From Nodosilinea sp. LEGE 07298 (lineage in GTDB: Bacteria; Cyanobacteriota; Cyanobacteriia; Phormidesmidales; Phormidesmidaceae): 36,805 nucleotides of DNA. Below are positions 1 through 36,805 of the stretch, piece by piece. Position numbers and translations under genes: made by a program. The first letter of the stretch is position 1. Each line of letters opens with the position of its first letter. Location: NCBI RefSeq assembly GCF_015207265.1, contig NZ_JADEXE010000034.1, positions 1 through 36,805 on the forward strand, given 5' to 3'. Under the pieces are notes generated by a model, which had not been told where the DNA came from, ran no database searches, and saw nothing but the letters and a program-made list of their open reading frames with translations.

Positions 1-28
1 GTCTAGCTCCCCTGCTCCCCCACTTTCC

Positions 29-1708
29 CTAAGCCTTCTCCAACTGCCGGAAATCCAGCTGCCGATGAAACCAATACTGGTAGCCGCTGATGCTGGGCTG
101 CATCGCCACCGACAGCTTGGGCTGCACCAAGGGCACCCGAGGTACCTCCTGCCAAGCCATCCCAATGAAATCCTTCACACTTTTCTCGTATTCCAGATTG
201 CCCGGTTCTGAGGCCAGGGCTCCCTCAATCAGCTTGTCCATCTCAGGATTTTTGTAGGAGCTGCCGTTAAAGGTGGCATCTTGCCCGTGGTAGGCATAAA
301 AGAAGAAGTAGTCGGGGTAGTTAAGCCAGCCACCAAAGTTATTGACAATCATCGGACGGCTCTTTTCCACCAGCACCGAGCGGAAGTTAGCGTTAGGCAC
401 CTTCTCAATGTTGACCTTAATTCCCAGGTCCGCCAGGGATTCTTGAATCAGCACTACCGCCGGTTCGCCCCATTCCTTCGTGCCCATGTCAAAGGCTAGG
501 GTCGTCTCAAATCCGCTAGGGTAGCCCGATTCGGCCATTAGCTTTTTGGCCATCGCCATATCGGTCTTATAGGGGGTAGGCTGCGGCCACTCCACTGAGT
601 CTGGCTCAAACTTGCCGGTACCGTACATGGGCACCGCCTGGCCGTACAGCGCCGTATCCATAATCGCCTCGTAGGGGATGGCGTAGGCCACCGCCTGACG
701 CACCTTGACATCGGCAAAGGGGTTTTCTTCGCCCTTCAGCTCTGGGTTGGTGTGCATATCGACGGAATAGAGGCAGTTCTCAATTGGTGTTGAGACCATG
801 GCGAACTTATCCATCGCGGCCAGTTCTTTCTGGTCTTTTTCCGACAGATCGAAGTTGATATCAATATCGCCCTTCTCCAGCAGAGCACGGCGGTTGCCAG
901 CTTCCGGCACGTTGAGCACAATCACTTCTTGGATCTGCGGTAGCGGGCCAGACTTCCAGTCGTCAAAGCGCACCAGGGTAATCCGCTCATTGGGCTTAAA
1001 CTCACTCACTGTATAAGCGCCGCTGCCCGCATCGTTGTTGTTCAACCACTCAGCCCCCCAGGGGTCTTCTGCGGTGAGGTGGGGCTTCACCAACTCAGTA
1101 TTGATCACCACCGGAATTGGAACGGCCATGTCGATCATGGTCAGCTTGTCGGGGCGCAGAAACTTGACTCTAAAGGTATGGTCGTCTACCACCTCAAACT
1201 GGTCAGGGTTTTCTAGGGCACCCGCCTTCATTTGAAAGGTAGGAAAACCACCGATCGACACCGCCCGGTCGTAGGACCACTTCACATCGTTAGCAGTCAC
1301 CGGCGCACCATCGTGGAACGTGGCATCTTGCCGCAGGTTAAAAGTGACAGACATACCGTCTTCGGCCATTTCCCAGCTTTCTGCCAGTTCAGGCTCTAGC
1401 ACCGTGTAGTCATAGGAGATTGTGCCATCGGGCATATCTTTAGTGCCAAAGGTCATCAGCCGGTCATATATCGCCCAGGAAATGCCGTAAGCCGGACGGT
1501 TGGTGCCCACCCGGTGCAGATCTAGGCTGTTCGGGAAGCCTCCCCCCTGCACCATGGTCAGCTTAGCGTCGGAGACTTTGGTCCCTGAATTGGGGGAAGC
1601 GGCTGAATCAGAGGAAGACGGCTTTGAGCTACAGGCTTTGAGCCCATTAGCCAGGGTCAACCCGGCGGTTAGACCTAGACTGGTTTTGATTAAGCGGCGG
1701 CGTCTCAT
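29..1708 (-). CDS. ABC transporter solute-binding lipoprotein, peptide/nickel class (SBP family 5)
   Basis: 559 residues. This is the extracytoplasmic binding component of an ABC importer of the oligopeptide/nickel/opine class, and the length fits that family. The N-terminus has four arginines followed by LIKTSLGL, then a hydrophobic stretch and a lipobox-like LKAC with Cys26, so it is probably a lipoprotein and may use the Tat route. A Ser/Asp-rich linker follows, then the family 5 fold with the recognisable segments LAESWEMAEDGMSVTFNLR and FHDGAPVTANDVKWSYDRA. No permease or ATPase gene is visible; they may lie beyond the left edge or elsewhere. The gene upstream on the same strand (1900-2298) is an allophanate-hydrolase-C-domain-like protein, which hints at an N-containing ligand, but that is inference. 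The ligand cannot be read from the sequence. Confidence 0.9.
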   Translation of the reverse strand: MRRRRLIKTSLGLTAGLTLANGLKACSSKPSSSDSAASPNSGTKVSDAKLTMVQGGGFPNSLDLHRVGTNRPAYGISWAIYDRLMTFGTKDMPDGTISYDYTVLEPELAESWEMAEDGMSVTFNLRQDATFHDGAPVTANDVKWSYDRAVSIGGFPTFQMKAGALENPDQFEVVDDHTFRVKFLRPDKLTMIDMAVPIPVVINTELVKPHLTAEDPWGAEWLNNNDAGSGAYTVSEFKPNERITLVRFDDWKSGPLPQIQEVIVLNVPEAGNRRALLEKGDIDINFDLSEKDQKELAAMDKFAMVSTPIENCLYSVDMHTNPELKGEENPFADVKVRQAVAYAIPYEAIMDTALYGQAVPMYGTGKFEPDSVEWPQPTPYKTDMAMAKKLMAESGYPSGFETTLAFDMGTKEWGEPAVVLIQESLADLGIKVNIEKVPNANFRSVLVEKSRPMIVNNFGGWLNYPDYFFFYAYHGQDATFNGSSYKNPEMDKLIEGALASEPGNLEYEKSVKDFIGMAWQEVPRVPLVQPKLSVAMQPSISGYQYWFHRQLDFRQLEKA

Positions 1709-1855
1709 GGCAGTTTAGGGGTGTAGGTCAAGGCAAAGAATAAACTTCGCTGTCGTCTTTCAAGAAACAGTAAAAATCACTACAATCTATCAAGAGACTA
1801 GCTGAAGCTTGTCTAAAAGTTAGGATTCAAACTACCTTTAGCCCCAGTAATATTT

Positions 1856-1888
1856 CGGGAAGAAATCGGGAAGAAATCGGGAAGATTA
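1856..1888. repeat. Three tandem copies of an 11-base unit
   Basis: The unit CGGGAAGAAAT occurs twice exactly (1856-1866, 1867-1877) and a third time with a changed end (1878-1888). It lies between the stop of the 1900-2298 gene and the start of the 29-1708 gene, both on the minus strand, so it falls in the presumed 5' region of the binding-protein gene. It could be a regulator-binding array or simple slippage; nothing here decides between them. Confidence 0.75.
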
Positions 1889-1899
1889 TTCCTCAAAAA

Positions 1900-2298
1900 T
1901 TAATTTGCCAAGACCTTTTTTTGGGCTGTGTAGGCTCGCCACCCGCTGTAATGGGTAATCTCCGTTTGACCCTCACACAAAATTGGCTCTCCCAGCACCC
2001 CCAGCACTTCTTCTCCGTTGCTCAGCTTGACCTTACCGATGGAGAGCCCTGGCGGCTCTTGCTGCAACACCTGGGTTAAACCTTCTGCTGGTATAGCCCA
2101 GACCTCTAGGGCTACGGCGGTGCCGCCCTCGCTGACGCGCACCATGGCAGGGTGTACATCGCCAATGGACCAAATGCGATAGTTAGGGGTCGTGGTCGCC
2201 TCATAGAGAAATGTAGCCCCCGCATTTAAGAGGTTGGCGTTCAGTTCTAGACCACGCATGAGGGTGCCGTTGACGGCTAATTTAAGCAGCTCAGTCAT
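1900..2298 (-). CDS. Allophanate hydrolase C-terminal-domain-like protein (stand-alone)
   Basis: About 132 residues from ATG at 2298. I prefer this start to one 33 bases upstream because GGAA precedes it at a sensible distance. The pattern LMRGLELNANLLNAGATFL, then YRIWSIGDVHPAMVRV, VALEVWAIPAEGLTQVLQ, and GIGKVKLSNGE-type text ending in a Trp/Tyr-containing tail resembles the C-terminal domain of allophanate hydrolases (AtzF type), which has a gamma-glutamylcyclotransferase-like fold. In whole enzymes this domain acts downstream of the amidase domain; here there is no amidase domain. Its neighbour is an SBP family 5 binding protein on the same strand, and it diverges from the histidine kinase gene with only 65 bases between. 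Role unknown; family assignment from remembered patterns, moderately sure. Confidence 0.7.
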   Translation of the reverse strand: MTELLKLAVNGTLMRGLELNANLLNAGATFLYEATTTPNYRIWSIGDVHPAMVRVSEGGTAVALEVWAIPAEGLTQVLQQEPPGLSIGKVKLSNGEEVLGVLGEPILCEGQTEITHYSGWRAYTAQKKVLAN

Positions 2299-2363
2299 AC
2301 TGTTTTTCCAAACATCAAAGCTATGCAACAATAAGCATTCTTGCAGATTACTTCAATGACTTA

Positions 2364-4145
2364 ATGTCTGGCCGCTCCCGTTATCTTCCTGCCGCACTTA
2401 TCTTGGGCCTGGGGCTGGGCACAACCCTGGTCGCCACCGTTTGGGTCGGTCGGTGGGAGCGGCTGTCTCGTCAAAACGAGTTTCAAAAGCAAATTAATAA
2501 CCTGACGACCGCACTACAGCGCACCACCAATCGCTACAACGAGCTACTGCTGTCGATGGGCGACTTATACGCCGCCAATGACCACGATGTAACGGAGCCA
2601 GCGTTCAGTCGGTTTGTGCAGCGGGCGATCGCAACCTATCCTGGTATTCAGGCCTTGGAGTGGGCACCCCTGCTGAGCCAGCGCGATCGCACCACCTATG
2701 AGCAATGGCTACAGGCAAAAACCGGGCGACCTGGCCTGGGCATTACCGAGCGCAACGAAGCCGGTGAATTGGTGCCAGCTTTGGAACGCAGTAGCTATGT
2801 GCCCGTCACATTTTTAGAGCCTTGGTCAACCAATGAGGCCGCCTTAGGCTATGACCTCGCCTCTGACGGAACTCGCCGCATTGCCCTACAGCGGGCCAGG
2901 GATACGGGGGAAAAAGCCGCTACGGGTCGAATTCAACTGGTGCAAGACAGGGCCGAAAACCAGTACAGTTTTTTGGTATTTTTACCGGTGTACCGCCAAC
3001 CCGCTCGCAACGTGGCCAGACGGCGGCAGCTGCTGCTGGGCTATATTTTGGGCGTATTTCGGGTCGCCGATGTCGTAGAAGAGTCGCTGGCTGATTTAGA
3101 TAACGAGATCGATTTTTACATTTTGGATCAGACGGCTAGGGTCAATGAGCAACTGCTGGGTTTCTATGATGCAGAGACACAACGTGTAGTTTCTGATGTG
3201 GGTAAAGCAGTGCAGGTTCCCTCGGGGGGCGCTACGCGATTGCCCACGCGATCGCGCCTTAACCCAGCCTCCTTTTGCGCTACCGGGCTCCACTGCACGG
3301 CGACCATAAGCCTAGGTCAGCGGGAATGGCAGCTTTTGTTTCTACCGCCTCGGTACCCCTCTCCACCCTGGGCCGCGATCGCAACAGCGATAATTGGGCT
3401 CTTAATCACAACGATTCTGCTGGTTTACCTAACGCGCTGGCAGTCGGAGCTACGGCGCAGCCGTGAACTCAGCGACCTAAAACTGCGCCTCTTTTCTATG
3501 GCATCCCATGAGTTGCGCACACCCCTCAGCGTCATTAGTGTTTCCGCACAATCCCTAGGCACCAATCGAGACAGCCTGTCTCCCCAGCAGCAGACAACAA
3601 CGATTGAGCGGATACAGCTGGCGGCCCGACGCATGGGGCAACTGGTTGAGGATATTTTGATGCTGACTCGGGCCGAGGCCGGCAAACTGGAGGTCAACCC
3701 TGAGATTTTAGAGCTGGGGTTCTTTTGTCGCCAGGTCTGCGATCAAATTCAGCTACAGCCCGGCCAAGCTCTTGTACTAGAGGGCAGCGACATCGAGACC
3801 AAGGTCTATTTCGATAAAAAGCTGCTGCACTCAGTGTTAACAAACTTGTTATCCAACGCAGCAAAGTATTCTCCGCCACATTGCCCCATTCGCCTGGTGG
3901 TCACAGCTACAGCTGACAACTGGATATTTCAGGTGATTGACCAGGGTATGGGCATTCCGACAGCGGCCCAGGAAAAAGTGTTTGAAGCGTTTTATCGCGG
4001 CGCTAATGTGGGTCAGGTCCAGGGAACCGGGCTGGGGTTAGCGGTCGCAAAAACCTGTACAGAACTGATGGCAGGACACCTGAGCGTTGAAAGCGAGCCC
4101 CCTAACGGCACCTGCATCACGGCAACGTTGCCCAGGGTGCATTAA
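2364..4145 (+). CDS. CHASE-domain sensor histidine kinase
   Basis: 593 residues. Membrane sensor kinase of a two-component system. A first membrane segment (residues about 7-29) is followed by an extracytoplasmic CHASE-like region (about 60-250) with the motif TYPGIQALEWAPLL and a conserved FLEPWSTNEAALGYDL-type segment. A second membrane helix spans about 335-357. The cytoplasmic part has the H-box SMASHELRTPLSVI with phospho-acceptor His382, then the ATPase with N-box LLSNAAKY (about 494-502), G1 DQGMG (526-530) and G2 GTGLGLA (554-560). CHASE domains sense small ligands; the ligand here is unknown. The likely partner is the response regulator at 4176-4850, which faces it tail to tail with 30 bases between. 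Confidence 0.95.
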   Translation: MSGRSRYLPAALILGLGLGTTLVATVWVGRWERLSRQNEFQKQINNLTTALQRTTNRYNELLLSMGDLYAANDHDVTEPAFSRFVQRAIATYPGIQALEWAPLLSQRDRTTYEQWLQAKTGRPGLGITERNEAGELVPALERSSYVPVTFLEPWSTNEAALGYDLASDGTRRIALQRARDTGEKAATGRIQLVQDRAENQYSFLVFLPVYRQPARNVARRRQLLLGYILGVFRVADVVEESLADLDNEIDFYILDQTARVNEQLLGFYDAETQRVVSDVGKAVQVPSGGATRLPTRSRLNPASFCATGLHCTATISLGQREWQLLFLPPRYPSPPWAAIATAIIGLLITTILLVYLTRWQSELRRSRELSDLKLRLFSMASHELRTPLSVISVSAQSLGTNRDSLSPQQQTTTIERIQLAARRMGQLVEDILMLTRAEAGKLEVNPEILELGFFCRQVCDQIQLQPGQALVLEGSDIETKVYFDKKLLHSVLTNLLSNAAKYSPPHCPIRLVVTATADNWIFQVIDQGMGIPTAAQEKVFEAFYRGANVGQVQGTGLGLAVAKTCTELMAGHLSVESEPPNGTCITATLPRVH

Positions 4146-4175
4146 TCGAGCGATCGAGCGATCGCCGAGCAAGCG

Positions 4176-4850
4176 TTAGCAGACCGTCAGCCGGTAGCCT
4201 AGTCCGTGAATGGTTTCAATAAAATCGCGGGGAGCCCCAGCTTTACAGAGCTTCTGCCTAAGCGCCTTCAAATGGGCCTTAACCGTCTCCTCGCCCGGAG
4301 GATCTTCCAGGCACCAGATCGACTCCAGAATGAAATGACGGCTCAGCACTCGGCGTCCGTGACGCAGCAGCAATTCCAAAATGGCAAATTCCTTGGGCGT
4401 CAGGCGAATGGGCATGTCTTGATAGGTCACCTCATAGGTGGTGGGGTTGAGCCGCAAAGCTTCCCACTGTAGGGCGGTGGGTGGTGCCAAGTGCCCGCGC
4501 CGCAGCAGGGCACGAATTTGGGCAATCAGTTCGGAGAGGTCGAAGGGTTTAACCATGTAAGCGTCTGCCCCGGCATCGAGCCCGGCCACTTTGTCAGAAC
4601 TGGTATCGCGGGCCGTGAGCATTAGCACCGGGGAGGCAAAGCCCTGCGATCGCATGCGCTGGCACAGGGTCAGGCCATCTAGGTGGGGCAGCGTGACATC
4701 CATCAGCATCAGGTCGTAGGGCAACAGGGCCATTTGCTGCCAGGCTAGTTCGCCATCGTGGGCAACATCGACGGTGTACCGCTGGGCTTCTAAGGCTTCA
4801 GATAACGATGCCGCCAGGAGATGATCGTCTTCGACCAACAGGATTCGCAT
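4176..4850 (-). CDS. OmpR/PhoB-class response regulator
   Basis: 224 residues. The receiver domain (1-120) has acidic residues Glu7/Asp8/Asp9, phospho-acceptor Asp51 in LMLMDVTLPHLDG, conserved MLTA and the Lys of YMVKPF. The winged-helix DNA-binding domain (about 130-222) ends with the characteristic KAHLKALRQKL and IETIHGLGYRL segments. It would act as a phosphorylation-controlled transcription factor. The adjacent CHASE histidine kinase converges on it, so the two are probably a cognate pair transcribed from separate promoters, an inference from adjacency. An inverted repeat upstream (4912-4926) could be an autoregulatory site. Confidence 0.95.
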   Translation of the reverse strand: MRILLVEDDHLLAASLSEALEAQRYTVDVAHDGELAWQQMALLPYDLMLMDVTLPHLDGLTLCQRMRSQGFASPVLMLTARDTSSDKVAGLDAGADAYMVKPFDLSELIAQIRALLRRGHLAPPTALQWEALRLNPTTYEVTYQDMPIRLTPKEFAILELLLRHGRRVLSRHFILESIWCLEDPPGEETVKAHLKALRQKLCKAGAPRDFIETIHGLGYRLTVC

Positions 4851-4911
4851 GGTTGAACAGCCTCTTCAATATCAGTCTTGAGCGGCGGCGATCGCGGCTA
4901 CGGTAGACTGT

Positions 4912-4926
4912 TTCACTGATAGTGAA
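4912..4926. promoter_or_regulatory. Perfect inverted repeat upstream of the response regulator
   Basis: TTCACTGATAGTGAA is a perfect 6-base inverted repeat around a 3-base centre, about 60 bases before the response-regulator start. OmpR-class proteins more often bind direct repeats, so this may instead belong to another dimeric regulator. The only basis is symmetry and position between two divergent genes (4176-4850 and 5099-5770). Confidence 0.35.
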
Positions 4927-5098
4927 GGGATCGAGACTAGTGTGTTGTAGTGCTCAATACAGTGACCTCCTGCATTGGGTAGAGGCTTTTCTAACCATCA
5001 CCTTCTACCTTTAGCGGGTTAGGGCAACAGCAAGTTCCTGTCCATAAAGATTTACAGTTTGGTCAGTTGTAGCAGTTATAGGACAGATTGAGCACCGC

Positions 5099-5770
5099 AT
5101 GATTATTGTCCACCACCTGAATAATTCGCGATCGCAGCGCATTCTCTGGCTATTAGAAGAATTGGGCCTAGAGTACGACATCAAGTATTACGAACGCGAC
5201 CCCCAAACGATGCTAGCTCCCGCATCGCTGCGTCAGGTTCATCCCCTGGGTAAGTCTCCCGTCATTACCGATGGTGCGCTGACCTTAGCAGAGTCTGGGG
5301 CCATCATTGAGTACCTGGTCGAACAGTATGGCAACGGTCGTTTGGCCCCGCCAACCGGCACCCCAGAGCGGCTGTGCTACACCTACTGGCTGCACTATGC
5401 CGAGGGCTCTGCCATGCCGCCCCTGCTGCTAAAGCTAGTCTTCGATCGCATCGAGCAGCAGCCAATGCCGTTTTTCATCAAACCGATTGCCAAATTGATT
5501 ACAGGCCGCACCAAAGACTCGTTCATCATGCCGCAAATTACGCAGCACCTCAGCTATTTAGAAGCAGAGCTGGCCCAAAGCCCCTGGTTTGTTAGCAACG
5601 ACTTCACCGCCGCCGATATTCAAATGAGCTTTCCCATCGAAGCCGCAATGGCCCGAGGCGGGTTAGAGGCTAACTATCCCCGGCTGCTCGATTTCTGCGA
5701 TCGCATTCACGCCCGCCCAGCTTACCAACAAGCCTTAGAGCGGGGTGGCCCGTACCAGTTTGCCAACTAA
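5099..5770 (+). CDS. Glutathione S-transferase family protein
   Basis: 223 residues, normal length for a cytosolic GST. The N-terminal thioredoxin-like domain contains HHLNNSRSQRILWLLEELGL, with a Ser/Asn-rich active-site region, then LGKSPVITDGALTLAESGAI, which holds the cis-Pro and the ES pair that contact glutathione in this family. The all-helical C-terminal domain has FTAADIQMSFP, the conserved Asp-containing N-capping region. It is expected to conjugate or reduce electrophiles with glutathione in the cytosol; the substrate cannot be inferred. It stands alone, divergent from the response regulator and followed by a 529-base gap. Confidence 0.92.
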   Translation: MIIVHHLNNSRSQRILWLLEELGLEYDIKYYERDPQTMLAPASLRQVHPLGKSPVITDGALTLAESGAIIEYLVEQYGNGRLAPPTGTPERLCYTYWLHYAEGSAMPPLLLKLVFDRIEQQPMPFFIKPIAKLITGRTKDSFIMPQITQHLSYLEAELAQSPWFVSNDFTAADIQMSFPIEAAMARGGLEANYPRLLDFCDRIHARPAYQQALERGGPYQFAN

Positions 5771-6299
5771 GGCGACAGCGTAGACAGGCGTAACCATGCC
5801 CTATTGTTGATTGTTACTCCTGCGCTGAAAGTAGCTTTTAACCCAGTGTTAACTATCATTTCATCGATGGGGATCGCTCATTTGAGGGAGGTATATTGAA
5901 TGTGGAGCTGAGCAGGCTCCCCTGGCAGATCAAACAGCCAATTGTCCACACACAAGAAGGAGTGAAAGCGCTGTTAAATTTACATCTGTCTCGTCTAAAC
6001 GGCAGCACCCAAGGCATTGTTCAACCCTTCCTGAAGTAGTCAAAAGGGAGTTTAAGGGTTCAAACGTTTATGCTCGCTAGAGCATGAATTGAGTTCCCAA
6101 TCTCCATAAAGGCTCGACGTAATGTAGGAAGTTCTTTGAATAATAAATTGGGTGTTGTTGCATTTAAACAACGATTGAGACCTAGCCAGGTTCCTCTGCG
6201 TTAAACTACCTTTTTTGCTTTCAATACTTTTAGGTTGCCTCTGTTGTTGGGGTCGGCGGTTTGCTAGAGTCGGTGGGGTAACCTTCCGCTAGTGTCTCT
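5771..6299. other. 529-base intergenic region with two hairpins
   Basis: No long gene is visible. The region holds the candidate small ORF at 5896-6039, a hairpin at 6067-6088 (ATGCTC/GAGCAT with four loop bases, extended by T-A and T-G pairs) and a second hairpin at 6154-6172 (GTTGTT/AACAAC). Neither is followed by a T-run. This could be a small RNA locus or a long leader for the Ap4A phosphorylase gene; I cannot tell which. Confidence 0.5.
5896..6039 (+). CDS. Candidate small ORF, about 45-47 residues
   Basis: A short open frame starts at TTG 5896 or GTG 5902, after a strong Shine-Dalgarno-like GGGAGG at 5886-5891. It ends at TAG 6037-6039. The product would be mildly basic with the segment VELSRLPWQIKQPIV and end in VQPFLK. 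I do not recognise it. The case for coding rests on the ribosome-binding site alone; start codons are non-ATG and length is near chance. It lies in the otherwise empty 5771-6299 region, followed by a hairpin at 6067-6088. Confidence 0.25.
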   Translation: MNVELSRLPWQIKQPIVHTQEGVKALLNLHLSRLNGSTQGIVQPFLK

Positions 6300-7211
6300 A
6301 TGGCCCATTCCCCTGAGGCCGGGCTGGCCCCCGGTGACCTCTGGCGCAACATTCAGCAGCAAACCCGCCATGCCCTCGATCGCGGTGCCCTACAGCCCAT
6401 CGACACCCGCTACGAGTTTGTCGAACAGGGGGGGATGCGCTTTTTAGTCAGAATTTTGGCCAATCTGACCCGCAAGGAAAAAGCCGACCTGGTGCAGCAG
6501 GCGCAGCAGCAGGCCGGTAAGCCAGCAAATCCGTTTTTGCCCTATGACCCAGACTTGTTTGTGGCCAACCTGTCGGCGACTCACCTGTGCTTGCTGAATA
6601 AGTACAACGTGGTTGACCACCACATTTTGATCGTCACCCGCGCTTTTGAAGACCAAGACACCTGGCTTACCCTGGCCGATTTTGAGGCCCTGGCTACTTG
6701 TATGGCCGACATTGACGGGCTGGCCTTTTACAACGGTGGTCGTCGAGCCGGGGCCAGCCAGCGCCACAAGCACCTACAGCTGGTGCCCCCGCCGCTTTGC
6801 CCCGATCGCAGCCCTCTGCCCCTAGATACCGTGATTGCCGCGATCGGCGATATGGTTGAGGCCGGTGGTCCGGTGCGATCGCCCATTCTGCCCTTTCATC
6901 ACGCCATTTTGCCTCTGACAGAGCAGGCTGCTCCCAGCGGCAAAACGCTGCTTGAGGCCTACCGGGCGCTACTGACCCACCTCGGCGCTGACTGGCACCA
7001 GCCACCCGAAACGTTGCCCTACAACCTGCTAGTCACCCGCCGCTGGATGATGGCCGTAGCCCGACAGCAAGATCACTACCAGTCGATTCCGGTGAATTCG
7101 TTAGGGTTTGCCGGGTCGCTGCTGGTGAAAAATTTAGAGCAACTGGAGCTGCTGAAGGCGCTAGGGCCGATGACGGTACTTGAGCAGGTGGCGCGGGGTG
7201 AAGGTGGGTGA
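6300..7211 (+). CDS. ATP adenylyltransferase (Ap4A phosphorylase)
   Basis: 303 residues, the usual size for Ap4A phosphorylases of the APA1/APA2 type. It splits diadenosine tetraphosphate with phosphate, giving ATP and ADP. The HIT-superfamily active site shows as SQRHKHLQLVP, with His156, His158 and Gln160; His158 is the expected nucleotidylated residue in this family. A second conserved part, HHILIVTRAFEDQ, precedes it, and YNLLVTRRWMMAVAR is the typical C-terminal block. Housekeeping control of dinucleoside polyphosphates is the expected role. The gene starts at ATG 6300 and is followed after 89 bases by an SPFH gene on the same strand. Confidence 0.92.
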   Translation: MAHSPEAGLAPGDLWRNIQQQTRHALDRGALQPIDTRYEFVEQGGMRFLVRILANLTRKEKADLVQQAQQQAGKPANPFLPYDPDLFVANLSATHLCLLNKYNVVDHHILIVTRAFEDQDTWLTLADFEALATCMADIDGLAFYNGGRRAGASQRHKHLQLVPPPLCPDRSPLPLDTVIAAIGDMVEAGGPVRSPILPFHHAILPLTEQAAPSGKTLLEAYRALLTHLGADWHQPPETLPYNLLVTRRWMMAVARQQDHYQSIPVNSLGFAGSLLVKNLEQLELLKALGPMTVLEQVARGEGG

Positions 7212-7300
7212 GTAGGTAGGGATTTAGCTCATTTTGGGAAGAACTCGGTACACTTGGGGGTAGAACAGGTTTACTCAACTTTTAGTCCTGAGGGCTAGCC

Positions 7301-8173
7301 GTGCCGTCGATTATCGGAATTTTGGCGCTAATCATCATTGGTTATACCGTGGGTTCGGTGCGCATCATTAACCAGGGCACTGAGGCCCTGGTCGAGCGAC
7401 TGGGGCGGTACCACCGCAAGCTCAAGCCGGGGCTAAATTTTATTGTGCCGGTGCTCGACTACATTGTTCTGCGTGACAGCGTGCGCGAGCAAATTCTGGA
7501 TGTCGATAAGCAGGCAGCAATTACGAAAGACAACGTGTTTCTAGATGTCGATGCAGTAGTGTACTGGCGCATTCTAGAACTGGAGCTGACCTACTACGCG
7601 ATCGAGAATGTCGAGCAGGGTATCGAAGAATTGGTGATTACCACCCTGCGCTCGGAAATCGGCAAGATGGAGTTCGAAAAGACCTTCTCCTCGCGAGATG
7701 AGCTTAACCGGGCACTGCTGTCTCAGCTTGACGAAGCCACTGAACCCTGGGGTGTAAAGGTAACTCGCGTGGAGGTGCAGGAGATTACGCCCCCCGATGA
7801 GGTGCGGCGATCGATGCAGCTACAGCAGGCAGCAGAGCTGAAAAGCCGGGCTACGGTGCTCGAAGCTCAAGGGGAGCAGGAGGCCGCCATTAAACGGGCC
7901 GAGGCCACGGTGCAGTCGATTCAAATGCTGTCGGGGGCGTTGGCCAATCGCGGCGATACCGGTGACATTCTCAACTATTTGCTGGCCCAGCGCTACGTAG
8001 AAGCCAACGAAAAGCTCGGGGGCAGCGAAAACTCTAAGATAGTGTTCATGGATCCCAAGTTTTTGAGTGAGGGGTTAGTTGAGCTGATTCAAACCGACAC
8101 CACCACCCCGAAGTCTGATACCCCCAAGGCTAGCGACAGCTCGGGCGACTTTCCCAGCCGCCAGCGGCGCTAG
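7301..8173 (+). CDS. SPFH-domain membrane protein (stomatin/paraslipin type)
   Basis: 290 residues from GTG 7301; GAGGG lies 7 bases upstream. One N-terminal hydrophobic segment (residues about 3-20) anchors the protein. The SPFH domain follows, with the stomatin hallmarks INQGTEALVERLGRYHRKL, LKPGLNFIVPVLDYI, RDSVREQILDV and TKDNVFLDVDAVVYWRI. A coiled-coil-prone segment rich in Ala/Glu (about 185-215, LQQAAELKSRATVLEAQGEQ) precedes the C-terminal tail. Stomatin-like proteins form oligomers in membranes and influence membrane protease or channel function. No NfeD or protease partner is adjacent. The C-terminal Thr/Ser-rich tail is likely disordered. Confidence 0.93.
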   Translation: MPSIIGILALIIIGYTVGSVRIINQGTEALVERLGRYHRKLKPGLNFIVPVLDYIVLRDSVREQILDVDKQAAITKDNVFLDVDAVVYWRILELELTYYAIENVEQGIEELVITTLRSEIGKMEFEKTFSSRDELNRALLSQLDEATEPWGVKVTRVEVQEITPPDEVRRSMQLQQAAELKSRATVLEAQGEQEAAIKRAEATVQSIQMLSGALANRGDTGDILNYLLAQRYVEANEKLGGSENSKIVFMDPKFLSEGLVELIQTDTTTPKSDTPKASDSSGDFPSRQRR

Positions 8174-8286
8174 GCTGCATCAATTAGATGATCGCTGAGA
8201 ATTCGGCATCCTACAGGTAAGCTACGGCAGCAAGGCTACAGCAGAAAGAACCCACTAGAATAAAAGACTGTGCTCTTACTGCTGCT

Positions 8287-9369
8287 ATGGCTGTCACTCC
8301 CCTTTCCGCTACTAACCCATCCGCCGAGACGATTTCCTCCAAAGAGGCGCGATCGCCCGACGAGCCGCTGCTGGGCAAATCGCTAGCAGAACTGACCGAC
8401 TGGGTACAGGCCCAGGGGCAACCCAGCTATCGCGGCAAGCAGCTCTACCAGTGGATCTATCAGCAGGGGGCGCGATCGCTCCAAGACATTACCGTATTCC
8501 CCAAAGCCTGGCGGCAGGCGATGGAGCAGGTCGATCTGGGCCGATCGACCCTGCACCACCGGGTAGTGGCCAGCGACGGCACGGTAAAATATCTGCTCAA
8601 GCTGGCCGACGGCCAAATTATTGAAACCGTGGGCATTCCTTCGGCCAAGCGGCTGACGGTGTGTGTGTCGTCGCAGGTGGGCTGCCCCATGGCCTGCGAC
8701 TTTTGCGCCACGGGCAAGGGCGGTTTTATGCGCAACCTCGCCATCCACGAAATTGTGGACCAGGTGCTAACGGTGCAGGAAGACTTTGGCCAGCGGGTCA
8801 GCCACATTGTGTTGATGGGCATGGGCGAACCGCTGCTGAACGTGGCTAACGTGGTGGCGGCCATTCGCTGTCTCAACCACGATGTGGGAATTGGCCAGCG
8901 ATCGATCACCCTGTCTACGGTAGGGGTGCCAGGCCGCATTCGTGACCTGGCCGCCGAGCAGCTCCAGGTGACTCTGGCGGTGAGTCTACATGCTTCAAAC
9001 CAGCCTCAGCGGCTGCAGCTCATTCCCAGCGCCGGGGCTTACCCCCTAGAGGTGCTGCTCGACGAGTGCCGCGAGTATGTGCAGATCACCGGGCGGCGGG
9101 TGACCTTTGAGTATATTTTGCTGGCCGGGCTCAACGACCAGCCGACCAACGCTGCCGAGCTAGCCCAGCACCTGCGCGGGTTCCAGAGCCACGTCAACCT
9201 GATTCCCTACAACCCTATTAGTGAAGCCGACTACCAGCGCCCCAGTGAGGCCAACATTCGGGCCTTTGTCGCCGAGCTAGAGTCGCGCCATATTGCCGTT
9301 ACGGTGCGCTACTCACGTGGGTTAGACGAAAATGCGGCCTGCGGGCAGCTGCGCGCCTCTCAACCCTAG
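8287..9369 (+). CDS. rlmN: 23S rRNA (adenine2503-C2)-methyltransferase RlmN
   Basis: 360 residues. This radical-SAM enzyme methylates A2503 of 23S rRNA and A37 of some tRNAs. The 4Fe-4S motif CPMACDFC gives Cys133, Cys137 and Cys140, and the C-terminal [11 protein letters not shown] holds the cysteine (about 353) that forms the protein-RNA intermediate. GMGEPLLN and LHASNQPQR are further family signatures. The first 30 residues are a low-complexity Ser/Thr-rich extension beyond the usual start, with ATG at 8287 the only evident initiation site. It stands as a single gene between the SPFH and acyltransferase genes. Confidence 0.96.
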
Positions 9370-9511
9370 CGATCTATCGATGGGGAGATCTCGCTTGAAT
9401 GGGTGGATTTGCCCACTTCTGATGACTTGAGATTTTGTTACGTTATAAAAAGCAAGGCTTTGCTGCCCTCAGCGCAGGGTGGCTGAGCCGTTCTTATCTT
9501 TGTAGGTTTGC

Positions 9512-10264
9512 ATGGCCCTAGCTCCCGTACCACCGTTGACGTCTCTCACCACCAACCCGTTGGACATGTCTAACTGGCTGCTGGCTCTGTCACAGGTGAA
9601 AATGTCAGTACACGGGCGCGATCGCCTGCCGTCCCATCAGCCCCTGGTGGTGGTCAGCAACCACCGCAGCATTATGGATGCGCCACTGCTGATGAGCGCC
9701 GTCGGTCGCCCGGTCCGCTTTGCCTGCCACCACTATATGAGTCAGGTGCCGGGCTTACGCACTATGATCAACGCCCTGGGCTGTCTGCCCCTCGATGCCC
9801 CCGGCAAGGGTCAGACGGCCTTCTTTCGCCGCGCTATGAATGCCCTGGGCGATGGTGAAGCGGTGGGCATCTTTCCAGAAGGGGCGGCCCCCATGGTCAA
9901 CAAAACCACCCCCGATAACTTAAACAGCTTTCACCGAGGGTTTGCCCACCTGGCCCTGCGGGCACCGGTCGAGGAATTAGCGATTGTGCCCGTGGCGATC
10001 GCAGCTAATCGAGAAACCACCAACTCGGTCGTGCCCCTGCGCTGGCTGAGTATTTTCGACTCCTCTGAGCCGCTGTTTCAGCAGCCGGGGTGGCATCCGG
10101 CCGTCTTTTACCAGGAGGTCAACCTGTTGATTGGTCGACCGGTACGAGTGGATGCGCGCCTGCGATCGCGCTATCGGGCTAAAGGCCCAAACAACCTGGC
10201 CAATGAGCTAGCCCAGTGCTGCCAGGATGAAATTGCCGATCTGTTAAAACAGGGGTGCTACTAA
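9512..10264 (+). CDS. 1-acyl-sn-glycerol-3-phosphate acyltransferase-like (PlsC family)
   Basis: 250 residues. The HX4D catalytic motif is NHRSIMD (His51, Asp56), and the glycerol-phosphate-binding motif is FPEGA (121-125). These are the family hallmarks of lysophosphatidic acid acyltransferases, which make phosphatidic acid at the membrane. There is no clear transmembrane helix, as in several cyanobacterial paralogues. Start may be ATG 9512 or the internal ATG giving MSNWLLAL at about residue 19. The alpha/beta hydrolase at 10373-11203 follows after 108 bases on the same strand and may be co-transcribed. Which acyl acceptor it uses is unknown; PlsC paralogues are common in cyanobacteria. Confidence 0.85.
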   Translation: MALAPVPPLTSLTTNPLDMSNWLLALSQVKMSVHGRDRLPSHQPLVVVSNHRSIMDAPLLMSAVGRPVRFACHHYMSQVPGLRTMINALGCLPLDAPGKGQTAFFRRAMNALGDGEAVGIFPEGAAPMVNKTTPDNLNSFHRGFAHLALRAPVEELAIVPVAIAANRETTNSVVPLRWLSIFDSSEPLFQQPGWHPAVFYQEVNLLIGRPVRVDARLRSRYRAKGPNNLANELAQCCQDEIADLLKQGCY

Positions 10265-10372
10265 TGGTTTGGGGGCTATCGTTGCGGGGGCTATTGTCTT
10301 GGGATCTGCGTCACGGGGCTACGACTGTTTTTACTAATCTCAAGACCAACCTGCCCTTTCCATTAATCATCT

Positions 10373-11203
10373 ATGGCTGAACCCGTTCCCCTCAAGCTCT
10401 ACGCCCCTACCGGCAAGCACCCTAACCGGCCCATGTTTGTGTACCTGCCGGGCATGGATGGCAGCGGTGAACTCTTTGGCTTGCAAAGCGCTGGCCTAAA
10501 ATCCCATTTTGATATTCGCTGCCTGGTCATACCGGGCGATGACCTGTCGTCGTGGGAACGTATGGCACACCAGGCCTTACAGCTGATTCGTCAGGAAGCA
10601 GGTACGGCCCCGGTCTATCTTTGCGGCGAATCGTTTGGAGCTTGTCTGGCGCTGCGAGTCGTGGCGCTAGCCCCAGCCCTGGCCAGCCACCTAATTTTGA
10701 TCAATTCGGCCTCGTCGTTTCACCGCTTTCCGTGGCTGCACTGGGTCGCTAACCTTACCCCCTGGGTGGCACCGCCGCTATACCAGAGCTCTAACCTGTT
10801 TAGCCTGCCGGTGCTAGCCAACCTCAGCCGCATTGGCGAGGCCAACCGACAGGCTCTGATGCGAGCGATGGCGGCAGTCACCCAGAGCAGTGCCGCCTGG
10901 CGGCTAGCGCTGCTGTCGCAGTTTCGCCTAGAGCCGCTACAGCTACAGCGGGTGAGCGCACCTACGCTGCTGGTGGCTTCCTTGGGCGATCGCCTGCTGC
11001 CCTCTTTAGAAGAAGCTCAGCGTCTGGCGGCGCTATTCCCCAACCCCCGCATTTACCCTCTGCCCCATAGCGGCCACGCCAGCCTGCTCGAAGACGGCGT
11101 CAATCTGGGGGCGATTCTACGGGCGGTAGACTTTTTACCGGGTAATGGGCGCGATCGCCACAGCCTAGATGCAGAGGGTCAACCTGCACCCCTAGTCTCT
11201 TAA
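10373..11203 (+). CDS. Alpha/beta hydrolase resembling the hydrolase domain of plant phytyl ester synthases
   Basis: 276 residues. The nucleophile elbow is GESFG with Ser87. Candidate acid and base of the triad are the Asp in SLGDRLLPS and the His in LPHSGHASLLEDG. The segments YLPGMDGSGELF, FDIRCLVIPGDDLSSW, VYLCGESFGACLALRV and HASLLEDGVNL follow, in order, the pattern I recall from the hydrolase half of plant esterase/lipase/thioesterase (phytyl ester synthase) proteins. Those plant proteins carry an acyltransferase domain in the same chain; here a PlsC-like gene lies just upstream. Possible roles are galactolipid lipase, thioesterase or wax/phytyl ester formation. Biochemical activity is inference. 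Confidence 0.8.
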   Translation: MAEPVPLKLYAPTGKHPNRPMFVYLPGMDGSGELFGLQSAGLKSHFDIRCLVIPGDDLSSWERMAHQALQLIRQEAGTAPVYLCGESFGACLALRVVALAPALASHLILINSASSFHRFPWLHWVANLTPWVAPPLYQSSNLFSLPVLANLSRIGEANRQALMRAMAAVTQSSAAWRLALLSQFRLEPLQLQRVSAPTLLVASLGDRLLPSLEEAQRLAALFPNPRIYPLPHSGHASLLEDGVNLGAILRAVDFLPGNGRDRHSLDAEGQPAPLVS

Positions 11204-11255
11204 TCCGCCTAGGGAGCATTGATCTCGCCTCTGCCGCATTATTCCCTCACCTTTC

Positions 11256-12092
11256 TCATCCCCTCACCAATTCCACCACCGTCACCTCCGGCGGGCACCC
11301 CAGCCGCCCCGGTGCATAAGATCCTAAACCCCGGTTAACATACAGCTGGTTTGGTCCCACTCTGTGCAGCCCCGATACCCATTCCCAATGGCGCACAATT
11401 TTTAAGCAGTTGCGCTTGAGATAGGGCAGGTCAAAGGGTAACCGAGCCAGCACCGACAGCCGCAGCGCCTGGCTGAGGGCGGGGGCTGGCCCAAGGCCGG
11501 GCAGCACAATTTGACCGCCGTGGGTGTGGCCCGAAAGCTGCAAATCGACCCGCCAAGGGGCTAAGTCTTCGGCACTGTCGGGGTTGTGGGAAAGCACGAG
11601 TCGGGGCTGAGACGGCGGCAGAGCCTTGAGCACGCGATGGGCTCCACAAAAATCGCGCGACCAAAAATCGGCCAGTCCCACCACCGGCAGGTCGTCGCCG
11701 AGAGGATAGGCAATATCGTTCCACAGGGTGCGAATGCCGGCTTGCTGAAGCGATCGCAAGATCGTATGCCGCCCGCCTAGGGTAATGTTGTCGTGGTTGC
11801 CCAGCACTGCCACGGTACCATAGCGGCTCTTGAGCTGGCTAAGGTAGGTTGCCAGGGTAAAAATAGGTGCCGGGTCACGGGTGACGTAATCGCCAGTCAG
11901 GGCAATCAGATCAGGCTTCAGGCTGTTGACGCGATCGATCACCTGCTGCAACAGCCCCAGCGAGAGGCGCTGGCCATCAAAGTGAAAGTCAGATAGCTGC
12001 ACAATACGGCACCCCTCTAGCCGACTAGGCAGATCGCAGATGGGAACAGTTACCGTTTCTACGGTGAGGGGGCCAGTGAACAAAGGGCGCAT
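11256..12092 (-). CDS. Calcineurin-like metallophosphoesterase (YaeI-like)
   Basis: 278 residues. All five metal-binding blocks are present in order: LSDFHFDG (Asp35, His37), LTGDYV (Asp68), LGNHDN (Asn99, His100), LSHNPD and LSGHTHGGQ. YaeI-type members hydrolyse phosphodiester or UDP-diacylglucosamine-like substrates; the natural substrate here is unknown. No N-terminal membrane anchor is visible, unlike many relatives, though the N-terminus may be trimmed. It converges on the alpha/beta hydrolase gene, with 52 bases between stops. Confidence 0.92.
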   Translation of the reverse strand: MRPLFTGPLTVETVTVPICDLPSRLEGCRIVQLSDFHFDGQRLSLGLLQQVIDRVNSLKPDLIALTGDYVTRDPAPIFTLATYLSQLKSRYGTVAVLGNHDNITLGGRHTILRSLQQAGIRTLWNDIAYPLGDDLPVVGLADFWSRDFCGAHRVLKALPPSQPRLVLSHNPDSAEDLAPWRVDLQLSGHTHGGQIVLPGLGPAPALSQALRLSVLARLPFDLPYLKRNCLKIVRHWEWVSGLHRVGPNQLYVNRGLGSYAPGRLGCPPEVTVVELVRG

Positions 12093-12363
12093 AGAGGCTG
12101 AGAACGCATCATCCGCACGCTAGCCCGTTTAACCCGCTCTTGCCACTGGTTTGAGCAATTCTTCAGCCGGGATGATCAAACCCATTTGTAGGGTGAACAT
12201 TAACCTCGTGTCAATACCCCTATCGTTCCTACCCTCCGCATGGAATACTCGCGGTGGCGCTCCTGCGCTCCATGTTGAGGAGACCTAGGATGTTGAGAAT
12301 GTGTAGGGTCGACTGGGGTGATGGTGTCAACGCTACAGCGTCGACACCATAGAAAATAAGAAT
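12093..12363. other. 271-base intergenic region with a strong hairpin
   Basis: Between the permease stop (12364) and the metallophosphoesterase start (12092) I see no gene. A near-perfect hairpin lies at 12321-12350. A second, GC-rich symmetric stretch occurs around 12240-12276, where ATGGA and TCCAT flank a GC-rich core. The rest is featureless. Confidence 0.5.
12321..12350 (-). terminator. Stem-loop just downstream of the TauE/SafE gene
   Basis: ATGGTGTCAACGC pairs with GCGTCGACACCAT across the loop TACA: 13 base pairs with one A-C mismatch. It begins 14 bases past the permease stop on the minus strand. No T-run follows on that strand, so it would be a Rho-independent terminator only in the loose cyanobacterial sense, or an mRNA-end stabiliser. 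Confidence 0.45.
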
Positions 12364-13179
12364 TTAGGCAGACAAGGCCGTATAGCTAGCCCAGGCTTTG
12401 AAGAAAAAGTATCCAGACAACAGCGCTAGCAGCGCTCGAAACATAATAGTCACCGCCTGATCGGGCAGTCGAGGTAGGTAGCGGGTGCTGACCTGCACCC
12501 CGATCGCCCCTGCTGCGCCCAAAATCAGCCCTGTCGTCAGCAGCACGTTACCGGCCAGGGCGTGCCACAGGCAGGCCCACAACCCAGTAATTACAATCGC
12601 CCCCAGGCTGGTCTGCACCGCAACTTTAATCGGCTCGTGCAACAGTAAGATTTGCAGGGGCACCATCACCACGCCACCGCCGACCCCAAACAGCCCCGCC
12701 AAAAACCCGGCCAGCCCGCCAATGCCCAGTCGAGCGATCGTTGGCGACATAGGCAGCGGGGTAGAATCTGAACCAGCAGGTATGCCTGCGGATTCACTTC
12801 GCTGGGCCTGGCGTACTACCTGTTTTTTGAGGCCAATCAGATAGATATTGAACAGCAGGAAGAGGCCAAAAATCGCTAACAGTGCGTAGTTGGGCAGGGC
12901 GGTGGCCACCTCTTTGCCGAGGTAGGCGGTGATTAGGGCAGGTAGCCCCAGCATGGCCACATGGTTGAGCTTGAGAAAGCCCATGCGCCAGTTTTGCACG
13001 CTGCCCACCAGGGCAATCAGGGCGATCGCAAGCGTACTCGTCCCTACCGCCTGCACCCCCGATAGGCCCAAAGCCACCATCACGGGCACCATCACCGTGC
13101 CGCCGCCAATGCCCAAAAACCCTGCCAGTACCCCCGCGAGCAGCCCCGCCAGGGCCAAAATTAAGCCGTTACCCACCAC
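12364..13179 (-). CDS. TauE/SafE family sulfite/anion permease
   Basis: About 271 residues from GTG 13179, preceded by GGGAGGG; a second GTG follows directly at 13176, and a TTG start at 13245 would add 22 polar, unlikely residues. The family's internally duplicated motif is clear: GFLGIGGGTVMVPVMVALG near the N-terminus and GLFGVGGGVVMVPLQILLL in the second half. About eight hydrophobic helices are visible, with a short polar loop carrying SAGIPAGSDS between the halves. Family members export sulfite, sulfonates or other small organic anions across the inner membrane. The substrate is not readable. The CmpR-like LysR gene lies upstream on the same strand, 382 bases away. Confidence 0.9.
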   Translation of the reverse strand: MVGNGLILALAGLLAGVLAGFLGIGGGTVMVPVMVALGLSGVQAVGTSTLAIALIALVGSVQNWRMGFLKLNHVAMLGLPALITAYLGKEVATALPNYALLAIFGLFLLFNIYLIGLKKQVVRQAQRSESAGIPAGSDSTPLPMSPTIARLGIGGLAGFLAGLFGVGGGVVMVPLQILLLHEPIKVAVQTSLGAIVITGLWACLWHALAGNVLLTTGLILGAAGAIGVQVSTRYLPRLPDQAVTIMFRALLALLSGYFFFKAWASYTALSA

Positions 13180-13561
13180 ACCCTCCCACTGTCGTTTATG
13201 TCTGGAGCAAACAATCGCTCCATCGTAACTGACTGAGGTTGGCAATTGATCGCAGCCGCGATCGGCTTGACCATCAGCTAGACAATTCCATCATTAGAGA
13301 TTTACTCAGCACTTTTGATCGATAAGCGTTTTAATCTCCAAACGTATGTGCCCTCGCTCGTATCTAGTTCACCCTGGCCGTCACAACCCTCTACGTCACG
13401 ACTCAAGTGGTTAACGTGGTCAACGGCAAATGGCGGTAGGTAGCGCTCCACTGGTTCCGAGACAACAGCTGTTGTCATTGCTAAACTTAGTAGCCAATCA
13501 GACCGGTGTGAGCCAGACCAACGACTTTATGGCGGTTTGCCCTCGCGAGATACGTTTCTGC
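13180..13561. other. 382-base intergenic region with a perfect 16-base palindrome
   Basis: No convincing gene is present. A plus-strand open frame beginning near 13430 runs into the LysR coding sequence and looks accidental. The most notable element is the palindrome GACAACAGCTGTTGTC at 13461-13476, annotated separately. The region holds the 3' end of the LysR transcript and the promoter region of the TauE/SafE gene. Confidence 0.5.
13461..13476. promoter_or_regulatory. Perfect 16-base palindrome GACAACAGCTGTTGTC
   Basis: A perfectly self-complementary 16-mer with a central CAGCTG, located between the LysR stop and the TauE/SafE start, about 280 bases before the latter. It could be an operator for a dimeric regulator. 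As an RNA it could fold only poorly because there is no loop, so a terminator role is unlikely. No known consensus comes to mind. Confidence 0.35.
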
Positions 13562-14536
13562 TTAGACCTTGCTAAGCAGCTCTGCGCCTTTTGGTGCGAT
13601 CGCCGCCGGAACGCGATTGATCCCCGGCAGCAGATTTTCCACCAGGGTATGGCTTTCTTCGAGTAGGTAGTTTAAAAACGCTTGCGAGACCACCGAGAGC
13701 TGCTTGCCCGCTAGGTGAGCCACATACCACTGGCGATCGATGGGGAAGTGATCGACATCAAGAATGGCGAACTCGCCCGTGGTGCCCTCAGAAATAATGG
13801 TGTGCAGCGACAGCACCGAAATGCCTAAGCCACCTGCGATCGCCTGTTTGATCGCCTCGTTGCTACCCAGTTCCAAGCGCACCTTTACATTGACATCGTG
13901 CTCGGCAAACAGCTTTTGCACCGCCTGGCGGGTGCCCGATCCCGGTTCGCGCATGATGAACTGTTCACCATTGAGGGCCGAAATGGGCGATCGCGGCTTA
14001 CCCACCAGGGGGTGATCCTGCGGACCGAGCACCACCAGCGGGTTTTCCAGAAAGGGATAGATCTTCAGGTCAGGCTGCTCGGGCGGCGTACTGATGATGT
14101 AGAGATCGTCATCATTACTGGTCATACGCTCTTGAATTTGCTGGTGGTTGGTCACCTTCAGCGAAATATCAATACCGGGAAAGCGCTGGCAAAACGGCCC
14201 TAGCAGCCTTGGCACAAAATATTTAGCCGTAGTAATCACCGCCAGCCGCAGCTGCCCCTGCTTCAGTCCCTTCAGGTCTGACACCGCCATCTCAAACTGA
14301 TCGAGGCCGTCAAAAATTTCTTGGCAGGTTTCTAGCAGCTTTTGCCCCGCCTGGGTCAGATAGAGGCGCTTACCAATCTGCTCAAACAAAGGCAGGCCAA
14401 CGGCTTTAGTCAGCTGCTTCACCTGAATCGACACCGTGGGCTGGGTTAAATAGAGCTCTTCGGCAGCGCGGGTAAAGCTACCGTGGCGAGCAGTCGCTTC
14501 AAAAACCTTGAGCTGGTGCAGCGTGGCGTGAATCAA
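13562..14536 (-). CDS. LysR-type regulator, CmpR/RbcR-like
   Basis: 324 residues. The N-terminal winged helix reads LHQLKVFEATARHGSFTRA, AEELYLTQPTVSIQVKQL, then PLFEQIGKRLYLTQAG, a wording very close to cyanobacterial CmpR-type activators of bicarbonate-uptake and carbon-concentrating genes. The effector-binding domain (about 90-300) includes LRLAVITTAKYFVPRLLGPF and MREPGSGTRQAVQKLF. CmpR-class proteins respond to 2-phosphoglycolate and ribulose bisphosphate. The expected targets (cmpABCD, sbtA) are not in this window. It transcribes toward the TauE/SafE gene. I am sure of LysR, fairly sure of the carbon-related subgroup, but would not assign the exact gene name. Confidence 0.9.
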   Translation of the reverse strand: MIHATLHQLKVFEATARHGSFTRAAEELYLTQPTVSIQVKQLTKAVGLPLFEQIGKRLYLTQAGQKLLETCQEIFDGLDQFEMAVSDLKGLKQGQLRLAVITTAKYFVPRLLGPFCQRFPGIDISLKVTNHQQIQERMTSNDDDLYIISTPPEQPDLKIYPFLENPLVVLGPQDHPLVGKPRSPISALNGEQFIMREPGSGTRQAVQKLFAEHDVNVKVRLELGSNEAIKQAIAGGLGISVLSLHTIISEGTTGEFAILDVDHFPIDRQWYVAHLAGKQLSVVSQAFLNYLLEESHTLVENLLPGINRVPAAIAPKGAELLSKV

Positions 14537-14832
14537 CGAATGACCTCCCCGGTGAGCAACGGAGCATTTACATAGACGCTATTCTATCAAATCAGAAGGA
14601 CTTAGTTTACTTTTTCTATGAATCCGGCAAAAAGATTGCTCAGCAGACGCTTGCAACGCTGCTCTGTGCACCATCTAGCCCCGCCAATACCAAGTCCGAC
14701 TAGACAAAACTCTGATTAAAAACTCAGATCTGTAGGGAGCACTGCACTGCAATAGCCCTACAAATTTACTTGCAGAACCCTTTCATCCCCGCCACCCCTG
14801 GCTAGGACGCCGACGAGCATAGCCCCTGTGCC
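14537..14832. other. 296-base intergenic region with inverted TGTAGGG/CCCTACA repeat
   Basis: Between the HlyD stop and the LysR start. TGTAGGG at 14731-14737 and CCCTACA at 14756-14762 can pair around an 18-base loop. On the minus strand (the HlyD transcript direction) TTTTT follows about eight bases later. It may terminate the secretion operon. Otherwise I see nothing, and no gene. Confidence 0.4.
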
Positions 14833-16356
14833 CTAACCGCCAGTTTTAATCGTGTCGATTTTGCGCACAAACAGGTCAGAGAAAAGGGTGATCACGCGCC
14901 GGGGCCGGGTTTTGATGTTGGCGCTTAGCGACATGCCCGACTGTAGCTGCACCGGCTTACCGTCAATGGCAATCAGTTGATCGCCGAGGGTCACCTCTGC
15001 CGGGAAGCGGTAGTTGGGGTTGATCTGGTCGGGGGGCAGCGCATCGGAGCCAATCTGGGTCAGGGTGCCCTTCACATCGCCAAATTCGCTGTACGGGAAT
15101 GAGTCGATGCGCACATCCACATTCATGCCCTCGCGCACAAAGCCAATGTCGCGGTTGGTAATAAACACCCGTGCTACCAGGGCATCGGTGGGCACAATTT
15201 CGAGAATGGGCTCAGTGGAGTTGGCTACGTAGCCCGCCTGGTTAGCTTTCAGGTTAAACACGGTGCCGCTGACTGGGGCGCGCAGCTCTTGATAGGTCAA
15301 GGTTTGCTGCAGCTGGGCCATCTGGCTGTCAAGCTCTTGCAGCTGCTTATCGTTTTCGAGAATGGTTTTGGTCAGCTGGCTGTCGATGGTGGCGATTTGG
15401 TTGTCGTTGGCGGCAATGCGCTGCTGCAACTCGTCCTGAGACGCAATCGAGGTATTGCGGAACTGCTCCTGGGCCTGGGCAATTTGTAGTCCTAGCCGCT
15501 GCTCTTCTTCGACCAGGCGGTTGACCTCGGTCTGGCGATTGTTCACCTCCTGCTCCTGCTGCAGGTACTGAATTTCGCCAATGCCCCCCGCCTCGTACAG
15601 CGGTTGAATGCGATCGAGAATGTTTTGATTCACCCGCAGGGCATCGCGGGCGTTGGCAAGCTGAGCCTGGGTCTGGGTCAGCTGACGGCGCAGCTGGTCG
15701 ACCTCCAAATTAGCGATGCTAAGGCGCGAGTTGAGTTCAGCGGTGGCAGATCGCAGGCGATCGCGCTGGGCCGGGGGCAGGGTTTCTCCAGTCACATCGC
15801 CCGCCAGCTGAGCGCGGTAGAGGGCGTTTTCGGCCACCAGGGCGGCGCGGTTGCTGGTCAACTGCACCAGCCCAGGGGCAATGTCCACCGGGGCGCTGGC
15901 ATTGATGTTGTCGGCCAGCTGCGCCTTATAGTAGGCATTTTCTTCTTGCAGCTTGGTGCGAATGGTCTCTAGCGACGTAAGCTGGGCCTGGGTGGTCTCG
16001 GGGTCAAACCGCAGCAGGGGGTCGCCCGCCTCCACCGCCTGCCCTTCGCTGACCAGTACCTCCTCCACTACGCCCCCCACCGGAGCCTGCACCGGCTGCA
16101 CCATGCCCTTCGGCTCCAGCTTGCCCTGGGCCGGAATCGCCTCCTCAAACTTGGCTAAACAGGCCCAGCCTAGGGTAAAGGTCGTCACCCCTACCAGAGT
16201 CCACACCACCGCCCGCGACCATCGGGGCGACTGGCGGAGAATGACCGGCTTGTCGAACTGCACCTTTTGCCGCGACGGCTGGTTGGCGAGCACGGCATCG
16301 CCATTCTGGTCAGCGCTAGAGGTTTGATTGGGGGGGAGGCTGTTGATGCGAACCAT
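14833..16356 (-). CDS. HlyD-family periplasmic adaptor of a type I secretion system
   Basis: 507 residues, typical for HlyD adaptors. A cytoplasmic tail (1-43) is followed by one membrane helix (about 45-67, VVWTLVGVTTFTLGWACL). The biotinyl-lipoyl half-domains appear as VQAPVGGVVEEVLVSEGQAVEAGDPLLRFD and LTYQELRAPVSGTVFNLKANQAGYV. Between them lies a long Gln/Ala/Leu-rich coiled coil (about 120-355). The adaptor links an inner-membrane ABC exporter to TolC. The partner exporter (16600-19596) is upstream on the same strand; the 243-base gap holds two dispersed-repeat hairpins, so co-transcription is likely but not shown. Confidence 0.93.
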   Translation of the reverse strand: MVRINSLPPNQTSSADQNGDAVLANQPSRQKVQFDKPVILRQSPRWSRAVVWTLVGVTTFTLGWACLAKFEEAIPAQGKLEPKGMVQPVQAPVGGVVEEVLVSEGQAVEAGDPLLRFDPETTQAQLTSLETIRTKLQEENAYYKAQLADNINASAPVDIAPGLVQLTSNRAALVAENALYRAQLAGDVTGETLPPAQRDRLRSATAELNSRLSIANLEVDQLRRQLTQTQAQLANARDALRVNQNILDRIQPLYEAGGIGEIQYLQQEQEVNNRQTEVNRLVEEEQRLGLQIAQAQEQFRNTSIASQDELQQRIAANDNQIATIDSQLTKTILENDKQLQELDSQMAQLQQTLTYQELRAPVSGTVFNLKANQAGYVANSTEPILEIVPTDALVARVFITNRDIGFVREGMNVDVRIDSFPYSEFGDVKGTLTQIGSDALPPDQINPNYRFPAEVTLGDQLIAIDGKPVQLQSGMSLSANIKTRPRRVITLFSDLFVRKIDTIKTGG

Positions 16357-16402
16357 GGTTTTGGGGAGTGAGTGGGGGAATGAGCGAGTGAATAGGGGGA
16401 CG

Positions 16403-16471
16403 TGTAGGGTGTGTTAAGCCGTAGGTCAATCAGGGAGTAGACAGACGGGCACGGGCGGGCCGTAACGCACC
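16403..16471. repeat. Dispersed cyanobacterial inverted repeat (GTAGGGTGTGTTAAGCC ... GTAACGCACC)
   Basis: The ends GGTGTGTTA and TAACGCACC pair imperfectly around an unrelated spacer. I recall this end sequence as a common dispersed repeat in many filamentous cyanobacteria. It lies in the gap between exporter and adaptor genes, so it would be transcribed within the secretion operon. Confidence 0.45.
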
Positions 16472-16539
16472 GCTGGAGCATGGGGGCAGGGAGAAAGCTA
16501 GCCATCGCCGGGCATGATTCTTTGCCTCACCCTCTGAAT

Positions 16540-16563
16540 GGTGCATTGCTGCGCAAATGCACC
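16540..16563. repeat. Hairpin repeat GGTGCATT/AATGCACC
   Basis: An 8-base perfect stem with loop GCTGCGCA, followed by CTACGGG. A related hairpin (TAGGGTG/CACCCTA) occurs at 27470-27499. Such short repeats are frequent between cyanobacterial genes. Here it sits 37 bases after the exporter stop on the minus strand and could stabilise the upstream transcript or attenuate HlyD expression. Confidence 0.5.
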
Positions 16564-16599
16564 CTACGGGGAATCGGGTGTTGTCCATTCAACGCCTCC

Positions 16600-19596
16600 T
16601 TAGACACCGCTCAACTGCTGCTGGTAAAGGGTAAAGTAGCGCCCCTGGAGTTCCATCAGTTCGCTGTGGGTGCCTAGCTCTACCGCCGAGCCCTGATCCA
16701 TGACCAAAATTTGGTCGGCCTGCTGAATGGTGTTGAGCCGGTGGGTGATGAAGAACACCGTGCGGCCTTTGGCCCAAGCCTTAAGATTCACCGAGACCTG
16801 GTGCTCGGTGTCGTAGTCGAGGGCGCTGGTGGCTTCATCTAAAATCAGCAGGCGGGGGTTTTGCAGAATGGTGCGGGCGATCGCGATTCTTTGCCGCTGC
16901 CCCCCTGAGAGGGTCGAGCCTCGCTCGCCAACGCGGGTGTTGTAGCCCAGGGGCAAATCCATAATAAAGTCGTGGCAGCAGGCGGTTTTGGCCGCCTCAA
17001 TAATCACGCTGGCCTCGGCGTCGGGGTTGGTGAGCGAAATATTTTCCTGAATGGTGCCGTCAAACAGCAGGCTATCCTGAGGCACAATGCCAATCTGCCG
17101 CCGCAGCGAGTGCAGCTCGACTTTGCTGATGTCGTAGTGGTCAATTAAGATGCGACCCGACTCTAGCTCGTAGAGGCGAGGCAGCATCTTCATCAGGGTG
17201 CTCTTACCCGAGCCGCTCTGGCCCACCACGCCAATAAAGATGCCCGCCGGAAACTCCAGGCTAACGTTAGCCAGCTGCAGCGGCCCCGAGGGCGCAAAGC
17301 GAAAGGCCACATTCTCAAAGGTGACCTGCCCGGTGATCTCCGGCATGGGGATCTGATTGGCCTCGTCGGCGTCGGTCTCCTGGGGGTGGTCGATGATGTC
17401 AGACAGCCGCTCTAGCGACAGGGCTGTTTCCTGAAAGTTCTGCCACAGCTGGGCCAGGCGCAAAATCGGCGCGGTCACGTAGCCTGAGATAATTCGAAAG
17501 GCGATCAGCTGGCCCAGGGTAAGTTCGCCCTGCAGCACCAGGTAAGCGCCCACCCACAGCACCAGCAGGGCCGAGAGCTTGTTTAAAAAGTTACTGGCAC
17601 TGTTAGCGGTAGTGGAGGTCAGCACCGTGTTGAACCCAGCGCTGACGTACTCGGCGTAGCGCTCCTGCCACTTCCAGCGGGTGCGCAGCTCAATATTTTG
17701 CGCTTTCACAGTCTGAATGCCCGACAGCGACTCGACTAAGAGCGACTGAGTCGAGGCATTGCGCTCAGCTTTTACCCGCAGCTGCTTGCGCACCACTGGG
17801 GCCGCCAGCATAGTCACCAGCACAAACAGCGGAATCGTCGCCAGCGCTACCAGTGTCAGCAGCCAGCTATAGATGAACATCACAATGATGTACAACACTG
17901 AAAATATGGCGTCGAGCACCACCGTCAGGGCCGTACCGGTAAGAAAGGAGCGAATGTTCTCTAGCTCGTTGATACGGCTGGAGAGTTCGCCCACGGGGCG
18001 CTTGTCAAAGTAGCGCAGGGGCAATCGAAACAGGTGATCGATAATTTCTGACCCGAGGGCCATATCGATGCGGTTGGTGGTATCGACAAAGAGGTACGTG
18101 CGCAGGCTGGTGAGCACGGCCTCAAAGATGGCCACCACCACCAAGAACACGCCCAGCACCTGCAGGGTATCGACGCTGTTTTGCACAATCACGCGATCGA
18201 TGATCAGCTGCACCATCAGTGGGTTGGCCAGACCAAACAGCTGCACAAAAAACGAGGCTATAAAGACCTCAATCAGCACCCAGCGGTACTGTTTGATGGA
18301 GGGCCAAAACCACTGCAGGCCGAACTTTTGCTGGGGCGTTTCGCGGGTGGGCTCCAATAACAGGACTTCGCCCCCACTGCCGTCGCCAGCGCCCCAGGCC
18401 TCAGCAAAGCTCTCGGGGGTACGGCGAATAATCCCTACCTCGGGGTCGCCCAAGATGTACGCTTTCTCGGTGGTTTCGTAAACGACCGCAAAGCTTTCCT
18501 GCCAGCGAATTAAGCAGGGGGTATTGAGCCGACCAAAAGCACCCGTGGGCACCCGCACGAGCTGGGTTTTGAGGCCCATCATCTCGCTCACCGAGCCGCA
18601 GATCGGCAGCGATAGCTGCCCCATGCGCTCGTGCTGATTAGCCAAAATGCGGCGAATCACATCCTTGCGAAAGGGCATGGAGAAGTGCTGGCTAAGCATG
18701 TCGAAGCAGGCCAAAGCACCATCGACCTCGCCTCGGCCTCGCGCGAAGGGGTAGCTGCGACCAGGAGCTTTCTCCGCCGCTGAGGAGCCTTGAGCGCGAG
18801 GGGCTAAATCCGCCTCGGTGGCGTAGGGAATGTTGTTGACATCGAGCACTTCCACGGGGCGGGCAACGGCCTCGAGTTCTGGAGGCAGTGGCTCGGGCAG
18901 TGTTTCGGCCAGCACTGCCGGGGTCATCCCCAACACCCGCGCCCCTTGGGGGCTAAGCACTTCGACGGGGCGATCGAGCAGCAGCGTTGAGCCGACTGGG
19001 ATATTCAACACTGTCCCGCCGCTGAGCACCCAGGTGAGGGCCGCATCTAACTGGCTCAGGTTGTTGGGGCCGCTGGGCAAGGTGACGATCGCAGATTCGT
19101 CACAGACCGTTTGGGCTTTGGCCTTGAGATCGCCAACATCGAGGGCATGGGCCTTGGCGTGCTCGGCCACTAGGTCAAAGGCTTCGATCGCATAGACGCG
19201 ATCGCGCACCGCACTGCCAAATTCTGGGTACTCATCTAGCAGCCCCAGAAACATGTACGACGGCAGGGTAAGGGCCAGCACCTCGGTTGAGGCAATTACC
19301 GTTTCGCACGGCACACCGCGAATCAGGCTAATCACCCCCAGCATTTCGCCCCGACCGAAGCGTTTTAGGGTAACGGGCTGCTGAGTGCGCGGGTCGTAGC
19401 CGAGCAGGCGGGCCTGCCCTTCGAGCAGCACAATCACCTGCTGGGTTAACATCTCGCGCCGCAGCAGTGGCTGACCCAATCGGTACCGCAGAGGCTGAGC
19501 CGTTTGCAGCAGCTGTTGTAGCGCCTCAGGGGGCAAGCGATCAAAGGGCTCTAAGGTCTCAAAGGTTTGCTGAATCGAAAGCGACGTTTGGGTCAT
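16600..19596 (-). CDS. Type I secretion ABC exporter with CNBD-like and C39-like domains
   Basis: 998 residues from ATG 19596; a TTG two codons upstream is less likely. Domain order: cyclic-nucleotide-binding-like domain (about 15-145); linker (145-285); C39-peptidase-like domain (285-405); six-helix exporter core (about 430-720); ATPase (755-998) with Walker A GQSGSGKS (792-799), signature LSGGQ (896-900), Walker B RLLILDEA (915-922) and His952. In the C39-like domain the active-site segment reads GEVDGALACFDML, so the catalytic Cys position is occupied by Gly, and the His position before AVV is Phe; only the Asp of LGDP remains. It therefore should bind but not cleave cargo, like HlyB. Partner: HlyD adaptor downstream. 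Confidence 0.93.
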   Translation of the reverse strand: MTQTSLSIQQTFETLEPFDRLPPEALQQLLQTAQPLRYRLGQPLLRREMLTQQVIVLLEGQARLLGYDPRTQQPVTLKRFGRGEMLGVISLIRGVPCETVIASTEVLALTLPSYMFLGLLDEYPEFGSAVRDRVYAIEAFDLVAEHAKAHALDVGDLKAKAQTVCDESAIVTLPSGPNNLSQLDAALTWVLSGGTVLNIPVGSTLLLDRPVEVLSPQGARVLGMTPAVLAETLPEPLPPELEAVARPVEVLDVNNIPYATEADLAPRAQGSSAAEKAPGRSYPFARGRGEVDGALACFDMLSQHFSMPFRKDVIRRILANQHERMGQLSLPICGSVSEMMGLKTQLVRVPTGAFGRLNTPCLIRWQESFAVVYETTEKAYILGDPEVGIIRRTPESFAEAWGAGDGSGGEVLLLEPTRETPQQKFGLQWFWPSIKQYRWVLIEVFIASFFVQLFGLANPLMVQLIIDRVIVQNSVDTLQVLGVFLVVVAIFEAVLTSLRTYLFVDTTNRIDMALGSEIIDHLFRLPLRYFDKRPVGELSSRINELENIRSFLTGTALTVVLDAIFSVLYIIVMFIYSWLLTLVALATIPLFVLVTMLAAPVVRKQLRVKAERNASTQSLLVESLSGIQTVKAQNIELRTRWKWQERYAEYVSAGFNTVLTSTTANSASNFLNKLSALLVLWVGAYLVLQGELTLGQLIAFRIISGYVTAPILRLAQLWQNFQETALSLERLSDIIDHPQETDADEANQIPMPEITGQVTFENVAFRFAPSGPLQLANVSLEFPAGIFIGVVGQSGSGKSTLMKMLPRLYELESGRILIDHYDISKVELHSLRRQIGIVPQDSLLFDGTIQENISLTNPDAEASVIIEAAKTACCHDFIMDLPLGYNTRVGERGSTLSGGQRQRIAIARTILQNPRLLILDEATSALDYDTEHQVSVNLKAWAKGRTVFFITHRLNTIQQADQILVMDQGSAVELGTHSELMELQGRYFTLYQQQLSGV

Positions 19597-19734
19597 GGCC
19601 AAGGGGGTATGGACGCACGGTTAGGGGCAGCCGGGCATAGCTACATGCCAAAGCAGGAGCTTAGTATTCACCAGGTTTAATCAATACGCTCAGTGAACGA
19701 TAGTCAGATGCACTAAATCGATACACAACGTAAT

Positions 19735-19947
19735 TTAAGTTCGGCCTTTGAGTGCGGCGACGATCAGACTACCTTTCGCAACCTGCCCTATCGTAAATCC
19801 TGGGGTGAGCTCAGCAAGATAACCTTGGGTTAACGTGACCAACTTTTTACCCTCTAGTGCCCAAAGCGTAAAGCCAGCGCCTGAGAAACGTGCTGCCACA
19901 GTGAGAAATAGCTCCTTGGTCAGACCGTCCTTCTGTGCCACTTTCAT
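19735..19947 (-). CDS. Small orphan protein, 70 residues, upstream of the exporter
   Basis: A compact open frame from ATG 19947, preceded by AGGGG directly at the start codon. The product is cysteine-free and basic, has no signal peptide, and contains FSGAGFTLWALEGKKL and a hydrophobic C-terminal half ending VAALKGRT. I do not recognise it. It lies 138 bases upstream of the ABC exporter on the same strand, so it might be exported cargo, a regulator or an unrelated gene. There is no double-glycine leader of the C39 type. Coding status is likely but unproven. Confidence 0.5.
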   Translation of the reverse strand: MKVAQKDGLTKELFLTVAARFSGAGFTLWALEGKKLVTLTQGYLAELTPGFTIGQVAKGSLIVAALKGRT

Positions 19948-20032
19948 CCCCTGCCGCCTGCCATAGCCGTTCTGTATAAGACACTGGTAGCGTCTATAGG
20001 CAAAACCATTCTTAGATACACTAGCTGTTGCT

Positions 20033-20599
20033 ATGCCTACGTTAACTGCTCCGTTCTCGCTGCCTCGCTGGCTTCAGGCTGGCACGCTGGCTCTGGGCCT
20101 GGGTCTGGCCGGGTGCGATAACTACCCCGCCACAGGTGACACCGTGACCACCGGCACCTATGAAGCCACCGCTACCGTCACCCAAACCTGGCGGGCCGAG
20201 TACGCTCGCAGCTTCGATCGCCGCCAGACCATTCATATGGAAACCTTTGACTCCAACACCCTCGTCAATCGCAACGGGATGCGTCCCGAAGGTGCTGCCA
20301 CCGGCCCCGACGATGAAGGCTTGTACTGGCCGCCGTTGCCGCCGCGCCCCACTGCCGATGAGCTAGAGGCCCGCAAGCGCGAGCCGATCGAGCAGCGCAC
20401 TGACCCCGCGATCCTCCGCGAAGTTGACTATGCCATCACCTTTGACTACAACGGTCAGCGGCGCACTCTGCCCACCACCCGCACTGTCTACCGCGAGGCC
20501 TCGCAAGCCTTTGCCGACCAGCAGGCCCTGGAGATCACCTTTGGCCCCGGTGAACAGAGTGTTGGGGCGGCGCGGCGCATTGCTAATTTCGATCGCTAA
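20033..20599 (+). CDS. Small secreted lipoprotein of unknown function
   Basis: 188 residues. A signal peptide of lipoprotein type ends in LAGC at Cys28 or so, followed by DNYPATGDTV. The mature part is polar with proline-rich WPPLPPRPTADELEARKREP and a C-terminal YAITFDYNGQRRTLPTTRTVYREA stretch of probable beta structure. I know no domain for it. It diverges from the 70-residue gene and converges with the carbonic anhydrase gene with a single base between the two stop codons, so the two transcripts must overlap at their 3' ends. Confidence 0.8.
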   Translation: MPTLTAPFSLPRWLQAGTLALGLGLAGCDNYPATGDTVTTGTYEATATVTQTWRAEYARSFDRRQTIHMETFDSNTLVNRNGMRPEGAATGPDDEGLYWPPLPPRPTADELEARKREPIEQRTDPAILREVDYAITFDYNGQRRTLPTTRTVYREASQAFADQQALEITFGPGEQSVGAARRIANFDR

Positions 20600-20600
20600 C

Positions 20601-21422
20601 CTACACGCCCGCCCGTCCGTAAATGCGGGCCGCCTGCTCGGGGCTGAGGCGGTTGGCACCAGGCCAGTGGGGCTGTGCCGGCTCAGAGAATGTTGGCAGG
20701 GCCACCGATGGGGCACCGGCCCCTGGTCTCATGGTGTCGTTAAACTCCAAGGAAAGCCCGCCGGGCTTAACCGGCTTAGCATTTTCCAGGTCGGTGTAGA
20801 TTTTGCTGTGGGGGGGTATAAAGGCTTTAGAATCCTCATCGTAGGCCAGGAGCTGAGCGGTGTCGAGCTGGTAGATCCAGCCGTGGATAGCTAGGGTGCC
20901 CGTGTGCAGCTTTGAGCGCACCGAAGGGTAAGTTTGCAAGTTATCGATCTGGGTGAGGACGTTTTGGGCCACCAGTAAATCGAGCTTTTCTTTCTTAGGT
21001 AGTTCACTATAGTGGTCTTCGACCAGCTTGCGGGTTGCTTCGGTATGGCGCAGCCAGTGGTAGACCAGGGGCATTTTTTCTTCCAGTTCGCCGATCTGCA
21101 GCAGCCCCTTCATCGCCCCGCATTGGGTGTGGCCGCAGACAATCACCTGGCGAATATCCAGGGCTTCCATGGCGTACTCGATGGTGGCCCCTTCACCGCC
21201 GTTGGTGGCCTCATAAGGGGGAATAATGTTGCCCGCATTGCGAATGATAAATAGATCGCCAATATCCGCCTGAGTAATGATGGTTGGATCTACCCGCGAA
21301 TCAGAGCAGCCGATGAACAACACTCTCGGGTGCTGACCTTTAGCTAACTGCTGAATCAGCTCCTGGTGGTCGGGAATGTAGTTTTCCTGAAACTCACGCA
21401 GACCTTGCAGCAGCTTTTCCAT
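20601..21422 (-). CDS. ccaA: Beta-carbonic anhydrase, carboxysomal CcaA type
   Basis: 273 residues from ATG 21422 (an in-frame TTG five codons upstream is less likely). It interconverts CO2 and bicarbonate, supplying CO2 to Rubisco inside beta-carboxysomes. Zinc and catalytic residues are Cys39 and Asp41/Arg43 in FIGCSDSRVDP, and His98 and Cys101 in VCGHTQCGAMKG. Beyond the catalytic domain a roughly 70-residue extension ends LSPEQAARIYGRAGV, which matches the tail I remember for Synechocystis CcaA; that tail is needed for binding CcmM. No ccm genes are adjacent, which is normal for ccaA. A single base separates its stop from that of the convergent lipoprotein gene. Confidence 0.93.
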   Translation of the reverse strand: MEKLLQGLREFQENYIPDHQELIQQLAKGQHPRVLFIGCSDSRVDPTIITQADIGDLFIIRNAGNIIPPYEATNGGEGATIEYAMEALDIRQVIVCGHTQCGAMKGLLQIGELEEKMPLVYHWLRHTEATRKLVEDHYSELPKKEKLDLLVAQNVLTQIDNLQTYPSVRSKLHTGTLAIHGWIYQLDTAQLLAYDEDSKAFIPPHSKIYTDLENAKPVKPGGLSLEFNDTMRPGAGAPSVALPTFSEPAQPHWPGANRLSPEQAARIYGRAGV

Positions 21423-21642
21423 GGGGCAACCAAACAATGGGATGGATAAAGAGCAGATCGCCGCCTGCTCCCGTATCTATTGTTATCCCATATCTAAGGC
21501 TCCGGCACGGCAAAGATTTACTTATCACAGCAATTACCGCTGCTTCTTAGCCGCCGCAGGACTGAAACGTCAAGGCTGGCCCCAATGCTGAGCCAAATCC
21601 CGATTTCGGCGCAATAATGAGCATAACGTTACAGCTCAGACT

Positions 21643-22065
21643 ATGCGTAACCCCTTTTGGCGACTCAAGTCGTTGCCCTGGATTATTTTGCTTCAGGTGG
21701 CGCTGGCGGCTGTGGCGATCGCAACCATCGCCGACCTGCTGCTGGCCCAGGGGCTAGCCCTACTGCTGGCCAACGCGGGTAGCGGTCTGCTGCCGCTGTT
21801 GCAGCTGCTGTTTATGGTGCTACCCATTGTCGCTGGGTTTGCGATCGGGGCTCTAGCCCTGACTGTTCTGGAACGCTGGTTTACCCGCCAGGTCTATATC
21901 GACACCGGGGTGCTGTGGGCGCTGGTGCCCTGTATCGCCTTGGTGATCTTTGTGAAAGGGCTTTTGCCGATTCCGGCGGCGCTGGTATCAATGTCTTATC
22001 CGCTGGTCGTGGGGGTACTGTTGGGCGTTTTTGTGGTGGGCAAACGCCACTGGCGACGCTGGTAG
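21643..22065 (+). CDS. Small integral membrane protein of unknown function
   Basis: 140 residues, mostly hydrophobic: four likely transmembrane segments (about 11-30, 45-70, 85-105 and 108-130) and a short basic C-terminus, GKRHWRRW. The second and third segments are joined by LERWFTRQVYIDTG. No catalytic motif or known family is recognised. The gene is on the opposite strand to ccaA, divergent by about 220 bases, and followed by a secreted protein gene 71 bases on. Coding is supported by the uninterrupted hydrophobic pattern and conserved codon style. Confidence 0.75.
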   Translation: MRNPFWRLKSLPWIILLQVALAAVAIATIADLLLAQGLALLLANAGSGLLPLLQLLFMVLPIVAGFAIGALALTVLERWFTRQVYIDTGVLWALVPCIALVIFVKGLLPIPAALVSMSYPLVVGVLLGVFVVGKRHWRRW

Positions 22066-22136
22066 CTTCAGAATTAACCGGGGCACGCTGAGCCAACCGT
22101 GTAATAAGTAGTGTCATTGAGACATTGATACAGCTG

Positions 22137-23057
22137 ATGAAAGCTATTCTAAAAACTCTGCTAGTTGGTAGTCTGCTAACCCTAGGACTGCCTGCCCTGG
22201 CCGAAAACCCTCGCATCGAGATTGACTACGAGACCCAAGCGCTGACCAATCGAGCGATCGAGCAGGGACCCATTCGCGTCGTGGCCAGCTATACGCCCAT
22301 TGATTATGACGCTGAGGAAATTGGCAATAACCTGACGCTTGAGCTGTTTTATAACGACGAACTCAAGCTGGCAGCCACCGACACCGCCGCCATGTTTGCG
22401 GGCATTGAACTCATGGATCTCGACAACGACGGTACGCCCGAGGTAGTAGTGCAAACCTTTACCGGCGGTGCTCACTGCTGCCTAGCTATCACTACTTATA
22501 CCTGGCAAGACGAGCAGTTTAACCCCACCTACTTTGGTTACCTCGACGGTGGCGGCGGCGAGTTCATAGACATCAATGACGATGGATTAATGGAGTTTGT
22601 CACCCTCGACAATGCCTTTTTCTACAGCTTTAGCTCCTACGCCGGGTCGTATCCGCCCAGTGTTATTCTCACCTACAACAACGGGGAGTACCGCGACACC
22701 ACCCCCCAATTCACCAACTACTTGGAGGACATGGCAGCTGGCATGCGCTTCACCATCGAAGACCCGGAATTTGCCGATCGCGGTGACAAAAACGGTGTGT
22801 TAGCGGGCTACGTGGCTCAAAATATTCGTTTAGGAAACTATCGCAACGCTTGGCAATACATGCTGGCTCACTACGATCGCACCGATGACTGGGGTCTGCA
22901 AAGCTATAACGACAACGGCGATGTCGTGCAGCAGTACGCCGATTTCCCGACAGCGCTGTATGCCTTTTTAAAAGACCTGGGTTATTTAGATGTCAACGGC
23001 AGACCGCAGCCCCAGATCGATCGATCGCCCGTCGTTCCCGAGCGAAACGTGTTCTAA
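22137..23057 (+). CDS. Secreted protein with FG-GAP-like Asp-rich repeats and a GGAHCC motif
   Basis: 306 residues from ATG 22137, preferred over a TTG four codons earlier because it begins a clean signal peptide (KAILKTLLVGSLLTLGLPALA, cleavage after ALA). Two Asp-rich, calcium-binding-like segments occur: LMDLDNDGTPEVVVQ and FIDINDDGLMEFVTLDN. The first is followed by the TGGAHCCLAI motif, which I have seen in many bacterial hypothetical exported proteins. The C-terminal part (about 210-290) is alpha-helical in look. Probably periplasmic or cell-surface; function unknown. It ends 28 bases before a terminator shared with the convergent RNA-binding protein gene. Confidence 0.8.
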   Translation: MKAILKTLLVGSLLTLGLPALAENPRIEIDYETQALTNRAIEQGPIRVVASYTPIDYDAEEIGNNLTLELFYNDELKLAATDTAAMFAGIELMDLDNDGTPEVVVQTFTGGAHCCLAITTYTWQDEQFNPTYFGYLDGGGGEFIDINDDGLMEFVTLDNAFFYSFSSYAGSYPPSVILTYNNGEYRDTTPQFTNYLEDMAAGMRFTIEDPEFADRGDKNGVLAGYVAQNIRLGNYRNAWQYMLAHYDRTDDWGLQSYNDNGDVVQQYADFPTALYAFLKDLGYLDVNGRPQPQIDRSPVVPERNVF

Positions 23058-23084
23058 CCTCCGGCATCACTGGGGTTACTCACT

Positions 23085-23115
23085 AAAAAAGGGTAGGCCG
23101 CTATGACCTACCCTT
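23085..23115 (-). terminator. Rho-independent terminator of the RNA-binding protein gene
   Basis: AAGGGTAGG pairs with CCTACCCTT across a nine-base loop. Read on the minus strand it is followed by TTTTTT, so it ends the rbp transcript 26 bases past its stop. The symmetric stem may also serve the convergent secreted-protein gene. Confidence 0.8.
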
Positions 23116-23140
23116 CAAACCTTAGAACGTGTCAGACGTT

Positions 23141-23443
23141 TTAGAACCCGGTGCGACGGTAGTTACCGCCGTTGCCGCCGCCTGCGCTGCTGCGGGCATC
23201 GTCGCGAGGGCGAGCCTTATTAACCCGCATTTCACGACCCATCCACTCAGCCCCATCAAGTGATTCGATGACGGTGTCTTCCTGAGTTTCAGCGGCCATA
23301 TCGACGAAGGCAAAGCCCCGAGGGCGACCGGTTTCGCGATCGGTGGGCAGGCTAACCCGCTTCACGTCGCCGTATTCAGCGAAAACCCGCTCCAGGTCTT
23401 CGCGCGTGACATCGTAGGACAAGTTACCAACATAGAGTGACAT
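23141..23443 (-). CDS. RRM-type RNA-binding protein (cyanobacterial Rbp)
   Basis: 100 residues from ATG 23443, with AAGGAG nine bases upstream, which rules out the longer TTG start. One RNA recognition motif with RNP2 LYVGNL (3-8) and RNP1 RGFAFVDM (42-49). A short glycine-rich tail (SAGGGNGGNYRRTGF) follows. Cyanobacterial Rbp proteins bind single-stranded RNA; several are cold-induced and some localise thylakoid mRNAs. A likely -10 element (TAAAAT) at about 23557-23562 on the minus strand would give a 5' leader of about 110 bases, which is in line with cold-regulated family members. Leader function is inference. Confidence 0.95.
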   Translation of the reverse strand: MSLYVGNLSYDVTREDLERVFAEYGDVKRVSLPTDRETGRPRGFAFVDMAAETQEDTVIESLDGAEWMGREMRVNKARPRDDARSSAGGGNGGNYRRTGF

Positions 23444-23612
23444 AGAGTTTGTCTCCTTACTGTACAAATGCAGCGAGTAAACGGAGACAAAGCTGTATCG
23501 AAAATCAAAGTGAAATGAAACAAGCGAAATCTACCGAAAACTGACCTCACCTATTTTAACACTCTAACTTTACCCATGGGGTGGTTAATGAGTTAGGTCA
23601 GAACAGTCGGGC

Positions 23613-23846
23613 TTAGGTGTCGTACATCAAGCCTTCGGGCGCTTCGGGATTTTCTTCTAGGTACTTATCAAAGCCAGTTTTTTTGGGTTTTTGGTGCTGG
23701 TGCGACACCTCAGCCCGCATCTCTTCAACCACATCCCAGGCGGCGGCAGCCTCAGAAGAGGTTTCACCCTTCTCTGAAGTGATCTGGTGGGCGTAGTCGA
23801 TCGCCTTTTGCAGCTCGTCTTGAAAGTCTTTGCTGTCAACACTCAT
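23613..23846 (-). CDS. CP12-family protein lacking all four regulatory cysteines
   Basis: 77 residues, normal CP12 length; GAGGAAG lies eight bases before ATG 23846. CP12 normally scaffolds GAPDH and phosphoribulokinase into an inactive complex in the dark, controlled by two disulfides. The core AWDVVEEM matches the CP12 signature AWDxVEEL, and the C-terminal FDKYLEENPEAPEGLMYD aligns with the usual YCxENPxxxEC(R/K)xYD. The translated protein has no cysteine: the first pair is replaced by Thr or Ile and Ala, the second by Leu and Gly. It may still bind GAPDH or PRK but cannot be switched by thioredoxin through its own disulfides. Reports of CP12 variants lacking one or both pairs exist; this is the extreme form. 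Confidence 0.88.
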   Translation of the reverse strand: MSVDSKDFQDELQKAIDYAHQITSEKGETSSEAAAAWDVVEEMRAEVSHQHQKPKKTGFDKYLEENPEAPEGLMYDT

Positions 23847-23950
23847 AATGGGCTTCCTCGTAGTTAGTTAATCTTCGAGATGAATAAGCTTATCTTACCC
23901 GGCTGGCGATCGCAGTCGTGCCCTGAACCATTGCCCCCTAAACAAAACCG

Positions 23951-24040
23951 TTCCCTGAGTGGAGTCGTCCCCTGAGCGGAGTCGTGCCTTAAACTATTGT
24001 TCCCTGAGCGGAGTCGTCCCCTGAGCGGAGTCGAAGGGGA
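23951..24040. repeat. Four copies of TYCCCTGAGYGGAGTCG in two pairs, plus closing stem
   Basis: 17-base units at 23951-23967, 23968-23984, 24000-24016 and 24017-24033; the pairs are separated by a 15-base spacer (TGCCTTAAACTATTG). After the last unit, AAGGGGA can pair with TCCCCT to close a hairpin. A diverged partner (TGCCCTGAACCATTG) lies just upstream at about 23919. CTGAGCGGAGTCGAAGG is a widespread bacterial dispersed motif. It sits past the RNase D stop (24046, minus strand), between that gene and CP12. Confidence 0.75.
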
Positions 24041-24045
24041 CGGCT

Positions 24046-24672
24046 TCAATGCTCAAACACCCCCTGGTACTGGAGCAAGTCGAGGGCGACAAAGGTAGGC
24101 AAACAGCGAAAACAGTCTTGGGCTATCTCCCACCGGCCCTCGCGCTTGAGCATGCCAGTTAAAGTCTGCTGAATGCTGTGCAGGTAGCGGACATCGTTGG
24201 CGGCGTAGCGGAGCTGCTCCTCGGAGAGGTTCATCGCGTTGCCCCAGTCCGAGCTTTGAGCCGTTTTGTCGAGTTCAATGCCCTCCAGTTCCCTGACCAA
24301 CTCTTTGAGGCCGTGGCGGGGGCTATAGGTGCGGCTGAGCTTGCTGGCAATTTTGCTGCAAAAGACTGGCGCAACGGTAATGCCCAGGTTGTGCTTGAGG
24401 GTAGCCAGGTCAAAGCGGGCAAAGTGAAACAACTTAAGAATCTCTGGGGCTTCTAGCAGTTCTTTGAGCAAGGGCGCTTCGGTTTGGCCTAGCTCGATGC
24501 GCACCACGCCCACATAGCCATCGGGGTCGGCGAGCTGCACCAGACAGAGGCGATCGCGCTGGGGCAGCAAGCCCATGGTCTCGGTGTCGCAGGCGATCGC
24601 ATCGGCCTGTTTATAGCGGGCCAGCAGATCGGGGGTAAGGTCGCGATCGCAGATTTCAAAACCGTCGGACAT
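24046..24672 (-). CDS. Ribonuclease D-like 3'-5' exonuclease
   Basis: 208 residues from ATG 24672 (AGGA eight bases upstream; starts further upstream would overlap DUF29). The DEDDy exonuclease motifs are present: Exo I IACDTETMGL, Exo II FHFARFDLATL and Exo III YAANDVRYL. The HRDC domain of classical RNase D is absent, as in many short cyanobacterial members. The expected role is trimming of tRNA or other structured RNA 3' ends. The DUF29 gene ends 8 bases before its start, so the two probably form an operon in which DUF29 is first. Confidence 0.9.
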   Translation of the reverse strand: MSDGFEICDRDLTPDLLARYKQADAIACDTETMGLLPQRDRLCLVQLADPDGYVGVVRIELGQTEAPLLKELLEAPEILKLFHFARFDLATLKHNLGITVAPVFCSKIASKLSRTYSPRHGLKELVRELEGIELDKTAQSSDWGNAMNLSEEQLRYAANDVRYLHSIQQTLTGMLKREGRWEIAQDCFRCLPTFVALDLLQYQGVFEH

Positions 24673-24680
24673 AGGAGTTC

Positions 24681-25169
24681 CTAAGCAATAGTTTCTGAGT
24701 CGGGTCGCCAGGGCAACCAATTATCATCAAGGGCTTGCTCCAGCGAGAAACAAGGACTTTCAGGAACTCGCTTAGCGTCTAGTTTGCTAACCTTAAGAAA
24801 CAACTTTCTACCTTTGATGTACTCATCGGAGTAGCGCTCCCTCAGCGAACTTCTCAGGCTGGGGCTGTCATCTAAAATTTCCTGGATCTCTTGGCGGAAA
24901 TTTTCAATTTCCCTATCCCAGCCAGAGAAGCACCGCTCGCGTTCAGTTTCCCAGTAGCTAAGCTTTAGCAGGTGCTCACAGAGACGTTTCAAGTAGCTAT
25001 TGAGTGATTTCTTATCACTTCTGCCCAAGCTTTCAAGTTCCTCAATTAGGTTCTCCAGGTCGATCGCATCAAAGTTACGAGATTTCAGATGAGCAACCGT
25101 ATTGTCTAGCCAAAGCTGGTAATCCCGGTCGTATAACGACTTGGGTTTGACATCAGTTTCGGTGCTCAT
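24681..25169 (-). CDS. DUF29-family protein
   Basis: 162 residues; ATG 25169 follows a strong AGGAGGAGG. The family features SLYDRDYQLWLDNTVAHLKS, DLENLIEELESLGR and the Trp/Arg-containing ERERCFSGWDREIENF make the assignment clear. The family is common in cyanobacteria, often in many copies; its function is not known to me. All-helical and highly charged. Here it lies 8 bases upstream of the RNase D start on the same strand, a coupled arrangement that does not by itself establish a shared function. Confidence 0.93.
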   Translation of the reverse strand: MSTETDVKPKSLYDRDYQLWLDNTVAHLKSRNFDAIDLENLIEELESLGRSDKKSLNSYLKRLCEHLLKLSYWETERERCFSGWDREIENFRQEIQEILDDSPSLRSSLRERYSDEYIKGRKLFLKVSKLDAKRVPESPCFSLEQALDDNWLPWRPDSETIA

Positions 25170-25225
25170 CTGCGCCTCCTCCTCTGATTGAATCTATGAG
25201 TTGGACAATCTAACTGCGGCAAACT

Positions 25226-26470
25226 TTACTCTAGCCCGCCCAGCGCCTTCGCCACAGTGTTCACATCCTTGTCGCCTCGGCCCGAGGAATTGATCACAAT
25301 GCGGGGGTTACCCGGTAGCTGGGGGCAGAGGGTTTCTAAGTAGGCGAAAGCGTGGGCCGTCTCTAGGGCCGGGATGATACCCTCTAGGCGCGACACCCGC
25401 TGGAAGGCATCAAGCGCCTCCTGGTCGGTAACGCTGTAGTACTCGGCCCGGCCCAAATCTTTCAAGAAGCTGTGCTCGGGGCCAACACCGGGGTAGTCAA
25501 GGCCAGCACTAATGGAGTGAGCCTCGATCACCTGACCGTCGCCATCTTGCAGCAGGTAGCTCATCGCGCCGTGCAGCACACCCACACGCCCAGCTGTCAG
25601 TGTCGCCGCGTGCTTGCCCGTGTCTACGCCGCTGCCCGCCGCCTCAATGCCAATCATCCGCACGCTGGCATCATCGATAAACTCGTGGAACAGGCCCATA
25701 GCGTTCGAGCCGCCGCCCACGCAGGCCATCAGAATGTCGGGTAGACCGCCAAACTTCTCGACACACTGGGCGCGGGTTTCTTCACCGATGATGGCGTGGA
25801 AGTCGCGCACCATCATTGGGTAGGGGTGCGGCCCTGCTACAGACCCAAGAATATAGTGGGTGGTTTCTACATTGGTTACCCAGTCGCGAATCGCCTCGGA
25901 GGTAGCATCTTTGAGCGTGCCCGTGCCCGCCGTCACGCCGCGCACCTCGGCCCCCATTAGCCGCATGCGAAACACGTTCAGCGACTGGCGCTCCATATCT
26001 TGAACGCCCATGTAAATGACGCACTGAAGACCAAAGCGAGCGCACACCGTAGCGGTGGCCACCCCGTGCTGCCCAGCTCCAGTTTCGGCAATAATGCGCT
26101 GCTTGCCCATGCGCTTAGCCAGCAGCACCTGCCCCAGGGCGTTGTTAATCTTGTGCGCACCGGTATGATTCAGGTCTTCGCGCTTGAGGTAAATATCGGG
26201 TCCACTGCCATCGGGGCGGCGGTAGTGGGCGGTGAGCCGCTCAGCGAAGTACAAGGGCGTGGCCCGACCGACGTAGTCTTTCAGCAGCCCGTCCAGTTCG
26301 GCCTTAAAGTCGGCCTCGTTGCGATACTGGTAAAACGCCTGCTCTAGCTCAAAGAGCGCAGGCATAAGCGTTTCGGGCACGTACTTGCCGCCAAACTGGC
26401 CAAAGCGGCCCAGGGCATCGGGGCGAGCGGCGGTTACATCAGGGCGAGGCGAAAGCGGCGTCTGGGTCAC
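25226..26470 (-). CDS. trpB: Tryptophan synthase beta subunit
   Basis: 414 residues from GTG 26470. It condenses indole with serine using pyridoxal phosphate; indole reaches it through a tunnel from TrpA. The PLP-binding lysine is in HTGAHKINN (Lys107), and the phosphate loop is [15 protein letters not shown]. The start region [17 protein letters not shown] and the end [14 protein letters not shown] are family hallmarks. As is usual in cyanobacteria, trpA is not adjacent. A consensus TATAAT on the minus strand at 26507-26512 lies 37 bases before the start and probably drives it; no attenuator-like Trp codon leader is seen. Confidence 0.97.
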
Positions 26471-26506
26471 AGGCTTGGCGGGGGTGAAGGGTTAGGAGTA
26501 GCCCTC

Positions 26507-26512
26507 ATTATA
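26507..26512 (-). promoter_or_regulatory. Probable -10 element of trpB
   Basis: TATAAT on the minus strand, perfect match to the sigma-70-class -10 consensus, 37 bases before the GTG start of trpB and just after the stop codon of the upstream gene. No good -35 hexamer stands at the proper distance, so activation or weak -35 contact is likely. Confidence 0.55.
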
Positions 26513-26532
26513 GGGAATGCTTTGACCCGATG

Positions 26533-27069
26533 CTAGGCAATCTGGCGCAGTGGCGCTGGGGCCTGTCGGCGCTGCAAGGAATGAATGTGGTGGAACAGTT
26601 CCCAGCAGTATTGCTCTGGCAAACCGCAGGTGGCGGCACCGCGCATGACCACGCTGGAGTACCACTCGTTGGGGGCAATTTCTTCGTGAGTTTTGTTGAT
26701 CACGGAGTAGGTGCGGGTGTCGCCATAGACTCGACCACTGCAATTGACTGTCACCGTTTCGTGGCAGTAGCCCTCTTCGCGCAGGTCTAGCGCTGGGCTG
26801 AGCCGCCAAGGCAGTTGGTAGAGTACCCCTTGCACGGTTGAGCCGGGGTTGGGCACAACATCGAGCACGCCACAGTCGCGCAGTCGCGATCGCCGAAAGA
26901 ACCCCAATCGATAACCCTCCAGCGTGGCGGGGCCAATCACGTAGGCGTGGGTGCTCTCACCCAGCGATCGCTTTAGATCGACCGGGCACATGCAGGAGCC
27001 GTAGGCAAAGTAGTAGAAATTGTCTTCAGAGATGTCTTTGGATGGTTTGAGCGGGATGGGGCTGTCCAT
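26533..27069 (-). CDS. Gamma-glutamylcyclotransferase-like protein
   Basis: 178 residues. The N-terminal FYYFAYGSCMCPVDLKR is the substrate-loop motif of the gamma-glutamylcyclotransferase fold (usual form YGSN, here YGSC), and YRLGFFRRSRLRDCGVLDVVPNPGSTVQGVLYQL is the second family block. Family enzymes release 5-oxoproline from gamma-glutamyl peptides or amines. A candidate general-base Glu lies in LDLREEGYCHETV. The Asn-to-Cys change at the substrate loop is unusual. It sits upstream of trpB on the same strand, but trpB appears to have its own promoter. Confidence 0.8.
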   Translation of the reverse strand: MDSPIPLKPSKDISEDNFYYFAYGSCMCPVDLKRSLGESTHAYVIGPATLEGYRLGFFRRSRLRDCGVLDVVPNPGSTVQGVLYQLPWRLSPALDLREEGYCHETVTVNCSGRVYGDTRTYSVINKTHEEIAPNEWYSSVVMRGAATCGLPEQYCWELFHHIHSLQRRQAPAPLRQIA

Positions 27070-27338
27070 GGGCGATCGTTGAGAGCGAAGGTTGAGAGCG
27101 ATTTGGGGTTAGGGTAGCCGAACCGACCCCTTACCAAAAGGGGATGCGTTAGGAACATCGCCCCAAACGGCAATGTTCCAGCGTGTTTAAATCTATGTAC
27201 AACTATAATCTACGGTTTTCCGGTCGAGATACCGAAGATTATCGCTGTTACCTTCGTTTATATCACTCTATTTCTGAAGGAGAAAGGTTTCTGAACGCAG
27301 CTTTGATAAGTCTTTAAGGTGACCAAAGCAGGGAAACT

Positions 27339-27404
27339 AGAAGCCAGGTTTCTATAGTCAGGGATGCTGGCCTCCGTACTGCAAAGCAGAAACCCGGTTT
27401 CTGC
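27339..27404. repeat. Two copies of the AGAAACC(C)GGTTTCT dispersed palindrome
   Basis: 27339-27353 (AGAAGCCAGGTTTCT) and 27386-27404 (GCAGAAACCCGGTTTCTGC, perfect except for the odd central base). Similar palindromes are scattered in many cyanobacterial genomes. The spacing of about 47 bases lets the two copies also pair with each other. Confidence 0.65.
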
Positions 27405-27469
27405 AGCGGGGGAATGCGCGATCGCGGGGTTTTGGTGCAATGCGGCGCGAGAGTGAGGTTTTAGGTGGC

Positions 27470-27499
27470 TAGGGTGATGCGAGCCGCTATTGCACCCTA
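27470..27499. repeat. Hairpin TAGGGTG/CACCCTA
   Basis: A 7-base stem around a 16-base loop. The end CACCCTAC matches the end of the repeat at 16540-16566, so both probably belong to one dispersed family. Confidence 0.45.
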
Positions 27500-27537
27500 C
27501 GGTCGTCCGCAATGGCGTTGCGGGGAGTGGTTACTTG

Positions 27538-27705
27538 AATGCGATCGCCCGCAACACGATTGTGAGTCGTGACAATGCGATTACGATCGCCCGCAATCTG
27601 GTTGTGAGTGATCATAATGGCGTTGCGATCGCCTGCAACACAACTGCGGGTTATGACAATACGATTGCGATGACTGGTAATAGCAATGCGATCGCTTGCA
27701 ATGTC
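27538..27705 (+). repeat. HIP1-containing tandem repeat, periods all multiples of three
   Basis: Units begin with AAT at 27538, 27574, 27616, 27658 and 27685, with lengths 36, 42, 42, 27 and 21 bases. Each of the first three and the last contains GATCGC within or near GCGATCGC. All lengths are divisible by three, and one plus-strand frame stays open from 27478 to TAG 27775-27777. Its product would show a 14-residue pattern like NAITIARNLVVSDH and NGVAIACNTTAGYD. There is no convincing start codon or ribosome-binding site (TTG 27490 is the first candidate), so I list it as a repeat, not a gene. It overlaps the end of the EF-hand gene by four bases. Confidence 0.65.
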
Positions 27706-27773
27706 AATGCGTCAGCTAAATCTTTGATGTCATCAATCTGCAACGCTGTTGCCCTAGATATGTCTAACTACGT

Positions 27774-28319
27774 TTAGTAAGGCCCAAACATGCCGTTGGC
27801 CGGGTTGTCGGCGTCGTCGCTACAGCAAAACGCGCTGAAGTGCTGCAAAAACTCGGCTTTGGAGAGCCAGCCATCCTGGTCGGCATCGAGCGGTGGAAAC
27901 ACCAGCGGCGCATAGACTGGCGACTCGTTGAAGGCGGCTAGCAGCTGCCCCCATTCTTCCTGATTCACTTTGCCATCTTCATCCTGGTCAAAGACATCGA
28001 AGATGATCTCCATCAGGTTGATAATGTCCTCGGCATGAAGCTCGGTATCGGTTAGACAGTCATCGTAGTAGGCCAGCCATTCGGCGCGGCAAACCTGATG
28101 GTTGTGGGCGGTATCGGCTTTTTTCTCCAGCCCCTGCCACTTACGCATGAGCTTGTCTTGCAGGATCAGGCAGCGGGGCGATCGCAGCGACCAGTTGCGC
28201 AGGGTAGAGAGCTTTTTGAACATCAGCTCAAAGTCTTTTTTGACCAAAACCCCGGTGTAGTCAGAGTCGTACATGCTAAAGAGCTTGGTCAATTTGCGCT
28301 GTTGCAAGTCAGTTAGCAT
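27774..28319 (-). CDS. EF-hand calcium-binding protein (calerythrin-like)
   Basis: 181 residues, cytosolic, no signal peptide. Three canonical EF-hand loops are visible: DSDYTGVLVKKDF (18-30), DQDEDGKVNQEEW (111-123) and DADQDGWLSKAEF (145-157), each with acidic ligands at positions 1, 3 and 5, the third and fourth with Gly at position 6. A fourth, degenerate site (about 69-81) lacks most ligands. This four-hand layout with one dead site is known from calerythrin-type bacterial proteins. Expected role: calcium buffer or sensor. The first loop has Asp instead of Glu at position 12, so its calcium selectivity may be lower. Confidence 0.92.
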   Translation of the reverse strand: MLTDLQQRKLTKLFSMYDSDYTGVLVKKDFELMFKKLSTLRNWSLRSPRCLILQDKLMRKWQGLEKKADTAHNHQVCRAEWLAYYDDCLTDTELHAEDIINLMEIIFDVFDQDEDGKVNQEEWGQLLAAFNESPVYAPLVFPPLDADQDGWLSKAEFLQHFSAFCCSDDADNPANGMFGPY

Positions 28320-28435
28320 GGCCTGTACGTCCCTCTGTCCTGGCAGTTGTCTACAGTCATTAGCCTATAGCACTTTCCGGTTGACTGTTGCTGCGCCTAT
28401 CTATAGAGATGCCTATCCATACGCTGGTCCGTCAA

Positions 28436-28574
28436 CGAGGTAGATCCCAGGATTCTTTTGGACTTTTGCGGAGTTGGTCTGTGAGGGCAGAACCCTGGGA
28501 TCACTGGCGAGGTAGATCCCAGGGTTCTTCTAGGCTTCGGCGGGGTTTGTTGGTCAGGGTAGAACCCTGGGATC
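28436..28574. repeat. Twin stem-loop repeats with 14-base arms
   Basis: Two 67-base units, 28436-28502 and 28508-28574, period 72. Each has arms GATCCCAGGRTTCT and AGAACCCTGGGATC around a 32-base loop; the second unit's arms are perfectly complementary, the first has one mismatch. Loops differ strongly (about half identical) while arms are nearly constant, which suggests selection on the fold or recent arm spread. The right arm of unit 1 and left arm of unit 2 are also complementary across 12 bases, allowing an alternative hairpin. The element ends eight bases after the ABC exporter stop (minus strand) and may terminate it. Confidence 0.85.
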
Positions 28575-28582
28575 TGATGACC

Positions 28583-30442
28583 CTACAAATAGCCAGCGGC
28601 CTGCATGGTAAACAGGCGAGCATAGCGCCCATCCTGCTGTAGCAGTTCCTCGTGGCTGCCCTGCTCAATCAGCTTGCCGTTGGCTAGCACAATAATATTG
28701 TCGGCCCGCCGTACCGTCGAAAAGCGGTGCGAAATCAAAATTGCCATTTGGTTTTGAGTGGCTTCGCGAAACTGCTCAAATAGGCGCGTTTCGGCCTCAG
28801 CATCCATCGCCGAGGTGGGTTCATCGAGCACCAGAATATCGGCATCGGTACGCATGAAGGCGCGAGAGAGAGCAATCTTTTGCCACTGGCCGCCGGAGAG
28901 TTCTTGGCCACCAAAAAACCAGCGCCCAAGCTGGGTGTCGTAGCCCTCGGGCAGCGACTCGATAAACTCGGTGGCGGTGCCCTTGGCGGCGGCGTCCTGC
29001 CAGCGGTGAGCATCCTCAAAGTCGGTGACATCGCCGACGCCAATGTTTTCGCCCACCTTGAACTGGTAGCGCACAAAGTCTTGAAAGATGACGCCAATGC
29101 GCCGCTGCAAAACCTCGGCATTCCACTCTTGCAGGTCGCGGCCATCGAGCAGAATGCGGCCTTGAGACGGCGTATAGAGCCGAGTGAGCAGCTTGATCAG
29201 CGTCGTTTTGCCCGAGCCATTTTCGCCCACGATCGCCATCTTTTCGCCCGGCCTGAGGTGAAAGGAAACCCCCTCCAGCACCAGTCGCTCATTGCCCGGA
29301 TAGGTAAACGACACCTGCTCAAACCGCAGCCCGTCGCTGGGGTCAAGGCCGCGCACCGCCGTTCCCACCTCTGCGGGCACCGGCTGCTCTAGAAACTCGT
29401 AGAGGTTCGACAGGTACAGCCCGTCTTCATACATGCCGCCGATCGCGGTCAGGGAGCTGGCAAAGGTAGTCTGCCCCTGGCGAAACACCGTCAGGTACAT
29501 AGTCAGCTCGCCCAGAGAAATGCGGCCCGCGATCGCCTCCAGCACAATCCAGCAGTAAGCCAGGTAAAACGAGGCCGTACTCAGCAGCCCCAGTCCGTAG
29601 CTCCAGCCGCTGCGGCGCACCGTCAAGCTGCGATCTTCTTTATAGAGGCGTTGAAAAATATCCTCATAGCGCTGCATCAGCAGTGGCCCTAGGCCAAACA
29701 GCTTCACCTCTTTGGCAAAGTCTTCGCGGGCCAGCAGCGCCTCCAGGTAAATTTGCTGCCGGGTTTCGGGCGATCGCCACTTAAACAGGCGAAAGGCCTC
29801 ACCCGCAAACTGAGTCTCGGCAATAAATGCGGGCAGGGTGGCGATCGCCAGCAGCGCCACCGCCCAGCCCGAAAACTGCAGCAGCAGTCCGCCAAAAGTG
29901 ACTAGCGACAGTGCATCCTGCACCACTCCAAAGGTACGATTGACCATGCTCAGAGGCCGCGACGACGCTTCTCGCCGGGCCTGAGTCATCTTGTCGTAAA
30001 ACTCAGAATCTTCGAAGTAGGTCAGCGGCAGGGTCTGGGCTTTTTCGAGAATCATCATGTTGACCCGCTGCCCCAGCAGCACCCGCAGCAGCGACTGGCA
30101 CAGGGCCAACCCCTGGCGCGTGCCCGCGAGCACCGCCACCAGCACCGCCTCGATCGCCAGGTACATTAGCGCCGTTTGGCGATCGGCCACCAGCCCCGAC
30201 TGGGCCGCCACCACCACCGCATCGACAATCAGTTTGCCGACGTAGGCGATCGCCGCTGGCAGCAATCCGGCCACCAGGGTTAGCAACCCCAGGGCTACCG
30301 TCAGCCGCCAGTCGGTCTGCCACACCAGCTGTATCGCCCGCTGCCCGTAGCGGTACATTCCCAGCGACTGGCCCAAATTGCGCCACGGCTTTTTCTGCTT
30401 TGACTTCGAAGCCTGAACCCGTTTTACCCTGTATTTACTCAT
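28583..30442 (-). CDS. ABC exporter, fused membrane domain and ATPase
   Basis: 619 residues, half-transporter that would dimerise. The N-terminal cytosolic stretch is highly basic (YRVKRVQASKSKQKKPWRN). Membrane domain (about 45-350) has five or six helices. The ATPase carries Walker A GENGSGKT, Q-loop FQDFVRYQ, signature LSGGQWQKIALSRA, Walker B ILVLDEPTSAMD and H-loop SHRFS. Tryptophan after LSGGQ (GGQW) is a feature of one branch of multidrug/lipid exporters. The family 2 glycosyltransferase gene lies 107 bases upstream on the same strand; together they may build or export an envelope glycan or glycolipid, an inference from adjacency. Substrate unknown. Confidence 0.93.
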   Translation of the reverse strand: MSKYRVKRVQASKSKQKKPWRNLGQSLGMYRYGQRAIQLVWQTDWRLTVALGLLTLVAGLLPAAIAYVGKLIVDAVVVAAQSGLVADRQTALMYLAIEAVLVAVLAGTRQGLALCQSLLRVLLGQRVNMMILEKAQTLPLTYFEDSEFYDKMTQARREASSRPLSMVNRTFGVVQDALSLVTFGGLLLQFSGWAVALLAIATLPAFIAETQFAGEAFRLFKWRSPETRQQIYLEALLAREDFAKEVKLFGLGPLLMQRYEDIFQRLYKEDRSLTVRRSGWSYGLGLLSTASFYLAYCWIVLEAIAGRISLGELTMYLTVFRQGQTTFASSLTAIGGMYEDGLYLSNLYEFLEQPVPAEVGTAVRGLDPSDGLRFEQVSFTYPGNERLVLEGVSFHLRPGEKMAIVGENGSGKTTLIKLLTRLYTPSQGRILLDGRDLQEWNAEVLQRRIGVIFQDFVRYQFKVGENIGVGDVTDFEDAHRWQDAAAKGTATEFIESLPEGYDTQLGRWFFGGQELSGGQWQKIALSRAFMRTDADILVLDEPTSAMDAEAETRLFEQFREATQNQMAILISHRFSTVRRADNIIVLANGKLIEQGSHEELLQQDGRYARLFTMQAAGYL

Positions 30443-30549
30443 TTTTCTACGATAGCGCCGTAGGGGAATGGGTGAGTGGGTGCGGGAGGTTCTGGTCCCT
30501 ATTCCAAAGTAGACCCGACCTCTTGCCCTGGCGGCGCACTAGCACTCAC

Positions 30550-31452
30550 TCAGACGGCGCTATTTTCTATGGCGGCAACGTCAGCAGGAAAGTCCTTTAG
30601 CTCAGCAATATCCTCATCAGGCTGCACCCCGGTCAGGTATTCGGGATGGTTTAGCTCGCGCACCTTGAGCACAATTAAATACTCGTAAAAGGCTTGTAGG
30701 GTGCACCAGGCCAGCCCCGCCCGGCCATCGCGCCAGCCGCCCAACACAAACATCATGTAGAACCACCGGGCCAGGGGCCGCATGGGCAGCCGCAGCGAGA
30801 GATCCTTTAGGGCGCGGCGGCGCTCCACCTCAGATTTGCCCCAGAACAAGGCCCTCCAATCCACGCAGCCCTTCTGTAGCTGCCGCAGGGTTTCGGCGGC
30901 CTCGTCGGTCGAGTAGCGGTTGTGCTTGTCAATCCAACGGCCTAACCCCTTGCTGCAGGTGTAGTGAGGATAGGTTTCCTGCAAGAACCCCGTCGGCCCA
31001 TCGACCACCTCGCGCTCGGTGTGGCCGTAGTCGTCGAACCACACCTTACCCCGCTGCAACAGCCGCAGTTGGTAGCGCGGAAACTGCGTGCTGCGCCGAA
31101 TCCAACGGCCCATGAACATGACGCGCTCGGCCACGTAGTAGCCCACCTTGTCACCCTGCTGAATAGCCTCTAAACACTCCGCAAACAGCTCCGGCGTCAT
31201 GCGCTCGTCGGCTTCAAGAATGTAGGCCCAGTCGTGGCGGTAAGGTACATTTTCGAGCATCCAGGTGCGCTGCTGGCCGTGGCTGGCAAAGGGATGTTCA
31301 ACAAAGCGAACGGGGTACTGGGTGGCGATCGCTCGGGTGCGATCGCGGCTGCACGAGTCAACCACAATCACATCGTCTGAGAGCAACGCCGACTCAATAC
31401 AGGCGGCAATATCTCGCTCTTCGTCGTGGGTCAGAATAAAAATAGAGAACAT
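30550..31452 (-). CDS. Family 2 glycosyltransferase (WaaE/KdtX-like)
   Basis: 300 residues. The GT-A fold starts at the N-terminus with FSIFILTHDEERDIAACIESA and VDSCSRDRTRAIA, followed by the nucleotide/metal motif ILEADERM and a C-terminal half rich in Trp/Arg (KGLGRWIDKHNRYSTDEA, MRPLARWFYMMFVLGG). The last features recall lipopolysaccharide-core glucosyltransferases of the WaaE/KdtX group, which transfer to LPS core or other envelope lipids. No signal peptide; a hydrophobic C-terminal segment (around 225-240) could touch the membrane. The ABC exporter follows on the same strand. Confidence 0.9.
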   Translation of the reverse strand: MFSIFILTHDEERDIAACIESALLSDDVIVVDSCSRDRTRAIATQYPVRFVEHPFASHGQQRTWMLENVPYRHDWAYILEADERMTPELFAECLEAIQQGDKVGYYVAERVMFMGRWIRRSTQFPRYQLRLLQRGKVWFDDYGHTEREVVDGPTGFLQETYPHYTCSKGLGRWIDKHNRYSTDEAAETLRQLQKGCVDWRALFWGKSEVERRRALKDLSLRLPMRPLARWFYMMFVLGGWRDGRAGLAWCTLQAFYEYLIVLKVRELNHPEYLTGVQPDEDIAELKDFPADVAAIENSAV

Positions 31453-31533
31453 AGGCGCGGTACATCCCAGCGGTAGACAGGAACTCTCCCTGGTTTAGGG
31501 AACCCATTTTGGCCCCCAAACTGAAATCTACTT

Positions 31534-31648
31534 ACCCGCTTTGCCACCAGCCATAGTTCTGAGGCATCTTTACGCTGCCGTTATTGCCGCCAATAAATAG
31601 ATAAGGGGCAGCCAATGGCCACCCCAATCGATAATGAGTAAGGTTCAA
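31534..31648 (-). other. Open frame of 38 codons, possible gene remnant
   Basis: Between csbD and the glycosyltransferase gene, a minus-strand frame beginning at TTG 31648 and closed by TAA at 31532-31534 reads with protein-like composition, including LFIGGNNGSVKMPQNYGWW. There is no ribosome-binding site at the TTG, and a stem-loop (31654-31675) lies just ahead. It might be the tail of a decayed gene or a very small protein. Evidence is only composition. Confidence 0.2.
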
Positions 31649-31653
31649 GCGTG

Positions 31654-31675
31654 AGCGCTAGTGCCTGCTAGCGCT
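31654..31675 (-). terminator. Stem-loop after csbD
   Basis: AGCGCTAG and CTAGCGCT form a perfect 8-base stem with loop TGCCTG, eight bases past the csbD stop on the minus strand. There is no following T-run, so it is a probable rather than certain terminator. Confidence 0.5.
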
Positions 31676-31683
31676 GACATGAC

Positions 31684-31866
31684 TTAGTCAATCGCTTTTT
31701 TCAAAGAATCTTTCACATCTTCTTTGGCGTGAATAGCCTGAGCCTCGGCTTGCTTGGCCTCACCCTCAGCTTTAGCTTTTCTATCGCCTGTAATTTCAGC
31801 GGCTGCGGCCTGCACTTTGCCTTCGATGTTTTCAGCCGTGGCCTTAGCGCGATCTTCTGTAGACAT
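31684..31866 (-). CDS. CsbD-family stress protein
   Basis: 60 residues, the usual CsbD length. The charged, alanine-rich sequence ENIEGKVQAAAAEITGDRKAKAEGEAKQAEAQ contains the family's KVxxxxGxxTGDRxxKxEGExxQ-like pattern. CsbD homologues are small, largely disordered or helical proteins induced by general stress; biochemical role unknown. It has its own stem-loop downstream and diverges from clpR, with about 197 bases between start codons for the promoters. Confidence 0.92.
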   Translation of the reverse strand: MSTEDRAKATAENIEGKVQAAAAEITGDRKAKAEGEAKQAEAQAIHAKEDVKDSLKKAID

Positions 31867-32063
31867 GGTGTGAGTTCCTTAACGCAAATCTACTCTTACC
31901 GTAGAGCTAAGCCCATCGATACCTCATCTACAGCAAGAGCGAAATCGAGCTATGTATTTCGACAGACCATCAGGTGAGGATATCCGTCTTAGGGGCAGCG
32001 TCGAACCCGGCTCTATCCCGCGTTACACTGTTAAAAACCCGTACTTTGGGCGTCTTCGGTCTT

Positions 32064-32747
32064 ATGAGTTTAGAGATTAAAGCCGTGCAGGCACCGTATG
32101 GCGATGCAACGTACCGCACGCCACCCCCAGACTTACCCTCACTGCTGCTGAAAGAGCGCATTGTTTATCTGGGGCTGCCCCTCTTCTCAGGGGATGACAT
32201 TAAGCAGCAGGTGGGCATTGACGTCACCGAGCTGATTATTGCTCAGCTGCTGTTCTTGCAGTTTGACGACCCCGATAAACCCATTTTCTTCTACATCAAC
32301 TCCACCGGCACCTCCTGGTACGACGGCAACATGATTGGCTACGACACCGAAGCCTTTGCCATCTGCGACACCATGAATTACATCAAGCCTCCGGTGCATA
32401 CCATTTGCATTGGTCAGGCGATGGGGTCGGCGGCGGTGATTTTAGCGGCGGGCACCAAGGGCTATAGAGCTAGTTTGCCCCACGCTCGCATTGTGCTTAA
32501 CCAGCCGCGCAGCGGTGCCCAGGGTCAGGCCACCGACATCGAAATTCGGGCCAAAGAAGTGCTCGACAACAAGCGATCGATGATGGACATTTTGGCCAAG
32601 AGTACTGGCAAGAGCACGGAGCAGGTGATGCGCGACTCTGACCGGATGTTCTACATGAACCCCGAGGAAGCCAAGGAGTACGGCATTATCGACCGAGTGC
32701 TGGCCAGCCGCAAAGAGCTGCCCGTGGCGGCTGGAGTCGGTGTTTAG
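32064..32747 (+). CDS. clpR: ClpR, catalytically inactive ClpP paralogue
   Basis: 227 residues from ATG 32064; an upstream in-frame start at 31974 would add 30 residues not seen in the family. The ClpP fold is complete, but the serine motif reads IGQAMGSAAVILAAG where active ClpP has ASMGA, so the nucleophile position is Gly, and the histidine motif reads LPHARIVLNQP, with Asn at the catalytic His. ClpR forms a mixed ring with ClpP3 that works with ClpC in cyanobacteria. The downstream clpP3, 105 bases away on the same strand, confirms the identity. The ClpR subunits in the Synechococcus complex are essential. Confidence 0.95.
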   Translation: MSLEIKAVQAPYGDATYRTPPPDLPSLLLKERIVYLGLPLFSGDDIKQQVGIDVTELIIAQLLFLQFDDPDKPIFFYINSTGTSWYDGNMIGYDTEAFAICDTMNYIKPPVHTICIGQAMGSAAVILAAGTKGYRASLPHARIVLNQPRSGAQGQATDIEIRAKEVLDNKRSMMDILAKSTGKSTEQVMRDSDRMFYMNPEEAKEYGIIDRVLASRKELPVAAGVGV

Positions 32748-32852
32748 GCCCAACTCCTAAGTTCACACTCAAGATTCAATCGCGATCGCCCCTTAGGGTC
32801 GGTCTTAGCTCATCCCAATTTCGTTGTTTTGTTTTTAGGTTGAAAGAGCACT

Positions 32853-33488
32853 ATGCCCATCGGCACTCCCAAAGTTCCCTATCGTTTGCCCGGTAGCCAG
32901 TACTCCCAGTGGGTCGATATCTACACCCGCCTCAACCAGGAGCGGATTATCTTTCTGGGTCAAGAGGTGACTGACAGCCTGGCCAACTCCATTGTGGCGG
33001 CTATGCTGTACCTCGACTCCGACGACAATACCAAGCCCATTTACCTCTATATCAACTCCCCCGGTGGGTCGGTGACGGCGGGTATGGCGATCTACGACAC
33101 CATGCAGTACATCAAGTCTGATGTGGTCACTATTTGCCTGGGTCTGGCGGCCTCCATGGGGGCATTTTTGCTGGCGGCGGGCAGCCAAGGCAAGCGGGTG
33201 GCTCTGCCCCACTCGCGCATCATGATCCACCAGCCCATGGGTGGCACCGGGCGGCAGCGACTCCAGGCCAGCGACATTGCGATCGAGGCCAAAGAGATTC
33301 TGCGGGTGCGTCAAGAACTCAACGAGATGATGTCTCGTCACACCGGTCGTTCGATTGAGCAAATTCAAAAAGACACCGATCGCGACTACTTTATGTCGGC
33401 AGAAGAGGCCGTTGCCTACGGCCTGATCGACCGAGTGATTGAAGAGCGCACTCAGGATATAGCCACTGCCGTGCCTGCAACCGTTTAA
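32853..33488 (+). CDS. clpP: ClpP3, active ATP-dependent protease subunit
   Basis: 211 residues. The catalytic Ser is in [14 protein letters not shown], the His in [14 protein letters not shown] and the Asp in [12 protein letters not shown], so the triad is intact. [20 protein letters not shown] is the substrate-binding strand region. It pairs with ClpR (upstream gene) to form the mixed proteolytic core served by ClpC; this gene order is conserved in cyanobacteria. The leader between the genes is 105 bases without an obvious terminator, in line with one transcript. Confidence 0.95.
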
Positions 33489-33563
33489 TTCGCTGCGCCA
33501 TTTTCGCCTACAGTTGGCAGAATAGGGGCAGCACACGTACCTCTGCTATAGAGTTGGCGAATC

Positions 33564-34232
33564 ATGGCGCTGGCGCACTACTACCGCATATTAGGGCTGA
33601 GAACCGGGGCCGGCTTTGGCGATGTCAAGCTGGCCTATCGTAATTTGGCCCGGCTTTACCACCCTGACACCAACCCCGGCGACCAGCTGGCGAAGGAAAA
33701 ATTTATTCAGGTCACTCAGGCGTACCAGGCGTTGGTGAATGCGCTTCCTGCCGAAGCCGTAGCGGCCAAGCCCGCCCCCAGCTCAGCCCAGCCTACCGCT
33801 ACCGTTAAAGTTTCGGCGCAGACTCCTTCAGACTCCCCCCCCACGACTGACATCAAGGAGGTCGCCGCAGAGGTTGAACTTACCGTTAGCCCCACTCCAG
33901 GCGGCTCTGAGGCCGATCAACAGCTCAAGGTAAGCAGCTTTAAGCAACTGCGAGAGTTACTGCAGGAGCAGCGTTTTCCTCGGGCTGTTGCCCTGGTAGA
34001 AGGGCTAGTTCATCGATTTCCTGAAGATACAGAAATTTGTCAGTGGCACGCGATTACCTACTACCGCTGGGGCCATGACCTGCTCAATACCGGCAATCTT
34101 AAAAAGGCCGAAGCCTGTCTGAAGAAAGCTCGCCGGGTTGATCCTCAAAATCGCTCGCTACGTCAAGCGTTGCACCACGACTTTGCCCGCCTAGAGCAGC
34201 TGAGGCAGCGCCCTATGGCCCAGGCCCAGTAG
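33564..34232 (+). CDS. J-domain protein with C-terminal TPR-like helices
   Basis: 222 residues. The N-terminal J-domain (residues 3-65) has HYYRILGLRTGAGFGDVKLAYRNLARLYHPDTNPGD with the HPD tripeptide required to stimulate Hsp70 ATPase. A low-complexity Pro/Ser/Thr linker (about 68-120) follows. The C-terminal part (about 125-215) has the TPR-like pattern RWGHDLLNTGNLKKAEACLKKARRVDPQN, suggesting a substrate- or partner-binding module. No zinc-finger domain, so it is a type III DnaJ. It is 75 bases downstream of clpP3 on the same strand. A link to Clp proteolysis is possible but is inference. Confidence 0.88.
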   Translation: MALAHYYRILGLRTGAGFGDVKLAYRNLARLYHPDTNPGDQLAKEKFIQVTQAYQALVNALPAEAVAAKPAPSSAQPTATVKVSAQTPSDSPPTTDIKEVAAEVELTVSPTPGGSEADQQLKVSSFKQLRELLQEQRFPRAVALVEGLVHRFPEDTEICQWHAITYYRWGHDLLNTGNLKKAEACLKKARRVDPQNRSLRQALHHDFARLEQLRQRPMAQAQ

Positions 34233-34235
34233 AGT

Positions 34236-35306
34236 TTAGTTTTGGATGATGGTTTCGAACCACTGCTCAAAGCGGATGGCTAGAGCTTCGAGGGAATAGT
34301 CAGTTTCGGCCTGGCGGCGGCAGGCGTGGCGATCGCACTGGTCAATGCGGGCGATCGCCCCCACCAATCCCTGCACATCATCGGGTTCCACCAGCCACCC
34401 GGTTTTACCTTGCTGCACAATTTCGGCGGGGCCACCGCGAGCGTAGGCGATTACCGGCACGCCGCAGGCCAGGGCCTCGATCGCCACATTGCCAAAGGCT
34501 TCGACCCAGCGCGGGGTCATCACCAGGGCGCGGCACTGGCGCAGCACTGCCTGTAGCTCGGGGGTGGGCAAAAAGCCTAGATAGCAGTGATTGGCTTGGG
34601 GAAAGCGATCGCAGAGCTGTTGCCAGTAGCTGGCGTCCTCCAGCTTGCCCAAAATTTTGAGCGGTACCTGGGCGATCGCAGCGGCCTCCAGCGCATCCTC
34701 CAGGCCTTTCTCAGGAGAAATGCGACCTAGCCAGGCCAGGGCATCGCCAGGGGAAGCGCAAAAATTGTACTGCTCTAAATCGATCGCGCTACTGAGAATT
34801 TCAAAGGCATTGGCCACTCCAAAGGTTTCAGCCTGAGTGCGGGTATAGGCCCCCAGCCGCTTAGGGAACTGCCGTGCCACCTGGCGGATGGCCTCATCCA
34901 TTGCCTCGCTAAGAGACCCCATGGTGACAAAGTGAGCTACCGGCGTGCCAAAAAACTCGGTCAGGTAAAACGGCAGCCAGTCGTAGGCCAGATTCACAAT
35001 CAGGTCAAACTGATCTTGATGCTGCTGGGCGTAGCGCCATAGGTTGCCCAGCACGCTATCGCTCGGGAGAATAACCGGGGTGTTGCGCCCCTGGGTATGA
35101 GCCGTAGGCTGAAGCTGACCAGAGACTTCCACCACGGTTACATCGGCCAGGCTAGACCCAGATGGTGCCGCCACCGTTATCTGGTGCCCTCGCGCCCTTA
35201 GACCTTGAGATAGGTTGAGCAACGTTAGCTCGACACCGCCCCCCAGTCCAGACCCCAGCGGCCCTACCGGAGTTGAGATCAAGAGGAGGCGACGGGAGGA
35301 GGGCAT
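34236..35306 (-). CDS. Family 4 glycosyltransferase, possibly tetrahydrobiopterin glucosyltransferase
   Basis: 356 residues from ATG 35306; upstream in-frame codons read through a dispersed AT-rich repeat (NRKFKIQN), so the longer start is unlikely. The GT-B fold shows ISTPVGPLGSGLGGGVELTL at the N-terminus, WLGRISPEKGLEDALEAA and the E-x7-E-like block EAFGNVAIEALACGVPVIAYARGGPAEIV. The N-terminal wording is close to the cyanobacterial UDP-glucose:tetrahydrobiopterin glucosyltransferase as I remember it from Synechococcus. Otherwise it is a generic GT4. No pteridine-synthesis gene lies nearby. Its stop lies 3 bases from the stop of the convergent J-domain gene. Confidence 0.8.
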   Translation of the reverse strand: MPSSRRLLLISTPVGPLGSGLGGGVELTLLNLSQGLRARGHQITVAAPSGSSLADVTVVEVSGQLQPTAHTQGRNTPVILPSDSVLGNLWRYAQQHQDQFDLIVNLAYDWLPFYLTEFFGTPVAHFVTMGSLSEAMDEAIRQVARQFPKRLGAYTRTQAETFGVANAFEILSSAIDLEQYNFCASPGDALAWLGRISPEKGLEDALEAAAIAQVPLKILGKLEDASYWQQLCDRFPQANHCYLGFLPTPELQAVLRQCRALVMTPRWVEAFGNVAIEALACGVPVIAYARGGPAEIVQQGKTGWLVEPDDVQGLVGAIARIDQCDRHACRRQAETDYSLEALAIRFEQWFETIIQN

Positions 35307-35427
35307 GGGCGTGGGTCGAAGTAGGGAGAGCGGCGCAAGACAGGTGTTTTGAATTTTAAACTTACGATTCTGGATTGGCGGTTCTAGATCAGCCCAATCA
35401 TTCAAAGTCCAAACCCTAAACTTGACC

Positions 35428-36714
35428 TTAGCTAGGAGGAATGCGACGGCCTTCTGGTATCGATTGTTGGCGATCGTCGTCGCAAGTCGTGTCCAGGGCA
35501 GTAGATTCGCTGGGGTAGGGCGCAGCGGGAATGCGGTTGAGCTGGTTTAGCGCCCAGTGGGCAGTTTCTTGCACTCCAGGGTCAGGGTCTTGGGTAGCGT
35601 GGGCAAGCATGTGGCTGAGCTGCACCACCGTGTCGTAAACCCGGCTGAGATCGCGAATGGCGTTTTTACGCACCTCAGGGCTGGTGTCTTGCAGCCCCAG
35701 GGCTAGGGCGCGGTGCATGGGCTTAAGGCTGCGGCTGCTAATTTCAGCCAGGGCGGCCAGAATCAAGCTTTTTTCTTGCGAGTCGGCTTCTAAAAGCCCG
35801 TTTACCAAAGGCTGAATAGCATCGGAATGGCCTCGTTGGCCCAATTCCCAGATGGCGTGGCGACGCACTGAGCCATCGGCGCTGTCTAGCTCATGCACCA
35901 GAGAATCCACGATATCCACCGGGCTAAGGCGAGTAGTGGCTTCTAGGGGCAGATCAGCTTCGGTAGGGGCATGGCGCTGAAACTGGAGAGAGGGCGATTC
36001 AACCGTATCTTCTCGGGTGTCAGTAGGCTGTGGTCGATCGTTTCCGAGCGGCGCAGCCGCCAAACTGTCGGCAGATGGGCGTTTTTTCCCTTTACCAAAC
36101 CATAGCCACCCCCCGAGGCAGGCCGCTAGCCCTAGACTGCCTAACATAAACCAGCCCAGGCGGCGATTAGAACGGACCGGGGCATTGATAGTCGGGTCAA
36201 GGGCCGCTGGGGCCTCAGCCGGTTCTGTGCTGGCTGAGGCCCCAGAAGGCGACGCTGATTCAAGGGTCTCGGCGCTGGGTAACAACACTGGCGGGTCTGC
36301 TGCCGCTGGGACATCCTCAACGAGCAGTTGGGGGTTGCTCATGCGCTGCCAGGTAACCTGGTCGAGGATGCCTGTGGCAGGTAGCCCAGCGCTGGTTTGA
36401 AAGGATGCGATCGCATCCTTAATCACCTCTCCATAGCTACCATCCACCGGCCCCTGATAAAGGCCCAGTAGCCGCATCTGCCGCTGTAGCAGTATTACCT
36501 CGTCACCCTCTGTACCAGGCTGCAGCAGCACCGGGTTGGGGGTTTGAACATCGGCCTGAGCAATAGCGTCATCCCCTTGAGCCGCCAGCAGCACGGCATC
36601 GGTGCTTGACCAAGCGGATAGGCCCAACGATAGACCTGCGCCCAGGGCCAGGGCCACCGCATAACCGCCGCTGGGGCCATATCTACTTACTGGCAATAGC
36701 GTTCTAATTCTCAT
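35428..36714 (-). CDS. Peptidoglycan-binding domain fused to HEAT-repeat domain through a membrane helix
   Basis: 428 residues from ATG 36714. An N-terminal signal-like hydrophobic segment (about 17-40) is followed by a PG_binding_1 domain (about 60-130: LQPGTEGDEVILLQRQMRLLGLYQGPVDGSYGEVIKDAIASFQ). A Pro/Ala/Ser-rich linker leads to a membrane helix (about 185-208, LGWFMLGSLGLAACLGGWLWF) then KGKKR and a likely cytosolic HEAT-repeat stretch (about 265-405) with the repeating motifs SVRRHAIWELGQRG, EVRKNAIRDLSRV and GVQETAHWALNQL. The arrangement places cell-wall contact outside and protein-protein repeats inside, an unusual fusion. Function unknown; it might couple cell-wall state to a cytosolic partner. 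Confidence 0.85.
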   Translation of the reverse strand: MRIRTLLPVSRYGPSGGYAVALALGAGLSLGLSAWSSTDAVLLAAQGDDAIAQADVQTPNPVLLQPGTEGDEVILLQRQMRLLGLYQGPVDGSYGEVIKDAIASFQTSAGLPATGILDQVTWQRMSNPQLLVEDVPAAADPPVLLPSAETLESASPSGASASTEPAEAPAALDPTINAPVRSNRRLGWFMLGSLGLAACLGGWLWFGKGKKRPSADSLAAAPLGNDRPQPTDTREDTVESPSLQFQRHAPTEADLPLEATTRLSPVDIVDSLVHELDSADGSVRRHAIWELGQRGHSDAIQPLVNGLLEADSQEKSLILAALAEISSRSLKPMHRALALGLQDTSPEVRKNAIRDLSRVYDTVVQLSHMLAHATQDPDPGVQETAHWALNQLNRIPAAPYPSESTALDTTCDDDRQQSIPEGRRIPPS

Positions 36715-36805
36715 GACGGCCCATAGCTGGCGGCGACAGTTACCCAGTGCAGATGCCCCTAAGGTAACTCACCCCGCTGAGAGCAGAGTGATCTATGGGG
36801 GGAGG

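Follow-up and report, generated by a model that had tools for sequence, protein, structure and literature searches.

A cysteine-free CP12 of Nodosilinea, under strong purifying selection, groups with CP12 proteins encoded in the hydrogenase operon

The window, i.e., the whole stretch of DNA that was analysed, comprises the 36,805 nucleotides of one contig (C342) of Nodosilinea sp. LEGE 07298, whose 7.25-Mb assembly of 617 contigs (G000) is rated 100% complete. It carries, on the minus strand, a small gene encoding a CP12 protein devoid of cysteine, here named CP12-0 after the class discussed below and flanked by genes for an exonuclease-like and an RNA-binding protein. The features of the locus are the following:

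23613–23846, minus strand: CP12-0 coding sequence, 77 amino acids and a stop, no cysteine
23853–23859, minus strand: Shine-Dalgarno-like GAGGAAG, read directly, six bases ahead of the CP12-0 ATG
23697–23834, minus strand: predicted two-helix hairpin, residues 5–50 (AlphaFold2 helices 5–26 and 31–50), the PRK-docking part in canonical CP12
23721–23741, minus strand: AWDVVEE core, residues 36–42, with W37, D38, E41 and E42 in 22/22 aligned sequences
23616–23675, minus strand: GAPDH-type tail, residues 58–77, with the Cys pair replaced by Leu63 and Gly72
24046–24720, minus strand: upstream neighbour, RNase-D-like 3'-5' exonuclease (Pfam PF01612, 134 bits)
23141–23467, minus strand: downstream neighbour, RRM RNA-binding protein (Pfam PF00076, 73 bits), adjoining CP12-0 in 16 of the 18 genomes with the gene at this type of locus

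The open reading frame begins with ATG and, as the original prediction had it, start site and ribosome-binding site are normal; AGGA-type motifs also precede the start in the orthologues of the genus. In a profile search, the protein matches the Pfam CP12 family (PF02672) with 82.5 bits and an E-value of 3.7e-23, for a cut-off of 22.7, which bears out its prediction as a CP12 homologue. CP12 is its sole Pfam domain; the CBS domain pair is absent and the protein therefore has no AMP site. Core and tail are as predicted, and the tail reads YLEENPEAPEGLMYD, with Leu73 at a position where relatives having the N-terminal cysteine pair (N pair) have Arg. The canonical cysteine positions are occupied by T23 and A33 for the N pair and by L63 and G72 for the C-terminal pair (C pair), so that the protein has, as anticipated, no thiol switch of its own.

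On the basis of N pair, C pair and AWD_VEE core, eight types of cyanobacterial CP12 have been distinguished, CBS fusions included, and a Leptolyngbya_CP12-0 is among those listed (PMC3906501, quoting Stanley et al. 2013, in excerpt). A cysteine-free CP12 is already a published class, and the absence of cysteine is not new as such. With neither pair and no CBS domain, the window protein fits the CP12-0 class, the definition of which is read from its name as quoted in the excerpt of PMC3906501, and it is the Nodosilinea orthologue of the class so defined. With canonical CP12 (PDB 6gfo; 56 bits to 6gfo_E) it shares AWD_VEE core, length and tail pattern, whereas both cysteine pairs of the latter are replaced. 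Its CP12 domain is similar to that of CBS-CP12 (PDB 5nmu, 5npl, 5nvd; 55.5 bits to 5nmu_A), but CBS domains and N pair are missing. The nearest relatives are stand-alone proteins with the N pair only (CP12-N), which are 61–72% identical to CP12-0. CP12-like genes are also carried by cyanophages (excerpt of PMC3906501); a phage origin of CP12-0 was considered and rejected, a phage collection having given no match at E 1e-3.

Whether the gene is a paralogue or the only copy had been left to a genome search. Four CP12 genes of G000, including that of the window, score above the Pfam cut-off, and no NCBIfam model matched any of them. One (on C366) encodes a canonical, four-Cys CP12, to which CP12-0 is about 42% identical; the two others (on C598 and C473) encode a CP12 domain with the C pair only, that of C473 having one extra Cys. 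CP12-0 is thus a paralogue, coexisting with canonical CP12 in its own genome. The sequence of a canonical CP12 was read in 21 of 25 Nodosilinea congeners, and a canonical copy is indicated by score in G011; none was detected in the three others (G007, G019 and G023), the assemblies of which are rated 96–99% complete. G019 carries a C-pair-only copy (L062). Upstream of each C-pair-only CP12 is an ORF (L003:1-1710 on C598 and L004:3-1707 on C473) that combines a flavin-reductase domain with a flavodoxin-like part, the latter falling under the Pfam cut-off in L004. This ORF resembles the end of a flavodiiron protein and is seen at 6/18 loci of this type, with short flanks.

A Cys-free CP12-0 orthologue is present in 24 of the 25 congeners searched, with an identity of 86–96% in 23 of them and of 73% in G019; none was found in G022, whose assembly is 87% complete. 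The best named match is that of Nodosilinea sp. LEGE 06152 (97%), and N. nodulosa PCC 7104 follows with 95%. Leptolyngbya was once a name of the latter strain, with which the contig label Lepto7104 fits. In an alignment of 22 rows found without any sequence pattern (A1), W37, D38, E41 and E42 of the core, Y62, P67, E71 and Y75 of the tail, and the HQHQ motif (H49–Q52) are invariant; HQHQ also occurs in L062 and L158 and is not exclusive to the clade. In a larger alignment (A2; 34 rows, partly found by the patterns WD[VA]VEEM or AE[VA]SHQHQ), the four cysteine positions of the 20 CP12-0 rows are occupied by T (S in one), A, L and G (A in one).

The median pairwise dN/dS of CP12-0 is 0.045 and its largest value 0.142 (24 distinct sequences; 239 of 276 pairs usable). 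The corresponding medians are 0.071 among 22 canonical CP12 sequences of the genus and 0.183 among 8 sequences with the C pair only. CP12-0 is thus under strong purifying selection and more constrained than the canonical copy. Cys-free orthologues in 24/25 congeners rule out a sequencing error for practical purposes; a pseudogene, in view also of the low dN/dS, is likewise rejected, and the prediction that the gene is not a pseudogene holds. Constraint is equal inside and outside a hydrogenase context, with a median dN/dS of 0.030 in 14 genomes lacking HoxH vs 0.034 in 7 genomes with the gene inside hox. Within the genomes without HoxH, dN/dS is 0.022 for residues 1–52 vs 0.069 for residues 53–77, the helical hairpin being the most constrained part. 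One further, metagenome assembly of Nodosilinea (L127:3001-3234) has an in-frame stop within the core motif of the CP12-0 frame.

In seven congeners (G001, G002, G006, G014, G015, G019 and G024), CP12-0 is encoded in the operon of the bidirectional [NiFe]-hydrogenase (hox), where its gene comes after hoxY, in the same orientation, and before hoxH; the hoxH of G006 lies on a different contig from CP12-0. CP12-N genes, found in related genera that are mostly of the same family, keep the N pair and lack the C pair, and 5/10 of them have the same place after hoxY and before hoxH. The gaps around CP12 between hoxY and hoxH measure from some tens of bases up to about 300. Curated NCBIfam models identify HoxE and HoxU; for HoxY and HoxH, the names follow from position and from Pfam family (NADH-oxidoreductase 20 kDa, nickel hydrogenase). 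Genes of CBS-CP12 size occupy the same place in the hox operon of Anabaena subtropica (L150), Nostoc parmelioides (L152), L206, L209 and L210, and both CBS and CP12 domains are detected by Pfam in L150. Reportedly, several CBS-CP12 gene neighbourhoods were described by Hackenberg and colleagues in 2018.

The association extends beyond the family of the window. HoxH is found in 86 genomes of a 386-genome sample of the phylum, and a CP12 match lies within 2 kb of HoxH in at least 21 of these 86, a lower bound obtained from 149 CP12 rows among the matches listed, the window's own row left out. Nineteen of the 21 are of CBS-CP12 size; in such counts, CBS-CP12 denotes a frame of the matching length, and L150 and L265 are the only ones with CBS domains confirmed by Pfam. 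One family (f28) supplies 16 of the 21 genomes, the rest coming from five other families. Within the window's family, neither CP12-0 nor CP12-N was seen at hoxH in 15 of 26 HoxH-bearing genomes, which indicates that the hydrogenase does not need CP12-0.

Among 163 distinct CP12 domains, 23 are hox-linked, and the two tail cysteines are present in 0/23 of these vs 85/140 of those not seen linked, "not linked" meaning that no Hox match lies within 2 kb inside the fetched stretch, which for many canonical loci extends about 0.8 kb to either side. No hox link was seen for any of the 66 canonical CP12s. HoxH searches brought in three of the 23 (L275, L290 and L305), and Fisher's p of 6e-9 is calculated as if related sequences were independent and should not be read as a probability. 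Given related sequences, a search-driven sample and short flanks, the lack of two tail cysteines in hox-linked CP12 has the value of a pattern, not of a test.

Two further groups of proteins were observed at hox loci. Stand-alone CP12s from three other families, encoded between hoxY and hoxH (L275:3021-3230) or within 0.9 kb of hoxH (L305:404-613 and L108:901-1125), lack the N pair and have a single tail Cys, so that no pair is possible within the chain; L088, which is the gene of L305, groups with L108, and the loss in L305 and L108 may be shared. Seven CBS proteins (L262, L263, L265, L266, L268, L269 and L274) have only a truncated CP12 remnant, from which the whole GAPDH-binding tail is absent and which falls just under the Pfam CP12 cut-off in L265. 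These seven were fetched by their HoxH match and are left out of the tree and of the linkage counts.

In the literature on CP12 with hox or hydrogenase, covered through titles, the openings of abstracts and excerpts, and with Stanley et al. 2013 and Hackenberg et al. 2018 outside its scope, no stated hox link was found. In the excerpts of PMC7281370, PMC9514657, PMC9623430, PMC13101868 and PMC3610870, CP12 and hox words co-occur by chance or in reference lists. A hydrogenase survey (PMC5186783) contains no mention of CP12, nor of CBS in its main text. The hox cluster of Nodularia spumigena has no extra ORF according to the excerpt of PMC3610870, and other ORFs are listed for two Lyngbya hox clusters, also in excerpt. 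Within this same scope, the probable descent from the hydrogenase operon and survival where the hydrogenase is absent are the part of our analysis that was not found stated.

The CP12-0 of the window belongs to a clade with hox-encoded CP12s, yet its own gene lies outside hox, as in 18 genomes including that of the window. An RNase-D-like exonuclease gene adjoins it in all 18. HoxH is absent from 14 of the 18, the window's genome included, and located elsewhere in four; searches of G000 gave neither a HoxH nor a HoxU match, and the same holds for the two contigs of G009. The exonuclease locus is without CP12, within the flanks fetched, in 10/10 hox-type or outgroup genomes, and trpB is still near it in 8/10 of these. 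As CP12-0 seems to have moved there, its present neighbours, exonuclease and RRM protein, are not used as a guide to function.

A tree from which the four cysteine columns were removed groups the 24 CP12-0 and 10 CP12-N rows as one clade (support 100/95). Inside it, CP12-0 is monophyletic (91/68) and CP12-N forms a weak sister group (78/45) rather than an ancestral grade. The tree is built on 67 columns, its bootstrap is not settled, and three canonical rows are misplaced with respect to its best branch. It includes 110 of 140 rows, with 45 of the 66 canonical ones; the C-pair-only type and 14 further rows, namely divergent CBS-CP12s and single-Cys CP12s such as L088 and L108, were omitted. 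For tree, dN/dS and linkage counts alike, CP12 stretches of fewer than 62 residues (including L127) were left out and identical domains merged. A grouping of CP12-0 with canonical CP12 to the exclusion of CP12-N is disfavoured, with a log-likelihood 38 lower and an AU p of 0.037, a modest value for a grouping that was named after the first tree was seen. The tree by itself does not discriminate between a position of the whole clade nearer to CBS-CP12 and one nearer to canonical CP12 (AU p 0.377).

As the N pair is present in most CBS-CP12s, in canonical CP12 and in CP12-N, CP12-0 probably arose, by parsimony, by loss of this pair. Parsimony likewise suggests that the clade of CP12-0 and CP12-N arose inside hox and that CP12-0 later moved out. 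The stand-alone genes may descend from CBS-CP12 via loss of the CBS domains, the main argument being the place in the hox operon that is common to both.

The AlphaFold2 model of CP12-0 has a mean pLDDT of 73.7 and a pTM of 0.48, with blocks at pLDDT 84–89 over residues 11–40, a confidence that is moderate and says nothing on the missing disulfide. Foldseek with this model gives no match reaching E 0.001. Its top rank is the CP12 of the cyanobacterial GAPDH complex 6gfo (E 4e-3), a local fit only, with an rmsd of 11–13 Å, and the predicted hairpin superposes on CBS-CP12 5npl at 0.5 Å over 43 columns (E 0.08).

The premise of the original prediction that sequestration of GAPDH and PRK depends on the disulfides is too strong, as S. 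elongatus PCC 7942 and Galdieria make the ternary complex with CP12s that lack the N pair (PMC9406205, in excerpt). Losing the C pair does more harm in Synechocystis, where this pair matters more than the N pair for the use of glucose (excerpts of PMC9514657 and PMC9623430). PRK binding is poor in a mutant that lacks the N disulfide (PMC9406205, same excerpt), a four-Cys-to-Ala mutant of Synechocystis CP12 is deletion-like on glucose (PMC9514657, excerpt), and a four-Cys-to-Ser variant restores growth only in part (PMC9623430, excerpt); unlike CP12-0, these mutant proteins did not evolve without cysteine. CBS-CP12 inhibits PRK without a ternary complex (excerpts of PMC9514657, PMC9406205 and PMC9623430). 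The C-terminal pair of PRK itself gates complex formation (PMC9199185, excerpt), and both Cys pairs, four residues in all, are retained in the PRK of G000.

The explanation that we favour, with due reserve, is that CP12-0 could well be a redox-insensitive ligand of phosphoribulokinase (PRK). It would bind PRK via the hairpin and the AWD_VEE core with no disulfide of its own, and would not assemble the canonical GAPDH complex. PRK would then be limited by CP12-0 independently of thioredoxin, control resting with expression and the Cys pairs of PRK. In hox-bearing relatives, co-expression with the hydrogenase might block the formation of RuBP when cells are dark and poor in oxygen, a situation in which canonical CP12 would be set free by high NADPH and reduced thioredoxin. 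High NADPH and reduced thioredoxin would dissolve the canonical complex (PMC9623430, excerpt), and hox is up-regulated in micro-oxic Synechocystis (excerpt of PMC11368403). Several points limit this explanation, among them the disorder of reduced canonical CP12, the behaviour of the cysteine mutants, the moderate confidence of the model and the HoxH-bearing genomes with neither CP12-0 nor CP12-N seen at hoxH. The conservation of the tail (Y62, P67, E71, Y75) argues against a pure PRK ligand, which would not need it; and the absence of HoxH from 14 of the 18 genomes with a relocated gene implies that a role in dark anoxia cannot be the whole of the present function.

A more elaborate scenario, which is possible but which we hold only tentatively, is that a second brake of the Calvin cycle, without the GAPDH-docking switch, evolved inside the hydrogenase operon, from an AMP-sensing CBS-CP12 through an N-pair-only CP12 to CP12-0. 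It would hold PRK inactive when cells are dark, poor in oxygen and highly reduced, a state in which the disulfide brake would give way, and would tie the shut-off of the carbon cycle to hydrogen production; in Nodosilinea, the brake would have outlived the hydrogenase and become a general, redox-blind regulator.

CP12-0 could alternatively compete with canonical CP12, occupying PRK (or GAPDH) with no ternary complex, thus loosening the dark complex and keeping some Calvin-cycle flux available. The co-occurrence of a four-Cys CP12 in its own genome and in most congeners, and the retention of the docking residues but not of the switches, are consistent with this; however, there would be nothing to compete with in G007, G019 and G023, unless the drafts miss their canonical CP12, and we consider such a competition unlikely. 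It is rather improbable that the hox-operon CP12 serves as a hydrogenase accessory, helping or regulating HoxYH or the diaphorase HoxEFU, even if its gene has hoxY and hoxH on either side, in the same orientation, and CP12-type genes are hox-linked in other families too. The median dN/dS of 0.030 in the 14 HoxH-less genomes means that this cannot be the only function, equal constraint without HoxH excluding a role in the hydrogenase alone for today's CP12-0, and 15 of the 26 HoxH genomes of the family have neither CP12-0 nor CP12-N at hoxH. That the Cys-free hairpin is reused for a new partner outside the Calvin cycle seems doubtful: the strong constraint in a new neighbourhood where HoxH is absent and the HQHQ motif in 22/22 rows, although not exclusive to the clade, would fit, but W37, D38, E41, E42 and Y75 of core and tail, unchanged in 22/22, suggest the old partner. 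Finally, a permanently reduced-like, disordered CP12 in a "locked" state without binding function, or a decaying gene, is most improbable, since against the disorder of reduced canonical CP12 (PMC9406205, excerpt) and the in-frame stop of L127 stand a median dN/dS of about 0.03–0.05, below that of canonical CP12, and an intact CP12-0 in 24/25 congeners.

For photosynthetic carbon fixation, CP12 is the textbook example of a disulfide switch. A clade that lacks both switches, and is more constrained than the canonical protein, provides a natural test of CP12 minus redox control. The likely origin in the hox operon leads to the hypothesis that some little-studied CP12 variants serve dark, oxygen-poor metabolism and not only the light/dark switch.

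Two other genes of the window may be mentioned. A beta-type carbonic anhydrase (Pfam PF00484) is encoded at 20601–21437, about 2.2 kb from CP12-0, and is also present in both related loci with long flanks (L223 and L224). A 1000-amino-acid ORF at 16600–19602 is, by eye, ABC exporter-like with extra N-terminal domains.
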